From Paludisphaera soli (GTDB lineage: Bacteria > Planctomycetota > Planctomycetia > Isosphaerales > Isosphaeraceae): a stretch of 64,000 nucleotides of DNA. The notes below the pieces were generated by a model that was not told where the DNA came from, did no database searches, and was given only the letters and a program-made list of their open reading frames with translations. The first letter of the stretch is position 1; each line of letters starts with the position of its first letter. The position numbers and the translations under genes were made by a program. The stretch is from positions 1 through 64,000 of the forward strand of contig NZ_JAALJI010000003.1 in the NCBI RefSeq assembly GCF_011064595.1, in the 5' to 3' direction. Below, one piece after another: positions 1 through 64,000 of this stretch.

Positions 1-625
1 CCCCCGGCCGCATCCGGCAGCGGCCCGACGGGGAAGGTGCGCGGCCAGACGAGGAGCGAATGGGGCGCGACGAGGGGTTGGGAGGCCTGCCAGAGCCCGA
101 ACGGGAACCGGAGACGAGTCGAGGGCACCTCCCTGGAAACTCGCCTCGGCGATCGGGCGTCAGCTTCCACGAGGTTTCGGTCGCGCACCATCCGGCGGCG
201 TAGGCGCCCCCCGACGTGGCCGCGGACTGGGCCGACTCGACGCCTCGGACCGTCAGGGCCCAGGCGGCCCAGGGCAGGCGATTTCGAACCAGAAGCCGCG
301 CGGTCGCCGACTCACCCTCGCGTATTCGCGAGCGGTCGAAGGTCAGCTCGCCCGAGAGTGCACGAAGCGCGGCCCACGGCCAGGCCGTCCCGATGGCCAG
401 GACGCCGAGCAACCCCGGCGCGAGGATCAGGGCCCTCGGATGGATGCAGACCCCGCAGAGGATCGCCGCGAGCGAGGCGACGGCCAGGATCGCCCAGGGC
501 CGGCGGACCCAGCGGATGTAGGGGTCAAGCCGCGAGGCCCGATCCCGTGTGAGGCAATCGCCCCAGCAGGCCATCCGGCCGCCGATGGATCGATCGCGAG
601 GCTGCATCGCCGTCCCCCGACTCAT
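1..625 (-). CDS. DUF58-family membrane protein, cut by the window edge, with an apparent frameshift
   Basis: The ATG at 625 follows an AAGGAGG ribosome site. The first ~90 residues hold two hydrophobic segments (WAILAVASLAAILCGVC and LILAPGLLGVLAIG), followed by a beta-rich stretch with VRNRLPWAAWAL. This is the N-terminal layout of DUF58 proteins, which are often found beside MoxR ATPases and whose role is unsettled. The frame is convincing as far as TPDRRGEF. The family-like continuation RLRFPFGLWQA and LLVWPRT then lies in a different frame. One extra A in the AAA run at 137-139 would join the two parts. This may be a real indel or an assembly error. The C-terminus lies beyond the left edge. 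Confidence 0.62.
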   Translation of the reverse strand, partial: MSRGTAMQPRDRSIGGRMACWGDCLTRDRASRLDPYIRWVRRPWAILAVASLAAILCGVCIHPRALILAPGLLGVLAIGTAWPWAALRALSGELTFDRSRIREGESATARLLVRNRLPWAAWALTVRGVESAQSAATSGGAYAAGWCATETSWKLTPDRRGEFPGRCPRLVSGSRSGSGRPPNPSSRPIRSSSGRAPSPSGRCRMRPG

Positions 626-657
626 CGACGAATCCTCCTTCGTTTCCGCCCGAAAGT

Positions 658-684
658 CGGCCCCGGCGACGGTCGCCGGGGCCG
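658..684 (-). terminator. Perfect inverted repeat downstream of the PEP-CTERM gene
   Basis: CGGCCCCGGCGAC is followed after one base by its exact reverse complement, giving a very stable hairpin 21 bases past the stop of the PEP-CTERM gene. On the minus strand the next bases are GACTTTCGGG, so there is only a weak T tract. It may terminate transcription or protect the mRNA 3' end. Confidence 0.5.
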
Positions 685-705
685 AGCGGCGGCTTCAACG
701 GGACG

Positions 706-1497
706 TCAGGCCGTCGTCCGCGAGGCGCGGCCGCGGCGACCGGCGAACAGGCCGCCGGCGGCGACCGCGAGGCCCGCCATGGCCAGGGCACTCGGCTCGG
801 GGACGGCCGGGCCGGGAGGCGGGGGGATGTTCCCGACCACGAACCGGAAGACGTCGGAAGTCGTCACGACCCCTCCGCCCACCAGGGTGCCCGTGACGGT
901 GAAGGTCAGGTCATAGACGCCGGCCGCCGTGAACCCGAAGTTGTAGTGGTCGTGACCCGTGGCGGTCAGCTCGATCGAATCGTCGAGCGACAGGCCGTCC
1001 GCCGTGTTCATGGCCGGGCTGGACGCAAAGCCGTTGCCCCAGAGCACGAACTGGCCGCCCGTGGAGTTGGAGACTCCGGTCAGCGAGAGCGTCAGGGCGT
1101 CGCCCACAAAGAGTCCGACGTCGATGTCCTCGGCGCCCCAGCCCACGTAGGGCCGGGTCGTGCTACCGGCGCTGGTCTGCCCGAGCACGTACAAGGGGTT
1201 GCCCGCGAACGGGGCGGGGAGGCCCGCGTTTCCGGTGGTCAGGACGGACTCGGGTACGACGGTGGATACCGTCGCCGGGTCGGCCGATGCTCCCGATCCG
1301 CCGAGCAAGGAGCCGTTGATCCGGGCGCTGCTGGCCAACTCGTAGTACAGATAAAGCCCATCGGTCGCATCGTAGCCGACGGCGATGTCCGCGTGGCCCG
1401 CCGTGTAGAGGTCGGTGAAGTCGGCGGCCGAGGCCGCCCCCGCCACGTACGTGGCCGCAAGGCCGGCGATGAAGGTCGTCTTGAAGAATCGAGTCAT
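706..1497 (-). CDS. PEP-CTERM surface protein with choice-of-anchor M-type repeat
   Basis: A 263-residue exported protein. It starts with a signal peptide (MTRFFKTTFIAGLAATYVAG, cut near ASA) and ends with a PEP-CTERM sorting signal: VPEPSALAMAGLAVAAGGLF followed by the basic tail AGRRGR. Such tails are recognised by exosortase. The middle has HADIAVGY near the start and GHDHYNFGFTAAGVYDLTF near residue 200; this His-rich F...G.Y pattern belongs to the choice-of-anchor M / surface-anchored repeat group. I chose the ATG at 1497 because GAGGA sits about 10 bases upstream; an in-frame start seven codons earlier is less likely. No exosortase gene is in the window. The binding partner cannot be read from the sequence. 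Confidence 0.85.
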   Translation of the reverse strand: MTRFFKTTFIAGLAATYVAGAASAADFTDLYTAGHADIAVGYDATDGLYLYYELASSARINGSLLGGSGASADPATVSTVVPESVLTTGNAGLPAPFAGNPLYVLGQTSAGSTTRPYVGWGAEDIDVGLFVGDALTLSLTGVSNSTGGQFVLWGNGFASSPAMNTADGLSLDDSIELTATGHDHYNFGFTAAGVYDLTFTVTGTLVGGGVVTTSDVFRFVVGNIPPPPGPAVPEPSALAMAGLAVAAGGLFAGRRGRASRTTA

Positions 1498-1591
1498 CAC
1501 GATGCGTTCCTCTTTCACTGGGGATCGAATCCAGACCGACGCCGGCGGCCTCGTCGATGACGCCGCCGGGTGCTTCCAGGTGTCGCGAGGC

Positions 1592-2056
1592 TCACAAAGC
1601 CACGCGTTCCACGCTGGCGAACCAGCCTTTTTCGGTGACGATTTCGCGGATCTGGATCTCCGCGCCGTCGGGGAGCCGCCAGTGCGAGAGGCGGCAGTGC
1701 GAGTCCGAGGGGCCGCCGAGGTCCAGCGTCGGCATCCGGAAGACGAGCAGACTCCGAAGGGCCGAGGCCGGCATCTCGTGCGACTCCAGGCCCTTCAGTT
1801 TGGGCGAGAGCTGGAGACGCGAGCCCTCGGGCCGGCGGAGGATCCAGAGGCGGTAGTCGCCGTCGTGCCCGGTCTCGTCCAGGCAGAGCACGACATCATC
1901 CGGGAGCTGCGAGGCCACCGCTCTCGGGAGCCGGGCGAGGGCCTCCGGTCCGACGAGTTCCAGGCTCGCCGCGCCTGATCCCCAGCAGCCGGGGGCCAAG
2001 AGCGTCCAGGCCACCAGGCCGACGGCCAGGGCCGCCCTCGAACGCTCAGAGGGCAT
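1592..2056 (-). CDS. Small predicted lipoprotein, function unknown
   Basis: A 154-residue protein whose start ([19 protein letters not shown]) leads to a lipobox-like LAPGC near residue 24, so it is probably lipidated and anchored in a membrane. The rest is a compact mixed domain with a Leu/Pro-rich core and a C-terminal [19 protein letters not shown] stretch that I cannot assign. The ATG at 2056 overlaps the last 11 bases of the upstream DUF1559 gene. This suggests translational coupling, and it fits the small lipoproteins often found after DUF1559 genes in planctomycetes. A longer in-frame start at 2146 would lie deep inside the upstream gene and would hide the signal peptide. Confidence 0.72.
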
Positions 2057-3155
2057 CGCCGCCGACCACCTCTCCGCCGTCTCGGGTGCCGAGGGCCCAC
2101 CACACGGGGAGGGCGATCTTCTCTTTGAGGAACCGGACGCTGCCATCGCCGAAGAGCGCGTTGAGGCCGCCGTGGTGCAGGCTGCCGGGGGTGATCAGGA
2201 TGTTGCCATCGCTCTCGCCGCCGTAGATGTGGCAGCTCCGGGCGTTGATCGGCATGACCTGCATGTAGGTCCCGCCGGCGTGGCCCCACCCCGAGATCCA
2301 GGCACGCCCGGAGTAGACCGTCCAGGCCGGGTCCGGGAAGCTCACCGAGCCGCAGTAGCGCTGCCAGGCGTGGAGCGTCCGCGAGGAGCCGGAGCCGCCG
2401 GCGCAATACGATCGCGTCGGCTCGGGCTCGCCGTACATGGCCTCGACGTCGTTCGGATCGGTGGCCCTGGGGAGTCGTCGCTCGGCCACGGCGACGGTAT
2501 TGCTCAGTCCGTCGGACACGGCCGCCGCTCGGATCGGGCCGACGTGCCAGGCGGCCTTGCCGACCGGATCGTCCAGGCCGATGAAGCCGTTGTGGCGACC
2601 CATCCGGGCCCCGGCGGCCGGGCCGGAGGTGTCGGGAGTCCAGCCGACGTTCCCCGAATAGCTCTGCGGCGCCGGCCGCGAGCCGCCCATCGTCTCGGCG
2701 GGCTGATAGGCTTCCGAAGGGCAGAGGTACGCGGCGATCGCCGTCCTGGCGACCGTCCCGTTGGGATGATTCGCGCCGATGGTGGCCGCGTACATGACGA
2801 CGTCGGGATTCGAGCAGTCGTCGGCGTTGCCCACCCAGAAATTGACGGCGTTGAACATGGGCTGCTGGTCAAGCTGGGGCAGGATGCTCGCGTGCCAGCT
2901 GAACAGGCCGTTGCGACATCGACCGTTCGGTGCGGGCTGCGCCGAGGTCGTGCTCATCGGGAAGACGCCGTTGACCTCGTGGTAGTTGTGCAGGGCCAGG
3001 CCGATCTGCTTCAGGTTGTTGGTGCACTGGGCCCGGCGGGCGGCCTCGCGGGCCGCCTGCACCGCCGGCAGCAAGAGCGCGATCAACACGGCGATGATGG
3101 CGATGACGACCAGCAGCTCGATGAGCGTGAAGGCCCGTCGCGGGAGTCGTTGCAT
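2046..3155 (-). CDS. DUF1559 domain protein with prepilin-like N-terminus
   Basis: A 369-residue protein opening with a type IV prepilin-like signal ([20 protein letters not shown], residues 9-28), followed by the planctomycete hallmark [13 protein letters not shown]. The remainder is a DUF1559 domain with [15 protein letters not shown] (residues ~45-59) and the C-terminal [17 protein letters not shown] pattern near the end. The leader peptide should be processed by a prepilin peptidase and the protein retained at the membrane or assembled into pseudopili. The family is hugely expanded in planctomycetes and its job is unknown. A GGGGAAC site precedes the ATG. The gene overlaps the lipoprotein gene behind it and lies 41 bases after the ECF sigma gene. 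Confidence 0.93.
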
Positions 3156-3196
3156 GACGGTTCCCCGATTTGGGTGTGATGGATGGCGGAGGCGAT

Positions 3197-3835
3197 TCAG
3201 GGGCGATCGTGGGCGTCGGGATCCAACTGGGCCTTCAGGGCCTCCCGGGCCCGCGAGAGCCGCGAGCGAACGGTGCCGATCGGCACGCCCAGCCGGCGGC
3301 CGATCGACTCGTAGTCCAGGCCGTCGATCAGGTGCAGGCTCAGGACGTCGCGATGACGGGGCCCCAGTCGTTCGAGGGCTGTACGGACCTCGGCCCGAAG
3401 CTCCTGGACGATCAGCGCCTGCGCGGGGTCATCGCGATCGATGGCCTCGCGGCGGAAATTGCAGGCGACCCCCTCGTGCTTGTGACGGCGGCGCATCGTC
3501 CGGCGGAGGTGGAGGCTCCGGTAGAGCACGGCCCGGATCAGCCAGGCCCGAGGGTTCGCGGGCGCCTCGGCTCGGCTCCAGAGGCCGAGCAGCGCATCCT
3601 GCACCGCCTCCCAGGCCAGGTGGTCGCAACCGAGTTGGCGACGCGCCACGCGGACCAGCTCGGCCAGAAACGGTCGCACCAGGGCGGCGAACTCGTCCTT
3701 CTCGGCCCCATGGAGGACCGGCCCGAACTTCCCAAGGCGTCCGCCGACCGACTCACCGGACGGCCCGAACAAGCCGGGCGGCACGTCAGGACGACGCCGC
3801 CCGGAGGCGAAACAGATTCCCGATGGTACGGCCAT
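3197..3835 (-). CDS. ECF-type sigma-70 family RNA polymerase sigma factor
   Basis: A 212-residue protein with the two-domain plan of extracytoplasmic-function sigma factors. Region 2 (residues ~50-110) has [13 protein letters not shown] and [18 protein letters not shown]. Region 4 (residues ~155-205) has [19 protein letters not shown] and the helix-turn-helix [20 protein letters not shown]. It should direct RNA polymerase to a small regulon. The next gene upstream on the same strand is a small exported protein rather than a clear anti-sigma factor. The first ~40 residues look non-conserved, so the true start may be internal; the ATG at 3835 is the only ATG available and its ribosome site is weak. 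Confidence 0.88.
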
Positions 3836-4013
3836 TCATCCGACCCCCTAGCTGTCCAAACCTCGACCTGGCGACGCGACGGTCCCGCCCCGCCCGATTC
3901 GGGCGAGAGAGACGGCGACGGAACCGCCCGGCGGAGTGCGAGATGCGACCGGGCAGCGACCTGCGGAAAGCCGAGGTCGATGACGGAGGTCTCGTCGGAG
4001 AGGCCGGGCGGCT

Positions 4014-4364
4014 TCAGGACGCGGCGGAAGGCGGCGCGCGGGGGATGGAGACGGCGAATGGAGGTTGGATGACCTCGACCGTCTCGACGCGGAGGAGCGA
4101 AGGCCGAACGGCCTCGATCGTCGCGGCGGGGAGCTGCTCGACCGGCAGCGGGGTGCTCGAGAAGTAGTCGCAGACCGCGCAGTCGCTCTCGGCCCTTAGG
4201 GAGTCGCCCGGCGTCTCGCAGTCTGACGCCGAGCATCCGACGCCGACGATCCGCTCGATCAAGCCGTCGACGGCGTGATGCCCCGGACCGTACAGCGACG
4301 TCGTCGCATGCAGGGCGAGCATCAGGAGCAACGTCAAACGGCGGCCGAGGTTCAAGATCTTCAC
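4014..4364 (-). CDS. Small exported protein of unknown function
   Basis: A 116-residue protein starting at a GTG (VKILNLGRR) with one hydrophobic segment, LTLLLMLALHATTSLY, which looks like a signal peptide or anchor. The mature part contains paired cysteines (GCSASDC, then CAVCDYF) that could bind a metal or form disulfides, followed by a Pro-rich tail. A longer frame from 4460 adds 32 residues with no family character. The C.vC-Phe pattern in a short exported protein recalls DUF2946-like proteins, but the similarity is too weak to assign. It sits 178 bases upstream of the ECF sigma gene on the same strand, so it could be co-transcribed with it. Confidence 0.55.
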   Translation of the reverse strand: MKILNLGRRLTLLLMLALHATTSLYGPGHHAVDGLIERIVGVGCSASDCETPGDSLRAESDCAVCDYFSSTPLPVEQLPAATIEAVRPSLLRVETVEVIQPPFAVSIPRAPPSAAS

Positions 4365-4521
4365 GCCTGCTGGGGTCGAAGGTGGGGAGTGGTCCTTGGG
4401 AGGGCTTCCAAGATTCGTCGTCTGGATGGTTAATGCCGACCGTAGCGCCGAAGTTCCCACCGACGGCGAATTTTTCTCAAGATCGTCCCCCGGGCCTGTG
4501 ACGACAAGGTCTGCTTCGCGC

Positions 4522-6267
4522 TCACGGACTGGGGGCGGGCTCGCGGAGCGTGATCGTCCGGTCGACGTCGACGTGTTCCAGCGTCGACTTGCCGCCTGCG
4601 GGCCAGGCGATCTCGATCCGGTCGATGGTCGCGATTTCGCCCAGGCCGAAGTGCATCTCCAGGGCGTTCTGGGACTGGTGCGACGAGCCGCTCCTCAACT
4701 CCCGCGATTGCTTTGCGCCCCCGCAGAAGATCGTGGCGTGGGCCCCGATCGCCGGGGCTCCGTGCCGGTCGACCACGCGGAGCTTGATCCACCGTCCGGA
4801 GCGCGGCGTATCGTTGCGGAGTAGCAACGGCGGCGAATCCATGGCCGTGATGAGGAGGTCGAGGTCGCCGTCGTCGTCGTAATCGCCGGTAGCCAGACCT
4901 CGGGCCGAGGAGGCGACCTGAAATCCCGGGCCCGCGCTCGCCGAGACGTCGACGAGCTTACCCCCGTCGTTTCGGAGGAGGAACGGCTTCTGGCGGTAGG
5001 ATTCGTGCAGCTCCGGGTCCTGGTCGACCTGGGGGTAGATGTGGCCGTTGGCGATCACCACGTCCACGTCGGCGTCGAGGTCGTAGTCGAAGAAGCCGCA
5101 TCCCCACTTGAGGGCGTTGTACGTGATCGCCTTCAGGCCGGCCGGGACGGCGACGTCCTGGAATGCGAGATCGCCCTGGTTGCGATAAATCGTGGCGGTG
5201 TCCTGGGCGAAGGTCGTGACCAGGATGTCCGGTCGACCGTCGCCGTCGAAGTCGGCGGCGTCCACTCCCATATCGGCCTGGGCCACGCCGTTGCCGTTCA
5301 CCCCGGCCCCGCTCCAGGTCCCGATTTCGGTGAACTTGCCGCCGCCGTCGTTGCGGTAGAGGAAGTTGGGATTGGAGTCGTTGGCGACGAAAACGTCCAC
5401 GTCGCCGTCCCGATCCAGGTCGGAGGCGAGCACCCCAAGGCCGTAGGACTCGGCCGTGTCGGTCATGCCGGCGTCGTCCGTGGCGTCGATGAACGTGCCG
5501 TCGCCGTTATTGCGGAAGAAGCGGTCGCGGCCGCCCCTCATCCCGAAGGGGCCCGAGAGCACCTTGACCTTCTCCCGCCAGACGGTGGTGCGGCGCGCCG
5601 CGAGGACCTCGTCCATCGTGGCGTCGATGTAGTTGGCGACGTACAGGTCGAGGTCGCCGTCGCCGTCGGCGTCGAAGAACGAGGAGCCGCCGCCCCACCC
5701 GGGGTCGGCCACGCCGGCGCGTTCGGCGACCTGCTCGAACGTGCCGTCGCCGCGATTGCGGTAGAGCCGGTTGGGGCCGAAGTTGGTGACGTAGAGGTCG
5801 ACGCGGCCGTCGTGGTCGTAGTCGGCCGCCGAGACGCCGCATCCCCAGCTCTCGTCGGCCACGCCGGCCCTGTCGGTCACGTCCTCGAACGTGCCGTCGC
5901 CCTTGTTGCAGTAGAGGGCGTTGCGGCCCTTGGCCCGAACGCGGGAGGGCTCCTCGTCCAGGGCCCAGGCGTTTACCAGGAAGACGTCGAGCCGCCCGTC
6001 GGCGTCGTAATCCACGAACGCGCAGCCGGTCCCCACGGATTCCAGGATGTGGTCCTTGTCGGGCCCGCCGCCGTGGAGGACGCGGGTCAGGCCGGCGGAC
6101 TCGGCCACCTCGACGAACCGCGGGCCGGCCCGGCCCGCGGGGGCGGGATCCAGGGGGACGGGGGCCGATGGCGAGGGGACCCGCTCGGGCGGCGACGCCG
6201 GCGGATCGCCGCAGGCGCAGAGCAGGGACGGCAGGGCGGCCGCCAGGAGTGATCGAAGGCGTTTCAT
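4522..6267 (-). CDS. FG-GAP/VCBS repeat lipoprotein with ASPIC/UnbV C-terminal domain (CRTAC1-like)
   Basis: A 581-residue exported protein. MKRLRSLLAAALPSLLCAC gives a lipoprotein-type signal. At least seven propeller blades follow, each with a calcium-loop-like motif (DYDADGRLDVF, DYDHDGRVDLY, DADGDGDLDLY, DLDRDGDVDVF, DFDGDGRPDIL, DYDLDADVDVV, DYDDDGDLDLL), alternating with LYRNxGDGTF segments. The C-terminus (from about residue 480) carries HGAPAIGAHATI and DRIEIAWPAGGKSTLEHV, the ASPIC/UnbV domain. Such proteins are secreted and thought to bind ligands or partners; no enzyme site is visible. I chose the ATG at 6267 because GGGGAGA precedes it and it creates the signal peptide. It lies 38 bases after the small exported protein gene, probably in one operon. 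Confidence 0.92.
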   Translation of the reverse strand: MKRLRSLLAAALPSLLCACGDPPASPPERVPSPSAPVPLDPAPAGRAGPRFVEVAESAGLTRVLHGGGPDKDHILESVGTGCAFVDYDADGRLDVFLVNAWALDEEPSRVRAKGRNALYCNKGDGTFEDVTDRAGVADESWGCGVSAADYDHDGRVDLYVTNFGPNRLYRNRGDGTFEQVAERAGVADPGWGGGSSFFDADGDGDLDLYVANYIDATMDEVLAARRTTVWREKVKVLSGPFGMRGGRDRFFRNNGDGTFIDATDDAGMTDTAESYGLGVLASDLDRDGDVDVFVANDSNPNFLYRNDGGGKFTEIGTWSGAGVNGNGVAQADMGVDAADFDGDGRPDILVTTFAQDTATIYRNQGDLAFQDVAVPAGLKAITYNALKWGCGFFDYDLDADVDVVIANGHIYPQVDQDPELHESYRQKPFLLRNDGGKLVDVSASAGPGFQVASSARGLATGDYDDDGDLDLLITAMDSPPLLLRNDTPRSGRWIKLRVVDRHGAPAIGAHATIFCGGAKQSRELRSGSSHQSQNALEMHFGLGEIATIDRIEIAWPAGGKSTLEHVDVDRTITLREPAPSP

Positions 6268-6305
6268 GAGGATTCGTCTCCCCGGCGGCCGTGGGTCGGC
6301 GCGGA

Positions 6306-6833
6306 TCATTCGGGGGCGATCGCAGCCTCGAACTGGCGGTCGAGCTCGACGCCCATCGCGCCGAGGTCGGCGTCGGCGCCGGCTCGCGCGATCTTGGCGG
6401 CGAGGTCGAGCAGGCCCTTCTTCTCCTTGTTGGTCACGAACATGTAATCGGCCTTGGTTTCCATGTCGGTGTTGTGGGTGTGGCCGGCCTTGGCCAGCCG
6501 CTGCCGCACGGCCTGGATCCGCTTGTCACCCTCGTTGCCGATGTTGGTGATCTCGGCCGCCGCAGCTTCCAGGTGGGCGACCCGGCCCTGGGCGTCGCGA
6601 GCCGCGGCCTTCAGGTGGCCCTGGGCGGCCTGGTGGTAACCGATGAGGATGCTCTTCACCAACTCGTCCTCGGTCGCCTCGATCTCGATGATCGCGGTGG
6701 CGAGGTGCTCGTAGGTCGAGGCCGCGACCTGCGCCGCCCCGTTATGGTTCGGGGCGCCGCCTTGTTGCGAACGGGCGGCTTGAAAGCCGAGCATGAGCAC
6801 GCAGACGATCGCGGCGGTGGTCAGGGATCGCAT
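6306..6833 (-). CDS. Small exported protein of unknown function
   Basis: A 175-residue protein with a clear signal peptide (MRSLTTAAIVCVLMLGFQAA, cut near ARS). The mature part is almost entirely helical: STYEHLATAIIEIEATEDEL, a HQAAQGHLKAA stretch and a C-terminal LLDLAAKIARAGADADLG. AGGAGACG stands seven bases before the ATG at 6833. I do not recognise the family; helical periplasmic proteins of this size with His and Glu in the first helix can bind metals, but that is only a guess. Its stop is 38 bases before the FG-GAP lipoprotein start, which suggests the two are made together. Confidence 0.75.
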   Translation of the reverse strand: MRSLTTAAIVCVLMLGFQAARSQQGGAPNHNGAAQVAASTYEHLATAIIEIEATEDELVKSILIGYHQAAQGHLKAAARDAQGRVAHLEAAAAEITNIGNEGDKRIQAVRQRLAKAGHTHNTDMETKADYMFVTNKEKKGLLDLAAKIARAGADADLGAMGVELDRQFEAAIAPE

Positions 6834-7071
6834 GAGTCGTCTCCTTCTCTGTGGACGTTCGGGAGGGATCGATGGACGGCCCACCGCCGAGATTCGGCGG
6901 CATGGGCCTCGTGCCCGCCCAGGCGTCCATCCTCCGACGGCGTCGGCGATCCGATCGCGGAGGATTTGCGGACGTTTCCAGGGCAGGCCTCGCGAGGACC
7001 CACGATTTCTCGGCCGGATCGTCATTCGTTATAACCGGTGCGAGGCACGCGGCGAAGCGACTCGTCCTCGA

Positions 7072-9774
7072 TCAGTGTCCGGGCCCGAAGAAGACGGCGT
7101 TCAGGAAGAAACGCTGGGTGGTGGGAGTCATGGCGCGATAGTTGGGATCGTCGGCGAAGCCGATGACGTGACCCTTGCCGAGCGACTGGTAGACGACGAG
7201 CGGCTTGCCGGCCATCAATTCCAGGGTCTGGGGCCAGCAGAAGCCGCTGACGAGCAGGTCGCGCGCGGCCAGGTTCACGAGGTTGCGGCCGTCGGCGGGC
7301 TTCAATGGTGTCAGCACGACGTCGGTGTTCATCAACGGGTAGACCTCGGCCGGCGAACCGAACGTGACGAAGTGGTCGTCATAGACATCAGCCCGGAAAA
7401 AGGCACCGGGGACCGGATCGGGCGATTCTTCCTCCGCGCCAGTCCGGGGCTCGTCGGCGACGCCCGGCTTGTCGCCCTTGTCGTCGGCCTTGGGGTCGGG
7501 CTCCGTGGCGGTCTTGACCGGCTTTTTGACCACCTTCGAAGCCAGCAGGCCCGCCGACTTCCCGGCCCCCCAGGCGGCCGCCCCCTTCACGAGGATGAGG
7601 GTCCCGCCGGATCGCACCCAGTCCTTCAGCTTTCCCGCGAAGGCTTCCGGGAGCGAGCCGGGATAGCGGCCGTCCGGCAGGACGAGCACGTTGTACTTGG
7701 TCAGGTCCAGGTCGGCGATCGAGCCGCCCGGGACGCGCGTCGCCGGATAACGCCAGACTTGATCGAAGAGATACCAGGAGTGGCCCACGAACGGCGAGGC
7801 CGGACGATCGACCAGCATGGCGATCTTCGGTGGCTTCACCCAGGTGATGTGGAATCCGCCCAGACCCGTGCCGCCGTCGACCAGGCCCGTATCCGTGGCC
7901 ACGACCTTCAGACCCAGTCGCGCGGCCGTCTCGCGAATCCTCTCGTGCAGGGCGTCGGGGTTCTCGATGGTCCGCAGGAGCAACGTCCCCTTGGCGAAGC
8001 TGACGCCGCCGAGTCGGATCGACTCGTCCAGGACGTGGACGCGGAAGCCGGCGCGGAGCAACTCGGCCAGGGCGAGCATCGCGGCGTCGTCCTCGGCCTG
8101 GATCAGATAGCCGACGCGCGCCCTGTCCGGGCCGGAGACTTCGCCCGCCGCCTTGGGCTTCTCCACGACTTCGCTCTGCCAGGCGGACGAGCCTTCGACC
8201 GCCAGCGAGGCGACTCCGTGGGTCAAGGGGAGGGACCAGGCGGTGAGGTCGTAGATCTCGTCGTCGAGCCGGCGGCTCTTGCGGTCGAGCTGGCGCTTAC
8301 GGAAGGCCTCGCCCATGTCGAACCGGGCGTCGAGCAGCGAGCGCGCGAGTCGGCCCGCCGGCTGGGCGATGGAGACATGGTAGCTCCCGGCCGGGGCGGT
8401 CCACTCCTTGACCGTCGAGTCGGCGTCCTTCCTGGCCTGCACGGTGGCCGGGGCGGTCAGCTTGCGGACCTCGACGCCGTTCTTGATCAGCAGCTCGGCG
8501 AGCCCCGCGGCGCGGGCGGGCGTGGCTCCGGGCAGCAGCAGGTAGTCGCGGACCGGGCCCTCGCGGCCCAGGGTGACGGCCGAGGCCCGGTACTCGTAGA
8601 AGTCGCGCACGAGGTCGCGGGCGTTGGCGGCGGCGGTCTCCACCGTCGAGATCCCGCTGACGTAATGCCGGCGGACGCCGTCGTGGTAATAGAGCTTGCG
8701 CTCGTCCTCGCGGTCGACGACCAGTCCGCGCGTCCCCGCCTGTTCCCAGAGGATCCCGATCGACCCGTGGAGCGCGGGCCATGTGGTGCCGTAGCCCGGG
8801 TAGAAGCCGTCGTAAAGTTCGCGGCTGGTGTAGAGGAATCCGAAGCCGTCGAACCGTCCCGCCTGACGCTTGCCGAACCTCTCGAACCACTCGCGCTGGC
8901 GGGGCGTGATGAGGTCCAGGATCGGATCGGCCGGGGGGTCGAAATAGTATTCGTTGTTCGTGCCCATTTCATGGGCGTCGATCAGGACGTGGGGCTGCCA
9001 GGTCAGGTAGGCGGCGATCTTGTCGCGGGTCTCGGACTGGGTCTGGAGGAACCAGTCCCGATTCATGTCGAAGAGATAATGGTTGTGGCGGCCCGTCGCC
9101 CAGCGCTGGACCCGCTCGGCGGCCAGAGGCTCGGGATCGGGCTCCACTCCCCTCCCCTCGCGGTGGAAGTTCACGAACCGGTCGCGGCCGTCGGGGTTCT
9201 GCATCGGGTCGATGACGACGACTAGCTTCTCCAGCAGCCGACGCGTCTCCTCGCGACGGTCGGCGACCAGGTGATAAGCCGTGAGGATCGCGGCGTCGCC
9301 CGAGGAGATCTCGTCGCCGTGGACGCCGTAGGCCATCCAGACGATCGCGGGCAGTTCGTCGAGCAGGGGCCGCGCCTCGTCGCGCGAAGTCTTGCGCGGG
9401 TCCGCCAGCCGCAAGTTGGCCGCGCGGATTTCGTCGAGTCGAGCGAGATTCGCGGGCGAGCTGATGACGAGGTAGGCCAGCGGCCGTTTCTCGATGGTCC
9501 GGCCATATGGGACGAGTTTCGTCCGATCCGGCGCGGCCGCATTGAGCGCGGCCAGGTACCGCTCGATCTCCGAGACGCTGGAGACGTCGACGCCCCACGA
9601 GTGGCCGACGACCTGGGCGAGGGTCGGGATCGCGGGATCGGCGTCCACCTCGGGCATCGGCAGCAGCCACCCGGCCCCGCCTGTCTCAGCCTTCTCCTGA
9701 GCTTGCGCCATGCGAGGCGAGGCCAGCCCGATGATGAGGACCAGGAACGCCCGGAATCGCCTCGACTTGAGCAT
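7072..9774 (-). CDS. Exported M14-family zinc carboxypeptidase
   Basis: A 900-residue protein with a signal peptide (residues 1-25, ending AQA). The M14 peptidase domain spans roughly residues 55-400. HGDE supplies zinc ligands His152 and Glu155, DAHE supplies His268, and NPDGRDRF and HYLFDMNRDWF are typical of secreted M14 enzymes. The domain would cleave amino acids or modified groups from peptides outside the cytoplasm. The C-terminal third (from about residue 650) has YNVLVLPDG followed by LKDWVRSGGTLILVKG, a glutamine-amidotransferase-like fold that often follows the catalytic domain in this subgroup and may be regulatory. A GGGGAAG ribosome site precedes the ATG. It is flanked by large gaps, so it is probably monocistronic. 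Confidence 0.93.
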   Translation of the reverse strand: MLKSRRFRAFLVLIIGLASPRMAQAQEKAETGGAGWLLPMPEVDADPAIPTLAQVVGHSWGVDVSSVSEIERYLAALNAAAPDRTKLVPYGRTIEKRPLAYLVISSPANLARLDEIRAANLRLADPRKTSRDEARPLLDELPAIVWMAYGVHGDEISSGDAAILTAYHLVADRREETRRLLEKLVVVIDPMQNPDGRDRFVNFHREGRGVEPDPEPLAAERVQRWATGRHNHYLFDMNRDWFLQTQSETRDKIAAYLTWQPHVLIDAHEMGTNNEYYFDPPADPILDLITPRQREWFERFGKRQAGRFDGFGFLYTSRELYDGFYPGYGTTWPALHGSIGILWEQAGTRGLVVDREDERKLYYHDGVRRHYVSGISTVETAAANARDLVRDFYEYRASAVTLGREGPVRDYLLLPGATPARAAGLAELLIKNGVEVRKLTAPATVQARKDADSTVKEWTAPAGSYHVSIAQPAGRLARSLLDARFDMGEAFRKRQLDRKSRRLDDEIYDLTAWSLPLTHGVASLAVEGSSAWQSEVVEKPKAAGEVSGPDRARVGYLIQAEDDAAMLALAELLRAGFRVHVLDESIRLGGVSFAKGTLLLRTIENPDALHERIRETAARLGLKVVATDTGLVDGGTGLGGFHITWVKPPKIAMLVDRPASPFVGHSWYLFDQVWRYPATRVPGGSIADLDLTKYNVLVLPDGRYPGSLPEAFAGKLKDWVRSGGTLILVKGAAAWGAGKSAGLLASKVVKKPVKTATEPDPKADDKGDKPGVADEPRTGAEEESPDPVPGAFFRADVYDDHFVTFGSPAEVYPLMNTDVVLTPLKPADGRNLVNLAARDLLVSGFCWPQTLELMAGKPLVVYQSLGKGHVIGFADDPNYRAMTPTTQRFFLNAVFFGPGH

Positions 9775-9919
9775 GAAGCTTCCCCATCTGATCCCGTGAT
9801 GCCGACCTGGATGTCGTACGATCGAGGCTAGCGAGGATCATGCGGAATAGCAAGATGCGCAGTTTGGGCGAAAAAGGCGGGAGTTTGGTTAAGGTGCGTT
9901 GGGCCCGGCTTCGAAACGA

Positions 9920-9948
9920 GAGCGAGGACCGGGGGCCGGTCCTCGCTC
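9920..9948 (-). terminator. Strong hairpin downstream of the LEA-like gene
   Basis: GAGCGAGGACCGG, a GGG loop, then CCGGTCCTCGCTC: a perfect 13-bp stem 34 bases beyond the stop of the LEA-like gene. On the minus strand it is followed by TCGTTTCG, a short and interrupted T tract. It probably ends that transcript. Confidence 0.65.
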
Positions 9949-9981
9949 AGGAGTCACGATGGTGACGATATCGGTCGAACC

Positions 9982-10230
9982 TCAGGACTTGCGCTGGACG
10001 GCCTCGCCGGCTTCTTCGAGCTTCTCGCCGCCCTGATGGGCCTTTTCCTTGACCCAATCTTTCGCATCCTGGGCTTTCTCACCGGCAGCCTGGCCCAGCT
10101 CGGTGGCCTTCTCCTTGACGTCCTGGCCGATCTCGCAGGCCTTGTCGGAGACGGCGCTGCCGACCTCCTTGGCCTTCTCGGCAGCGTTGTGAGCGGCTTC
10201 CTTCGCTTTGTCGGTGTAGGATTCGGCCAT
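9982..10230 (-). CDS. LEA/CsbD-like stress protein
   Basis: An 82-residue, highly charged protein without hydrophobic segments. It is built from imperfect 11-residue repeats rich in Ala, Lys, Glu and Asp (DKAKEAAHNAAEKAKEVG, EKATELGQAAGEKAQDAK, WVKEKAHQGGEKLEEAG). This is the amphipathic-helix pattern of group 3 late-embryogenesis-abundant proteins and similar to bacterial CsbD/YtjH-type general stress proteins, which protect proteins or membranes during drying or osmotic stress. CAGGAG lies seven bases before the ATG. A candidate sigma-54 promoter and a leader hairpin lie upstream, and a strong hairpin lies downstream, so it is its own transcription unit. Confidence 0.85.
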   Translation of the reverse strand: MAESYTDKAKEAAHNAAEKAKEVGSAVSDKACEIGQDVKEKATELGQAAGEKAQDAKDWVKEKAHQGGEKLEEAGEAVQRKS

Positions 10231-10270
10231 GACGAACTCCTGAGGTGAAGAGAGGTCTCAGTCCAGGTGG

Positions 10271-10288
10271 AGCCCCGCTCGCGGGGCT
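10271..10288 (-). promoter_or_regulatory. Hairpin in the leader of the LEA-like gene
   Basis: AGCCCCGC followed by GCGGGGCT with a two-base centre folds into a hairpin about 40 bases before the start codon, inside the expected mRNA leader. It could act as an mRNA stabiliser or translation switch; nothing else in the sequence says which. Confidence 0.35.
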
Positions 10289-10324
10289 TGCCATCAGCAG
10301 GTCGTGATGGTTGTTTCCGAATAG

Positions 10325-10340
10325 TGCAAAGCCGGTGCCA
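10325..10340 (-). promoter_or_regulatory. Candidate sigma-54 (RpoN) promoter of the LEA-like gene
   Basis: Read on the minus strand this is TGGCAC, five bases, TTGCA: a full match to the -24/-12 consensus with its invariant GG and GC at the right spacing. Transcription would start near 10314, leaving an 84-base leader to the ATG at 10230. RpoN promoters need an enhancer-binding activator; none is encoded in the window. Confidence 0.6.
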
Positions 10341-10384
10341 AGCGTTTCCATCGGAGATGCCGGCTTCGAGGATTTCGGTTCGGC

Positions 10385-11605
10385 TCAGTCGCGATCCATG
10401 TTTTCTCGATGGGGCGTGCTGACGACCTGTCCTCGTTCGTCCAGAAGGTTGAAGTAGTACGCTCGCGCGGCCTCCGGCCGACGTGCCGTGACGGTCTTCG
10501 AAGTCGGGTCGACCGCGGCGTCGACCGCCTCCCAGAGCCGCTCCGGCCAGGGGCCGTCGGCCTTCGTGAAGAGCAACTCGGCCCGGACGATCGGGGAGTC
10601 GCCCTCGTAGTTCGTCGTCAAGATTTCGCCGTCCTCCCGGATCGGTCCGACGCGAGGGAGCCCTGGGCCGTGCTTCAGGATCGAGTCGGCGAAGGTTCGG
10701 ATTTCCTCGGGGTTCTCGCCGGCGCCGCCGTGGCCGTGGGGCATGCGCAAGCGGATGCTCAGGGTCGAGTCGCCACCCGAGGCCCGGTAGGACTTGCGGA
10801 GCGAGTCCAGCGGGTAGGCGAAGTCGTTCGTGCCTGTCACCCAGAGTTTGGGTGCCTTGCCGAGCGGTAGGTAATGCGAGGGGTCCCAGAGGGCCAGCCA
10901 CCGCTCGCCCGTCGGGCCGAGCTTGTCGATCTCGGGCTTCCAGACCGAGTTCTCGCCGAGGAACCCGCAGCCGTAGACCGGCACGGCGAACCGGAACCGC
11001 TCATCGAGTCCGGACGCGATGCAGGTGAGGTAGCCGCCCCAGGAGATCCCGGTAAGGCCGATGCGGTCGGGGTCGACCTCGGGCAAGGAACGGAGCAGCG
11101 AGTGGGCGAGGATCACGTCGGCCACGGCGTGGTACGTCCATTGGTCCTCGGGGGCTGCGAGTGCGTCGGCGAAGCGATTGCCCGGCGGCCCGCCCTTCTC
11201 GTGGCGTTCCCACTTGCCATAGGAGCCGCGCGGGACCGTGCCGCAGGTGTCCATCGCGATCGCGGCGTAGCCCCGGCTCGTCCAGAGCCGGACCCATTCC
11301 TCGAAGGCCGTGCCGCCGCCGCCATGGACCAGAACGACCCCCGGGGCCTTCTCGCCCGGCCGCGGGGCCGGCAGGCCGATCCACGCGAAGGTCTCGGTCG
11401 GCTTCCCCTTCCAGGGTGAGGCTTCGTAGAAGACGGCCGAGAGGCCCTCGGCCTGGAAGCCCTCGGCCGGTCGGTGGCGAGGGGCTGTGAGCATCGCGGG
11501 GGTGGCCTCCATCGGACCGACGTCTTGCCCGAGCACGGAGGTCGCCGTCAACAGCGACGCGAGCCAGGAGAAGGCGGCGTTTCGGGTGGGCAGGGCGTAC
11601 GGCAC
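10385..11605 (-). CDS. Exported alpha/beta hydrolase, acetyl xylan esterase-like
   Basis: A 406-residue protein with a signal peptide (residues 1-26, ending VLG). The alpha/beta-hydrolase core has VVLVHGGGGTAFEEW (oxyanion region, residues ~99-113), the nucleophile elbow GISWGG with Ser188, a probable acid in TGTNDF and the catalytic His in MPHGHGG. This is the dienelactone hydrolase / acetyl xylan esterase clan. It probably removes ester groups from plant or algal polysaccharides outside the cytoplasm. The C-terminal ~100 residues form a beta-rich module often attached to such planctomycete esterases. The start is a GTG with GGAGGTGA six bases upstream, a strong site that decides between candidates. 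Confidence 0.87.
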   Translation of the reverse strand: MPYALPTRNAAFSWLASLLTATSVLGQDVGPMEATPAMLTAPRHRPAEGFQAEGLSAVFYEASPWKGKPTETFAWIGLPAPRPGEKAPGVVLVHGGGGTAFEEWVRLWTSRGYAAIAMDTCGTVPRGSYGKWERHEKGGPPGNRFADALAAPEDQWTYHAVADVILAHSLLRSLPEVDPDRIGLTGISWGGYLTCIASGLDERFRFAVPVYGCGFLGENSVWKPEIDKLGPTGERWLALWDPSHYLPLGKAPKLWVTGTNDFAYPLDSLRKSYRASGGDSTLSIRLRMPHGHGGAGENPEEIRTFADSILKHGPGLPRVGPIREDGEILTTNYEGDSPIVRAELLFTKADGPWPERLWEAVDAAVDPTSKTVTARRPEAARAYYFNLLDERGQVVSTPHRENMDRD

Positions 11606-11790
11606 GGGGTCACCTCCGGTCGAGGGGCGTCGAATCCACGTCCTGGTTCATACCGGCGCCGTGGCCGCGGGACAAGCGGGCGGCGAGGACTCGGCCCCTG
11701 TCGGCGTCCCGTCGATGATGTTAGCCTGGCTCCTGTCATTCGAGCGGGGACGGCCGAGGTCCCGCCGCGTCGCGAGGAGTCCGCCCGACG

Positions 11791-13227
11791 GTGCACGAGG
11801 TCCTGACCAAGGCGTATTACTGGATCGCGGCCGAGCTGACGACCCTGCTGGGCTTCGGGCTGGCCATCGTCTTCGTCGCCTATCTGATCCGACAGAAACG
11901 CTCGCCGGCGAGCACCCTGGCCTGGCTGCTGATCGTCATCCTGGCCCCTTACGTCGGGGTGCCGCTCTACATCCTGTTCGGCGGCCGGAAAATGAGCCGC
12001 ATGGCCGCGCGGAAGGCGCCTGTCTACGCCGGGGCCGCCCACCGCACCGCCCCCTCGATCGATTCGGACACCGAACGCCTGCTGCGTTCTTATGGGGTTC
12101 CCGAGGCGAAGGCCGGCAACATCGTCGCCATCGTGGAGTCGGGCGAGGAAGCCTATGTCCGGATGATGGAGCTGATCGACGAGGCCCGGTCCACGATCTA
12201 CCTGACCACCTTCATCCTGGCGGACGACGAGGTCGGGCTGGCGGTGATCGAGGCCTTGGCGCGGAAGGCGAGGCAAGGCGTGATGGTCCGGCTCCTGCTG
12301 GACGACGTCGGGTCGTGGTGGCTGCGGCGTCGGCGGCTGGTCCCGTTGATCGAGGCGGGGGGGCGGGTCGCCTACTTCATGCCGATGATCCACCTGCCGT
12401 TTCGCGGCCGGGCCAACCTGCGGAACCACCGCAAGGTGGTCATCGCCGATGGCCGGGCGGCCATGGCCGGCGGGATGAACCTGACCGCCTCCTACATCGG
12501 GCCCCTGCCCGACCCTCACCGTTGGAGGGACCTGGCGATCGTCGTCGAGGGGCCGGCCGTCGAGGACCTGGAGTGGCTCTTCCGGTCGGACTGGCGGTTC
12601 ACCACCGGAGAAAACCTCCCCGCGGGACGTCGTCGGGTCCCGCTGGGATCGGACCAGGCCTCGATCCCGACCGGACGCGACCGTCCGGGCCAGACCGTCG
12701 TGCAGGTCGTCGCGAGCGGGCCGGACGTGGAGGGGGACCCGCTGTTCGAGTCGCTCCTGGCGCTGACGTTCTTCGCCAGGCGGCGGATCTGGATCGTCAC
12801 CCCCTACTTCGTACCCGACGACATGTTGGTCCGGGCCCTCGTCCTGGCGGCGCGTCGAGGGGTCGACGTCCGCCTGATCGTGCCCTGGAAGTCGAACCAC
12901 CCGATCGCCGACCTGGCCCGCGAGGGATTCATCCGCGAGTTGCACGAGGCCGGGGCCGAGGTGCTCCTGTATCGGCCGACCATGCTCCACGCCAAGGCGG
13001 TGATGTTCGACGACCGCCTGGCCGTCATCGGTTCCGCCAACATGGACAACCGCAGCCTCTTCCTCAATTACGAAGTCGCGCTCTACGTCTTCTCGACCGA
13101 ACGCGTCGCCGAGGTCGCGCGTTGGGTCGAACGCCTGGCTGCCGGCTGCACCGTCTACGAGCCGAAACGCGGGGGCGTCCGCGAGATCGCCGAGAACGTC
13201 CTCCGCCTCTTCGCCCCCCTTCTCTGA
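11791..13227 (+). CDS. cls: Cardiolipin synthase (phospholipase D family)
   Basis: A 478-residue membrane enzyme that joins two phosphatidylglycerols, or a related pair, into cardiolipin. Two N-terminal transmembrane segments (residues ~10-32 and 42-64) precede two phospholipase D motifs of the HxKxxxxD type: NHRKVVIAD (His213, Lys215, Asp220) and LHAKAVMFD (His400, Lys402, Asp407), each followed by a Gly-Asn stretch (AGGMN and GSANMDNRS). Length and order fit bacterial Cls. The start is GTG at 11791 with GAGGAG 13 bases upstream. The gene is divergent from the esterase and is followed by a hairpin-forming repeat. No other phospholipid gene is adjacent. Confidence 0.94.
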   Translation: MHEVLTKAYYWIAAELTTLLGFGLAIVFVAYLIRQKRSPASTLAWLLIVILAPYVGVPLYILFGGRKMSRMAARKAPVYAGAAHRTAPSIDSDTERLLRSYGVPEAKAGNIVAIVESGEEAYVRMMELIDEARSTIYLTTFILADDEVGLAVIEALARKARQGVMVRLLLDDVGSWWLRRRRLVPLIEAGGRVAYFMPMIHLPFRGRANLRNHRKVVIADGRAAMAGGMNLTASYIGPLPDPHRWRDLAIVVEGPAVEDLEWLFRSDWRFTTGENLPAGRRRVPLGSDQASIPTGRDRPGQTVVQVVASGPDVEGDPLFESLLALTFFARRRIWIVTPYFVPDDMLVRALVLAARRGVDVRLIVPWKSNHPIADLAREGFIRELHEAGAEVLLYRPTMLHAKAVMFDDRLAVIGSANMDNRSLFLNYEVALYVFSTERVAEVARWVERLAAGCTVYEPKRGGVREIAENVLRLFAPLL

Positions 13228-13233
13228 CGCCGA

Positions 13234-13338
13234 AATCGGCTTCGTTCGCGCCAGCTCGAAAACGAAGCCATTCGACGTAAGCCGTTGCATGGCATGGCGT
13301 TAACCTTGGATTTTGCGTGAGGGAATTGGCTTCGTTCG
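13234..13338. repeat. Pair of 15-base direct repeats with an inverted copy between them
   Basis: AATCGGCTTCGTTCG (13234-13248) recurs as AATTGGCTTCGTTCG (13324-13338), 14 of 15 identical, 90 bases apart. An inverted AACGAAGCC lies at 13261-13269. The copies sit in non-coding DNA and have the look of a dispersed intergenic repeat family; I see no further copies of the full unit in this window. Confidence 0.55.
13238..13269 (+). terminator. Possible hairpin terminator after the cardiolipin synthase gene
   Basis: GGCTTCGTT pairs with AACGAAGCC across a 14-base loop, starting 11 bases after the cls stop. There is no T run behind it, so termination is only a possibility; the same bases belong to the repeat described here. 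Confidence 0.35.
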
Positions 13339-13561
13339 GCGCAGTTCCGCCCTCGAATCTGCAGGCCCCACGATGTCGCGAGCAGCGCGAGCTGGGTCGT
13401 GGTCCCTGCGGGTTCACGAGGCGCGCACCCCCAGGGGGACACTACCACCGATTCGCCCGATTGCGACGGGGCCGGTCGCTCGCCGGCCCTATCGAGTCGG
13501 CGTGGCGAGGCGGAGTTCCAGGCCGCCGAGACCGGGGCGGCCCGTGCCGAGCGTCGGGCCG

Positions 13562-14791
13562 TCAGGCTTCGCTGACGAGATACCCGATCCCGTCGTCGTC
13601 CGACTCGAACGGCTCGGCCTCGCGACGCTTGGGCAGGAGCACCTTCAGGAGCGGCGGGGCGAGGAACGTCGTGACGATGACCATGAGGGTGACGCCGCCG
13701 AACTGGCCGCTGTCGAAGATCCCCCTGGCGAGCCCCATCTGGGCGAAGATCAGGCCCACCTCGCCGCGAGGGATCATGCCCACGCCGATCACACGTTTGT
13801 CCCCCTTGAACCACCAGGGCGCGTAGCCGGCCGCCATCTTGCCGACGACGCCGGTGACGATCAGCATCGCGCCCAAGCCCAGGGCCATTCGAGCCTCGGG
13901 GTTGCGTGGATCGAGGGCCGATAGATCGACCGAGGCGCCCACGGCCACGAAGAAGAGGGGTACGAAGAAATGGCCGAGCGCCGTGATGCCGTGCTCGATT
14001 TCCTGGGCCTTGGCCGTCCCCCTGATCAGTACGCCCGCCGCAAACGCTCCGATGATGCGCGCCGAGCCTGACTTCTCCGCCAGCCAGGCCAGTAACAGCG
14101 CCAGGATCAAGCCGAGGATCGTCGGCGTGCCGGGGAGGTCGAAGCGGCTGGCGACTCGGATGATCCAGGGGAGCGTCAGCCTGCCGACGATCAGGACTCC
14201 CGCAAGGAAGCCGAAGGCCTGGAGAGTGGCCAGCCCGACGGTCGATGGCGTGACCACACCGCCTTTGACGAGGCCGCCGACGACCGTCAGGATCACCAGG
14301 CCGAGGATGTCGTCGATGACCGCCGCCCCCAGGATCACCTGGCCCTCGGGGGCCTTCAGCTTGCCCATGTCCGAGAGCACCCTGGCCGTGATCCCGACGC
14401 TCGTGGCCGTCAGGGTCGCCCCGGCCATGATCGCCACGATGTTATCCAGCCCCATCATGCGGCAGCCTGCGTAGCCCAGGCCGAACGGCGCGACCACTCC
14501 CGCGATCGCCACCGCGACCGAGGTGCCGCCCACCTTCATCATCGAGCCCAGGTCGGTCTCCAGGCCGATCGCGAGCAGCAGGATCGCCACCCCCAACTCG
14601 GAGAGCAAGTGGATCGTCTCGATGTGCGGATCGACCTTGCCGAGGACCGAGCCGCCGACCACGATCCCGCCGATCAACTCGCCGAGGACCGCCGGCTGGC
14701 CGATCCGCTGCGCCAGCTCGCCGAAGATCTTCGCCGCCAGGAGCATCACAACGAGCATCGCGAAGAACTGCGCGGGTTCCAGATGTTGCAC
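13562..14791 (-). CDS. Cation:proton antiporter, CPA2 (KefB/NapA-like) family
   Basis: A 409-residue integral membrane protein with about twelve hydrophobic segments. Family marks are GQPAVLGELIGGIVVG (residues ~31-46), LAIGLETDL and the ion-site VIDDILGLVIL, whose Asp-Asp pair is typical of electrogenic Na+/H+ antiporters. SARIIGAFAAGVLI, FFVPLFFVAVGASVDL and MIPRGEVGLIFA follow in the expected order. It would exchange Na+ or K+ for protons across the inner membrane. It lacks the TrkA-N/C domains of full KefB proteins, so it is the short NapA-type form. The start is GTG, with AAGG eight bases upstream. Confidence 0.94.
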   Translation of the reverse strand: MQHLEPAQFFAMLVVMLLAAKIFGELAQRIGQPAVLGELIGGIVVGGSVLGKVDPHIETIHLLSELGVAILLLAIGLETDLGSMMKVGGTSVAVAIAGVVAPFGLGYAGCRMMGLDNIVAIMAGATLTATSVGITARVLSDMGKLKAPEGQVILGAAVIDDILGLVILTVVGGLVKGGVVTPSTVGLATLQAFGFLAGVLIVGRLTLPWIIRVASRFDLPGTPTILGLILALLLAWLAEKSGSARIIGAFAAGVLIRGTAKAQEIEHGITALGHFFVPLFFVAVGASVDLSALDPRNPEARMALGLGAMLIVTGVVGKMAAGYAPWWFKGDKRVIGVGMIPRGEVGLIFAQMGLARGIFDSGQFGGVTLMVIVTTFLAPPLLKVLLPKRREAEPFESDDDGIGYLVSEA

Positions 14792-15218
14792 GACACCGCC
14801 TTTCCCTGAGCCAGATTCATGTAATCGAGCGAATATGCGGAAGCCCCGATGTCGGCCGTCGCTTTCGCCTCAGGACCGCATCGTAATCGACGGAGCGGCC
14901 CGCGTCTGCCCGCGATCTCGGCCGGGCCATCGTCGAATTCTTCGAACTCAGGCGGCGACGCCCTCGTCCCGATGGCCTCCGGAGGGGGACCCCTGATCAG
15001 CCTCGCCGCATGAACGGATGAACCGGTTGCATTTTCATGCTGGATCAAGTCAGGGTGTTTTTCGTACCATTGGGGGACGCGGGGATGGCTTCGAATTGGT
15101 GGAGCGGCGGCGAGGGTCGGGCTTCTCGCCGGAAAGGCGGGGGGCGGCGACGAGCCGTCCGCTGATTTGGGATCGACCGCTCTGACGCCTCGAACGTGGG
15201 ACGCGAGCTAGGAACACG
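14792..15218. other. Intergenic region between the divergent antiporter and typA genes
   Basis: A 427-base divergent region that must hold promoters for both genes. On the plus strand TGGATC (15041) and TACCAT (15064) at 17-base spacing are a weak candidate for typA. I see no hairpin, RNA gene or credible small protein here. Confidence 0.4.
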
Positions 15219-17045
<1,827 letters not shown>

Positions 17046-17055
17046 GCCGACGCGA

Positions 17056-17598
17056 TCAAGAATGCGAAGAGGGCGGCGTCGCGGCTCCGGCCGTCGGCGT
17101 CGCCCCGACCGCGCGCTGATTGCGGAGCTTCTGATAGAACAGGATCTCCAGCCGGTTGTTCCGCAGCGCGATGTGCGCCTCGCGGATCAGCTGGACGCAG
17201 GCCGCCAGCATGAGCCCCACGCCCAGGATCGCCAGCGTCGTCGGCACGATGAGGATCCAGCCCCCCATCAGCGTGTTCAACGCCAGGGTCAGGCTCGTGC
17301 CGACGTACATGGCCATCGCCAGGTACAGCAGCGTGAGCGTCAGCCGGATCAGGTCGCTGCGCTGGACCATCCGGTCGAGCTGCACCGCGATGTGCTCCAG
17401 CCGATCCTCGACGTAATCGACCGCCTTGGTCCCCCGGCCGAGCTCGTCCCCCTCCAGGTTGAGCTGGCGGATCCGATCCACGACCCGCGACATCCGGTTC
17501 GAAGTCGAGATGATCAGCGACCCAGTCGCCGTCATGAAGAGCGCGGGCGTGATCATCGCCGAGAGCGTGGCGTAGGCTTCCGAGGGGGCGACAGGCAT
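17056..17598 (-). CDS. DUF2721 family membrane protein
   Basis: A 180-residue inner-membrane protein. The N-terminal segment MITPALFMTATGSLIISTSN followed by RMSRVVDRIRQLN is the DUF2721 signature. A charged linker (VEDRLEHIAVQLDRMVQR) and two strong transmembrane segments (LTLLYLAMAMYVGTSLTLAL and ILIVPTTLAILGVGLMLAAC) follow, and the tail ends in a cytoplasmic amphipathic helix. Members are widespread and uncharacterised; the coiled linker suggests oligomer formation. The ribosome site is weak. It is convergent with typA. Confidence 0.9.
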   Translation of the reverse strand: MPVAPSEAYATLSAMITPALFMTATGSLIISTSNRMSRVVDRIRQLNLEGDELGRGTKAVDYVEDRLEHIAVQLDRMVQRSDLIRLTLTLLYLAMAMYVGTSLTLALNTLMGGWILIVPTTLAILGVGLMLAACVQLIREAHIALRNNRLEILFYQKLRNQRAVGATPTAGAATPPSSHS

Positions 17599-17806
17599 GG
17601 GAGCAAGCTCGGTTCTTGGACAGGTCGACCCATCCGCATGGTGTCTATCGCAGCAGACTCACGACGGCAGGTCCAGCTTTCGGCAACATCGTTCCGATCC
17701 AAATGGTGAAAGCTCGGAAACGATACTGTGACCATGGAGGAGTGGTCTATCCGGTGTCCGGGACCCAGATGAGACAAGGGGACAACAACCACGGCGAGAA
17801 ATCGCC

Positions 17807-17835
17807 TTGCGATTGGCTCGTTTGAGGGTTAGAAG
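17807..17835 (+). promoter_or_regulatory. Candidate promoter of the DoxX-like gene
   Basis: TTGCGA, 17 bases, TAGAAG: a housekeeping-type pair with four of six matches in each box. It would start transcription near 17842, about 33 bases before the ATG at 17875. Confidence 0.4.
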
Positions 17836-17874
17836 CTGCATCATGACGCAGTCGAAACCTTGTGGGCCAGTGAA

Positions 17875-18261
17875 ATGACCATCGACCCCGTTCCGAAATG
17901 GCAGCGAATCACCGGCTGGATCCTCTCGGCGATCCTCGCCGTAGCCTTCGTCCCCAGCGCCTATTTCAAGATCGCTCAACCTCCGGGATTCCTCGAGAAT
18001 TGGTCGAAGACCTACCCGGTCGAATCGGCCCTCCCGATCGGGGTCGTTGAGCTGGTCGTGTTTGTACTCTACCTGATCCCGAAGACTCGGTATCTCGGCG
18101 GGCTCCTCTTGCTCGCCTACCTGGGCGGCGCCGTGGCGACGCACGTACAAGCCAAGGATGGGCTGTTCTTCGTGCCTGTCTTGATCGGCGTCATCGCCTG
18201 GCTGGGGCTCTATTTCCGCGACCGCCGGCTTCGAGCCCTCGTCCCGCTGGCCGACGGTTGA
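17875..18261 (+). CDS. DoxX-like family membrane protein
   Basis: A 128-residue protein with four transmembrane segments: WILSAILAVAFVPSAYFKI, IGVVELVVFVLYLIP, YLGGLLLLAYLGGAVATHV and FFVPVLIGVIAWLGLYF. This is the DoxX_2/DoxX-like layout, including the PSAYFKIAQPPGF loop after the first helix. The family is linked to thiosulfate or quinone chemistry in some organisms, but short stand-alone members are not defined. I prefer ATG 17875 over an in-frame TTG five codons earlier. A candidate promoter lies just upstream, and the gene is convergent with the nuclease gene. Confidence 0.87.
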   Translation: MTIDPVPKWQRITGWILSAILAVAFVPSAYFKIAQPPGFLENWSKTYPVESALPIGVVELVVFVLYLIPKTRYLGGLLLLAYLGGAVATHVQAKDGLFFVPVLIGVIAWLGLYFRDRRLRALVPLADG

Positions 18262-18381
18262 ACCTGGAGACCAGCCTACGAGGCCTTCCCGCATCACCGC
18301 CGACGCCGCCCGATGAGTCGGGCTGCCTGAGCACGCCGAGCCGGGCGGGAACGGCGGGCCGTCTCGGATCGATCTCCGCGT

Positions 18382-19032
18382 TCACGGAGTTACATTAAGA
18401 GGTCCTGAAGCTTCCGAGACCGTCCTCATCCGCTTGCGGTAGATGTGCGGCGGCTCGAAGGGCATGGGCCCTGCGGCCTTGGCGGCTTCCAGGACCTTGG
18501 CGGCGAGCTGGGGGAGGCCGTTGTCGCCGTAGAAGGTGATCGTCTCCTCGGCGAGCCTCGCCTTCACGATCAGGACGGAATAGTTCCTGTCGTTGAGGAC
18601 GAAGTAGCCGAGCGTCCGGCCGTAGGGGTCGAGGGTCGCGGAGCGGATCAGCTCGACCTTGGTCGCGGTCGCGAACGCTCCCATGGCGAAAGCCCGGGCT
18701 TCGAGGCCGAAAGACTGGTCGAAGGGGATCTTGTGCTCGTCGTGGCGGGTCTCGGGCGAGTCGATCCCCAGGATGCGGACCGTCTCCTCATCGCCGACGG
18801 CCCAGCGAATCAGGACGGTGTCGCCGTCGTCGACCTGGACCAGCGCAGGATCGACCGGGACGGGCTGGCCCTGCGGCCGGGGCTGGGGCTTCGACGCGGG
18901 CCCTTGACCCGCGCCGGCGGCCGGCGGCGGGGAGGGGGCCTGGGGGTCGCCGGGCCAGGCCCCGAGGGCCACTCCGAGCACGACGAGCATCGAGCAGACG
19001 ACGGCGAGGCCTCGGAAAGTTCTCGCGGGCAT
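18382..19032 (-). CDS. Exported SNase-like (thermonuclease-type) protein
   Basis: A 216-residue protein with a signal peptide or anchor (residues 1-25), a Pro/Ala-rich linker (26-60) and a staphylococcal-nuclease OB-fold domain. Recognisable parts are VDDGDTVLIRW, VRILGIDSPE (the Arg/Asp region), DPYGRTLGYFVL (second Arg region) and KARLAEETI. It would cut RNA or DNA in a calcium-dependent way outside the cytoplasm. The key DxYGR motif is present; the first catalytic Arg is less certain because the site reads RILGIDSPETR. It lies 28 bases behind the epimerase gene on the same strand, so it may be transcribed with the sugar cluster although its role is unrelated. Confidence 0.88.
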   Translation of the reverse strand: MPARTFRGLAVVCSMLVVLGVALGAWPGDPQAPSPPPAAGAGQGPASKPQPRPQGQPVPVDPALVQVDDGDTVLIRWAVGDEETVRILGIDSPETRHDEHKIPFDQSFGLEARAFAMGAFATATKVELIRSATLDPYGRTLGYFVLNDRNYSVLIVKARLAEETITFYGDNGLPQLAAKVLEAAKAAGPMPFEPPHIYRKRMRTVSEASGPLNVTP

Positions 19033-19060
19033 GGTCGGTCTGTCCTTCGGGGTATGTAGG

Positions 19061-19906
19061 TCAGTCGATGTGCTTCTTGATGAAGGCCAGGCCTTCCCGA
19101 CAGAGGCCCTCGGCGTCGGGGAAGAGGGGACGCCAGACGCGGGTGGCGGCGGCCAGGGCCGGCAGCGCGAGGCCGAAGGCCTCGATGGTGAGGTAGCCGT
19201 CGTACCCCGTCTCCTCCAGGCCCTCCCAGAATGAACCCCAGGCGACCTGGCCGGTGCCGGGCGTGCCGCGGTCGTTCTCGGAGACGTGGACGTGGATCGT
19301 CTCGGCCGCGCACGACCGGATCGCGGCGGCCTGGTCCTTCTCCTCGATGTTCGCGTGGAAGCTGTCGAACATCATCTTGCAGAACGGGTGGTCGACGGCC
19401 CGGACGAACTTCGACGCCTGCTCGGCCGTCGTCAGGAAGTAGTTTTCGAAGCGATTCAGGTACTCGATCGCCAGCCGAATCCCGTGCGCCTCGGCGCGTT
19501 CCGCGACCTTCTGCAAGGTCTCGACGCCGTGCAGGAACTCATCCTCCGTCGGCCCGGTGCCGGAGAACAGGCCGATGGTGGAGTGCAAGGGGCCGCAGAG
19601 GATCTCGCAGCCGAACTCGCGGCCGCACTCCAGCACGCGGTCGAGGTAGGCGACGGCCGCCTCGCGGACCTTCGGGTCGGCCGAGATCGGGTTGATCTCA
19701 GGGCCCCCCATCACCGTGACGGCCGTGGCCCCCAGTCCCAGGGTTTCGAGCCTCTTGCCCAGCCGCTTGTAGGCCGCCAGGTCGGCAGTCTGGAAGATGG
19801 GGACCTCGACCGAGTCGAAGCCGACGGCCTTGATCCGTTCGAGCACGCCGTCCTGCGCCTCAGTGACGTGATCGGTCCACAGGAGCAGATTCATGCCGGT
19901 CTTCAT
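19061..19906 (-). CDS. Sugar epimerase of the D-tagatose 3-epimerase / TIM-barrel isomerase family
   Basis: A 281-residue cytoplasmic (beta/alpha)8 enzyme. It opens with MNLLLWTDHVTE, typical of ketose 3-epimerases, and shows a four-residue metal site in the right order and spacing: Glu148 (RLAIEYLNRFE), Asp181 (MMFDSFHANIEE), His207 (IHVHVSEND) and Glu242 (LTIEAFG). The reaction is probably epimerisation at C3 of a free ketose or a 3-keto-sugar derivative. A GAGGA site precedes the ATG. It follows a Gfo/Idh/MocA dehydrogenase and a second isomerase on the same strand, which points to a shared sugar pathway. Substrate cannot be read from sequence. Confidence 0.9.
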   Translation of the reverse strand: MKTGMNLLLWTDHVTEAQDGVLERIKAVGFDSVEVPIFQTADLAAYKRLGKRLETLGLGATAVTVMGGPEINPISADPKVREAAVAYLDRVLECGREFGCEILCGPLHSTIGLFSGTGPTEDEFLHGVETLQKVAERAEAHGIRLAIEYLNRFENYFLTTAEQASKFVRAVDHPFCKMMFDSFHANIEEKDQAAAIRSCAAETIHVHVSENDRGTPGTGQVAWGSFWEGLEETGYDGYLTIEAFGLALPALAAATRVWRPLFPDAEGLCREGLAFIKKHID

Positions 19907-19984
19907 CGCGACGGTCCTCGGGCTGGAGAGGGCGAAAGGGGGCCGCCGGGGAGAGGGCCGGCGGCGCGTCGATCCGGCGGGGGG

Positions 19985-21133
19985 TCAGACGGGGACGACC
20001 GTCTCCCATTTCTTGTGCTCGGCCGAGTCCAGCACGGCGTCGCAGACCGCTTGCGTGGCGAGGGCGTCGCGGAAGGTCGGCGGGGTGGACTTGCCGGAGC
20101 CCAGGTTCTCCAGGAAGTCGGCGACCTGGTGGACGAAGGTGTGCTCGTAGCCGATCTGGAGGCCTGGCACCCACCAGTTCTTCATGTAGGGCTGGTCGCC
20201 GTCGGTGACGTGGATCGAACGCCAGCCGCGGATGATCGAGTCGTCGCCGTGGTCGAAGTACTCCAGCCGGTGGAGGTCGTGCAGATCCCAGCGGATCGAG
20301 GCCTTCTCGCCGTTGATCTCGAACGTGTACAGCGCCTTGTGGCCGCGGGCGTAGCGGGTGGATTCGAACAGGCCGAGCGACCCGTTGTCGAACCGGCACA
20401 TGAACGCGCAGGCGTCGTCGATGCCGACGGGCTCCACCTTGCCCGTGAGGTTGTGCTTGCGCTCCTTGATGAACGTCTCCGTCATGGCCGAGACCGACTC
20501 GATGTGGCCGTTGAGCCAGAGCGCCGTGTCGATGCAGTGGGCGAGCAGGTCGCCGGTCACGCCCGAGCCCGCGGCGGCGGCGTCGAGCCGCCAGAGGCCG
20601 GCCCCCCCCTGGGGAAGCTCGGTGGAGATGGTCCAGTCCTGAAGGAACTGGGCGCGGTAGTGGAAGATCCGGCCGAGGCGGCCCTCCTCGATCAGCTTCT
20701 TCGCGAGGCTGACGGCCGGCACGCGGCGATAGTTGTACCAGACCGTGTTGACGACCCCGGCCTTCTCGACGGCGTCGACCATCGCCTGGCCCTGGACCAG
20801 GTCCATCGCCAGCGGCTTCTCGCAGAGGATCATCTTGCCGGCCTCGGCGGCGGCGATGGCGATCTCGGCGTGGGTGTTGTTGGGCGTGCAGATGTCGATC
20901 GCGTCGACGTCCTCGCGCTCGACGAGCTTCCGCCAGTCGGTCTCGACCGACTCGTAGCCCCAGTTGTCGGCGAAGGCCTGGGCGGCGGCCTTGTCGCGGC
21001 CGCAGACCGCCTTCAGGACCGGGCGGTACGGGACGTCGAAGAAGTCGTTGACGCGCTTGTAGGCGTTGGAGTGCGTCCGGCCCATGAAGCCGTAGCCGAC
21101 GAGGCCGATGTTGAGGTTCTTCTTCTCGGACAT
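19985..21133 (-). CDS. Gfo/Idh/MocA family NAD(P)-dependent oxidoreductase
   Basis: A 382-residue cytoplasmic dehydrogenase. The N-terminal Rossmann fold has [31 protein letters not shown] and CEKPLAMDL, where the Lys of EKP is catalytic. The C-terminal domain has [17 protein letters not shown] and the substrate-side [17 protein letters not shown]. Enzymes of this family oxidise a sugar hydroxyl to a ketone or work in reverse. AGGTGA precedes the ATG at 21133. It has no Tat signal, unlike the two paralogues near 55-58 kb. Neighbours on both sides are sugar isomerases, 52 and 78 bases away, so an oxidation-isomerisation route is likely. Confidence 0.94.
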
Positions 21134-21185
21134 GAGATCACCTGGGAATGGGGGCGAATGCGAGGGGGACGTTCGGCTCCGGCGG

Positions 21186-22244
<1,059 letters not shown>

Positions 22245-22323
22245 CGGAGGCACCTCGCGCGTCGGATCGTCTGGGGAGGGGAGGGTAAGGTTCCCGCGTG
22301 TCGAGGGGTCGGGCCGGGGGCCC

Positions 22324-22929
22324 TCACCATCGAGGGTACGGGTCGATGAGGGTCTCGTGGAGCAGGCGGTCGACCTTGCGGACGCGACGGATGCCGAAGA
22401 ATCCGGCCGCGGACCTCGAATGCGTTTCCAGGCCCTCGAAGTAGAGGTCGCCGGTGCCGTCCGCGTACTCGAACCAGGACGTGTCGGCGATCATCCCCGG
22501 GATCAGGGAGCAGACCGCCAGGCCGCCGTCGCGGGGGTCGAACCGACCGATCAGGACGCGCTGGTCGGTCAGGCCGTAGATCGTCCGGGCGAGCGTCCAG
22601 CGGCGGGCGATCCAGGACCCCGTGCGACCGAGGGCGTTCGCCGCGATCAGGCCGCCGAGGACGAAGGGAGCGAGGCAAAAACCGAGGAAGACCGCCGACG
22701 GCCTGACGACCGGCTGTTCGAAGATCCCGAGCATCCCGGCCAGGGAGACCCCCGAGAGGGAAGTGAGCGCCACGACGAACATCAGGGGCACGACCCGGAC
22801 GGGTCGCATCCGAGGGAGGCTCGGCCGCTCGGACCAGAGCAGGGTCTCGCCGGGGGCGAGCTCCGGCTTGAAGCCCTCGGCGAGAGGGTCGTCGAAGTCG
22901 TCCGCATCGCACCAGCCTGGATGGTCCAT
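22324..22929 (-). CDS. PH domain-containing membrane protein
   Basis: A 201-residue protein. The N-terminus has [19 protein letters not shown], a pattern that leads into bacterial PH-like (YdbS/YdbT-type) proteins. Two transmembrane segments follow ([20 protein letters not shown] and [18 protein letters not shown]), and then a beta-rich C-terminal half with [14 protein letters not shown] and DLYFEGLET. Function of this family is unknown; members sit in the inner membrane with the PH-like domain in the cytoplasm. A GAGGGA site precedes the ATG. It lies inside a run of sugar-cluster genes, 40 bases after the L7/L12-like gene, but nothing links it to sugars except position. Confidence 0.77.
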
Positions 22930-22969
22930 CGCGGGATTCCCTCGGGCGGTCTGGCGGGGTGGGTCGGCC

Positions 22970-23320
22970 TCAGTGGTCGTCCTCGGGCGTCGCCGCGGCG
23001 ACGCCCGCGCGGGAGGCCAGGTGGTCGATCTCGCGCTGGGCGACGGACTGCCGGGCGCCGGTGAGCCGCCGGTACTCCGCGATCGCCTCGGCGGTCTTGC
23101 CGAGCCGGACGAGTTCCACGACCACCGACGGGACGTGCTCGTCGTGTCCGATGCCCAGGTTCGTCAGGATCAGGTCGAGCTTGCGTTCGATGCGGGCGAG
23201 CTGCCAGTCGACGTCGCCGCCGCCGGCCGACCGCGAGAGTCCGATGACGAGGAGCACCGCGAACAGGCCGCCGAGGATCAGCAGAGCCGCCACGGCGATC
23301 AGGGTCCACTCCAGCAACAT
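22970..23320 (-). CDS. Membrane-anchored protein with ribosomal L7/L12 C-terminal-like domain
   Basis: A 116-residue protein. One N-terminal transmembrane helix (LIAVAALLILGGLFAVLLVI) is followed by a short coiled linker (DWQLARIERKLDLILTNLGI). The domain PSVVVELVRLGKTAEAIAEY followed by RRLTGARQSVA and REIDHL resembles the C-terminal fold of ribosomal protein L7/L12. In bacteria such anchored domains are uncharacterised; they may bind translation factors or simply share the fold. GAGG precedes the ATG. It lies 40 bases ahead of the PH-domain gene and is probably translated from the same mRNA. Confidence 0.72.
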   Translation of the reverse strand: MLLEWTLIAVAALLILGGLFAVLLVIGLSRSAGGGDVDWQLARIERKLDLILTNLGIGHDEHVPSVVVELVRLGKTAEAIAEYRRLTGARQSVAQREIDHLASRAGVAAATPEDDH

Positions 23321-23410
23321 GCGGGGGCCTCGGGTCGTCCCCGAGCCCCGGGGCCCCGCCCTGACGCGGCCGGCCCCGGAGATCGTGGTCGCGATGGATC
23401 GGGTCGCGGA

Positions 23411-24646
23411 TCAGCCGCCCTTCAGGTGATCGCCGACCTTCGGCAGGTTCGGGTGGGCGTCGGGTCCGAAATAGCGAAGGCTCACGAACGGCTCGCTGCC
23501 GGTGTTCTTGAAGGTGACGCCCTCGGCGGCCCGCTTGTGGGCGACGAAGACCTCGTCCTTCGTGATCTCGCCGAAGCGGATGAAGTTCGGGCTGTCGACG
23601 TCGAGCTTTCCGATCGTCCCGCTCCCCTGCACCACGGTCAGGCCGTAGGCGCCGGGGTCCTTGATGGTGGCCGAGCGGCCCGGCAGGACGGTCAGCTCGC
23701 AGGCGCTGAAGACCTGCTTGCCGGCGACGGTGCCGTAGACGATCCACTTGTCGAGGTAGCCGTCCTGCTCCGAGCCGGAGCGGACGATCGGCTCCAGGTA
23801 GTGGTTGGCCTTGAACTCGGGGTCGACGTTTTGCTCCCAGTCGAGCTGGTCGACGAGGTAGTCGAGATCCTGGTGGTACTCCTTGGGCACGTCCTTGACG
23901 AGCAGCTCCCAGGGGACGCGGCGGCCCTCGACGAGCGACTGATACATCCCGAAGACGTCCGAGCCCCACTGCGGCTCATAGGTCACGAGAGAGCCCGGGG
24001 CGTGGAGGACGTCGGGCGGGATCAACCAGCCGGTGCCGGGCTTGAGGCGGTAGGCCTTGGAGAGGTCCAGGATCCCGTTGTCGCCCTTGTTCCAGTCTTC
24101 CAGGCAGCGGCGGACATCTTCCTTCTTGGTGCCCGGCTCCAGGCCCATGAAGGTGTAGGGGAAGTTGTTGCCCGTCCAGTTGAGCTGGGGTGGGAAGTAG
24201 TAGCTCTCGGGCTTCCCCTCCAGCCCGATCTTCTCGGCCTGCTCCTGGGACTGGTGCATGTGGTGGGGAATCGGGCCCAGGTTGTCGAAGAACTTGCTGT
24301 AGACGGGCCACCGCTTGTACTTGGCCCAGATCGCCTGGCCGACGATCTCCTCGCCGTGGGCGCCGATGGCGTCGCGGAGGGTGAACTTGCCGCCGTCGTG
24401 GACGACGTAGCTGAGTCCCTCGTCCGGCGGGGCCCCCTCGTTGGCGGCGGGGGTGGTCGAGCCGAACCAACGCTCGTCGATGCCGCCGCGGTGCGTGCCC
24501 AGGGCGTAGAGGTCCTCGCGCGACAGCTTGAGCCGGGCGCCCGGCATCAGGAAGGATCGGGGCACCCAGGTGGGGGCCAGCCGCAAGATCCCTTCGCCCG
24601 CGTCAAGCGCCGCGCGCGTCTTCGCCGCCACGTTCTGATCGCTCAT
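23411..24646 (-). CDS. Cupin/class I mannose-6-phosphate isomerase-like protein
   Basis: A 411-residue soluble protein with two cupin halves. The N-terminal half has the metal-site sequence GPIPHHMHQSQEQAEKIG (paired His) and GKPESYYFPPQLN. The C-terminal half has RLKPGTGWLIPPDVLHAPG, the second cupin strand pair with HAP. The layout resembles type I phosphomannose isomerase but is not a close match, so it probably isomerises another sugar phosphate or keto-sugar. I chose ATG 24646 (MSDQNVAAKTR); a longer frame starts at 24754 without family character. It is the first gene of the leftward sugar cluster and may set the entry point of the pathway. Confidence 0.83.
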   Translation of the reverse strand: MSDQNVAAKTRAALDAGEGILRLAPTWVPRSFLMPGARLKLSREDLYALGTHRGGIDERWFGSTTPAANEGAPPDEGLSYVVHDGGKFTLRDAIGAHGEEIVGQAIWAKYKRWPVYSKFFDNLGPIPHHMHQSQEQAEKIGLEGKPESYYFPPQLNWTGNNFPYTFMGLEPGTKKEDVRRCLEDWNKGDNGILDLSKAYRLKPGTGWLIPPDVLHAPGSLVTYEPQWGSDVFGMYQSLVEGRRVPWELLVKDVPKEYHQDLDYLVDQLDWEQNVDPEFKANHYLEPIVRSGSEQDGYLDKWIVYGTVAGKQVFSACELTVLPGRSATIKDPGAYGLTVVQGSGTIGKLDVDSPNFIRFGEITKDEVFVAHKRAAEGVTFKNTGSEPFVSLRYFGPDAHPNLPKVGDHLKGG

Positions 24647-24817
24647 CCCACCCTCACTCGTCGTCTGCGGCCCCGATGATTCCGTCACCAGGGCCAGGCC
24701 ATGCGCGAACCGCCCCGCCACTCGCAATGCGGGGCCGAAACGGTTGTAAGTCAAGCCGCCGCCCGACGCAAGCGCCGAGACGCGACCGTGCGTCGATTCG
24801 CGGCCCGCCCGGAGCGG

Positions 24818-25465
24818 TCAGGCCCGGAATAGCGGATCGCGCGATGGCCGGGGGAGGTGAGAACCGACGGTCGCCGGCGTCCAGTAAGGCAGGGGAAGGC
24901 CCGACCCGGGAGGATCGACCGCGACGTCGATCCGGTAGGACTGGTTCCATCGCGCCGATCGGCTCTCGCAGGAGAGTCCCCACGTTCCGCCCCGGTCGAC
25001 CGGGATCAGCCCGCCGTCGTCCAGCAGGAAGAGCACCGGACCGATCGACGTGATGAGCCTCAGGCACTCCCAGAGGTCTTCAGGCTTGAGGCCCCGGTGT
25101 CGATTTGCATCGATTCGTCGGGAGCCGGCCCGTCGAAGATCCTCCAGGGCTCGCTCGAATTTGGCTTCGCTCCACAACGGATGCTTGCGACGGAGGTCGC
25201 GGATCAACCCTTCCTCATCGCCCGCTTGCTCGGAGCCTGTTCCTGGAAATCCGAAGCTACCTTCGTACTCACCGTGGCTTTCGTTCATGGACCATGACTT
25301 GCCGCCGAGGGAGCCGCTCCAGGCCGGGGATGGCTCGCCGAGGGGCACGAAAAGACGGGCCCACCGGAAACGCCGGTTGATCTCGGGGACGAGATTCTCG
25401 AGGCCAGTCGGTGCGATGCACCAGAGCCTGACGGTGTCCCGGACGCCTTCGCGTGTCGAGGGCAT
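24818..25465 (-). CDS. Hypothetical protein
   Basis: A 215-residue soluble protein with no signal peptide or membrane segment. It is rich in charged and aromatic residues: RLWCIAPTGLENLVPEINRR near the start, a middle region KHPLWSEAKFERALEDL and a C-terminal TSIGPVLFLLDDGGLIPVD. I do not recognise the family. GAGAGGAGG seven bases before ATG 25465 is one of the strongest ribosome sites in the window and supports the gene. It is transcribed toward the sugar cluster, 171 bases upstream of the cupin gene. Confidence 0.68.
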   Translation of the reverse strand: MPSTREGVRDTVRLWCIAPTGLENLVPEINRRFRWARLFVPLGEPSPAWSGSLGGKSWSMNESHGEYEGSFGFPGTGSEQAGDEEGLIRDLRRKHPLWSEAKFERALEDLRRAGSRRIDANRHRGLKPEDLWECLRLITSIGPVLFLLDDGGLIPVDRGGTWGLSCESRSARWNQSYRIDVAVDPPGSGLPLPYWTPATVGSHLPRPSRDPLFRA

Positions 25466-25782
25466 CGGCGAACCTCCTCTCACTTGGTTAGCGATCTGCC
25501 GGTCCCACCCATGGACCGGTCGACGGCCCGAACCGACGACAGCCTCACACCTGGACCGAAAACCCCTGGGTTTCGTTCGCGAGTTTTCGGTTCGCAGCAA
25601 AGTCTCTCATCCCGAACGCTGGGAGACAGCGCCCGCTCCCGATGAGATCGGTGATCCCGAGGTTTCGCAGAACATGGAAGTTGTGAACGGAGGCCGGCAC
25701 TGTTGACAACGGCGGCACGGCGATTGACGATCCAGCGTACTCGCCATCGGCTCGCCGCTCGGATAACCCCGCGAGGCCTACC
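25466..25782. other. Divergent intergenic region upstream of the GxGYxYP gene
   Basis: A 317-base gap between the divergent hypothetical and GxGYxYP genes. Besides the TTGACA-type promoter near 25703 I see no RNA gene or conserved hairpin. Any promoter for the leftward gene must lie in the first half but is not obvious. Confidence 0.4.
25703..25731 (+). promoter_or_regulatory. Candidate housekeeping promoter of the GxGYxYP gene
   Basis: A perfect TTGACA followed after 17 bases by GACGAT, which matches three of six -10 positions. Transcription would begin near 25738, 45 bases before the ATG at 25783. Confidence 0.45.
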
Positions 25783-27525
25783 ATGATCGCCCGCTCCGCC
25801 GCCTCAAGGTGCCTGCCGTTCCTCATCGTCTTGGCGACCGCCGCGGCGTCACACGCCGATACGCCGTCCATCCTCGCCCACAAGCTCTCCGCGCGGGGCG
25901 ACGTCGCCTCGTACGACGAGGCGATGGCGGCCGCGACGCTCCAGGGGATCCTCAACCGCGACGCGCCCAACGTCTACGTTTCCTCGAACGCCCACCCGCG
26001 ACCCGCCCATTGGCTGGAGATCCTGCGCCGTCCCGGCGGCTGGCTGGAAGGCCGCGCGGTCGGTGAGCCGGTGGACCTCGACCGCCTCGTCGAATCGGCT
26101 CGCGGGCGAGTTCGGGGAGCCGTCATCTGGGACCCGGTCGTCCCGGCGACCGTGAACGTGGCGACGACGATTGCGGGCGTGGAAGACGGGATCGTCCTGA
26201 GCCCTGAGCTGGCCGAGGCTCGCCTGAAAGCCTGGGGCCTGCCGATCCTCCATGATCTTCGCGGGAAGTTCGACGGCCGGGAGACGGGGAGCAAGAAGAA
26301 CGACGCCTACCGCTGGGCGGTGCGCGAATACCTGGACAAGGGGCTCTGCTCGTCCCATCGGCTCTTCCTGAACGAGGACGCCGCCACGAGGCGGGCCGAA
26401 GGTGCCCTGGGCGACGTCGTCACCCGCGACTGGGCCGTCAAGAATCGGGGGTTCGTCTTCGATCTGTCCCCCTGGGGCGACGAGGTCCCGGCCGACGACC
26501 CGCATCAACGGCTGGGGCTTGATCTCGAAACGTATCGGATGATCCTCCAATCGATCTCGCGGAATGCGGCCGGGCGGCAACTGACCGAGTTAGCCGGCTT
26601 CTTCTCGTTCGCCAAGTACGCGGCCGTCCCCGGCCATGAGAGCCGCCACGACCCGGTCTTCACCGAATGGGAGACAGTTCGGCTGATCTCGCCGTTCGGC
26701 TGCTATCAGAACACGATCACCGGCGACAGCTTCAACCAGTCGTTCCACAGCCAGGCGCCGCGAAAGCCCCTGACGCAGCGGAGGCCGACGCTCCGGACCG
26801 GGCCGGGCGAGACGACCTACATCGCCATGTTCATGGCCGACTACGACTCCTCCTTCGCGCTGTACGACATCCTGCCCTCGAAATGGGATTCGCCCCATCG
26901 GGGGAAGGTGCCGCTGGCCTGGGGGATCAACCCGAACCTGCTAGAGACCTACCCGGACCTCGTCGCCCACGTCTACGCGACGGCGACCCCCAATGATCTC
27001 TTCACGGCCGACGCCAGCGCGGCGGGGTACTTCAACCCCAACCAGCTCCCGGCGTCGCTGCTCCCGCTTTTCGTGGTGCACAACCGGAAGTTCTTCCGCG
27101 AGGCCGACATGACCATCGCGCCGATGGTCCTGGACTGGGACCAGCCGACGGATGCGGTGAAGGACGCCTTCCACGAGTTCGCGCCCGACGGCTTCGCGAC
27201 GATCGTCATGGACATATACAACCAGGGAGGGAAGCCCCCGAAGCCGCACCTCTGGAAGGGGATGCCCGTCACGGAACTCATCAGCGAGCCCTGGGATTTC
27301 ACGCAGTCGGCAGGGGCGGCCGACGTGATCCACGGCCGGATCGCAAAACGTCCGGCCCATGAGACGGGGTTCCTGCTCTCACGCCTCGTCTGGATGTCCC
27401 CGACCGACGTTATCCGGGCGTTCGACGCACTTCGGGCGAAGTATCCCGACGATCGGTTCGAGCTGGTCGACATCCAGTCGTTCTTCAACCTGTTCCGCGA
27501 GGATCAGGAGCGGCGGGGTCGCTGA
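25783..27525 (+). CDS. Exported GxGYxYP-family putative glycoside hydrolase
   Basis: A 580-residue protein with a signal peptide (residues 1-25, ending SHA). The N-terminal half matches GxGYxYP_N: YDEAMAAATLQGILNRDAPN early on, then AVIWDPVVPATVNVATTIAG. The family motif region here reads DASAAGYFNP (residues 410-419), a degenerate form of the GxGYxYP hallmark, followed by NQLPASLLP. The C-terminal part contains GETTYIAMFMADYDSSFALY and ITIAPMVLDWD-like strands. The family is thought to act on glycans, but this has not been shown. It is probably secreted. A TTGACA promoter lies upstream, and the next gene, on the other strand, is a sugar-nucleotide enzyme. Confidence 0.85.
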   Translation: MIARSAASRCLPFLIVLATAAASHADTPSILAHKLSARGDVASYDEAMAAATLQGILNRDAPNVYVSSNAHPRPAHWLEILRRPGGWLEGRAVGEPVDLDRLVESARGRVRGAVIWDPVVPATVNVATTIAGVEDGIVLSPELAEARLKAWGLPILHDLRGKFDGRETGSKKNDAYRWAVREYLDKGLCSSHRLFLNEDAATRRAEGALGDVVTRDWAVKNRGFVFDLSPWGDEVPADDPHQRLGLDLETYRMILQSISRNAAGRQLTELAGFFSFAKYAAVPGHESRHDPVFTEWETVRLISPFGCYQNTITGDSFNQSFHSQAPRKPLTQRRPTLRTGPGETTYIAMFMADYDSSFALYDILPSKWDSPHRGKVPLAWGINPNLLETYPDLVAHVYATATPNDLFTADASAAGYFNPNQLPASLLPLFVVHNRKFFREADMTIAPMVLDWDQPTDAVKDAFHEFAPDGFATIVMDIYNQGGKPPKPHLWKGMPVTELISEPWDFTQSAGAADVIHGRIAKRPAHETGFLLSRLVWMSPTDVIRAFDALRAKYPDDRFELVDIQSFFNLFREDQERRGR

Positions 27526-27564
27526 GGCCCTGCTCGGGCGAAGTTCGCCCCGCCCTCCCTGACT

Positions 27565-28563
27565 TCAACTCGCGATCGGCTCGGGCCGCGTCGGGGCGGT
27601 CGGCGAGTCGCGGAAGTAGTCGATGACGCCCTGGAGGATCTCGTCGAGCGACTTCCGGGGCTGGTAACCGATCAGGGCGTGAATCTTGGAGATGTCCGGG
27701 ACGCGCCGGGGCATGTCCTCGAAGCCGTCGCCGTAGGCCTGCTCGTAGGGGATGCGGACGATCTCGGAATCGGATTGGGTGAGGGATCGGACCCGCTCGG
27801 CCAGGCCGAGGATGCTGATCTCCTCGGTCGAGCCGATGTTGTAGACCTCGCCGACGGCGCCGGGGTGGTCCATCAGGCCGACGAGCGCGGCGACCACGTC
27901 GGAGACGTCGGTGAAGCAGCGCGACTGCGCGCCGTCGCCGTGGATGGTGATCGGCCGGCCGGTCAAAGCCTGCTTGACGAACGTCGGCACCACCATGCCG
28001 TACTGGCCGGTCTGGCGGGGGCCGACGGTGTTGAACAGCCGGACCAGGACCGTCGGCAGCTTGCGCTCGCGCCAGTAGGCCAGGGCCAGGAACTCGTCGA
28101 TCGCTTTCGAGCAGGCGTAGCTCCAGCGTCCCTTGCTCGTGGCTCCCAGGACGAGGTTGCCGTCCTCGCGGAACGGGACGTCCTCGCTCAGGCCGTAGAC
28201 TTCGGAGGTGGAGGCGAGCAGGACCTTTTTCTTCTTCTTGTTGGCGGCGGCCAGGACGACCTCCGCGCCATGGACGTTGGTCTCGATGGTGCGGACGGGG
28301 CTCTCGACGATCAGCCTGACGCCGACGGCGGCGGCCAGGTGGAAGACCACGTCGCACTGGTCGACGAGTTCCGCCACCGTGGGGGCGTGGTGTACGCTTT
28401 CAATGGTGTAATGGAAGCCCTTCCGGGAGCGGAGGTGGCGGATGTTGTCGATGCTTCCCGTCGACAGGTCGTCGAGGATGTAGACCTCGTCGCCCCGTTC
28501 CAGATAGGCGTCGGCCAGATGCGAACCGATGAAGCCGGCGCCCCCGGTGATGAGCACGCGCAT
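27565..28563 (-). CDS. NAD-dependent epimerase/dehydratase (nucleotide-sugar, UDP-glucuronate decarboxylase-like)
   Basis: A 332-residue extended short-chain dehydrogenase/reductase. The Rossmann glycine motif is GGAGFIGSH (residues 7-15), the acceptor Asp lies at ILDDLSTG, and the catalytic Tyr149/Lys153 are in SYACSKAIDE with STSEVYG as the Ser/Thr site. RLFNTVGPRQTGQYGMV and FTDVSDVVAAL complete the family pattern, which is close to UDP-glucuronate decarboxylase / UDP-glucose 4-epimerase enzymes making cell-surface sugar precursors. A second open stretch upstream would extend the protein into non-family sequence, so I start at ATG 28563. The gene is convergent with the GxGYxYP gene and divergent from the acyltransferase fusion. 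Confidence 0.93.
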   Translation of the reverse strand: MRVLITGGAGFIGSHLADAYLERGDEVYILDDLSTGSIDNIRHLRSRKGFHYTIESVHHAPTVAELVDQCDVVFHLAAAVGVRLIVESPVRTIETNVHGAEVVLAAANKKKKKVLLASTSEVYGLSEDVPFREDGNLVLGATSKGRWSYACSKAIDEFLALAYWRERKLPTVLVRLFNTVGPRQTGQYGMVVPTFVKQALTGRPITIHGDGAQSRCFTDVSDVVAALVGLMDHPGAVGEVYNIGSTEEISILGLAERVRSLTQSDSEIVRIPYEQAYGDGFEDMPRRVPDISKIHALIGYQPRKSLDEILQGVIDYFRDSPTAPTRPEPIAS

Positions 28564-28825
28564 GGGTAACCCGATCCCCCTCTTCTTCCGGGGAGGTCGC
28601 CCGCCGGTGATGCTCCAGGCCGCCCGCGACTCCCCCGTCCAGCGTATCGCCCCCCGCGCCGCGAAGGAACACGGGAACGCGGACGGGGGGCCGGAAATCC
28701 GACCTCGGCTGTCGCTCGCGAGCTGGACTTGCTCATAATCCGGACGTAGGACATTCTGCGACACTCGGCCGGCGGGCCTTGCGTTCATCCCTCCTATCAT
28801 GGCACAGCGACCAGGAGTCGGGTTG

Positions 28826-31800
28826 ATGGCTGACGCGGCGGACACGCAAGAGACTCTCGGGTCGACGACCGCGCCGGGGAGCCTACGGCCGATCGGCGGG
28901 CTGCTGGCGACGCAGTTCGCGGGGGCCTTCAACGACAACGCCTGGAAGCAGCTCGTCATCCTCCTCGCGCTCGCCGCGGCGGCCAGCGAGAGCCAGGGCC
29001 AGACCCGGACGTCGATCGCCCAGATCATCCTGCTGATCCCGCTGATGGCGATCTCGCTGCCGGCCGGCGTGCTGGCGGATCGCATGGGCAAGCGCACGAT
29101 CATCGTCTGGATGAAGGTCGCGGAGCTGGCCCTCATCTCCCTCGGCACCGCGGCGCTCCTGATGCAACCCGCGGGGGGCTGGCCGATGTTCGCGGTGCTA
29201 GGGCTCCTGGGCGTGCAGGCCGCGCTCTACAGCCCGGCGAAGTACGGCATCCTCCCCGAGATCCTGCCGCACGCCGAGCTGTCGCGGGGGAACGGGCTCC
29301 TGGAGATGCTCACGAACGTCGCCTTGATCGGGGGGACCGTCGCGGCCGGCCCTCTCTTCGCCATGAGTCCCGGCCGGCCCTGGCTGGCCGCCTTTCCGCT
29401 GGTGGCCCTCTCGGCCGTGGGCCTCCTCGCCGCGTTCCACATTCCCGCGGTCGCGCCGGCGCGGCGTGAAGGGGGCCTGATGGACACGCTGGGCATGGCG
29501 TCCGACGCGATTCGAGGCGACCGCGTCCTCCGGCTGGCCGTAGTCGGCCAGGTGATCGTGTGGAGCATCGCCACGCTGATCCCGCCCCCCCTGCTTCCCT
29601 ACGCCAAGATCGTGCTGGGCCTGGAGGAATGGAAGTCGAACCTTCCGCTGGGCGCCCTGGGGTTGGGGATCGGATTGGGCTGCTACCTGGCGGGCCGACT
29701 GTCGAGGAAGAATGTCGAATATGGGCTGCTGCCGCTGGGCGCCCTGGGGATGTCGCTGAGCGCCCTGACGTTCGGGATCTGGGGGCCCGGCCTCGTCGGG
29801 ATGCTGATCTTGATGGGGGCGCTCGGCTTCTTCGCCGGCTTCCTGCTCGTGCCGCTGAACGCGATCGTGCAGTGGCGAGCCCCGGCGGATCGTCGAGGCG
29901 CCGTGATCGCGGCGACGAACGTGCTGGTCTACGCCGGCATGCTCAGCGTCTCGGTCCTCGCGCTAGGCCTCGCCTGGGCGGAGGTCTCCGGCCGGAGCAT
30001 CTTCGTCCTCATCGGCCTGGGCCTGGGGATCGGATTCTTCTGGGCCTTGAAGCTGGTGCCCGAGGCTTTCCTGCGATTCCTGATGCTGGGCCTCGCGAAC
30101 ACCGTCTACCGCGTCCGGGTCATCGGCCGCACCAACATCCCGAGCCAGGGCCAGGCGCTCCTGGTCCCGAACCACGTCTCGTTCATGGACGGCCTGTTCA
30201 TCATGGCCGCGACCGACCGGCCGGTGCGGTTCGTGGTCTATTCCGAGTATTTCAAGCGGCCGATCGTCGGCCGTCTGCTGCGGGCCATGCGGGCGATCCC
30301 CATCTCGCCCTCCGGAGGCCCCCGGATGATCCTCCAGGCCTTCCGCGAGGCCGGCAAGGCCCTCGACGCGGGCGAGTTGGTCTGCCTCTTCCCCGAGGGC
30401 CAGCTCTCGCGCACCGGCCTCATCGGCCCCTTTCAACGCGGGCTGCAGCGGATCGTCAAGAATCGGACGACGCCGATCGTGCCGGTCCACCTGGACCGGC
30501 TTTACGACAGCGTCTTCGCCCCGGTGAGCGGCCGTCGCATCCCCGAGCGGGTCCCGTTCCCGGTGACGGTCTCGGTCGGCGACCCGCTGCCGTCGACGGC
30601 ATCCCTGTTCGAGATCCGCCAGTCGATCCGCGACCTCGACAATGCGGCGGAGGCCTACCGCAAGGCCGATTGCCGGCCGCTCCACCACGGCTTCATCCGC
30701 CAGGCCCGACGCAATGCGGGGCGGCTGGCTCTGGCGGACTTGCAGAAGCCTTCGCTCTCCTACGGCCGGACGCTGGCCGCCTCGCTGGCGATGGCCCGGA
30801 AGCTCCGGGAACGCTGGGCGGGGCAACGGAACGTCGGCGTGATGCTGCCGGCGAGCATGGGCGCGGCGGTGGTCAACATCGCCGCCGCGATGGCCGGCAA
30901 GACGGTCGTCAACCTGAATTTCACCGGCGGCCGCGCGGGCATAGAGTCGAGCGCGAAGCAGGCCGGGCTCACCACCCTCGTCACCAGTCGGCAGTTCCTC
31001 CAGAAGGCCAAGCTGGAGCCGCCCGGCGGCCTGGAGCTGATCTACGCCGAGGACGAGATGGCGGGGATCACGCGCAAGGACAAGATCAAGGCGATGGCGA
31101 TGGCCCTGCTCGCGCCGATCCGGGCGCTGGAGCGTTACGCCGGGGCCGAGCGGCCGGTCTCGCTGGACGACGCGGCGACGATCATCTTCAGCAGTGGCAG
31201 CACCGGCGAGCCGAAGGGCGTGGTGCTGACCCACTACAATATCGTGGCGGACATCGAGGCGATCCGCCGGATGTATCGCGTGCTGCCGAACGACCGCCTG
31301 GCGTCGATCCTGCCGTTCTTCCATTCGTTCGGCTACACCATGTTCTGGTTCGCGAAGACGAGCGGGATGGGGTCGGCGTTCCACCCCACCCCGCTCGACG
31401 CCCTCGCCGTCGGCACGCTCGTCGAGCGATTCTCGGTCACGGTGCTGATGGCGACGCCGACGTTCCTGCACCTCTACGTCCGTCGCTGCGCCCCGGGACA
31501 GTTCGGCTCGCTCCGGCTCGTGCTGGCCGGGGCGGAGCGTCTGCCGGACTCGCTCAGCCTGGCCTTCGAGGACGCCTTCGGCATCCGACCGATGGAGGGC
31601 TACGGCCTGACCGAGTGCGCACCGGTGGTCGCCGTGAACTGCTTCGACTACCGCGCCCCGGGCTTCTTCCAGCCGGGCTCGCGGCGGGGATACGTCGGCC
31701 AGCCGATCCCGGGCGTGGCGATCCGGATCGTCTCGCCGACGACGTACGAGCCGCTCGGGGCGAACACCGAGGGCCTGGTGCTCATCAAAGGGCCGAACGT

Positions 31801-32272
31801 GATGTCCGGCTACCTGGGACGCGAGGACCTGACGCGGCAAGCCTTCGTCGAGGGTTGGTACAACAGCGGCGACCTGGGGATGCTCAGCGACGACGGCTTC
31901 CTCAAGATCACCGGCCGGCTGTCGCGGTTCTCCAAGATCGGCGGCGAGATGGTCCCCCACGGAAGGGTCGAGGAGGCGCTCCAGGACGCCGTGAAGGCCG
32001 ACACCCAGCAGTTCGCCGTCACTTCTGTTGGCGATCCGAAGAAGGGCGAGAAGCTCGCCGTCCTCACCACCCTGGACGACGCCAGGGTGGACGAGGCCCT
32101 CAAGAAGCTCGGCGAGATGGGGCTGCCCAACCTGTTCATCCCGCGCCGGGACCACGTGTTCAAGGTGCCCGCCATCCCCATGCTGGGGAGCGGCAAGCTC
32201 GACCTCCGCGCGGTGCAGAAGTTGGCGGAGGAATCGCTCGCCGCGAAGGAACCCGCCGGCGTCCGGGGCTGA
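28826..32272 (+). CDS. Fusion of LplT-like MFS transporter, 1-acylglycerol-phosphate acyltransferase and acyl-ACP/CoA ligase
   Basis: A 1148-residue inner-membrane protein with three domains. Residues ~1-410 form a 12-helix MFS transporter (FAGAFNDNAWKQLVILLALA, LADRMGKRT). Residues ~430-630 form a PlsC acyltransferase with NHVSFMD (His450, Asp455) and FPEGQLSRTG (residues 522-531). Residues ~650-1148 form an adenylate-forming ligase with FSSGSTGEPKGVVLTHYNI (around 786-804) and the C-terminal GSGKLDLRAV lysine. In E. coli, LplT and Aas share this task, importing lysophospholipid and re-acylating it. ATG 28826 has AGGAG ten bases upstream; an ATG nine codons earlier has none. Membrane lipid repair is the likely job. 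Confidence 0.94.
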   Translation: MADAADTQETLGSTTAPGSLRPIGGLLATQFAGAFNDNAWKQLVILLALAAAASESQGQTRTSIAQIILLIPLMAISLPAGVLADRMGKRTIIVWMKVAELALISLGTAALLMQPAGGWPMFAVLGLLGVQAALYSPAKYGILPEILPHAELSRGNGLLEMLTNVALIGGTVAAGPLFAMSPGRPWLAAFPLVALSAVGLLAAFHIPAVAPARREGGLMDTLGMASDAIRGDRVLRLAVVGQVIVWSIATLIPPPLLPYAKIVLGLEEWKSNLPLGALGLGIGLGCYLAGRLSRKNVEYGLLPLGALGMSLSALTFGIWGPGLVGMLILMGALGFFAGFLLVPLNAIVQWRAPADRRGAVIAATNVLVYAGMLSVSVLALGLAWAEVSGRSIFVLIGLGLGIGFFWALKLVPEAFLRFLMLGLANTVYRVRVIGRTNIPSQGQALLVPNHVSFMDGLFIMAATDRPVRFVVYSEYFKRPIVGRLLRAMRAIPISPSGGPRMILQAFREAGKALDAGELVCLFPEGQLSRTGLIGPFQRGLQRIVKNRTTPIVPVHLDRLYDSVFAPVSGRRIPERVPFPVTVSVGDPLPSTASLFEIRQSIRDLDNAAEAYRKADCRPLHHGFIRQARRNAGRLALADLQKPSLSYGRTLAASLAMARKLRERWAGQRNVGVMLPASMGAAVVNIAAAMAGKTVVNLNFTGGRAGIESSAKQAGLTTLVTSRQFLQKAKLEPPGGLELIYAEDEMAGITRKDKIKAMAMALLAPIRALERYAGAERPVSLDDAATIIFSSGSTGEPKGVVLTHYNIVADIEAIRRMYRVLPNDRLASILPFFHSFGYTMFWFAKTSGMGSAFHPTPLDALAVGTLVERFSVTVLMATPTFLHLYVRRCAPGQFGSLRLVLAGAERLPDSLSLAFEDAFGIRPMEGYGLTECAPVVAVNCFDYRAPGFFQPGSRRGYVGQPIPGVAIRIVSPTTYEPLGANTEGLVLIKGPNVMSGYLGREDLTRQAFVEGWYNSGDLGMLSDDGFLKITGRLSRFSKIGGEMVPHGRVEEALQDAVKADTQQFAVTSVGDPKKGEKLAVLTTLDDARVDEALKKLGEMGLPNLFIPRRDHVFKVPAIPMLGSGKLDLRAVQKLAEESLAAKEPAGVRG

Positions 32273-32311
32273 CCGAAACGCGAACCGATCCGGCCCAGGA
32301 GCCTGCGCGCG

Positions 32312-33037
32312 ATGAATCTCGTGGATGCGATCCAGGATCAGATCTCGGGGGAGGGCCTGCGGAAGCTCGCCGTCGACCTGGACCAGAGCGAGGACCAGGC
32401 CCGCGCGGCGACGGCCGCCGCCTTGCCCGCGGTGCTGGCCTCGCTTTCGAATCAGGTCCTCGACGGCCACGCCCTCGACGCCCTGCTCCGCTCCCTCCGC
32501 GAGCGCCCCGAAGCCTCGGCCGAGCCGAAAGTGATCGACGATTCCGACCTGCTGGGGCCCGCGCTTGGCGCGAACCTCCCTGAGTTGATCGATCTCCTCG
32601 CCCGGACGACGAGACTCGAACCATCCGCGGTCCGGAAGCTCCTGGTAGCCCTCGGGCCGGTCGTCCTGGACACGATAGCGGCTCGAGCGCGCGCCGAGGG
32701 CGGGCTCGACGCCGAGCATCTGATCCACGTCTTCACCGCCGAGAAGCCGAAGATCACCGGGGCTCTCCCCGAAGGCCTCTCGCTCGCCGACCTCCCCTCG
32801 ATCCCAGGCGTGCCTACAACCGTGACTCCGGCCGTCGAGGAAGGCCCCGCCATACCGGGCTGGGTGCTGCCGGCTCTGGCCGTCGCGCTCGTCGCGGCCA
32901 GCGTTTGGTTCCTCCTCAAACAGCCTGTCGAAGTGCCGACGGCTCCGGAGTCGCCGGCTTCGCCGAAGCCCCGGAAGGAGGGCCTGACGCCGCCGCCGCC
33001 TCCGATCGAGCGGGCCGCGACCGCTCCCGAGAGCTGA
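32312..33037 (+). CDS. DUF937-like protein with a single membrane helix
   Basis: A 241-residue protein. The N-terminal two thirds resemble DUF937: LVDAIQDQISGEGLRKLA, ATAAALPAVLASLSNQVLDG and LLGPALGANLPELIDLLART, helical repeats rich in Ala and Leu. One transmembrane segment follows near residue 195 (GWVLPALAVALVAASVWFLL), and then a short Pro-rich tail (PESPASPKPRKEGLTPPPPP). The orientation implies the DUF937 part is cytoplasmic. The family is unknown, though some members near OmpA-like proteins suggest an envelope role. The gene follows the acyltransferase fusion by 39 bases and has a modest GGAGCC site. Confidence 0.75.
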   Translation: MNLVDAIQDQISGEGLRKLAVDLDQSEDQARAATAAALPAVLASLSNQVLDGHALDALLRSLRERPEASAEPKVIDDSDLLGPALGANLPELIDLLARTTRLEPSAVRKLLVALGPVVLDTIAARARAEGGLDAEHLIHVFTAEKPKITGALPEGLSLADLPSIPGVPTTVTPAVEEGPAIPGWVLPALAVALVAASVWFLLKQPVEVPTAPESPASPKPRKEGLTPPPPPIERAATAPES

Positions 33038-33079
33038 GTTCGACCCGGATCCTCTGGCGTCGACGACGGCGGATCGTGT

Positions 33080-33085
33080 TAAAAT
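33080..33085 (+). promoter_or_regulatory. Candidate -10 box of the HD-domain gene
   Basis: TAAAAT matches five of six -10 positions and ends ten bases before the ATG, so transcription would start at or very near the initiation codon. No good -35 box is visible at 17 bases. Confidence 0.35.
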
Positions 33086-33094
33086 TCGCGGATC

Positions 33095-33931
33095 ATGCAC
33101 GACAAATTCAAGAAGCCGTTCCGCGTCGCCGCCGCCACGGCGAAGCTCCGCAAGCAGATCGCCCTGGAGGCCGCGCGCCGGCTCCTCGACGCGTTCGACG
33201 TCCCCAGGGAGGAACCGGCCCCGCTCGACCGCCTGGAGGCCGCCTCCGAGTCGGACTACTACGCCGCCAAGCGGAAGGCCGCCGCCGTGCTGGGCCACCG
33301 GATCCGACCTGGCGACCTGCCCTCCGACGACGAGGTCCGCGAGCAACTCGTGGTTATCCAGAAGCAGCGCGCCGAGGACGTGGAAGAGGCCGACGACGAC
33401 GAGCCCACTCCGCCCGAGCCCGCCGACGACCTGCCGACGCCCGCCCTCTCCGAATCGATCGATCGATTCGCGGTCTACCGCCTCCGCCTGATCCCGCTCG
33501 AAGGGGTCAAGCAAGACGCGGAGACCCATCCCGAGGGGGATGCGCTTTACCACAGCCTGCAAGTCTTCCACCACGCCCGCGAGGCCCGTCCGTACGACGA
33601 GGAGTTCCTGCTGGCCGCCCTGCTCCACGACGTCGGCAAGGCGATCGACCCGCGCGACCACATCGCCGCGGCCGTCGACGGCCTGCGCGGCTCGGTCACC
33701 GACCGCACCCTGTGGCTGATCGCCCACCATATGGACCTCGTCACCTCTCGATACCGCGCCCTGGGGGTGAAGCAGCGCCGGGAGATCGAGGATTCCGAGT
33801 GGGCCGACGACCTGAAGTTGCTTCGCGAGTGCGACGACGCCGGCCGCGTGCCCGGCTCGGCCGTGGAATCGCTGGAAGAGACCCTGGCGTACATCCGCCG
33901 GCTTGCGACCGAGGAGTATCTCGACCTCTGA
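33095..33931 (+). CDS. HD-domain phosphohydrolase-like protein
   Basis: A 278-residue soluble protein. An N-terminal charged region (residues 1-120) carries the acidic insert DVEEADDDEPTPPEPADD. The C-terminal part is an HD domain, with His residues in LQVFHHAREA, the paired LLHDVGKAI and the later AHHMDLV, which together form a metal site for phosphate-ester cleavage. The substrate is unknown. A -10 box directly before the ATG suggests a leaderless transcript, and no ribosome site is visible. It lies 57 bases after the DUF937-like gene and before LarC, on the same strand. Confidence 0.85.
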   Translation: MHDKFKKPFRVAAATAKLRKQIALEAARRLLDAFDVPREEPAPLDRLEAASESDYYAAKRKAAAVLGHRIRPGDLPSDDEVREQLVVIQKQRAEDVEEADDDEPTPPEPADDLPTPALSESIDRFAVYRLRLIPLEGVKQDAETHPEGDALYHSLQVFHHAREARPYDEEFLLAALLHDVGKAIDPRDHIAAAVDGLRGSVTDRTLWLIAHHMDLVTSRYRALGVKQRREIEDSEWADDLKLLRECDDAGRVPGSAVESLEETLAYIRRLATEEYLDL

Positions 33932-34023
33932 GGCCGCGACGGCCCCCGTGGTTCCCTCTCCTCGCCCGCCCTCGACCACCCCGACGGCGCTGCCTACGAC
34001 CGTCGGCTCGGGCGGTTCCTGGG

Positions 34024-34051
34024 TTGCGGAGGGGGGCGGGGAGGCTAGAAT
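34024..34051 (+). promoter_or_regulatory. Candidate promoter of larC
   Basis: TTGCGG, 16 bases, TAGAAT. The -10 box covers the upstream in-frame ATG at 34050, which therefore cannot be the true start if this promoter is used; transcription would begin near 34058. Confidence 0.45.
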
Positions 34052-34094
34052 GGAACTCCTTCGAGCGAACGGAAATGAGACGAGGAGCGTGGTC

Positions 34095-35294
34095 GTGCGC
34101 GTCGGATACTTCGATTGCTTCAGCGGCGTCTCCGGCGACATGACCCTCGGCGCGCTCGTCGACGCGGGCGTGGACGGTCGCGCGATCCAGCAGGCCGTCG
34201 CCAGCCTCGGGCTGCCCGGCGAACTCTCGTTCGAAACGGTCAAGCGAGGGGGCTTCCGGGCCACCTACGCCCGGGTCGAGACGCCCCGCGAGCACGCCCA
34301 CCGGCACTGGCCCCACATCGAGGCGATCATCGAGAAGGGGGTGTTGACCCCGCGTCAGAAAGATCTCGCCACCAGCATCTTCCTGAGGCTGGGCGAGGCC
34401 GAGGCGCGGGTCCACGGCGTCGAGTTGGCGAAGATCCACTTCCACGAGGTCGGAGCCGTCGATTCGATCATCGACATCGTCGGCTCCGCCGTCGGCCTCG
34501 ACCTGCTGGGCGTCGACCGCTTCGAATGCAGCGCGGTGCCGCCGGGACGCGGCTCGATCAGGGCCGAGCACGGCCGCATGGCCCTCCCGGCCCCGGCCAC
34601 GGCGGAGATCCTCAAGGGGGTGCCGCTCGCCGAGTCGACCGTCGAGATGGAGATGACCACGCCCACGGGGGCGGCGATCGTGACGACGGTCTGCGAGCGA
34701 TTCGGCCCCCTGCCCGCCCTGACCGTCGAGTCGATCGGCCTCGGGGCGGGGACCCGCGAGGTCCACGGGCAGGCGAACATCCTCCGGCTGTTCGTCGGGG
34801 TGCTGGAGCCCTCGCCCCACGGCGACCGCGTGTACATGCTGGAGACGAATCTCGACGACCTGCCGGGCGAGGTGATCGGCTACACGACCGTCAAGCTCCT
34901 GGAAGCCGGCGCTCTCGACGTCTTCACCACGGCCATCCAGATGAAGAAGAACCGGCCGGGCGTCATGGTCAGCATCCTCTGCGACGAGGCCAGGATCCCC
35001 GCCATGGAGGAGATCCTCTTCCGCGAGACGACCACGCTGGGCGTGCGGCGGTTCCCCGTCAGCCGCCACAAGCTGAACCGCAAGCCCGTCGAGGTCGAGA
35101 CCGAGTTCGGCGTGGTCCGCGGCAAGCTGGGCTGGCTCGAAAGCCGTCCGCCGACCTTCAGCCCGGAGTTCGACGACTGCGCGAAGATCGCGTCGGAACG
35201 CAGGGTCGCCCTGCGTGAGGTCTTCGACGCCGCCCACGCCGCTTACGCACGCCGACCGGCGGGCTCGGCCCCGGAACAGAACCTCGCCCACTGA
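34095..35294 (+). CDS. larC: Nickel-pincer cofactor biosynthesis protein LarC
   Basis: A 399-residue protein that inserts nickel into the pyridinium-based pincer cofactor used by lactate racemase and related enzymes. Family marks are RVGYFDCFSGVSGDMTLGA at the very start, IHFHEVGAVDSIIDIVG (metal-binding His residues), GRGSIRAEHGRMALPAPAT and MTTPTGAAIV, with the C-terminal half ending in RKPVEVETEFG. The sequence is one continuous frame; in some lactobacilli this product is made by programmed frameshifting, which is not needed here. I chose GTG 34095 with GAGGAG seven bases upstream. No larA, larB or larE is in the window, so the partners must be elsewhere. Confidence 0.93.
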   Translation: MRVGYFDCFSGVSGDMTLGALVDAGVDGRAIQQAVASLGLPGELSFETVKRGGFRATYARVETPREHAHRHWPHIEAIIEKGVLTPRQKDLATSIFLRLGEAEARVHGVELAKIHFHEVGAVDSIIDIVGSAVGLDLLGVDRFECSAVPPGRGSIRAEHGRMALPAPATAEILKGVPLAESTVEMEMTTPTGAAIVTTVCERFGPLPALTVESIGLGAGTREVHGQANILRLFVGVLEPSPHGDRVYMLETNLDDLPGEVIGYTTVKLLEAGALDVFTTAIQMKKNRPGVMVSILCDEARIPAMEEILFRETTTLGVRRFPVSRHKLNRKPVEVETEFGVVRGKLGWLESRPPTFSPEFDDCAKIASERRVALREVFDAAHAAYARRPAGSAPEQNLAH

Positions 35295-35323
35295 CCAGCC
35301 TCCCGGGAAGGAGCGGTCGCCCC

Positions 35324-35815
35324 GTGAACTACACCTACTTCTGGCTGACCAGCGGCCTCGCCTGCCTCTTCGCCCTGGTCCTGCTCTCGACCGCCACCTG
35401 CCTGTTCCTGGTCCGTCGGCTCGACGTGCTATCCCACGCCCATGACGCGACTGAGCAGCGAGTGATCCAGCTCGCCTACGAGTTGCGACGGCTGGAGCAC
35501 CTCGCCGGCCAGATCGAGCGACGAAGAGCAAGCGGCTCGTCGTACGGCGAGGGCCGCGATCGGGACGCCGAGGACGACTCTCCCCCCGCGGCGTTGATAT
35601 CCGTGCCGGACCTGGGGGTAGAAGGCGGGGCCGACGACGCCGCCGGGTTCGCGGAGAAGCATCACGAGATCTGGACGCTGGTCGAGGCCGGCCGAACCCC
35701 CGGCGAGATCGCCCTGGCGACGGGTCGGCCCATCGGCCAGGTTGAGTTGATCGTGGGCCTCTACCGTCAGCACCAGGCCTCGCATCTCCAGGGACGCCAT
35801 GACGGACCCGCTTGA
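35324..35815 (+). CDS. Small membrane protein with a C-terminal helix-turn-helix-like segment
   Basis: A 163-residue protein with one N-terminal transmembrane helix (LACLFALVLLSTATCLFLV), then a coiled stretch (ATEQRVIQLAYELRRLEHLA), a low-complexity acidic linker and a C-terminal helical pair (EIWTLVEAGRTPGEIALATG and QVELIVGLYRQ) that looks like a helix-turn-helix. The layout suggests a membrane-tethered DNA- or protein-binding factor, but the family is unknown. The start is GTG 35324 with GGAAGGAGCGG upstream, a strong site. It overlaps the next membrane protein gene by 17 bases. Confidence 0.68.
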   Translation: MNYTYFWLTSGLACLFALVLLSTATCLFLVRRLDVLSHAHDATEQRVIQLAYELRRLEHLAGQIERRRASGSSYGEGRDRDAEDDSPPAALISVPDLGVEGGADDAAGFAEKHHEIWTLVEAGRTPGEIALATGRPIGQVELIVGLYRQHQASHLQGRHDGPA

Positions 35816-36305
35816 CGCCGGCCCGGGGGCCGAGCCCCTCGAACCCGAGGCCTCGCGATGCCTGGGCCGAACCCGTTCCTGGGTGCTGAACGTCCTGGTG
35901 GTCGACGGCCTCTCGATCCTCGGTTCGGCCCTGGTCATCCGCGGGATCGGGCCGATCGCCGTCGACGCCGATCCGGAGTCGCTCCGCAAGATCCTGCTCG
36001 GCGGCCTGTTCGTCGTCTTCGCCGGCGCGATGATCGTGCTCCGGCGGCTGGGCGGCCGAGAACGCCTCGCCGAGCCGTCGACGCGGGCCTCGCGGTTCTT
36101 CGCGTCGCACGTCGGCGCGGCGGCGATCGGCTGGCTGGCGCTGCCGGCCGGCCTGGCCTACGGACTCGCGATCGATCCGAACCTCGGGGGCGTCGCCCCG
36201 TTCTGGCTCGCGGCGATGGTGCTCGGCAAGCTCGCCTATCCCTCGGCGGTCGAGCTGGAAGGATTCGACGAACCGATGGCCGTGGAGTCGGAGTCCGCCG
36301 CATGA
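35799..36305 (+). CDS. Integral membrane protein, function unknown
   Basis: A 168-residue protein with four hydrophobic segments: VLNVLVVDGLSILGSALVI, LLGGLFVVFAGAMIVL, ASHVGAAAIGWLALPAGLAY and APFWLAAMVLGKLAYP. No motif is recognised. It overlaps the genes on both sides (17 bases upstream, ATGA downstream), so it is translated with the glycosyltransferase gene that follows and may help that enzyme or its product cross the membrane. The ribosome site is weak and start choice rests on the overlaps. Confidence 0.72.
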   Translation: MTDPLDAGPGAEPLEPEASRCLGRTRSWVLNVLVVDGLSILGSALVIRGIGPIAVDADPESLRKILLGGLFVVFAGAMIVLRRLGGRERLAEPSTRASRFFASHVGAAAIGWLALPAGLAYGLAIDPNLGGVAPFWLAAMVLGKLAYPSAVELEGFDEPMAVESESAA

Positions 36306-37546
36306 ATCGCCTCGAATCCTGGATCCTTTGGACCTACGCCGGGATCATCCTGATCTGGCCGGTTCGCTGGGTCGTCCTCAAGATCGTCCTCGGCCGCACG
36401 CGCTTCCTGACGCCGGAATCCCCAAAGCTGGAGGGGACGGATCTGCCGCTCGTCTCCGCCGTGATCCCGGCGAAGGACGAAGAGGCGACGCTCGACGAAT
36501 GCCTGACTGCGGTGCGCGCCCAGGACTATCCGAACCTGGAGATCCTGGTGGTGGACGACCGGAGCGACGACGACACGCTCGCGATAGCCCGGCGCCACGC
36601 CGACGCCGACGAGCGGGTCCGGGTGCTCCAGAACGACCGCCTGCCGCCGGGATGGACCGGGAAGACCTACGTCCTGCACCGCCACGCCCCGATGGCGCGC
36701 GGCGAGTGGCTCTGGTTCCTCGACGCGGACACGAAGCATGAGCCGGCGTTCCTGCGAGTCATGCTCCGGTACGCGGGCGAGAACGATGCGGCGCTCGTGA
36801 GCCTCTTGCCCGAGTTGAAGTGCGAGACGTTCTGGGAACAAGTCATCCAGCCGCTCGCCGGTATCGTCCTGATGCAATCGTTCCCGCCTCGCGACATCAA
36901 CGACGACGCTTCTCCGCTGGCCTTCGCCAACGGCCAGTCGATCCTGGTCACCCGCAGGGCCTATGACGCGGCCGGAGGCCATCGAGCGGTACGCCACCGT
37001 TTCGTCGAGGACATCGGCCTGGCCGGCAAGGTGAAGGGACTGGGCCTTCCCATCAGGCTGGCGATCGCCAAGGGGCTTGTCTCGTGCCGGATGTACGCGT
37101 CGATCGGCCAGCTCGTGCGGGGCTGGAGCCGCATCCTCTACGACGCGCTCGACCGCAGTCCGCGACGGCTGATCCTGAAGCTGCTGGACCCGATCGTCTT
37201 CTGCCAGACCGGGCATGTCGCGCTGGTCGCGGCTTTGGCGTTGACGGCCGTCGGCCGAGGGGGGGCGTTCGCGTACTGGCTGCTGGGGCTTTCGCTGCTG
37301 CACCACGGCCTGATGTACGCGGTCTTCCGCATCATCTACAACGTGTCGGTCCCAGGCTCCCGGTACGTCGCGACGTTCCCGCTGGGCAACATTTTGACCG
37401 ATTACATCCTGATCAGGGCGATTCGGATGTGCTTCACGGGCAAGGTGGCCTGGCGAGGGACGAGCTACGACGCCAGCCTCTCCCGCACCGGCGACGACGC
37501 GGCCGACGCCGACGAGGCGGGCGAGCTGGAGGCGGCGAACCGTTGA
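36302..37546 (+). CDS. Membrane glycosyltransferase family 2, HpnB/CrtQ-like
   Basis: A 414-residue protein anchored by an N-terminal helix (residues 6-25). The GT2 domain has LPLVSAVIPAKDEEATLDEC, VVDDRSDDDT (first Asp pair) and the subgroup sequence LPPGWTGKTYVLH. WLWFLDADTK supplies the DxD metal site, and the acceptor region is RFVEDIGLAGKVKG. Two to three membrane helices close the protein. This subgroup includes HpnB-type enzymes of hopanoid and carotenoid glycosylation. Substrate is unknown here. Start ATG 36302 shares ATGA with the upstream gene stop, showing translational coupling. Confidence 0.88.
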   Translation: MNRLESWILWTYAGIILIWPVRWVVLKIVLGRTRFLTPESPKLEGTDLPLVSAVIPAKDEEATLDECLTAVRAQDYPNLEILVVDDRSDDDTLAIARRHADADERVRVLQNDRLPPGWTGKTYVLHRHAPMARGEWLWFLDADTKHEPAFLRVMLRYAGENDAALVSLLPELKCETFWEQVIQPLAGIVLMQSFPPRDINDDASPLAFANGQSILVTRRAYDAAGGHRAVRHRFVEDIGLAGKVKGLGLPIRLAIAKGLVSCRMYASIGQLVRGWSRILYDALDRSPRRLILKLLDPIVFCQTGHVALVAALALTAVGRGGAFAYWLLGLSLLHHGLMYAVFRIIYNVSVPGSRYVATFPLGNILTDYILIRAIRMCFTGKVAWRGTSYDASLSRTGDDAADADEAGELEAANR

Positions 37547-37553
37547 GGGGTCC

Positions 37554-38540
37554 TCAGGATTGCTGCTGCTGGCCCTGCTGCTGGCGGAAGTTCGACTGCG
37601 ACTGCATCTGGCTCATCCGGCCGCGGGGAGCCTGGCGGCCCGACTGGATCCAGGAGGCCGCGGACCAGGGTGCCTCCGAGCGTTCCGACCACTCGCCCCA
37701 ATCGGTCGGGACGCGGGAGATCGGCTCGACCTTGACCGCCACGCTGATCGATTCCTCAGCCCGGCCGCGATAGATCCCTCGGTTGGGCGGGACGTCGAGG
37801 TAGTCTCGCCCCAGGGCGATGCGGACGTAGTCGTCGTCGACGATGTGGCCGCGGGTCGGGTCGACGTCGACCCAGCCGTTGCGGCCGGCCCAGACCTGGC
37901 ACCAGGCGTGGGTGGCGATCTCGCCCGGCTCGTGGATGTAGCCGCTGACGTAGCGGGCCGCCAGGCCGAAGCCTCGGCATGCGCCGAGGAACAGGTGGGC
38001 GAAATCCTGGCAGACGCCGCGGCCCAGCGCCAGCGCCTCGCTCACGGGCGTCCGCGCCGAGGTCACCTTCTTCTCGTAGACCAGCCGCGCGCGGGTGGCG
38101 TCGGCGAGCTGCTGGACCGCGTCCAGGAGCGACCCGGAGGGCCTGGGGATCGCTTCGAGGAACGCCGACATCTCCGGGCTCTGATTCACGAGCTTGCTAG
38201 GGAGCCGGTACTCGAGGGCCTCGACGGCCTGGAACTCGTCGGCCTCGGGGTCGAAAGGGACCTCGGCGAGTCTGGGTTCGCCGGCCGCCCGGTGGGTGCG
38301 GACCACGCTCGTCGCGCGGATCAGCAATTCGCGATACGGCCGGTAGATGTTGAACAGGTCGACGCGGTTGAAGAAGCCGTCCTGGTAGACCGTCACCGGG
38401 GCCGAGGGGGTGATCCGTAGGCGATACCCCAGGCAGGTCTGATCTTCCTCGGACGGCGGGCCCATGCGGGCCTCGAAGACGGTCTCGGAGACGTCTTGCG
38501 TGTACGTCAGCTTGGTCTCGTGCTGGACTCGGAGCAGCAT
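37554..38540 (-). CDS. Transglutaminase-like cysteine protease domain protein
   Basis: A 328-residue soluble protein. The N-terminal region (residues 1-120) has the beta-rich transglut_N pattern beginning LLRVQHETKLTYTQDV. The catalytic part shows Cys177 in GVCQDFAH, His211 in EIATHAWCQVW and Asp225/227 in NGWVDVDPTRG. Such domains cleave or cross-link peptides. The tail is low complexity (QSQSNFRQQQGQQQQ). It belongs to the conserved trio with the alpha-E and ATP-grasp genes upstream. GGAGGGG precedes the ATG. Confidence 0.91.
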   Translation of the reverse strand: MLLRVQHETKLTYTQDVSETVFEARMGPPSEEDQTCLGYRLRITPSAPVTVYQDGFFNRVDLFNIYRPYRELLIRATSVVRTHRAAGEPRLAEVPFDPEADEFQAVEALEYRLPSKLVNQSPEMSAFLEAIPRPSGSLLDAVQQLADATRARLVYEKKVTSARTPVSEALALGRGVCQDFAHLFLGACRGFGLAARYVSGYIHEPGEIATHAWCQVWAGRNGWVDVDPTRGHIVDDDYVRIALGRDYLDVPPNRGIYRGRAEESISVAVKVEPISRVPTDWGEWSERSEAPWSAASWIQSGRQAPRGRMSQMQSQSNFRQQQGQQQQS

Positions 38541-38564
38541 GGCGGTTCGTCCCCTCCCATCCGT

Positions 38565-39518
38565 TCACATCAGGAAGAAGCAGCGCTGGATCTCGTCGCT
38601 GACGCGATGGCAGGTGACCTGGAGCGAGTCCAGGAACTTGAGCAGGCCGCGGTCGAAGATCTCGGCCACGTCGAGGTAGCGGAGATCGCTCTCGAGGCGG
38701 CCCAGGATCCGCTCCGCCTCGCAGCCGTAGGCGTCCTCGTCGCCGCCGGAGATCGACTCCAGCGACTCCTGGCAGCGGGCGGCGCTATAGCGGATGGAGC
38801 GTGGGAATTCGGAGTCGAGCACGAGGAAGCGGATCACCCCCTCGGGCTCGATCCGCTCGCGCTCGGATCGGAGGAACGGCCCGTGGGCGGAGCAACTCCT
38901 CAGGAGGCTCGTCCACCGCACGAGCTGCATCGGGGCCTCATGGTCCTCGACCTGCTGGGTCAGCACCGGGCACTTGGCGCGGAGGATCCGGCAGAGGACG
39001 TCGAGCCGTTCCAGATGACGGCCCAGCTCGAGGAAATGGTAGACCTCGTCGCGGGGCAGGGTGTTCTGGATCATGCCGTCGATGAGAAGGCACGAGTTCT
39101 TGATGGCGTTGAAGAGGCTCGACGGCCCTCGGACGAACTTGCGCTGCGCGCGGGTGCCGCCGAGGAACAAGTGGAGCCGGTTGACCTCGCTCCAGACGTC
39201 GACCCCGATCGCCTCCTGGGTGCCGCGGGCGTTCTCGCGGGCGCGGGAGATCATGCTGAGGATCGACTGGTGATTGGCGCGGTCGAAGGTCAGGAAGCGT
39301 AGGACGGCGTCCCGCGACGGCGCGCTGACGTCCATCGGGAAGTCGTCGCGGCAGGCGAGGATGGTGAGGGCGATCTCGACGGGAGCGAAGCCCTCGCCCG
39401 GGCCGATCTCCGAGTCGAGCTCGATGAACAGGCCGATGTCGAGCAGTCGGGCGACGTTCTCGGCGCGCTCGATGTAGCGGCCCATCCAGTACAGGCTCTC
39501 GGCGACGCGGCTGAGCAT
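38565..39518 (-). CDS. Alpha-E domain (DUF403) protein
   Basis: A 317-residue helical protein. It opens with MLSRVAESLYWMGRYIERAE, the alpha-E signature, and continues with DAVLRFLTFDRANHQSILS and GTQEAIGVDVWSEVNRL. Alpha-E proteins always travel with ATP-grasp and transglutaminase genes and are thought to hold the peptide-modification complex together; no enzymatic residues are known. Its ATG starts one base after the stop of the ATP-grasp gene, so translation is coupled, and it ends 24 bases before the transglutaminase gene. Confidence 0.92.
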   Translation of the reverse strand: MLSRVAESLYWMGRYIERAENVARLLDIGLFIELDSEIGPGEGFAPVEIALTILACRDDFPMDVSAPSRDAVLRFLTFDRANHQSILSMISRARENARGTQEAIGVDVWSEVNRLHLFLGGTRAQRKFVRGPSSLFNAIKNSCLLIDGMIQNTLPRDEVYHFLELGRHLERLDVLCRILRAKCPVLTQQVEDHEAPMQLVRWTSLLRSCSAHGPFLRSERERIEPEGVIRFLVLDSEFPRSIRYSAARCQESLESISGGDEDAYGCEAERILGRLESDLRYLDVAEIFDRGLLKFLDSLQVTCHRVSDEIQRCFFLM

Positions 39519-39519
39519 C

Positions 39520-41040
39520 TCAGGGCCCCTCCTCGGCGGCGGTCGGCCGCGTCGACGCGCGGCGGGCGTCGGCCGGCGACGTGCCCTGCAGGACCCAGGT
39601 GTCTTTCGTCCCCCCCCCTTGCGAGCTGTTGACGACCAGGCTCCCCTCGGGCAGGGCCACGCGAGTCAGGCCGCCGGGGAGCACGAAGACGTCCTCGCCG
39701 TAGAGGACGAACGGGCGGAGGTCGACGTGGCGGCCGTCGAGGTGGCCGTCGACGAAGGTCGGGTGTCGGCTCAGCTGGATCGTCGGCTGGGCAATGTAGC
39801 CGCGCGGGTTGTCCTCGACCTTGCGCCGGAACTCCTCGCGTTGCGCCTTCGTCGAGGCCGGGCCGATGAGCATCCCGTAGCCTCCCGACGCGTCGACCGC
39901 CTTCACCACCAGCGACTCCAGGTTCTCCAGGATGTGGCTGCGGTGCGACGGGACGAGCGGGCGGAAGGTCTCGACGTTGTTCAGGACGGGCTGCTCGTCG
40001 AGATAATACTTGATGATATCGGGGACGAATGGGTAGATCCCTTTGTCGTCCGCCACGCCCGTCCCGAGCGAGTTCGCCAGCCCGATGTTCCCCGCTCGAT
40101 AAGCCCCCATGAGCCCGGCGACGCCCAGGATGCTGTCGGGCCGGAAGGAGAGCGGGTCGAGGAAGTCGTCGTCGAGCCGACGGTAGATCACGTCGACGCG
40201 TTCGAGCCCTCGCGTCGTCCGCCGGAAGATCTGGCCGCGGTCGAGCACGAGGTCGCGGCCCTCGACGAGGTCCACGCCCATCTGGCGGGCGAGGAAGCTG
40301 TGCTCGTAATAGGCGGAGTTGTACATGCCGGGGGTGAGGACCACGACCGTGGGGTCGGAGCACCCGTCGGGCGCAATGTAGCGGAGCACCGAGAGCAGCT
40401 TGTCGGTGTAATCGTCGACCGGCCGGACGTTGTACTCTTCGAACAGGAAAGGAAAGATCTGCTTCATCACCTGGCGGTTCTTGAGGACGTAGCTGACGCC
40501 CGAGGGCGTGCGGCAGTTGTCCTCCAGCACCAGGTATTCGCCGTTCGCGTCGCGGATCAGGTCGATCCCGGAGACGTGGACGTAGATGTCCTTGGGGACC
40601 CTCAGACCCAGGCAGTCCCGCCGATATCCCGAGGCCCCGAAGATCAGCTCGGCGGGGACAACCCTGTCCTTGAGGATCGAACGATTGTGGTAGATGTCTC
40701 GTATGAACAAATTGAGGGCGCGGACGCGCTGCTTCAACCCCCGCTCGATCCGGTCCCACTCGGGTGCGGAGACCAGCCGAGGGATCGGGTCGAAGGGGAT
40801 GATCCGCTCCACCCCCTGATCGCGGCCGTAGACCGTGAACGTGATCCCCTGGTTGCGCATCGTGAGGTCGGCCACCTTATGGCGGCGTTCGATCTCGGCG
40901 GGCCCCAGGTCGATCAGTCGGTCGTGGAGCGGCGCGTAGTGCGGCCTGGGCGTCCGGTCCGATCCGAACATCTCGTCATAGGCCGCGAGGTTGTAGCCGC
41001 TGAACAAGGCAGCGCTTTCATCCGAGTGGGTCGCTTGCAT
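39520..41040 (-). CDS. Circularly permuted type 2 ATP-grasp (DUF404/DUF407) protein
   Basis: A 506-residue protein predicted to ligate amino acids or peptides to a carboxylate using ATP. Family marks are GYNLAAYDEMF near the start, RAYNL-type RVRALNLFIRDIYH, the sequence VLEDNCRTPSGVSYVL, DVIYRRLDDDFLDPLSF and SGGYGMLIGPAST in the nucleotide site. The final third has YIAQPTIQLSRHPTFVDGH. The gene leads the ATP-grasp/alpha-E/transglutaminase operon. I chose ATG 41040; an upstream frame from 41202 adds non-family residues. The ribosome site is not clear. Confidence 0.92.
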   Translation of the reverse strand: MQATHSDESAALFSGYNLAAYDEMFGSDRTPRPHYAPLHDRLIDLGPAEIERRHKVADLTMRNQGITFTVYGRDQGVERIIPFDPIPRLVSAPEWDRIERGLKQRVRALNLFIRDIYHNRSILKDRVVPAELIFGASGYRRDCLGLRVPKDIYVHVSGIDLIRDANGEYLVLEDNCRTPSGVSYVLKNRQVMKQIFPFLFEEYNVRPVDDYTDKLLSVLRYIAPDGCSDPTVVVLTPGMYNSAYYEHSFLARQMGVDLVEGRDLVLDRGQIFRRTTRGLERVDVIYRRLDDDFLDPLSFRPDSILGVAGLMGAYRAGNIGLANSLGTGVADDKGIYPFVPDIIKYYLDEQPVLNNVETFRPLVPSHRSHILENLESLVVKAVDASGGYGMLIGPASTKAQREEFRRKVEDNPRGYIAQPTIQLSRHPTFVDGHLDGRHVDLRPFVLYGEDVFVLPGGLTRVALPEGSLVVNSSQGGGTKDTWVLQGTSPADARRASTRPTAAEEGP

Positions 41041-41402
41041 GGGCAGCCATCGGCGGAGCGGGTGTGCGCAATATCGACAACCCCACGAACCGGGGCGCGT
41101 GGGAACGGGTCTCTGGCCGTGGGAGAGGTGTCGCGCGGGCGATTGTCGGCGGGCCGGACGTCGACGACGACCGGCCGGCGCCCAGCCGGGCCACCCACGC
41201 ATCCCCCTTGTAGCAAGAAAATCCCCCTCTGACCAGCCGGAAGCGGGGCGGCCCGATCCGACGACCCGGCCGCGCCGAAGCGTCGAGCGCGAATCTCGGA
41301 AAAAAGGCGAGCCCCCGATTCATTTCGTGGTCATGAGGTTAGAATCATGGTACGACCTCTCCAGCCGTCTCGGCGAGCGACCGTCGATCCTTCGGTGAAG
41401 CC
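41041..41402. other. Divergent intergenic region between the ATP-grasp trio and the five-gene envelope run
   Basis: A 362-base gap between divergent transcription units. The only defensible signal is the TAGAAT -10 box at 41340 for the rightward run. I see no RNA gene, and the translations on either strand are arginine-rich shadows. Confidence 0.4.
41340..41345 (+). promoter_or_regulatory. Candidate -10 box of the five-gene envelope run
   Basis: TAGAAT matches five of six -10 positions. The expected -35 area (GATTCA near 41317) is weak. Transcription would start near 41352, about 51 bases before the ATG at 41403. Confidence 0.35.
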
Positions 41403-43025
41403 ATGATCCCGACGATTCGAATCGCAACGCTCGCGACCGCCTGGTGCGCGATATCGATCCTGGCCGCGGTCGGGCCCCCGTCGGCCCGCGCCCAGCAGCA
41501 GGAGCCGGCCGTGTCGGCCGCTGTGCAATACCTGCGCAAGGCCTCCTCGGGGAAGCAGGTCGGCGAGACGGCCATGATCGCGCTGGGCCTCCTCAAAGCC
41601 GAGACGCCGGTCGACGACCCGGCCCTGGCCGCCTGCCTGGCGAAGATCCGCACCCGATTCGTCAGCGGCGGCTACACCCCCGAACGGTCGGGTGGGGCCG
41701 ACGTCTACGAGGCCGCCGCCGTGGCCCTCGCGCTCTCGAACGTGGATTCTTCCGGTCGCGGCAGCTTGCTGGAAACGGTGGGCTCCTATCTGATGCGGAA
41801 GCAGAAGCCCAACGGCAGCTGGGATTACGAAGGCCGACCCCACGGCGACACGTCGATCTCCCAGTACGCGGTCCTCGGCCTCTGGGAGTGCGAGAACAAC
41901 GGCGTCGAGGTCCCCCCCTCGGTCTGGGATCGCGCGGCGCAATGGTACATGTCGTCGCAAAGCTCGGCCGGGAGCTGGAACTACCATCGCGACGAGAACG
42001 AGGCCGAAACCGTCTCGATGACCGCGGCCGGCGTCGGCAGCCTGTTGATCTGCGGCCGCCAGCTGGACAGCTACCGAAGCTTCCAGAAGGGGCTGAACCC
42101 TCACCTGACCCCGGTGGACGACGGCGGCCCTCGCGGCGACTACAAGCCGGTTGCGACCGCCGCTCAGATCAACGCGGCGATCGCCCGCGGCCTGTCGTGG
42201 ATCGGCTCGCATTTCAGCACGGCGGACGCCAAGACCTTCGGCAAGTCCATGTACTACGGCCTCTACGGCATCGAGCGGATCGGGGGACTCGCCGACCGCC
42301 AGGCGATCGGCCGGATCGACTGGTTCGAGAAGGGTGCCGCGTACATCCGTTCCAACCAGAGGCCCGACGGCTCTTGGGGCTATCCCCCCTACTCGGACGA
42401 CGTGACGACGGTCTGGGCCGTACTCTTCCTGACGCGATCGACCAAGAAGTCGCTCGCGCGGGTGGATGCGAAGAAGCTCGGCTCCGGGACGCTCCTCGGC
42501 GGCCGTTACCTGCCGAACGACCTGACCACGATGACGGTCGCGGGCGGTCGGATCATCAGCCGGCCCATGAACGGCGCCGTCGAGGGGATGCTCGACGTGC
42601 TCGAGGACCCGCGGATCGCCGACGCCGAGACGGCCGTGGCGGGGATCCTCGACCGTTACCAGACGCAGGGCGCGGCGGCGCTGAAGCCCTTCAAGGACCG
42701 CTTCCGACGCATGCTCCGCTCCCGCGACCCCGGCCTGCGCGAGGTCGGCGCCTGGGCGCTCGGCCGCTCGGGCGACCTGGACGCCGCCCCCGACCTGATC
42801 GCCGCGCTCGAAGACGCCGACGAGCGGGTCGTCGCGTCGGCGAGGCAGGGCCTGCAGCTCATCGGGCGGAAGATCGACGGTCCCGGCCCCGAGCCCGGCG
42901 CGACGCCCGAGCAGAAGCGGGCCGCCGCCGAAGCCTGGCGGGGGTGGTACGAGAGCGTCCGCCCCCTGGACGCCTCGGCGATCGACGAGGCGGCCGCCGG
43001 CGCGACGGGGAGGGCCGGGCCTTGA
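41403..43025 (+). CDS. Exported squalene-cyclase-like barrel protein with HEAT repeats
   Basis: A 540-residue protein with a signal peptide (residues 1-30, ending ARA). The main domain is an alpha-alpha barrel with prenyltransferase/squalene-oxidase repeats, seen as three QXXXGSW-type motifs: QKPNGSWDYEG, SSAGSWNYHRD and QRPDGSWGYPPYS. Without the DxDD or DxD catalytic residues of true cyclases, it is probably a binding protein. Residues ~430-500 are HEAT-like (LRSRDPGLREVGAWALGRSG and LIAALEDADERVVASARQG), suited to protein contacts. It leads a five-gene run of envelope proteins and overlaps the next gene by four bases (TTGA). A second paralogous barrel begins the fusion at 60.8-63 kb. Confidence 0.82.
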   Translation: MIPTIRIATLATAWCAISILAAVGPPSARAQQQEPAVSAAVQYLRKASSGKQVGETAMIALGLLKAETPVDDPALAACLAKIRTRFVSGGYTPERSGGADVYEAAAVALALSNVDSSGRGSLLETVGSYLMRKQKPNGSWDYEGRPHGDTSISQYAVLGLWECENNGVEVPPSVWDRAAQWYMSSQSSAGSWNYHRDENEAETVSMTAAGVGSLLICGRQLDSYRSFQKGLNPHLTPVDDGGPRGDYKPVATAAQINAAIARGLSWIGSHFSTADAKTFGKSMYYGLYGIERIGGLADRQAIGRIDWFEKGAAYIRSNQRPDGSWGYPPYSDDVTTVWAVLFLTRSTKKSLARVDAKKLGSGTLLGGRYLPNDLTTMTVAGGRIISRPMNGAVEGMLDVLEDPRIADAETAVAGILDRYQTQGAAALKPFKDRFRRMLRSRDPGLREVGAWALGRSGDLDAAPDLIAALEDADERVVASARQGLQLIGRKIDGPGPEPGATPEQKRAAAEAWRGWYESVRPLDASAIDEAAAGATGRAGP

Positions 43026-43984
43026 GCGCGACCGCCCCCCATGTCGAATCCCCGAAGAGGCCTGCGGCGTCCCCGGCCCGAGACGTCCGCATCCTTGGCG
43101 AATCCCGGTACGATCGCGTCACGTCCTTCCTAATGGCCGTTGTCCTCGGTGCGATGCTGGTCGTCGGCTGGCTGGCCCTGATCTTCGTGACTAACCAGGA
43201 ATTCGCCTCGCGGGTCACGTCCCCGCTGCAGATCGTCGAGGTCTTCGGCGGCGGCGGCGGATCGCCCGACGGAGCGCCCGGCTCCACGGAGAAGATTGAC
43301 CTGGCCGGGGCGGACGCCGCGCCGCAGGCGTCGAACAACGAGGAGACGCCGGGCGAGTTCGAACAGCCTTCGGTCCAGTCGACCCCCGGGGCGATGCTCG
43401 ACGCCGCGCTCGAGGCCGGGCGCGACGTCGCCGAGGTGGACGTCGGCCCGGCCATGCCGAGCGGCGGGGCCGTCGCCAGCGGGCGTCGGGCCTCCAAGAT
43501 CGGCACCGGGGGCCCCGGCCTGGGCTTCGGCCCCGGCGACGGCGGCGTCAGCCGCGAGAACCGCTGGAGCATCCTCTATCCCGAAGGCCAGCGGCCCGAG
43601 GAGTACGCTCGCCAGCTCGACTCCCTCGGCGTCGAACTGGCCGTGGTCGGGGGGAAGGACCAGCTCGTGTACGCCTCCAACTTCTCCAGCCCGAATCCCA
43701 CCCGTCGCAATGGCGGCAGCGGCGGCGAAGGCCGGCTCTACTTCATCTGGGAAGGCCGGGCGAGGAAGGCGTCCGACCTCGTCCTGCTGCGAAAGGCGGG
43801 GATCGAGGTCGGCGAGGGGACCGTGTTCCAGTTCTATCCCGCCGGCATCGAGGAACGGCTCGCCGACCTGGAGATTCGCTACCGCGGGCGGTCGCCCGCA
43901 GAGATCCGAGTGACCCGGTTCGCGGTCGTCCCCAGGGGGGAAGGCTACGACTTCAAGGTGGTCGCCCAGGAGACCCTCCGATGA
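43022..43984 (+). CDS. Single-pass membrane protein of unknown function
   Basis: A 320-residue protein with one transmembrane segment (residues ~37-56, AVVLGAMLVVGWLALIFV), then a Gly-rich low-complexity region (VEVFGGGGGSPDGAPG) and a folded C-terminal domain (from RENRWSILYPEG to KVVAQETLR), likely outside the cytoplasm. YPEGQRPEEYARQLDSLGVE and LYFIWEGRARKASDLVLL are its clearest stretches; I do not recognise the family. The start is a TTG overlapping the stop of the barrel gene, since no in-frame ATG lies before the membrane helix. It lies 36 bases before the FHA gene. Confidence 0.66.
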   Translation: MSATAPHVESPKRPAASPARDVRILGESRYDRVTSFLMAVVLGAMLVVGWLALIFVTNQEFASRVTSPLQIVEVFGGGGGSPDGAPGSTEKIDLAGADAAPQASNNEETPGEFEQPSVQSTPGAMLDAALEAGRDVAEVDVGPAMPSGGAVASGRRASKIGTGGPGLGFGPGDGGVSRENRWSILYPEGQRPEEYARQLDSLGVELAVVGGKDQLVYASNFSSPNPTRRNGGSGGEGRLYFIWEGRARKASDLVLLRKAGIEVGEGTVFQFYPAGIEERLADLEIRYRGRSPAEIRVTRFAVVPRGEGYDFKVVAQETLR

Positions 43985-44020
43985 CCCTCGACCCCTCGCA
44001 CCGGAGCGCCCGGACGCCCC

Positions 44021-47000
44021 ATGGCCACGCTTGAGATCCACGACGCCGACGGCCGCGTCCGGTTCGTCGACCTGGACAGGTCGCACCCGATCCTCTTCGG
44101 CTCGGGGGCCGCATGCGACATCGTCCTCGCCGGCGAGGGCGTCCTGCCCGTCCACGGCCGGATCCGCTGGCGAGGACGCCGTTTCAAGGTCGACGCCTCG
44201 CCCGACGCCGAATTCCTGGAAGTCAACGGCAGCAAGATCGTCTCCGCGACCCTCCGACAGGGCGACGAGCTGACCGTCGGCCCTTGTCGGATGTTCGTTC
44301 TGCGGCTCGACGACCCGGGGACCGAGTCCGCCCCCCGTCGCGATCGGCGACGTCCGGCGCGGGCCGAGGCCGACGAGCCGACCAGGGTGCTCTCGGGGCC
44401 GGCCGAAGGCTCGCACGTCGAAGCGCCCGTGATCCAAGCCCCCCCGCGTCGCGTCTCGGTGTTCGAAAAGGACGACGTCCTCGCCACACTCGACCTCGAC
44501 CTGCCGCCGAACGAGGCGAAGGCCCCTCCGATCGCCAGCTCGGCCCGTCGGCCGCCAAAAGGGAAAGGGGCCGGGACGATCGCCCGACTCCTGGCGCGGT
44601 GGCGGAATCCTCGGGAGGCCGACGCTCCGGGTCGCGAGGTGATCGCGGCCTCGCCGACCGTCCTGGCGCTGGTCGCCCTCCTCGGCCTCCTGATCGCGAT
44701 GGGCTTCTGGCTCAACGGGATCATTGTTCGGACGATCGCCTCAAGGACCTTCAATCACGCGATGGAGTTGCTCGAGGACGGCGACAACGCGACCGCGATC
44801 CGCGAGTTCGACTCCTTCCTCGAGAAGAACCTCGAAGACCCCCGCGCCGGCAAGGCCCTCACCCTCCGCGCCCTGGCCAACGTCCGGCAGTACATCTCCG
44901 TCTCGGGCGCGACGTGGTCCCGAGCGCTCGAGGCCGCGCGTGAGATGGTCGACACGGTCGGCGAACTGCCCGAGTATCGGGACGAGAAGTCGGAGCTGGG
45001 GGATCTGACGATCCGGATCGGCGAAGGGCTGGCCGACCGCGCCCGTCGGACGCCCCCCGACGCCAAGTCTCTGGCCGAGGCGGAGGAGGCGGTCGCACTG
45101 CACGCCAGGATCGCCGGCGAGTCGGCGCCCGCGTTCCTCACCAAGTCCCGACTCCCCGACCTGATCAACGAAGCGAGGGCGGCGATCCGCAAGGCCGACG
45201 CTCTCGCGGCCGCGATCGCGGCGATGGACCGGGCGATAGGTCGCAAGTCGGCGACCGAGGTGTACAAGGCGCGCGACGGCTTGGTACTCGCCTACGCCGA
45301 TCTCTCGAAGCACCCGAAGGTCGTCGAGCGGATGGTCCTCGCCAACGATCTGATGCGGCAGGCGGCCAGGGTGGACCCTTCGCGGCGGCCCGGCGAAACG
45401 ACGGAGAGGCCGGAGCCGCTGGGGCCGGCCACGTCGCTGGTCTCCCGCTCGCGGTCGGACGCGCCGGCCTCGCCGCTCGCCGCCGACGGCGTCGCCTATG
45501 CGTTGGCCGACGGCGCGGCGTACGCGATCGACGCCGCGACGGGCGCGCCCCTCTGGCGGACGCCGGTCGGCCTCGCCTGCACGGTCGTCCCCGCGCCCGT
45601 TCCGGGCGACGCCAGCGTGCTGACCTTCGACGCGCGCCATCACGAACTGTGCCGCCGCGACGCCCGGACCGGACGATTGATCTGGCGCCAGGGTCTCGAA
45701 GAAGACGTCGACGCCGCCCCGCTGGTTATGGGCGAGCAGGTCTATCAGACGCTCCCCAGCGGCCGCTTGAGGGTGCTTGCGCTCGCGACCGGCGAGGTGG
45801 AGGCCACGGTAGACCTCGGCTTCCCCGTCACGCGGACGCCGGTCGCCGACGAATCGGGACGGTTCCTCTACGTCATGGGCCGCAAGGACTGCCTGTTCGT
45901 GATCGCCCGCGACCCGCTGGCCTGCGTGGACGTGCAGTATCTGGGCCATGGCGAGGGGTCCATCCCCTGCCCACCCGCGCGGCTCGGGCGGTTCCTGGTC
46001 GTGGCCGAGAACGACGGGATCGGCGACAGCCGATGGCGCGTCCTGGTCCTCGACGAGGACGGCTCGCGGCCTCGGGCCGTGCAGACGATCGAGGTGGCGG
46101 GCTGGACCTGGGACTCGCCGCCGACCTCGGGCTCGTCGATCTGGGCGGTCGGCGATCGCGGCGGGCTCGAGGTCTTCGCGGCGGGCGATTACGCCGGCGC
46201 GAACCCGTTCCGGTCGATCGCGCGGCTGAGCCCCGACCTCACGAGCACCGGACCGGCTTTCGGCTTCACATCCTCCGAGCGCGACATCTGGGTCGCCGCT
46301 TCTCGCACGGCCCGCTACGACCTCGACGGCGACGGGGGACGGCTGGCGAGCCGATACATGCTCGGCGACCTGGGCCCGGCCGCCGGGCCGATCCGGGCCG
46401 CGGGGCGGCGGCTGATCCTGAGCTTCGAATCGCGACGCGGCGGCGTCTCGCTGCGCGGCGTCGATCCGTCGGCCGGCGAGATCGAATGGGAGACCGTCAT
46501 CGGCGGCCCGTGGCCGGTCCCCCCGGTCGCCTGGGGCGACGGCGACTCGCTCGCGAGCGTCGATCGGGCCGGTCGCCAGATCCGCATCCCTCGGGCCGAC
46601 CTGGAGCGCGGCGGCTTCGTGACCACCTTACTCCCCAGGCCGGGCGATCCCCAGGCCCCAGACGGCCTCCTGACGCGAGTCGCTCGCGAGGGGCGGGAAC
46701 TGACGCTCCTCGCCCCAGGCCGGGGCGGCTCCGAGCTCTGGACGGAGTCCGACGGCGGCTGGAAACGGTCGGAACTCCCTTCGGTCCTGGCCGCGTCGCC
46801 CCTCCCGTGGTCGGGCGGGCTGCTGATCCCGGGCGAGGACGGTCGGGCCTACCTGATCGACCCGACGTCGGGAAGATCCGACGCCGAACCGCTGGTGCCC
46901 GAGTTCGAACGCGACCGGACGGGCCGATGGCTGGCGCCGGCGGCCCTCGACGGCGACTCGGTCCTGCTCGCCGACGACGCCGGCCGGGTCCGCCGGTTGG

Positions 47001-47524
47001 GCTTCAAGGCCGCCCCGGAACGTCGGATCGTGATCGAGGCCGAGGCGACGCTCGACCAGAGGATCCTCGCCGATCCGGCCTGCACGCGCACGGCCGTCGT
47101 GCTGGCGATGGCGGACGGTTCGGTGCGCTCGCTCGCGGCCCGCGACCTCAGCCCCGTCGGGTCCTGGAAGCTCGACGCCCCGCTGCTGGGGGCCCCGATG
47201 GAAGTCGACGGCCGCGTCGTCGCCTTCGACGCGGCGGGCGGCGTGACGCTCTTCGATACCGACGGCCGTCGCGCCTGGACGTCGACCCCAGGCGCGCCGG
47301 CGCTCGGCGCCCCGCTGATTCGCGGCGACGTCGTCTGGATCCTGGACCGCGAGGCCCATGCTCGGGGCCTGGCCCTCGCCGACGGCCGCGAGGTCGGCTC
47401 GATCGAGCTGGGCGCCCAGCCGACCGGCGGATTGATCGCGGTCGGACCGGACGTGCTCGCGCCGACCGGTCGAGGCGTGTTGCAACCGATCAAGCTGGAA
47501 GCCGCCGGAGGAACGAAGCCATGA
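44021..47524 (+). CDS. Membrane protein with degenerate FHA domain and PQQ-type beta-propeller
   Basis: A 1167-residue protein. Residues 1-95 resemble an FHA domain: ILFGSGAACDIVLAGEGV, then PVHGRIRWRG and FLEVNGSKIV. The pThr-binding Arg of the usual GR pair is replaced (FGSG) and the following Ser is absent, so classical phosphothreonine binding is unlikely. A transmembrane helix lies near residues 213-236 (PTVLALVALLGLLIAMGFWL). A helical tetratricopeptide-like region (TFNHAMELLEDGDNATAIRE) follows. The remainder (from about 470) is a PQQ/quinoprotein-type propeller with repeats such as AIDAATGAPLWRTPV and RDARTGRLIWRQGLE. The stop is shared with the next gene start (ATGA). Confidence 0.8.
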   Translation: MATLEIHDADGRVRFVDLDRSHPILFGSGAACDIVLAGEGVLPVHGRIRWRGRRFKVDASPDAEFLEVNGSKIVSATLRQGDELTVGPCRMFVLRLDDPGTESAPRRDRRRPARAEADEPTRVLSGPAEGSHVEAPVIQAPPRRVSVFEKDDVLATLDLDLPPNEAKAPPIASSARRPPKGKGAGTIARLLARWRNPREADAPGREVIAASPTVLALVALLGLLIAMGFWLNGIIVRTIASRTFNHAMELLEDGDNATAIREFDSFLEKNLEDPRAGKALTLRALANVRQYISVSGATWSRALEAAREMVDTVGELPEYRDEKSELGDLTIRIGEGLADRARRTPPDAKSLAEAEEAVALHARIAGESAPAFLTKSRLPDLINEARAAIRKADALAAAIAAMDRAIGRKSATEVYKARDGLVLAYADLSKHPKVVERMVLANDLMRQAARVDPSRRPGETTERPEPLGPATSLVSRSRSDAPASPLAADGVAYALADGAAYAIDAATGAPLWRTPVGLACTVVPAPVPGDASVLTFDARHHELCRRDARTGRLIWRQGLEEDVDAAPLVMGEQVYQTLPSGRLRVLALATGEVEATVDLGFPVTRTPVADESGRFLYVMGRKDCLFVIARDPLACVDVQYLGHGEGSIPCPPARLGRFLVVAENDGIGDSRWRVLVLDEDGSRPRAVQTIEVAGWTWDSPPTSGSSIWAVGDRGGLEVFAAGDYAGANPFRSIARLSPDLTSTGPAFGFTSSERDIWVAASRTARYDLDGDGGRLASRYMLGDLGPAAGPIRAAGRRLILSFESRRGGVSLRGVDPSAGEIEWETVIGGPWPVPPVAWGDGDSLASVDRAGRQIRIPRADLERGGFVTTLLPRPGDPQAPDGLLTRVAREGRELTLLAPGRGGSELWTESDGGWKRSELPSVLAASPLPWSGGLLIPGEDGRAYLIDPTSGRSDAEPLVPEFERDRTGRWLAPAALDGDSVLLADDAGRVRRLGFKAAPERRIVIEAEATLDQRILADPACTRTAVVLAMADGSVRSLAARDLSPVGSWKLDAPLLGAPMEVDGRVVAFDAAGGVTLFDTDGRRAWTSTPGAPALGAPLIRGDVVWILDREAHARGLALADGREVGSIELGAQPTGGLIAVGPDVLAPTGRGVLQPIKLEAAGGTKP

Positions 47525-50031
47525 GACGCTCCCCGCGGCCCGATTCGCGCTCAAAGGTCGCCCACCGGATGATCGGACCGGCGCTCGTCGCCTCGACTTG
47601 CCTCGGCCTGCTCGCCGGTTCGGTCGCGACCGCGACGGGCCAGGAAGCGGCGAGGGCGGCGGCGATGCCGGCCGATCTCCTCGTGTCGCGTCCCTTCGAC
47701 CGGATCACCCTCATCGACAACTCGACGCTCCTAGTCGAGCCGGTCAGCCCGCGCCCTCTGCCGCCGGTCGAGACGCCGAAGCCCCCGACCCGGGGCCCGG
47801 CCATCCCCCTCGGGGGTAACATCGGTCTGCCCGGCGAGCCCAGCAAGTTCGAGGCGTTCGAGGCCAGGAAGGCCGAGGAGCCCGGTCCGGAGACCCAGAT
47901 CACCATCCATCTCGCCCAGGAAGCCGCGACCGGCAGGGGCGACGCCCGCGATTTCAAGCTCAAGCGAACCGCCATCAAGAAGATCGAGTATTTTGAGGAG
48001 ATTCTCCTGGCCGAGGGCGAGCGTCTGCTCCGAGCCCGCGACTTCACTCGGGCCTTCGAGCACTACCTTAGGGTGCGGAATCGAGATCCGAAGTGGCCGG
48101 GACTCGATGACCACGTCGACGCCCTGCTGTTCGCCGAAGGCCGGCAGGCGCTGGGGGACGGCGACGTGACCCGAGGCCTTCGCCTCCTGCGCGAGCTGCA
48201 CGTCCGCAAGCCTGACTACCCCGGCCTGCTGGATCAGTTCGCCTCGGCCTACGCCGGCCGCATCACGCGAGCGATCGAGCTGAAGCTCTATCCCGAGGGC
48301 CGCCGGCTCCTCCACGAACTGGAGGAAGTGGCGAAGGACCTGCCTCGGACTCGGGAGTTACGCTCGAAGTTCGTGGATCTGGCCCGAGATCGGGCCGGCC
48401 TTGTTGGATCGGGATCCAACCCCGAGAGACTCGACGCCCTGCTCGAAGCCCTGAAGATCTGGCCGACCCTCGAAGGCGCGGAGGCCGAGTACGGCAAGGC
48501 CTTCGCGGCGGACCCGACCCTCGACGTTGCGGTGGTCGACGTCCCCTGGCCCGCCGGCCCCTGGACCCGCTCTCCGGCCGATGCTCGAATCGCCCCGCTC
48601 CTGTTCCTGCCGATGCTCGCGGATGATTCGGAGGAGGCGAGGCGGGGCGAAGCTTCGGGCCAGATCGCTGCCGAACTTGAGTCCACCGACCTTGGACGCC
48701 GCCTGGTCGTCCGAGTCAGGCCCAACATCCCCTGGTCCGACGGGTCGCGCGACGTGTCGGCGGTGGATGTGGCCCGAACGCTGATCGACCGCTGCGACCC
48801 GAGGGACGCGGCCAAGTATCAGGCGAGGTGGGCCGACGTCCTCGAGAAGGTCCAGCCGATCGACGAGGCCCGGGTGGAGCTTCGCCTGAAGCGACCGCTG
48901 CTCAAGCCGTCCTTCTGGCTGGACGCCCCAGTGGGCGCCGCGCACGCGGGAGCCGACGGCCGGGTCGTGGTTTCGTCGCAGGAGCGTCGCCTGGTGGGTT
49001 CGGGGCCCTACATCTGCTTCGACTCGTCGCCCCAGTCGATCGAACTCCGGGTTCGATCCGAGGCTTCGGCGGATAACCCTTCCGGCTCCATTCGCCGACT
49101 TCGCGAGGTCCGATACGACCGGCCCGCCGGTGCTCTCGCCGCCTTCAATCGCGGCGACGTCGCCTTGCTGGCCCACGTCCCGCCCGATCAGCGGGCCAAG
49201 CTGGGAGGGACGCCGGGCGTCGGTCTGGGGAGCTACTCGCAGCCCGCCGTGCACGTCCTGGCCCTCGACGGCCGTTCGCCGCTCCTCCGCAATCGGACTT
49301 TGCGACGGGCCCTGTCCTACGCGCTCGATCGCAAGAGTCTACTCGAAGAGACGATCCTCAAGAGCCCTGGCGGCGATGGCGATGCGCCGGCCGACGGCGT
49401 GTTCCCGCGGGGCGGCTATGCAGACGCCCCGGGGGTCAAGCCGCTCGCTTACGATCCCGTCCTGGCGGTCGCCCTGGCCTCGCTAGCCCGGGGCGAGATG
49501 AAGCTGGAAGCCGTGAAACTGAAGCTGGAATACCCCCCCATCGCGGAAGTCGAGGCGGTCGTCGCCCGGCTGGTCGAGGCGTTCCGGCTGGCTCGGATCG
49601 AGGTCGCGGCCGTCGCGGTCCCCCAATCTCGGCTGGAATCGGAGTTACGCGCCGGCCGACGCTTCGACCTGGCCTACCGCGTCCTTCGCTGCGACGAGCC
49701 GGTGCTCGACGCGGGGCTGATGATCTGCCCGGGCTACGACGCTCCCCCATCGGCCGACGCGTTGGCGTCGGCCGCCAGCCCTCGGATCCTCCAACTGCTG
49801 CTCCAGCTCGAACGCTCCACGGACCTGCCGACCGCCCGCGGGCTGGCCCTCCAGATCGATCGCGAGCTGCGCGACGAACTCCCGGTGATTCCGCTCTGGC
49901 AGCTCACCGAACAGTATGCCTGGCGGTCGCGCCTCAAGGGCCCGACCGCCTCCGCCGACCGCCTCTATCGAGGAATCAAGACGTGGGAGATCACGCCGTG
50001 GATCGCCAAAGACCCCTGGATCGGCGACTGA
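47521..50031 (+). CDS. Exported protein with helical N-terminal region and family-5 extracellular solute-binding domain
   Basis: An 836-residue protein. A signal peptide or anchor spans residues 17-41. Residues ~155-260 are helical and repeat-like (LAEGERLLRARDFTRAFEHY). From about residue 336 the sequence has the SBP_bac_5 plan of oligopeptide/nickel-binding proteins: VRVRPNIPWSDGSRDVSAVD, LVGSGPYIC, LRNRTLRRALSYALDRKSL and DELPVIPLWQ near the end. Such proteins normally deliver ligands to ABC permeases, but no permease or ATPase is in the window, so it may instead be an orphan sensor or scaffold. ATG 47521 overlaps the stop of the propeller gene. Confidence 0.82.
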   Translation: MRRSPRPDSRSKVAHRMIGPALVASTCLGLLAGSVATATGQEAARAAAMPADLLVSRPFDRITLIDNSTLLVEPVSPRPLPPVETPKPPTRGPAIPLGGNIGLPGEPSKFEAFEARKAEEPGPETQITIHLAQEAATGRGDARDFKLKRTAIKKIEYFEEILLAEGERLLRARDFTRAFEHYLRVRNRDPKWPGLDDHVDALLFAEGRQALGDGDVTRGLRLLRELHVRKPDYPGLLDQFASAYAGRITRAIELKLYPEGRRLLHELEEVAKDLPRTRELRSKFVDLARDRAGLVGSGSNPERLDALLEALKIWPTLEGAEAEYGKAFAADPTLDVAVVDVPWPAGPWTRSPADARIAPLLFLPMLADDSEEARRGEASGQIAAELESTDLGRRLVVRVRPNIPWSDGSRDVSAVDVARTLIDRCDPRDAAKYQARWADVLEKVQPIDEARVELRLKRPLLKPSFWLDAPVGAAHAGADGRVVVSSQERRLVGSGPYICFDSSPQSIELRVRSEASADNPSGSIRRLREVRYDRPAGALAAFNRGDVALLAHVPPDQRAKLGGTPGVGLGSYSQPAVHVLALDGRSPLLRNRTLRRALSYALDRKSLLEETILKSPGGDGDAPADGVFPRGGYADAPGVKPLAYDPVLAVALASLARGEMKLEAVKLKLEYPPIAEVEAVVARLVEAFRLARIEVAAVAVPQSRLESELRAGRRFDLAYRVLRCDEPVLDAGLMICPGYDAPPSADALASAASPRILQLLLQLERSTDLPTARGLALQIDRELRDELPVIPLWQLTEQYAWRSRLKGPTASADRLYRGIKTWEITPWIAKDPWIGD

Positions 50032-51578
50032 CGGCGGCCGTGCTGACGCTTCTCCTCGCGGTCGGGTCGATCGGCCGGACGCAGGAGGGGCCGTCGACGG
50101 CGCCGGCTTCCGAGCCGGAACCCCTCGAAAACCGCCCTTACCGCATCGAGGTCCATCTGGCGTCGGATGCCGACGCTCGGCTGGACTCGGGGCGGCGAGG
50201 AGCCCTGATCGCGTCCTGGCTGGAAATGGTGAGGCGGTACGTCGGCCCGTCCTGGTCGATTCGGATCGCCGATCGCCCCAGCTCGCTCGCGGTCTCGGAC
50301 CTGGAAGGTCTCAAGGCGGGAGCCCTCTCGGGTTTCGATCCCGCCTCGGACAAAATCTGGCTGGTTCGAGTGTCGGTCGACGGCGACGACGCCGGACTGG
50401 TCTTTTCGGGCCGAGAGTACGACGCCGCGACTCGATGGTTGGGACCCTTGCAGCGCCGCAAGGCCACGGCCCGCCTCGACGCGACCCGGACGTTCTTCCG
50501 GTTCACGCTCGACCTCTTCAGCCCTTCAGCCCTGATCGTCGGCCAGGAGGGCGGCCGGGCGCTCCTGAAGGTCCAGGGAGCGTCGATACCCCCCGCGAGC
50601 GACCTCGGGGCGGTCGTCACGAAGGGGACGACGTTCATCCCCTTGCGGCTCGTCACCCTGCGCGATGAGTCGGTGGGAATCACCCGGATCGCCTATACCT
50701 ATCTCGCGGCCGAGTCCGTCGAGGGCTCCATCGCCCGCTGTGCGATCCTCAGTGCTTATCGCGACCCCCTCTCGCAACGCATCTCCCGTCCGAACACCCT
50801 GGCGGCGCTGGGGATCAAAGCTGGCGAGACTGCGCTACGCCTCCGATTCGTGGACAAGGCCACCCGGGAACCGGCCTCGGGCTACACGCTCACGGAGCGT
50901 CCCGCGCCCGACGGCCCGATCCGTCAGGTCGGCATGACCGACCGATCGGGCCGCATCGTCGTGGAGCCGGGTCCCACGAAGGGAGTGGTCAAGCTCCGAC
51001 TGCTCGCCGGCGACTCGGAACCGCTCGCCGAGTTCCCCATCATGCCCGGCGAGAGCGCCGAGGAGCGCGAGATCACGGTCGATCCGCTGCCGCTGGCCGC
51101 CAGGTATCAGGTTCAACTCGACGCGATACGCGACGCGGTCGTCGATCAGGTCGCGCTCCGAGCCCGGCTCGAACGGCTGATGCAGGTCCGGCTCGAAGGC
51201 GAGGACTGGACGGGGCTACAGGAACTGCTCAAGCAGCACGACCTACTGCCGCCCCCCTCGTCGTTCGCGGAGACGTTGAAGAAGCTGAAAGACGAGGCGA
51301 CCAAGCTTTCCTACGAAACGACGAAGACGATCGTCCTGACGAGGAATCTCCAGGCCGAGTTCAGCGAACTGGAGGGCCTCATCGAGGGCTATCTCACCGA
51401 CGACGCCTACAAGGCGTTCGCCGAAGCTCTCCGCGAGAAGAAACGGGAGAGCGAGGCGGTCGAACAAGCCAAGAAGAAGCCCTCGCCCCCCGCGACTCCT
51501 GCGGCACCGGTTGAAGAGCCGGCGGTCAAGAAGGCCTCGCCACCCCCCGAGCAGCACTCGCCCGCGAACGTGCCCTGA
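49983..51578 (+). CDS. Exported protein of unknown function, last gene of the envelope run
   Basis: A 531-residue protein with a signal peptide near residues 15-33 (LTAAVLTLLLAVGSIGRTQ). The mature N-terminal half is mixed alpha/beta (RIEVHLASDADARLDSGRRG, FTLDLFSPSALIVGQEG). The middle holds a beta-rich stretch suggesting an Ig-like or carboxypeptidase-regulatory fold (ALRLRFVDKATREPASGYTL), and the C-terminal part is a long coiled region with a Pro/Lys tail. The function is unknown. The GTG at 49983 overlaps the upstream gene by 49 bases; a GTG five codons later is also possible. Its stop lies 13 bases from the convergent regulator gene. Confidence 0.7.
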   Translation: MGDHAVDRQRPLDRRLTAAVLTLLLAVGSIGRTQEGPSTAPASEPEPLENRPYRIEVHLASDADARLDSGRRGALIASWLEMVRRYVGPSWSIRIADRPSSLAVSDLEGLKAGALSGFDPASDKIWLVRVSVDGDDAGLVFSGREYDAATRWLGPLQRRKATARLDATRTFFRFTLDLFSPSALIVGQEGGRALLKVQGASIPPASDLGAVVTKGTTFIPLRLVTLRDESVGITRIAYTYLAAESVEGSIARCAILSAYRDPLSQRISRPNTLAALGIKAGETALRLRFVDKATREPASGYTLTERPAPDGPIRQVGMTDRSGRIVVEPGPTKGVVKLRLLAGDSEPLAEFPIMPGESAEEREITVDPLPLAARYQVQLDAIRDAVVDQVALRARLERLMQVRLEGEDWTGLQELLKQHDLLPPPSSFAETLKKLKDEATKLSYETTKTIVLTRNLQAEFSELEGLIEGYLTDDAYKAFAEALREKKRESEAVEQAKKKPSPPATPAAPVEEPAVKKASPPPEQHSPANVP

Positions 51579-51591
51579 GGGGTCCGCGGAT

Positions 51592-52194
51592 TCACTTGCC
51601 GGAGGTTTCGGGCTCGTCCTCGGGGAGTTCCTCGGAGGAGTCGGCCGGATCGAAGCCGACCTTGCCGTTCCGAGAACCTCGGGAGAAGAGCTTGGCGACC
51701 ATGGCCCCCCCACGAAACAGTCGGAGCATGGCCGGCGTCGGGAGATTTTCGATCTGCCCGTACCAGTCGGTCACCATTCGGGTGAAAGCCAGCATCTTCT
51801 CGAGCTGCTCGCGGGTGTAATCCTCGGCCGCGCCGCCGGCCTTGGCCTCGTCGATGCAGTGTTCAAGCAGGGAGATCGTCGGGTCCATCTCGCGGCGGCG
51901 GCGTTCGGCCATGATGACCCGGAAGGTGTCCATCACGTCCTTCAGCGCCTCGAAGCGGTCGCGGCGGTCGCCGATGATATGGACCCGGCGTACTACGCCC
52001 CAGGTGATCAGCTCGCGCAGGCTGGTCGAGACGTTCGAGCGGCTGACGTCGAGGAGCGTGCTGATCTCCTCGGCGTCCAGCGCAGTCGGCGCGATGAACA
52101 GCAGGGCGTGGACCTGAGCCATGGTGCGATTGATGCCCCATGCCTGGCCCATCTCGCCCCAATGGAGCACGAACTTCTGCGCGGCAGGTGTCAT
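51592..52194 (-). CDS. GbsR/MarR-family transcriptional regulator
   Basis: A 200-residue DNA-binding protein. The winged helix is in residues ~25-90: INRTMAQVHALLFIAPTALD, the recognition part EEISTLLDVSRSNVSTSLRE and the wing LITWGVVRRVHIIGDRRDRF. GbsR proteins repress choline/glycine-betaine genes in Bacillus and similar regulators elsewhere; no such genes are nearby, so its target is unknown. A palindrome over its own promoter suggests self-regulation. ATG 52194 is preferred over a GTG two codons earlier. It ends 13 bases from the convergent end of the envelope run. Confidence 0.9.
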   Translation of the reverse strand: MTPAAQKFVLHWGEMGQAWGINRTMAQVHALLFIAPTALDAEEISTLLDVSRSNVSTSLRELITWGVVRRVHIIGDRRDRFEALKDVMDTFRVIMAERRRREMDPTISLLEHCIDEAKAGGAAEDYTREQLEKMLAFTRMVTDWYGQIENLPTPAMLRLFRGGAMVAKLFSRGSRNGKVGFDPADSSEELPEDEPETSGK

Positions 52195-52228
52195 TTCCAC
52201 AGGATCACCGCTTTGTCGGGTTGAACTG

Positions 52229-52256
52229 TTTCTACAGAAAATGTACTCCCTGTAAA
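52229..52256 (-). promoter_or_regulatory. Promoter of the GbsR-like gene with an overlapping palindromic operator
   Basis: Read on the minus strand: TTTACA, 16 bases, TAGAAA, with transcription expected near 52222. The same bases form an imperfect palindrome, GTTTCTACAG (52228-52237) and CTGTAAAACC (52250-52259), that spans both boxes. A dimeric winged-helix repressor bound here would block its own gene. Confidence 0.5.
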
Positions 52257-52313
52257 ACCTCCGAACAAGATGAAACGACCATCAGTTCCATCAAAAATCC
52301 CGACTTGCGGATT

Positions 52314-52898
52314 TCATGGCTTATCCGCCTTCTCGGCGGTGGCGTCGGCGGGCTTGGCGTCGCGTTTCTCGAAGTCGATCGAGGCGGAATTGATGCAGTA
52401 TCGCAGTCCGGTCGGGTTGGGCCCGTCGTCGAAGACGTGGCCCAGGTGGGCGTTGCATTTCCGACACATCACCTCGGTCCGGGTCATGAAGAGGCTCTTG
52501 TCGACCTCTTCCTTGATTTCCGAATCGCCGACCGGCTTGTAGAAGCTGGGCCACCCACAGTGGGCGTCGAACTTCGTCTCCGAGTCGAACAGGGGCGTGC
52601 CGCAGCCGATACAGCGGTAGACGCCGTCCTCCTTGTGGTCCCAGTACTTACCGGTGAAGGCGCGTTCGGTGCCCTTCTCGCGAACGACGTGGTACTGCTC
52701 CGGGGTCAATTTCGCGCGCCATTCCGCTTCGGTCTGGGGGATGTCGCTCGCGGGGGTCTCGTCTCGAGTCGGCATGACCGTGGGGCTCTCCGTCGGAGGT
52801 TGGCTGACGGGGACATCGTTCTGTGGCCTTAGGGCCGCGGCGAGGCCGAAGGCGGCCAGAAGCCCGAGGACGGCCGTGAAGGCGATTCGCTTTCGCAT
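52314..52898 (-). CDS. msrB: Exported peptide-methionine (R)-S-oxide reductase MsrB
   Basis: A 194-residue enzyme that reduces the R form of methionine sulfoxide in oxidised proteins. An N-terminal hydrophobic segment ([17 protein letters not shown]) and linker (residues 20-50) place it outside the cytoplasm. The MsrB domain has [20 protein letters not shown], the zinc cysteines in CIGCG and CRKC, GWPSF, and the catalytic Cys168 in RYCINSAS. The mature part matches the usual length. GGAGGATCC stands before the ATG. It follows the aldehyde dehydrogenase gene by 26 bases in what looks like a two-gene operon for oxidative or carbonyl stress. Confidence 0.96.
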
Positions 52899-52924
52899 GT
52901 CGGTTGGATCCTCCCGGGGACATT

Positions 52925-54427
52925 CTAGGCGCGGGGATGGAACAGGCGACGGTAAAACCTGAGGAAACGGTCGACCGTCGCCGAGTCCGCATAAGGGAAG
53001 AGCTGGGGCCGGAAGCCCCCCGCCCTTCTCTCGAAGAGCACCTGGGGGGCGACGAACTCGCGGAGCCCCAGGAGCCCGTGAGTCCTGCCGAAACCGCTGG
53101 CCTTGAATCCGCCGAATGGCGCCGAGGCGGAGGCCGTCGGCGTGACCGCTTCGTTGACGCACACCATACCCGCCACGACTCGGCGGGCCATCTCCCGGGC
53201 GGCGGAGCGGTCGCGTCCCCAGACGCTGGCCGCCAGGGCCATCCGGCTGGAATTCGCGGCGGCGACCGCTTCCTCGACGTCGGCGACGCCGCGGACGAGC
53301 AGCACCGGCCCGAACGCCCCTTCCAGGGCCCGCTCCGGCCCCGGAGAATCGGCTTTCAGCAAGGTTGGTTCGTAATACGAGCCGGGACGGTCCATCCGAA
53401 GGCCGCCCGCGATGATCTCGGCCCCGGCGGCCGTGGTCTCGCGGAGGATCTGATCGAAACGGGTCAGCGCCTTCTCGTTAATCAAGGGGCCGACGTCGAT
53501 GCCGGCCCCCGCCGGATCGCCCACGCGAAGCCCCCTCACGGCCTCGGCGAAGGCGTGAACCCACGGCGCGGCGTCGCCCACCACGTAGACGCGCTTCACC
53601 GCGACGCAAGTCTGGCCGCATCCCACGAACGCCGACCAGACGATCGAGCGGACGGTGGCGTCGAGGGGGGCGTCGGGCATCACGATCGCGGGGTCGAAGC
53701 CGGACAATTCGACCAGGCCCGGCACCCCGTTCGCCGCCGCGGTCGCCAGGGCGCGACGCCCGGTCTCGACGCTCCCGGTGAACACCATCTTGTCGATGGG
53801 CGCTTCCATGAGGGCCCGACCCACCTCGCCGCCGCCGTGGATCATGCCCACGAGCCCGTCCGGCATCCCCGCTTCGAGTAGGCCGGCTTGCAGGCGGTCG
53901 GCCGAAGCGATCGCCAACTCCGAAGGCTTCCAAACGACGCCGCACCCCGCGGCGAGCGCCTGGGCGATCGGGACGGCGTTCAGGAACAACGGATAGTTCC
54001 AGGTGCCGATCATCCCGACCACACCCAGCGGCTTCCATCGAAGCCTGCCGACCGGAGTCAGAAGCAGGCGCTGCCACGACGGGCCGACCCGCTCGTCCGC
54101 CAGGGCCGCCCCGGCGTTCTTGACCGTCCAGCGCAGGGCGTCGAGCGTGGGGATGACGTCGCCGGCGGCGGCCTCATTCGGCGGCTTGCCGATCTCGGCG
54201 CGGATCGTCTCGGCCCAGGCGTCGGCGTCCCGGCTGAGGATCCGCCGCCAACGCTCCAGGAACGCCCTACGCTCGCTCCACGGGGTCGACTCCCAGAGCG
54301 ACTGGGCCGTCCTGGACCGTCCGACGATGCGGGCGACGTCCGAAGCCGGCGTGGCCGCGGCTCGGCCGACCTCCTCGCCCGTCGCGGGATTGCGAGTGAC
54401 CAAGATGTCTTCGACGGCGAGCGTCAT
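52925..54427 (-). CDS. NAD(P)-dependent aldehyde dehydrogenase
   Basis: A 500-residue soluble enzyme that oxidises aldehydes to acids. Catalytic parts are [20 protein letters not shown] and WKPSELAI in the cofactor site, [10 protein letters not shown], Glu240 in [11 protein letters not shown] and the nucleophile Cys274 in [11 protein letters not shown]; the C-terminus has [15 protein letters not shown]. Length is normal. I start at ATG 54427; a longer frame from 54544 lacks family similarity. It is the first gene of an operon with secreted MsrB. Which aldehyde it handles is unknown. Confidence 0.95.
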
Positions 54428-54877
54428 GCGATCCTTTCCGTGGCATTCAGGGCCCGGATCATCGCCCTTGCGCGGGCTCTCCAACCGGGACTTAGGAGCC
54501 AAGATAGCAGAATCTCGGGCCGGCGCGACGCTTCGTCGGGACATCGCCGACGGTCCGGGCGGCGCCGAAATTCGATGAATTCCTTTGAAGCTCGCCTCCG
54601 GGCGGGGTTATGATTCAAAAGTTGTTGAAGGGTCCCGGGCTCCGCCAGTCGCCATGGATCCTCGATCTGGCGATCGAGATCTCGAGTGCGGAACCGCCCC
54701 CTCTTCCGACGGCATCGGATCCCCTGGAGTCCTGGTTCGAAGCTCTAGTCCATCCCTCCCCTGGTCGTGCGCATGCCCGGGGGGCGGTCCCGCCGCCCGG
54801 CCGGGCTTGGGCGTGATGCACGGGCCGTCGACCTCGGACGTTCCCCCCCCGCCACCTGCAATCGCTGGAGCGAGCAT
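54428..54877. other. Divergent intergenic region and long leader ahead of the oxidoreductase gene
   Basis: A 450-base divergent region. It contains the TTGAAG/TATGAT promoter at 54585-54614 and then about 260 bases of transcribed leader. Within the leader a GC-rich hairpin (GGGCGG with CCGCCC, 54782-54798) stands out; an open frame of 68 codons there has no credible protein character. Confidence 0.4.
54585..54614 (+). promoter_or_regulatory. Candidate strong promoter of the Tat-exported oxidoreductase gene
   Basis: TTGAAG, 18 bases, TATGAT: four and five of six matches to the housekeeping consensus, unusually good for this GC-rich window. It implies a leader of roughly 255 bases before the ATG at 54878. 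Confidence 0.5.
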
Positions 54878-56257
54878 ATGACTGATCCTCAGAGCGGCGC
54901 GTCGCGTCGAGATTTCCTGAAGACCGGCGGCGCCGTCGCCACCGTCGCGGCCCTCGCGCAGACGGCCGCCCCCCTCGTCCACGCCGGCGAGGATAACACG
55001 ATCCAGGTCGCGCTGATCGGTTGCGGCGGTCGCGGCACCGGAGCGGCCGAGAACGCGCTGCTGACCACCAGCGGCCCGATCAAGCTGGTCGCGATGGCCG
55101 ACGTCTTCGAGGACAAGCTGAACGACAGCTTCGCCCAGCTCGACAAGACGTTCAGCGAGTCCAAGCAGGTCGACGTCCCCGGCGAGCGGAAGTTCATCGG
55201 CTTCGACGCCTACCGCAAGGCCATCGACTGCCTGAAGCCCGGCGACGTGGCCATTTTCGCCACCCCCCCGGCCTTCCGTTGGGTCAACTACGCCTACGCC
55301 ATCGAAAAGGGCGTCAACGTCTTCATGGAGAAGCCCGTCACCGTCGACGGCCCCACCTCCAAGCGGATGCTGGAGCTGAACGAGAAGGCGCTGGCGAAGA
55401 ACCTGAAGGTCGGCGTCGGCCTCATGTGCCGCCACTGCAAGGCCCGCCAGGAGCTGTTCGACCGGATCCAGGGGGGGGAGATCGGCGACATCATCGCCCT
55501 TCGTGCCTACCGCCAGACCGGCCCGGTCGGCTCGGCCAACGTCCCGCCGAAGCCCAACGACATCAGCGAGCTGATGTACCAGATCCGCAAGTTCCACGGC
55601 TTCCTGTGGGCCAGCGGCGGTGCCTACAGCGACTTCCTCATCCACAACATCGACGAGTGCTGCTGGATGAAGAACGCCTGGCCGGTCAAGGCCGAGGCCA
55701 GCGGAGCCCGCACCTACCGCAACGACTGGATCGACCAGAACTTCGACACCTACTCGGTCGAGTACACCTTCGACGACGGCACCAAGCTCTTCCTCGAAGG
55801 CCGCAACATCGACGGCTGCAAGTCCGAGTTCGCCAGCTACGCCCACGGCTCGAAGAACTCGGCCGTCATCTCGTCGAACTCGCACTCCCCGGCCAAGTGC
55901 CGGATCTACAACGGCCAGAAGCTCGGCTCCAAGAAGGACCTCGCCTGGGCCTTCCCCCAGCCCGAGCCGAACCCCTATCAGCTCGAATGGGACCACCTGG
56001 TCGAGGCGATCCGCACCGACCATCCCTACAACGAGGTGAAGCGCGGCGTTGAGGCCAGCCTGGTGACCTCGATGGGCCGCATGGCCGCCCACACGGGCGA
56101 GGTCGTCACGTTCGACGACATGCTCAACTGCAGCCACGAGTTCGCCCCCGACCTCGAGAAGCTGACCATGGACGGCCCGGCGCCGCTTCAGACCAAGCCC
56201 AACGGCAAGTACCCGATCCCGCAGCCCGGCATCATCCGCGACCGCGAGTTCGGTTGA
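54878..56257 (+). CDS. Tat-exported Gfo/Idh/MocA family oxidoreductase
   Basis: A 459-residue enzyme. The N-terminus carries a twin-arginine signal (SRRDFLKTGG at residues 9-18, then a hydrophobic stretch ending VHA), so it is exported folded with its nicotinamide cofactor. The Rossmann part has VALIGCGGRGTGAAENAL, DVAIFATPP and FMEKPVTVDGPTSK, with the EKP Lys. The C-terminal part has GVGLMCRHCKARQE, ASGGAYSDFLIHNIDECCWM and a closing KYPIPQPG. Such proteins act on sugars outside the cytoplasm. GGAGCGAG precedes the ATG. A long leader and its own strong terminator make it a separate unit from the next paralogue. Confidence 0.94.
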   Translation: MTDPQSGASRRDFLKTGGAVATVAALAQTAAPLVHAGEDNTIQVALIGCGGRGTGAAENALLTTSGPIKLVAMADVFEDKLNDSFAQLDKTFSESKQVDVPGERKFIGFDAYRKAIDCLKPGDVAIFATPPAFRWVNYAYAIEKGVNVFMEKPVTVDGPTSKRMLELNEKALAKNLKVGVGLMCRHCKARQELFDRIQGGEIGDIIALRAYRQTGPVGSANVPPKPNDISELMYQIRKFHGFLWASGGAYSDFLIHNIDECCWMKNAWPVKAEASGARTYRNDWIDQNFDTYSVEYTFDDGTKLFLEGRNIDGCKSEFASYAHGSKNSAVISSNSHSPAKCRIYNGQKLGSKKDLAWAFPQPEPNPYQLEWDHLVEAIRTDHPYNEVKRGVEASLVTSMGRMAAHTGEVVTFDDMLNCSHEFAPDLEKLTMDGPAPLQTKPNGKYPIPQPGIIRDREFG

Positions 56258-56298
56258 TCCCGACGGCGAGTCCTCTCGCCGAATGATGAACGACGAAT

Positions 56299-56334
56299 CC
56301 CGGGCCGCGATGCGAATCGCCGCCCGGGTTTTTT
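56299..56334 (+). terminator. Rho-independent terminator after the oxidoreductase gene
   Basis: CCCGGGC pairs with GCCCGGG, and inside it GCGAT pairs with ATCGC over a GCGA loop. Six T bases (56329-56334) follow directly. This is the clearest intrinsic terminator in the window, 41 bases past the stop codon. Confidence 0.85.
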
Positions 56335-56382
56335 CATGGCCGAGGCCCTGGGCCTGCCAGGGCTTCGGGCCGGGGTGGGTCC

Positions 56383-56411
56383 TTGAGTCCGGGGCTAGGG
56401 TCTGGTACGAA
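56383..56411 (+). promoter_or_regulatory. Candidate promoter of the second Tat-exported oxidoreductase gene
   Basis: TTGAGT, 17 bases, TACGAA, placed between the upstream terminator and the ATG at 56474. Transcription would start near 56418. The -10 box is only a partial match. Confidence 0.38.
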
Positions 56412-56473
56412 GCTGGGAGTCCGTTTCCGGACCTCGCACAGCCGGGAGGTCCGACGACCTCGGAGGGGAAGTG

Positions 56474-57790
56474 ATGACCGATCGGTGGACCAGGCGGGAG
56501 TTGCTGGCGTATTCGGCATTCGGGGCGGCGACCGGGAGCCTCAGCTCTCGCGCCCTCGCGTATCAGGACGAGCCGGCCGCGCCCAAGCCGAGCGACTCGC
56601 CCAACGAGGCGATCGTCCTCGGCTTCATCGGCGTCGGGGGCATGGGTTCAGGACTTCTGAACATCTTCAAGGGCTTCCCGGACGTCCGCGTCGCCGCCGT
56701 CTGCGACGTGTACGAGCCCCACGCGCTGCGCGCCAAGGAATCCGCCGGCGGCAAGCCGGACGTCTACGGCGACTTCCGCAAGGTCGTCGATCGCAAGGAT
56801 ATCGACGCCGTGGTCGTCGCGACCCCTGACCACTGGCACGCCATCCCGACCATCATGGCCTGCCAGGCCGAGAAGGACGTGTATTGCGAGAAGCCGCTGG
56901 CCCACCGGGTGGCCGAGGGCAGGGCCGTCTCGGACGCCGCCGCCAAGTACAAGCGCGTCACCCAGATGGGCAACCTGATCCACGCCGGCGAGAACTACCA
57001 CCGGGTGGCCGAGATCGTGCAGTCCGGCGTCCTGGGCAAGATCACCAAGACCCGCGCCTGGATGTCGGCCTCGCGCGAGAGCTTCGGCCGGCCCGCCGAC
57101 GCCACGCCCCCGGCCGGCTGCGACTACGACTTCTGGCTGGGCCCCGCCCCGGAACGGCCCTTCAACATCAACCGATTCACCTTCAACTGGCGCTGGTACT
57201 GGGACTACGGCGGCGGCATCCTCACCGACTTCTGCTGCCACCTGATCGACCTGGTCCACTGGGCCATGGAGGTCGACGCCCCGCGCACCATCAGCGCGAC
57301 GGGCGGCCGGTTCGCCACCGACGACAACGCCGAGACCCCGGATACGCTGGAGGTCGCCTACGAGTACGAGAAGGGGGGCGACAAGTTCCTCCTCGCCTGG
57401 AGCCAGACCGATGTCAGCGATCACGGATTCGACGGCAAGCCCTCCGGTGTGATGTTCCAGGGAACCGAGGGTACTCTGGTCACGAACTACAACCATCACG
57501 AAATCTTCCCGGTGAAGGGGAAGACGATCGCGGATGCCCCACGGGTTTTGCCGCGGTCGGTCGGCCACCATCGCGAGTGGCTCGACGCCATCAAGACGCG
57601 GGCGACCTGCTCGTGCAACTTCGAGTACGGCCATCGCCTGACCACGGTCGGCGAGCTCGGCAACATCTCGCTCTGGACCGGCGAGAAGCTCGTGTGGGAC
57701 CCGGCCGCCGAGCGGATCACGAACCACGCGGACGCCAACCAGTTCCTGACCAAGGAATATCGCAAGCCCTGGGTCCTCCCCACCGTCTGA
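56474..57790 (+). CDS. Tat-exported Gfo/Idh/MocA family oxidoreductase (second copy)
   Basis: A 438-residue enzyme. The start has a twin-arginine signal (WTRRELLAYSAFGAATG), followed by the Rossmann sequence FIGVGGMGSGLLNIFKG, VVVATPDHWHAIPTIMA and CEKPLAHRVAEG. The C-terminal domain has FNINRFTFNWRWYWDYGGGI and LTDFCCHLIDLVHW, with the His of the active site. Closest in layout to the planctomycete/verrucomicrobial exported group. GGAGG before ATG 56474 decides against a GTG one codon earlier. It is followed 34 bases later by an FG-GAP protein, so the two form an operon; substrate is unknown. Confidence 0.94.
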   Translation: MTDRWTRRELLAYSAFGAATGSLSSRALAYQDEPAAPKPSDSPNEAIVLGFIGVGGMGSGLLNIFKGFPDVRVAAVCDVYEPHALRAKESAGGKPDVYGDFRKVVDRKDIDAVVVATPDHWHAIPTIMACQAEKDVYCEKPLAHRVAEGRAVSDAAAKYKRVTQMGNLIHAGENYHRVAEIVQSGVLGKITKTRAWMSASRESFGRPADATPPAGCDYDFWLGPAPERPFNINRFTFNWRWYWDYGGGILTDFCCHLIDLVHWAMEVDAPRTISATGGRFATDDNAETPDTLEVAYEYEKGGDKFLLAWSQTDVSDHGFDGKPSGVMFQGTEGTLVTNYNHHEIFPVKGKTIADAPRVLPRSVGHHREWLDAIKTRATCSCNFEYGHRLTTVGELGNISLWTGEKLVWDPAAERITNHADANQFLTKEYRKPWVLPTV

Positions 57791-57824
57791 CATCGTCCGC
57801 CTCTCGACCTCCGGAGAATGAGCC

Positions 57825-59033
57825 ATGAAACGGATCTCGATCGCCGCCGCCGTCCTCGCGGGGGCGTGGCTGGCCTCCCCGGCGATGGCCGGCGAGCCTC
57901 GCTGGAAGCAGCACACGATCAACGGCAAGAGCGAGTTCGAGGCGGCCGCCGCATTCGACGTCGACGGCGACGGCAAGCTCGACGTCCTGTCCGGCGACTC
58001 CTGGTACAAGGCCCCCGACTGGAAGCGCAATCCGGTGCGCGAGGTCCAGCGCCAGGGCACCTACTACAACGATTTCGCCGTCGTCCCGATCGACGTCGAC
58101 GGCGACGGCGATCGCGACTTCGTGACGGCTTCCTACTTCGGCAAGGACGTCGCCTGGGTCGAGAATCCGGGCAAGCCGGGCGCGACCTGGACGTACCATC
58201 AGATCGACACGCCCGGCACCAGCGAGGCCGCCGTCGCCGTCGACCTCTCCGGCGACGGCGTGCCCGACATCCTGCCGAACTCGACGAACGTCGTGGTCTG
58301 GTACGAGGTCGCGAAGAAGGCCGACGGCAAGGGCGTCGAGTTCAAGAAGCACGACTTCGGCACGGAAGCGGCCGGCCACGGCGTCGGCACGGGCGACGTC
58401 AACGGCGACGGCCGGACCGACCTGCTGACCCCCAAAGGCTGGTTCGAGGCCCCGGCCGACCCCTCGCGCGAGACCTGGACCTGGCACCCCGACTGGAATT
58501 TGGGCGCGACCGGCATCCAGATCCTGGCCAAGGACGTCGACGGCGACGGCCTCTCGGACCTCGTCTACGGCATGGGCCACGACTTCGGGCTCTACTGGGC
58601 GAAGCAGGCCAAGGGTGCCGACGGCAAGGCCACCTGGACGAAGGCCCCGATCGACGAGACCGTCGCCTCGGTCCACACCCAGCTTTGGGCTGACATCGAC
58701 GGCGACGGCAAGGCCGACGAGTTGATCTCTGGCAAGCGGGTCTACGCCCACGAGATCGAGCCCGGAGCGACCGACGGTTCCCTCGTCGCCTGGTACAAGT
58801 TCGATCCCAAGGCCGGTCGGTGGGCCAAGCACGTGGTCTTCCAGGGCGAGCCCGCGAAGAACGCCCCCGAGAACGGGGCCGAGCGCCTGGCCCTTCGCGA
58901 TTTCCCCGTTGGGACCGCCGGGACCGGGCTCCAGGTCTCCGCCGTCGACATCGACGGCGACGGCGACATCGACCTCGTCTGCCCCGGCAAGAGCGGGCTG
59001 TACCTGTTCGAGAATCTCGGCTCTGGCGAGTGA
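57825..59033 (+). CDS. Exported FG-GAP/VCBS repeat protein
   Basis: A 402-residue protein with a signal peptide (residues 1-22, ending AMA). It has about six propeller blades with calcium-loop motifs: DVDGDGKLDVL, DVDGDGDRDFV, DLSGDGVPDIL, DVNGDGRTDLL, DVDGDGLSDLV, DIDGDGKADEL and DIDGDGDIDLV. No ASPIC/UnbV domain follows, unlike the larger protein at 4.5-6.3 kb. It probably binds a ligand or the partner oxidoreductase, whose gene precedes it by 34 bases. GGAGAATG stands near the ATG. A 14-bp hairpin follows the stop. Confidence 0.92.
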   Translation: MKRISIAAAVLAGAWLASPAMAGEPRWKQHTINGKSEFEAAAAFDVDGDGKLDVLSGDSWYKAPDWKRNPVREVQRQGTYYNDFAVVPIDVDGDGDRDFVTASYFGKDVAWVENPGKPGATWTYHQIDTPGTSEAAVAVDLSGDGVPDILPNSTNVVVWYEVAKKADGKGVEFKKHDFGTEAAGHGVGTGDVNGDGRTDLLTPKGWFEAPADPSRETWTWHPDWNLGATGIQILAKDVDGDGLSDLVYGMGHDFGLYWAKQAKGADGKATWTKAPIDETVASVHTQLWADIDGDGKADELISGKRVYAHEIEPGATDGSLVAWYKFDPKAGRWAKHVVFQGEPAKNAPENGAERLALRDFPVGTAGTGLQVSAVDIDGDGDIDLVCPGKSGLYLFENLGSGE

Positions 59034-59056
59034 CCCCGAATCCGAGACCCGATCGG

Positions 59057-59088
59057 CGACGAGCCTCCCGCTGCCGGGAGGCTCGTCG
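59057..59088 (+). terminator. Long perfect hairpin after the FG-GAP gene
   Basis: CGACGAGCCTCCCG, a CTGC loop, then CGGGAGGCTCGTCG: a perfect 14-bp stem 24 bases past the stop. The bases that follow (CGTCGTCC) form no T run, so it may act as an mRNA 3' stabiliser or a factor-dependent stop. Confidence 0.55.
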
Positions 59089-59125
59089 CGTCGTCCGCGG
59101 AAGCCTTGGCGCTCGTGGAGACACG

Positions 59126-59140
59126 CTTTACTCTATAAAG
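59126..59140 (+). promoter_or_regulatory. Candidate -10 box and inverted repeat ahead of the membrane protein/regulator pair
   Basis: TATAAA (59134-59139) is a near-perfect -10 box inside the inverted repeat CTTTA-N5-TAAAG. No -35 box at 16-18 bases is convincing. The inverted repeat could be bound by the winged-helix protein encoded two genes later. Confidence 0.33.
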
Positions 59141-59201
59141 CCGGCAGGTGTCGTGGTCGAATTTCGGGTATCTCCCGACGATGATCGACGGAAGGGCGGG
59201 C

Positions 59202-59816
59202 ATGGAACTCAAGGAAGCGTTGGTACAGATCACCGAAATCCGCACCCAGATGGCGCGGTCCGAGGTGTTCCGCGGCTACCGGGCCGTGCCCGCGGCCTTC
59301 TCCGGCGCGGTGGCACTTGCCGCCGCGGCCGTGCAGGCTCTTACCATCCCGGACCCGATGCAGCAGTATCCGGCGTATCTGGCACTCTGGATCGGTACGG
59401 CGGTGGTCAGCGGCGGCTCGGCGGTGATGGAAATGTTGATTCGGGCCCGCAATGCGGGCTCGTCATTGACGCGCGAGCAGACCGCCCTCGCGATGGAGCA
59501 GTTCTTCCCCTGCCTGGCGGCGGGGGCCCTGGTCACGCTGGTGATCGCCCGCTCGGCGCCCGCCTTGGTCTGGATCTTGCCGGGTCTCTGGCAGCTATTC
59601 TACAGCCTGGGCATCTTCGCCACCTCGCGGCTCCTCCCGCGACCGATGTCCGGGGTCGCCGTGTTCTACGCCGCGTGCGGTGCCACGGTCCTGGCGACCT
59701 CGCAAGGCGAGTGGGCCCTGAACCCCCTGGCCATGGGCCTGCCCTTCGGGCTGGGCCAACTCCTCGCCGCCGCCGTGCTCTACCGGACCCTGGAGCGCGA
59801 TCATGACGCATCCTGA
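59202..59816 (+). CDS. Integral membrane protein paired with a winged-helix regulator
   Basis: A 204-residue protein. The soluble start MELKEALVQITEIRTQMARS and VFRGYRAVPAAFSG is followed by five hydrophobic segments, among them VALAAAAVQALTI, YLALWIGTAVVSGGSAVM, FPCLAAGALVTLVIA and LVWILPGLWQLFYSLGIF. I do not know a named function. Two in-frame starts exist (59181 and 59202); I prefer 59202 because GGAAGG lies just upstream. It overlaps the regulator gene by 14 bases, so the two proteins are translated together and may act together. Confidence 0.74.
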   Translation: MELKEALVQITEIRTQMARSEVFRGYRAVPAAFSGAVALAAAAVQALTIPDPMQQYPAYLALWIGTAVVSGGSAVMEMLIRARNAGSSLTREQTALAMEQFFPCLAAGALVTLVIARSAPALVWILPGLWQLFYSLGIFATSRLLPRPMSGVAVFYAACGATVLATSQGEWALNPLAMGLPFGLGQLLAAAVLYRTLERDHDAS

Positions 59817-60198
59817 TCCCAAGCCAGACGAGCCGACCGGCCGCTTCGCCTACGAAGGGCTGGAACGGATCTTCCACGAGAAGGCCCGACTCGGGATCAT
59901 GACCTCGCTGGTGACCCACTCGCGGGGGCTGGTCTTCGCCGACCTCAAGGACCTCTGCCAGCTGACCGACGGCAACCTGAGTCGGCACCTCCAGATCCTC
60001 CACGAGGCCGGGTTCGTCGAGATCTGGAAGGGCTTCCACAAGAAGCGACCGCAGACCCTCTGCCGCGTGACCGAGGGGGGCCGCCAGCGCTTCCTGGAAT
60101 ACATCAACGTCCTCGAAACCGTCGTCCAGGACGCCCTGAAGGCCGCCTCGGGCTCGCCCTCGAGCCCCAAGCTGGCGGAAGGGTGGTCCCCGATCTGA
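59803..60198 (+). CDS. Winged helix-turn-helix transcriptional regulator
   Basis: A 131-residue DNA-binding protein. The winged helix spans residues ~20-85: ARLGIMTSLVTHSRGLVFAD, the recognition stretch DLCQLTDGNLSRHLQILHEA and a wing with FHKKRPQTLCRVTEGGRQRF. This is the ArsR/MarR-like single-domain layout used by small dimeric repressors. No metal-binding cysteines are evident. It overlaps the membrane protein gene by 14 bases and precedes the PPOX gene by 25 bases, so the three are probably one operon. Confidence 0.88.
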   Translation: MTHPDPKPDEPTGRFAYEGLERIFHEKARLGIMTSLVTHSRGLVFADLKDLCQLTDGNLSRHLQILHEAGFVEIWKGFHKKRPQTLCRVTEGGRQRFLEYINVLETVVQDALKAASGSPSSPKLAEGWSPI

Positions 60199-60223
60199 CC
60201 ACGCCTCGACGCTGGGGGGACCC

Positions 60224-60805
60224 ATGCCCGCGGAACTGTGGCGGCCGTCGCTCGACCTGGCGTTGCACCGGAACCGGAACAACCCCGGGCTCCGTCTGGT
60301 CCAGCTTGCGACAGTCCGGCCGGACGGCCGCCCGGCGATCCGAACGGTCGTCTTCCGAGGCTTCCTGGACGACACCCGGCAACTGGCTTTCAGCACCGAC
60401 GGCCGGAGCGCCAAGCGGGCCGAGATCGCGGCCAACCCCGGAGGTGCGGTCTGCTGGTATTTCCCCGAGACCCGCGAGCAGTTCCGGGTGACGGGGCTGT
60501 TGAGCCTGGTCGACGCCTCGACGCCCGATCCGGCCCTTCGCGAAGCCCGCGCGGACCTTTGGGCCGAACTGAGCGATGAGACCCGCACCACCTTCACCTG
60601 GCCGTCGCCGGGCGAGGCGCGAGACGTGGGTCGCCCCTTCCCCTCGACGCCTCCGAACCGGGCCGAGCCGGTGGCTTCGTTCTGCCTCATGATCCTGACG
60701 GCCACCGAGGTCGACCACCTGGAACTGCACAGCTCCCCCCACCATCGTTGGCAGTTTGAAGCCGACGCCCAGGGAAGATGGTCGGGCCGCGAGGTCAATC
60801 CCTGA
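60224..60805 (+). CDS. Pyridoxamine 5'-phosphate oxidase-like FMN-binding protein (Alr4036 type)
   Basis: A 193-residue flavoprotein of the split-barrel family. The N-terminal half has NPGLRLVQLATVRPDGRPAI, VVFRGFLDDTRQLAFSTDGR and AVCWYFPETREQFRVTG, the FMN-contact region; the C-terminal half has ELHSSPHHRWQFEADAQGRW. Members bind FMN or F420 and reduce small molecules; true PNP/PMP oxidase is not established for this subgroup. The ribosome site is weak. It is last in a three-gene unit with the membrane protein and the regulator. Confidence 0.9.
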   Translation: MPAELWRPSLDLALHRNRNNPGLRLVQLATVRPDGRPAIRTVVFRGFLDDTRQLAFSTDGRSAKRAEIAANPGGAVCWYFPETREQFRVTGLLSLVDASTPDPALREARADLWAELSDETRTTFTWPSPGEARDVGRPFPSTPPNRAEPVASFCLMILTATEVDHLELHSSPHHRWQFEADAQGRWSGREVNP

Positions 60806-60842
60806 CCTGACCGCGGCCCGTCTTTCGGGATTCCTTCCTCGC

Positions 60843-62951
60843 TCAGGGCCGCTTCTGCGCGAGCATCCAGTCGATCGTCGAGGGGTCGTTGTAGGCGCGG
60901 TCCCAGCTGTTGTGGCCGACGCCCCGATACTCCGTGTATTCCGGATTCGCGCCGGCGGTTCGGAGCTCCTCGATGAGCGCCCGCATCCCGAGGTGGAGCC
61001 TCGGAGAATCGGCGTCTCCCACGAAGCTTCGGATCGGGATCGTCAGGAATCGGGTCACGTCTTCAGGACGTCCGGGCCCGCAGATCGGGGCGATCGCCGC
61101 GAACTTGTCGGGGTGCCGGGCCGCCAGGTTCCACGTCCCCATCCCGCCCATGGAGAGGCCCGTCAGGACGATCCGATTCGGGTCGACGTGGTAATCCTTG
61201 ACGACCTCATCGAGCGCCTGCAGGGCCGCGCGAGCGTCGTCCGAATCGGCCTGCCAGGATTTCCTGGCCTGGGGGAAGAGCACGATCGCCGGGACGCCGC
61301 CGCGCTGGACGATCGTTGGTCCGAGCCCCACCTGCGCCGTGATCGTCCCGTCGTCGCCGCGCTCGCCCGCGCCGTGGAGGAAGAGGATGGCCGGATAGGT
61401 CTTCGACTCGTCGAATCCCTCGGGGACGTAGACGGTGTACTTGTAATCGCCATGCTCCGTCTTGACGCTCCGGACGTGAAACCCCGGGCTCTTCGGGTCG
61501 GCCGAGTCGGGCGAGGGCACGCGCTGAATCATGACGTCCTTGAATTGCACCTCCATGGGCTCGCCGGAGTGGACCTGGAGGGCGATGAGGCCGTCTCGGG
61601 CGATCGCCGGATCCGTCTCCTTGTAGTCGACGGCCACGGCTCCGTTGAGGTAGATCGTGATGCGATCGCCGAACGCACGGACGACGTAGTGGTTCCAGCC
61701 GGACTTGTTCAACTTCGCGAGCGCCTCGGGCGAGCCTTTCACGAGCGTCGTGTTGCGTCGCGATTCGTCGTAGAGGCTCGCCCAGTACCCCTCGCCGATG
61801 TCCGCCTGGTAGCCGGACATCTCGGTGCCCGGGACGCGGACGCTCCGGAGTTGCACGCCGCTGTTCCCCTTGCCGTCGATCACGCGGAATGTCAGCGACA
61901 GGACGAAGTCGCGGAACGGCTCCTTGTACGCCAGGAAGACGTTGTGGTCGAGGCCCTTCGACTTGCCCACGATCATGCCGTCTCGGGCCGACCAGACCGA
62001 CTCGTCGCCCTCCCAGCCGTCGAGGTCGCGGCCGTTGAAGAGCGGCGTGTAGCCGGCCGTTTCCACGACGGGGGGCTCGCCATCCAGCCGACGCGACCAG
62101 TAGGTGAGGATCGAGGCGGAGTACGTGGCCCCGAGGTTTCCCTCGCCGTCGGGCGTATTGGAATAGGTGCCGTCCGACTTCCGACAACGCGCGATGAAGG
62201 CCCGCAGGCGGTCGAGGTCGGGCTTCTCCTTCAGCATGTAGAGGGCGCGCATCACCCGATAGGAGGCGCCGAGGTCCGAGGGGCCGCCGTCCTTCGACCA
62301 GCCGCCGTCGGGCCGCTGTCCGGCCTTGATGGCGTTGAGGACGGCCTCTCGGTTCTTGAGGCTGCCGCCGGCGCGTAGGACGGTCGCCGCAACGGTCCCG
62401 GCCGCGAAAGCCTGGCCGGGGCCGTCGGCGAAGGTCCCGTCCGGGTTGCCGAGCTTCTCGATCTGCTCGACCCAACGGGGCATGTCGCTGGAGCTCCCCT
62501 CCACCGCTTCCAGCCCCGCGATCGCCATGCGGACCTGCTCGTCCTCCTTCGCATTCTCGCGGAAGAATGCGACGGACTCTTCGATGACCGCGCGATCGGT
62601 GAGCTTCAGTTCGCCGACGGCGAGCAGGCCGATCGAGGTGGTCAGCGAGTCGGGCTTGCCGCCGGGGGTCGGGGCGAATCCGCCCCCGGCCCGGCAGGAC
62701 TTCACGTACTGGATGCAGCCGAGGACGTCGGGGATCGAGCCGCCGACGTAACGAAGGATCCTGATCGCCCCGCTGGTCGACCCGAGATTGGAAGGTTGCC
62801 CCGGCGCCGGGCCGAAGCCGCCGTCAGGATTCTGGAGCGATGCGACGTAGGCTGCCGTCTGTGCGAACTCGGCCGGGGACTGGGCCCAGGCGGGCGGAGC
62901 CGTGACGACTCCGACGAGCAAGACGGCGAAGGGTCCGATCAGACGTCTCAT
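60843..62951 (-). CDS. Exported three-domain fusion: squalene-cyclase-like barrel, 3-keto-disaccharide hydrolase (DUF1080), alpha/beta esterase
   Basis: A 702-residue secreted protein. A signal peptide (residues 1-23, ending AWA) precedes an alpha-alpha barrel (to ~300) with prenyltransferase-type repeats (SLQNPDGGFGPAPG, GQRPDGGWSKDGG). Residues ~302-490 are a DUF1080/3-keto-disaccharide hydrolase domain (YTPLFNGRDLDGWEG, GLDHNVFLAYKEPFRDFVLS, GEPMEVQFKDVMIQ). Residues ~500-702 are an esterase with LFLHGAGERGDDG, the nucleophile elbow GLSMGG (Ser600) and GVGHNSWD (His680), similar to poly-hydroxyalkanoate/ferulate esterases. It may remove esters and split 3-keto-glycosides in one secreted protein. 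AGGAG precedes ATG 62951. Confidence 0.9.
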   Translation of the reverse strand: MRRLIGPFAVLLVGVVTAPPAWAQSPAEFAQTAAYVASLQNPDGGFGPAPGQPSNLGSTSGAIRILRYVGGSIPDVLGCIQYVKSCRAGGGFAPTPGGKPDSLTTSIGLLAVGELKLTDRAVIEESVAFFRENAKEDEQVRMAIAGLEAVEGSSSDMPRWVEQIEKLGNPDGTFADGPGQAFAAGTVAATVLRAGGSLKNREAVLNAIKAGQRPDGGWSKDGGPSDLGASYRVMRALYMLKEKPDLDRLRAFIARCRKSDGTYSNTPDGEGNLGATYSASILTYWSRRLDGEPPVVETAGYTPLFNGRDLDGWEGDESVWSARDGMIVGKSKGLDHNVFLAYKEPFRDFVLSLTFRVIDGKGNSGVQLRSVRVPGTEMSGYQADIGEGYWASLYDESRRNTTLVKGSPEALAKLNKSGWNHYVVRAFGDRITIYLNGAVAVDYKETDPAIARDGLIALQVHSGEPMEVQFKDVMIQRVPSPDSADPKSPGFHVRSVKTEHGDYKYTVYVPEGFDESKTYPAILFLHGAGERGDDGTITAQVGLGPTIVQRGGVPAIVLFPQARKSWQADSDDARAALQALDEVVKDYHVDPNRIVLTGLSMGGMGTWNLAARHPDKFAAIAPICGPGRPEDVTRFLTIPIRSFVGDADSPRLHLGMRALIEELRTAGANPEYTEYRGVGHNSWDRAYNDPSTIDWMLAQKRP

Positions 62952-63133
62952 GGCGAGATAGCTCCTGGGATGAGGCTCGACCCTGGAGGGGCGACGTCGC
63001 GGACGCGACGCCCCGGCACGCTCCGAATCGACACACAGTCTGCCGCGCCACGGAGGAGTGGGCAACGCTCCGCCTCCCGCCGCGTCGGCCGCCGCATGGC
63101 CCGAAAGATTGGCTTCCGGGGCTCTCCATCGAC

Positions 63134-63139
63134 TAAGAT
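63134..63139 (+). promoter_or_regulatory. Candidate -10 box of the amidohydrolase-like gene
   Basis: TAAGAT matches five of six -10 positions. TTGGCT (63109) is a possible -35 but at a long 19-base spacing. Transcription would begin near 63146, about 46 bases before the ATG at 63192. Confidence 0.33.
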
Positions 63140-63191
63140 GCTCCGACAGCCAGGGCTCGCCGCTCCCAGCCATTCTCCGAAGAGGTCATCG

Positions 63192-64000
63192 ATGAGCAGG
63201 CCGTCCGCACCGCAAGCACGCCCCGGACCGAGCGCGGTCCTCCGCCTCCCAGCCCTCCTGATCGCTTTCGCAACCGCCTGCTTCTCCGTCGCGAGCCGGG
63301 CGGCGGACGAGAGCGACGCCGGGTTCCCTTCCGCGTACGCCGTGAAGGGCGCCAAGCTGTTCATCGCCCCCGGCAAGGTTGTGGACGACGGGGTCCTGGT
63401 GATCCGCAAAGGGCTGATCGAAGCGGCTGGCCCAGCCGCCGAAGTCGCCGTTCCTTTCGACGCCGAGGTGATCGAAGGGAAGGGCCTCTTCGTCTATCCG
63501 GGCTTCCTCGACCTGTTCACCTCGGCCGGCCAGAAATCCGGCGTGGAGCGGTCGGCCACCGGACGCGGCGCTCCCGTCGACCTTTCCGAGACGACACTGG
63601 CCGCAACGCCGACCGACAACCGCAAGGGTCTGACCCCGGAGTTCCTGGTCGCCGACGCCCTGGACCTGAACGACGGCTTCGCCGATCCCCGCCGTCGCCT
63701 CGGGTTCACGGGCCTGCTCACCGCGCCGGCCGGGGCGATCGCGACCGGCCGGAGCGCCGTCGTGAGCCTGACCGGGCTCCCACGGCGCGACGCCCTGCTC
63801 CGCTCTCCCGTCGCCCTGCATATCCAGGTCGCGCCGCCGCAAGAGCCGACGACCGGAACCGGGGAGCCGACGCCCGGCCCAGGCGGGCAGCGAGGGCGGG
63901 GGTTCGGCGCCCGCGAAGGAGGGGTCGAGAACCCCTACCCGCGAGTCTTGATGGGGTCGGTCGGACACCTTCGGCAGGCCATGAGCGACGCCGATCATCA
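63192..64000 (+). CDS. Exported amidohydrolase-like protein, 3' end outside the window
   Basis: At least 269 residues, open to the right edge. A signal peptide spans residues ~16-39 (LPALLIAFATACFSVASRAA). The following domain begins like amidohydrolases (YAVKGAKLFIAPGKVVDDGV, then LVIRKGLIEAAGPAAEV) and reaches YPGFLDLFTSAGQKSG, the position where family members usually have PGFIDxHxH. The His-x-His metal pair is missing here. Known exported planctomycete members lack it too in places, so catalysis may use other residues or be lost. AGAGG precedes the ATG at 63192. Confidence 0.8.
   Translation, partial: MSRPSAPQARPGPSAVLRLPALLIAFATACFSVASRAADESDAGFPSAYAVKGAKLFIAPGKVVDDGVLVIRKGLIEAAGPAAEVAVPFDAEVIEGKGLFVYPGFLDLFTSAGQKSGVERSATGRGAPVDLSETTLAATPTDNRKGLTPEFLVADALDLNDGFADPRRRLGFTGLLTAPAGAIATGRSAVVSLTGLPRRDALLRSPVALHIQVAPPQEPTTGTGEPTPGPGGQRGRGFGAREGGVENPYPRVLMGSVGHLRQAMSDADH

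Follow-up and report, generated by a model that had tools for sequence, protein, structure and literature searches.

Positions 41,403 to 51,578 of the analysed stretch of Paludisphaera soli DNA (64,000 nucleotides, hereafter the window) accommodate five co-directional genes on the plus strand, recognised from the open reading frames and designated G1 to G5 (Table 1). The first-pass annotation had described five same-strand genes joined by a TTGA overlap, a 36-base gap, an ATGA overlap and a 49-base overlap, and all of these junctions were found as described. The stop codon of G1 is overlapped by the TTG start of G2, and the 49-base overlap of G4 and G5 hinges on the GTG at position 49983; an in-frame GTG at 50040 would leave no overlap. 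A scan for promoters and terminators returned nothing above shuffled sequences, and the 64-kb window contains no tRNAs. Products are called secreted on the basis of their N-termini in a hydropathy scan, in which G1 and G4 show an N-terminal peak and G5 has none over 1.6.

Table 1 Genes of the five-gene block and the predicted features of their products
Gene	Position	Strand	Length (aa)	Predicted features
G1	41403-43025	+	540	alpha/alpha-toroid (squalene-cyclase-like) and HEAT; probably secreted
G2	43022-43984	+	320	TTG start; proposed TonB/TolA-like force transducer
G3	44021-47524	+	1167	FHA-like, membrane helix, weak TPR-like stretch, PQQ/BamB-type beta-propeller
G4	47521-50031	+	836	TPR-like and SBP_bac_5; probably secreted
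G5	49983-51578	+	531	GTG start; FlgT/TolB-N-like domain; probably secreted

A gene block of the Planctomycetia and its motor genes

The five genes belong to a gene block that is widespread in Planctomycetia, and both its linkage and its distribution in the class can be read directly from the genomes. Of 40 loci fetched from relatives, 26 contain all of G1 to G5 with their order kept; since the same order recurs so often, the grouping is more than chance. G2 and G4 lie on the same strand and less than 10 kb apart in 111 of the 144 class genomes with best places listed for both, and apart in the other 33, 28 of which have them on different contigs; this count uses the first-listed place per genome and leaves out second G2 copies in G231, G295 and G324. 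The same-order search in other planctomycetes that the first-pass annotation had proposed thus revealed a conserved block, and its suggestion that the products form a joint envelope complex gains from this conservation: co-working of the five proteins at the envelope is probable. A G2 match was obtained in 181 of 198 sampled Planctomycetia genomes (17 were without one), and a sample of 195 genomes from the whole phylum gave 28 matches, 27 of them inside the class. No description of the block was found in the accessible portions of the literature on planctomycete Tol-Pal, Ton and biopolymer transport; none of six family words looked for occurs in the body text of PMC10632474, the essential-gene study of P. 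limnophila, nor is the block mentioned in the available parts of PMC5147048 and PMC12505986.

In many relatives the block encloses a motor that the first-pass annotation had overlooked, together with the force-transducer topology of G2. A triplet of an ExbB/TolQ-like channel and two ExbD/TolR-like proteins is located between G2 and G3 in 10 of the 40 fetched loci, and the one-strand order G2-ExbB-ExbD-ExbD-G3 occurs in 29 of 79 named loci, while 20 of the 79 carry G1-G2-G3-G4-G5 without the motor. No ExbB start was found within 1.5 kb of the G2 end in 16 of 47 loci (those of L114-L169 with enough flank), and in one of these 16, L160, the motor is inverted and lies upstream. In L062 and L066, two loci from another family (f4), G3-G4-G5 are present, with G2 and the motor both unrecognised.

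Isosphaeraceae carry an orthologous triplet with its internal order kept at a locus separate from the block. The triplet at G000:C112 in the P. soli genome was the best match for 12/12 outgroup queries, and the order ExbB-D1-D2 was retained in 17/17 loci read. An ExbB orthologue is present in 39 of 45 Isosphaeraceae genomes (E 4e-65 or better, the next ExbB match being at 1e-18); each of the six genomes that lack it is at most 92% complete. All ten proteins sent to Pfam (P0006-P0008 and seven outgroup proteins) matched MotA_ExbB or ExbD above cut-off. The helix Asp pattern, in a widened form, was present in 45/45 D1 and 42/42 D2 reading frames; a narrower ExbD pattern was found in 36/45 and 41/42, respectively. 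The ExbB/ExbD sets of C117, C132 and C90 were rejected as cognate motor, as they match the operon triplets more poorly than C112 does. The C132 set adjoins a H+-pyrophosphatase.

Predicted products and the readings they suggest

G4 scores 87.3 bits for SBP_bac_5 (cut-off 32.4) and is the sole PF00496 match of the P. soli genome; its relatives in a PDB sequence search are ABC binding proteins, and we read its N-terminal half as TPR-like. These matches would suit an orphan ABC importer operon with permease and ATPase encoded elsewhere. The first-pass annotation had noted that no permease accompanies the solute-binding protein, and this holds genome-wide for the Opp type: PF19300 (BPD_transp_1_N) had no match in the P. 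soli genome and one in 37 Isosphaeraceae genomes, with 11 of 14 controls positive, although G4 is kept by 35 of the 37. G4 is therefore probably no importer subunit here; we have dropped the importer reading for Isosphaeraceae and regard an orphan importer as extremely improbable.

A second uptake route would be Ton-like: the motor and G2 would energise some outer-membrane transporter, and the solute or polymer fragment brought in would be bound by G4 in the periplasm. Besides the SBP_bac_5 domain of G4 and the TonB topology of G2, this reading draws on the receptor plug PF07715, which was found in none of the 37 Isosphaeraceae genomes, so that an alternative energised uptake route would be useful to them. 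However, domain searches gave no beta-barrel transporter match in any of the five gene products, the Opp-type permease that would complete import is the one missing from P. soli, and some relatives own TonB_C (5/59) and Plug (8/59) proteins besides. TonB_C had no match in the 37 Isosphaeraceae genomes, where a diverged TonB could escape the profile. We consider Ton-like uptake unlikely.

G3 matches FHA and PQQ_2 above the Pfam cut-off, has one hydrophobic helix from residue 207 (about 207-225) and shows no TonB match in Pfam. The first-pass annotation had noted that FHA domains read phosphothreonine. FHA domains that read phosphothreonine have a conserved Arg (GR) and Ser (SxxH) on the binding face; the window G3 reads GS and LPVH at these motifs, and among 48 domain-bearing rows, picked by eye out of 66, the Arg is found in 6 and the Ser in none. 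In some families, other sequence stands in place of the FHA domain. Because the binding residues are mostly lost and the domain is replaced in some families, a role as phosphothreonine sensor is argued against. The same evidence weakens a periplasmic sensor complex in which G4 binds a ligand, G3 signals via FHA and the motor genes are neighbours with a separate function. Such a complex would account for the presence of SBP_bac_5 and FHA domains, but Pfam detects no kinase among the five genes and the motor sits between G2 and G3 in the 29 named loci given above. We hold it to be highly improbable, and the proposed sensing of a polymer found no support.

G1 has a signal-like N-terminus and matches HEAT_2 (27.1 bits) and SQHop_cyclase_N (23.0 bits), both slightly below the Pfam cut-off. 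G5 has no Pfam match; its predicted fold comprises a FlgT/TolB-N-like domain and a barrel (about 51-280), a transthyretin/CnaB-like domain (282-368) and a helical tail (370-498). Foldseek retrieved FlgT (E 3.3e-8), the ring chain 8z5n_0 (E 4.4e-8) and TolB (E 2.9e-5), with TM-scores that are low for all three (<=0.27). VIA Z scores were 9.2 (8z5n_0) and 8.1 (TolB), values near 8-9 that can reflect a common arrangement, and superposition on 8z5n_0 gave an rmsd of 8.8. FlgT and TolB were not among the few weak Pfam matches of 31 G5 members, and the likeness of G5 to FlgT and to the N-domain of TolB is confined to the predicted fold. TolB_N (PF04052) itself was found in none of the 37 Isosphaeraceae genomes and none of 59 genomes overall, with 3 of 14 controls positive, and a diverged TolB could escape this profile.

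G2 as putative transducer of a proposed trans-envelope machine

The predicted structure of G2 consists of a membrane helix (29-62), a disordered linker (about 69-169) and a compact alpha/beta domain (178-318) that is mostly above pLDDT 90. By this model, its topology is of the TonB/TolA type: helix, linker and compact C-terminal domain. PF03544 (TonB_C) matched 0/56 G2 members at E 0.1, where a diverged fold could escape; hhalign of the 56-row G2 profile against five planctomycete TonBs from related genomes gave a probability of 0.1. Pfam returned weak matches only for the 56 members, mostly DUFs, and nothing significant for the window G2 alone; a PDB sequence search was without meaningful result. 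Foldseek with the model of the whole G2 protein had no match at E 0.001. The best VIA Z score of 3.6 came from the membrane-helix region, and no convincing relative was listed. TolA is absent among the PDB structure matches listed, and a diverged TolA fold could escape. Any His in the helix columns occurs in only 5/56 rows; the SHLS histidine of TolA/TonB is missing.

We think it likely that G1 to G5 are the components other than the motor of a trans-envelope machine that is driven by the proton-motive force and characteristic of Planctomycetia. As the block carries a proton-driven motor in many relatives, it is probable that energy taken up at the inner membrane reaches the outer layers of the cell. 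This reading also draws on the profiles of TonB_C, the receptor plug and TolB_N, none of which matched in the P. soli genome or in the 37 Isosphaeraceae genomes. For the protein contacts, assembly, energisation, localisation and cell function of this machine we infer the following model. The ExbB/TolQ-type channel with its two different ExbD/TolR-type subunits (the C112 triplet in P. soli) would admit protons and move the membrane helix of G2, the disordered linker of which would cross the periplasm, so that the C-terminal domain could pull on or reposition a periplasmic or outer-membrane assembly of G1, G3, G4 and G5. G3 would be a propeller anchored in the inner membrane with a cytosolic FHA-like adaptor, G4 a TPR-SBP scaffold or ligand binder, G5 a FlgT/TolB-N-like and G1 a toroid-HEAT partner. 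Its likeliest job would be to couple outer layers and inner membrane in the manner of Tol-Pal.

More tentatively, the block may add to the TonB/TolA and vWA types of proton-motive-force transducer a third one, in which the ExbD axle is heterodimeric and the periplasmic partners (FlgT/TolB-N-like, propeller, TPR-SBP, toroid-HEAT) are new. This possibility, to which we give somewhat less than even weight, would make the block, in a class without recognisable Tol-Pal, the main energised connection of the outer layers with the inner membrane, and it may underlie invaginations and budding without FtsZ. A motor-linked block whose transducer gene is so common in the class is a concrete candidate for energising planctomycete outer layers and supplies defined genes for testing; it also points to the recruitment of two folds, one solute-binding and one flagellar-ring-like, into a force-transducing complex.

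Comparison with known systems

With family-5 ABC binding proteins of the OppA/NikA type the block shares the SBP_bac_5 domain of G4, and it differs by the TPR-like half of this protein and the missing Opp-type permease. The Ton system (ExbB-ExbD-TonB) has the same motor families and transducer topology, whereas G2 lacks a TonB_C match and the SHLS histidine and Isosphaeraceae lack the receptor plug. For the vWA force transducers of PVC bacteria, the available part of PMC12204202 describes a tolQ-like gene, a pair of different tolR-like genes, a TPR protein and a transducer of TonB topology, all of which have counterparts here, the adjacent tolQ and two different tolR in the 29 named loci and not in the window. 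According to the same part of that source, these transducers all have a vWA domain and many have the SHLS histidine; G2 is without the histidine and has no vWA match in Pfam (56 members) or among the PDB structure matches listed.

According to the accessible part of PMC3169522, the Agl-Glt system of Myxococcus combines one TolQ and two TolR homologues, TPR proteins and an FHA-membrane protein. This core, and the zinc-ribbon-like, GYF-like and FHA-like modules, of which the first two match below Pfam cut-offs, could speak for a machine by which material or adhesins travel along the envelope, be it in gliding or in transport of a surface-polymer or spore-coat-like kind. The GltJ end is TonB-like in the available part of PMC8262864, and no source for a GYF comparison with GltJ was found in the literature. 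However, G3 has a beta-propeller where GltG has a TonB domain, the block adds SBP, toroid and FlgT-like partners, and the taxa differ. The presence of G2 in 181 of 198 sampled class genomes also stands against it; most of these organisms are not known to glide. We therefore judge an Agl-Glt-like machine to be rather improbable.

Tol-Pal is the system to which the proposed coupling function refers. Both have a TolQ-like channel, TolR-like proteins and a single-pass transducer with linker and C-terminal domain, the MotA_ExbB/ExbD motor proteins being encoded in P. soli at a locus apart from the block; the TolB-N-like predicted fold (G5), the propeller (G3) and TPR-like parts are shared as well. 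Differences are the two distinct TolR-like subunits, the G2 C-terminal domain unmatched to TolA, the lack of TolB_N in the 59 genomes, the distribution of propeller and TolB-N-like fold over separate proteins, and the additional toroid-HEAT and SBP proteins. The block most likely encodes a machine comparable to Tol-Pal, Ton and Agl-Glt but equipped with its own transducer and partners.

The five genes and their conservation

The first-pass annotation had listed five genes, G1 to G5, with their coordinates, overlaps and 36-base gap, and these were confirmed exactly. The 4-base overlap of G1 and G2 is conserved in 16 of 21 computable loci (among L091-L113). G4 is the only PF00496 protein in the 7.97-Mb genome of P. 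soli and G5 has no significant Pfam match. The N-termini of G1 and G4 resemble signal peptides, whereas the hydropathy scan of G5 showed no peak above 1.6 and secretion is only guessed from its sequence. Of the flanking genes, the upstream trio stays beside G1 in 8/27 fetched loci of the family (Isosphaeraceae) and the downstream regulator was found at 65-91% identity in 18/27.

Features of the five-gene block, its flanks and the best-matching motor triplet
Feature	Position	Strand	Description
Three genes	window 37554-41202	-	presumably transglutaminase-like, alpha-E-like and circularly permuted ATP-grasp-like; run away from G1
G1	window 41403-43025	+	toroid/HEAT protein
G2	window 43022-43984	+	single-pass protein
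G3	window 44021-47524	+	FHA-like, single-pass and propeller protein
G4	window 47521-50031	+	TPR-like/SBP_bac_5 protein
G5	window 49983-51578	+	
Regulator gene	window 51592-52200	-	presumably GbsR/MarR-like; convergent with G5
Motor triplet	own-genome contig C112, 4162-6806		best own-genome match to operon triplets with all 12 queries

Whether the same gene order recurs in other planctomycetes, a question raised with the original gene listing, was examined in 40 genomes of the own family and five others by fetching as much as 20 kb of sequence on which a G4 homologue lies. In 26 of these 40 loci the complete set G1-G5 is present in the same order. Only G4-G5 was recognised in L039, L051, L054 and L055, and further loci are without G1 or G2, some of them explained by a contig end. 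G4 is present in 35/37 family genomes, the own genome counted, and in 56/59 relatives overall, although for several of the remoter genomes the match reaches no better than E 1e-4 to 1e-10.

A single scan with the G2 alignment yielded 79 named loci, all with planctomycete titles bar one titled only 'bacterium'. Exactly G1-G2-G3-G4-G5 was read in 20, G2-ExbB-ExbD-ExbD-G3 on one strand in 29 (recounted) and G2 or G1-G2 alone in 13; the rest are end-cut, split or rearranged. Among 198 class genomes at least 95% complete, G2 was matched in 181 (singly in all but 12) and G4 in 189 at E 1e-10; both genes match weakly in family f3. Among the matches listed, 144 genomes had best places for both genes: the two share a strand within 10 kb in 111, share only the contig (at a greater distance or on opposite strands) in 5, and are on separate contigs in 28. 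A phylum sample (n=195) gave 28 matches, 27 within the class and one weak match outside (E 6.4e-4). These counts rest on partly incomplete genomes, on the matches listed and on one scan per collection.

In several genomes of genus g218, G4 lies at a long distance from G2 or on another contig. In Schlesneria-titled loci with full (L133, L139, L156) or short flanks (L142, L145), neither G3-G5 nor a motor lies beside G2, which is accompanied by G1 in all of these except L156; L132, L138 and L163, of the same title, retain G3-G5. G2 occupies two adjacent frames in L168, and G3 is in two pieces in L157.

The motor triplet

In ten of the 40 loci, drawn from three of five further families (f2, f5, f7), the roughly 2-3 kb that separate G2 from G3 contain three genes. 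In family f4 neither these genes nor G2 were recognised, and in f6 the contig ends. The triplet encodes an ExbB/TolQ-type channel and two ExbD/TolR-type proteins, D1 and D2 (Pfam matches above cut-off). A sequence pattern marking the Asp that carries protons in the helix of ExbD was found in 45/45 D1 and 42/42 D2 frames. An N-terminal CxxC...CxxC zinc-ribbon-like pattern, for which Pfam matches fall below cut-off, marks 41/42 D2 frames, the own genome being the sole exception. Among 47 loci with enough flank (L114-L169), ExbB starts within 1.5 kb of the G2 end in 31; the other 16 include six titled Schlesneria, the family member L115, and L160, whose motor lies inverted and upstream. The triplet of L114 is, like that of L160, inverted relative to G2.

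In the own genome ExbB and ExbD matches occur together on four contigs. The ExbB on C112 has orthologues in 39/45 family genomes (E 4e-65 or better), paralogues being far weaker (1e-18 or worse), and the six genomes without one are each at most 92% complete. The order ExbB-ExbD1-ExbD2 is conserved in all 17 family loci read. Since the triplet thus lies elsewhere, orthologous and with its order intact, it looks as if the whole motor moved out of the operon together in Isosphaeraceae. The CxxC pair pattern was found in none of these 17 loci; in D2 of the family a GYF_2-like segment replaces the zinc ribbon, matched in 5/6 typed segments and in P0007 at scores short of the 25.8 bits that Pfam requires (20.2 at most). 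The neighbours GalE, TPR and SbcCD are common to only some genomes of the genus.

A second own-genome ExbB-ExbD-ExbD set (L087, contig C132) directly follows an H+-translocating pyrophosphatase gene. The family genome G011 (92% complete) is without both G4 and the cognate ExbB orthologue, possibly by joint loss or through an assembly gap.

G2 and its candidate partners

The AlphaFold2 model of G2 (56 sequences) begins with a helix (29-62) and a disordered stretch (about 69-169). These lead to a compact domain (178-318) that is mostly above pLDDT 90, with two ten-residue blocks at 84-87. This is the three-part plan described for TonB, TolA and vWA transducers (PMC12204202). A conserved stretch following the helix, P-x-E-[IL]-[VI]-E-V and then GG-x-x-DG, may correspond to the 'motor box'. 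G2 lacks the SHLS histidine, and His occurs anywhere in the helix columns in only 5/56 rows. No convincing relative of the C-terminal domain was found in Pfam, PDB sequences or PDB structures, and profile comparison with five TonBs gave no match. G2 therefore looks like TonB/TolA by topology alone, and we assign it to neither the TonB/TolA nor the vWA family.

For the predicted structure of G5 (mean pLDDT 88.7), Foldseek placed FlgT (E 3.3e-8) and the flagellar ring chain 8z5n_0 (4.4e-8) first, with low TM-scores of 0.17-0.27 for the first matches, followed by pilins and TolB (2.9e-5), and by PelC and GNA1162 near 5e-3. VIA gave moderate Z values: 9.2 for residues 52-279 against 8z5n_0 (rmsd 8.8, 198 aligned), 8.1 for 51-210 against TolB (rmsd 3.3, 116 aligned) and, as the best, 9.6 for 283-368 against a transthyretin-like domain (rmsd 2.3, 80 aligned). 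No sequence profile supports these likenesses. TolA is bound by the TolB N-domain and FlgT rings serve flagellar stators, so that the modelled fold of G5 would be in keeping with a link to the motor.

The FHA-like domain of G3, at first associated with phosphothreonine reading, keeps NG in 45/48 rows, Arg in 6/48 and Ser in none of 48, and is replaced by different sequence in L060, L068-L071, L137 and L141, among others. With Arg and Ser mostly lost and the domain replaced in some loci, an adaptor role is more plausible for it than the reading of phosphothreonine. The replacing segment (L060, L068-L071, L137, L141, L144) is short, with a pattern like WLVD-x-G-x-LT-x-x-Q, and is helical by look only.

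Mechanistic alternatives and known systems

The best-supported reading is that G1-G5 and the motor form a proton-driven trans-envelope machine. ExbB, ExbD1 and ExbD2 would drive the transducer G2, which in turn would act on a periplasmic assembly of G3, G4, G5 and G1. For its task we put envelope stabilisation like that of Tol-Pal at the top, given how widely the class carries the system; in addition, no outer-membrane barrel was matched by any of the five proteins, and no permease was found that would complete an import route. The same two absences count against a machine that imports like Ton, which we place lower. Opp-type permease N-domains were not matched in 36/37 family genomes, the own one included (the sole exception is 85% complete), which speaks against an importer. 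With profiles whose controls matched in E. coli, Caulobacter and Bacteroides, TonB_C and Plug were each found in 0/37 family genomes (5/59 and 8/59 relatives), which speaks against a Ton system, as TolB_N in 0/59 genomes does against classical Tol-Pal.

The exbB (RB12053) and exbD (RB12055) genes of R. baltica, reported to be salt-induced (PMC2754498), are not assigned to the block here. Movement of material like that of Agl-Glt, also ranked below the Tol-like function, draws on a likeness of parts that implies no homology: the Agl-Glt core (PMC3169522) likewise has a single TolQ homologue and a pair of TolR homologues, joined by TPR proteins and a membrane protein with an FHA domain.
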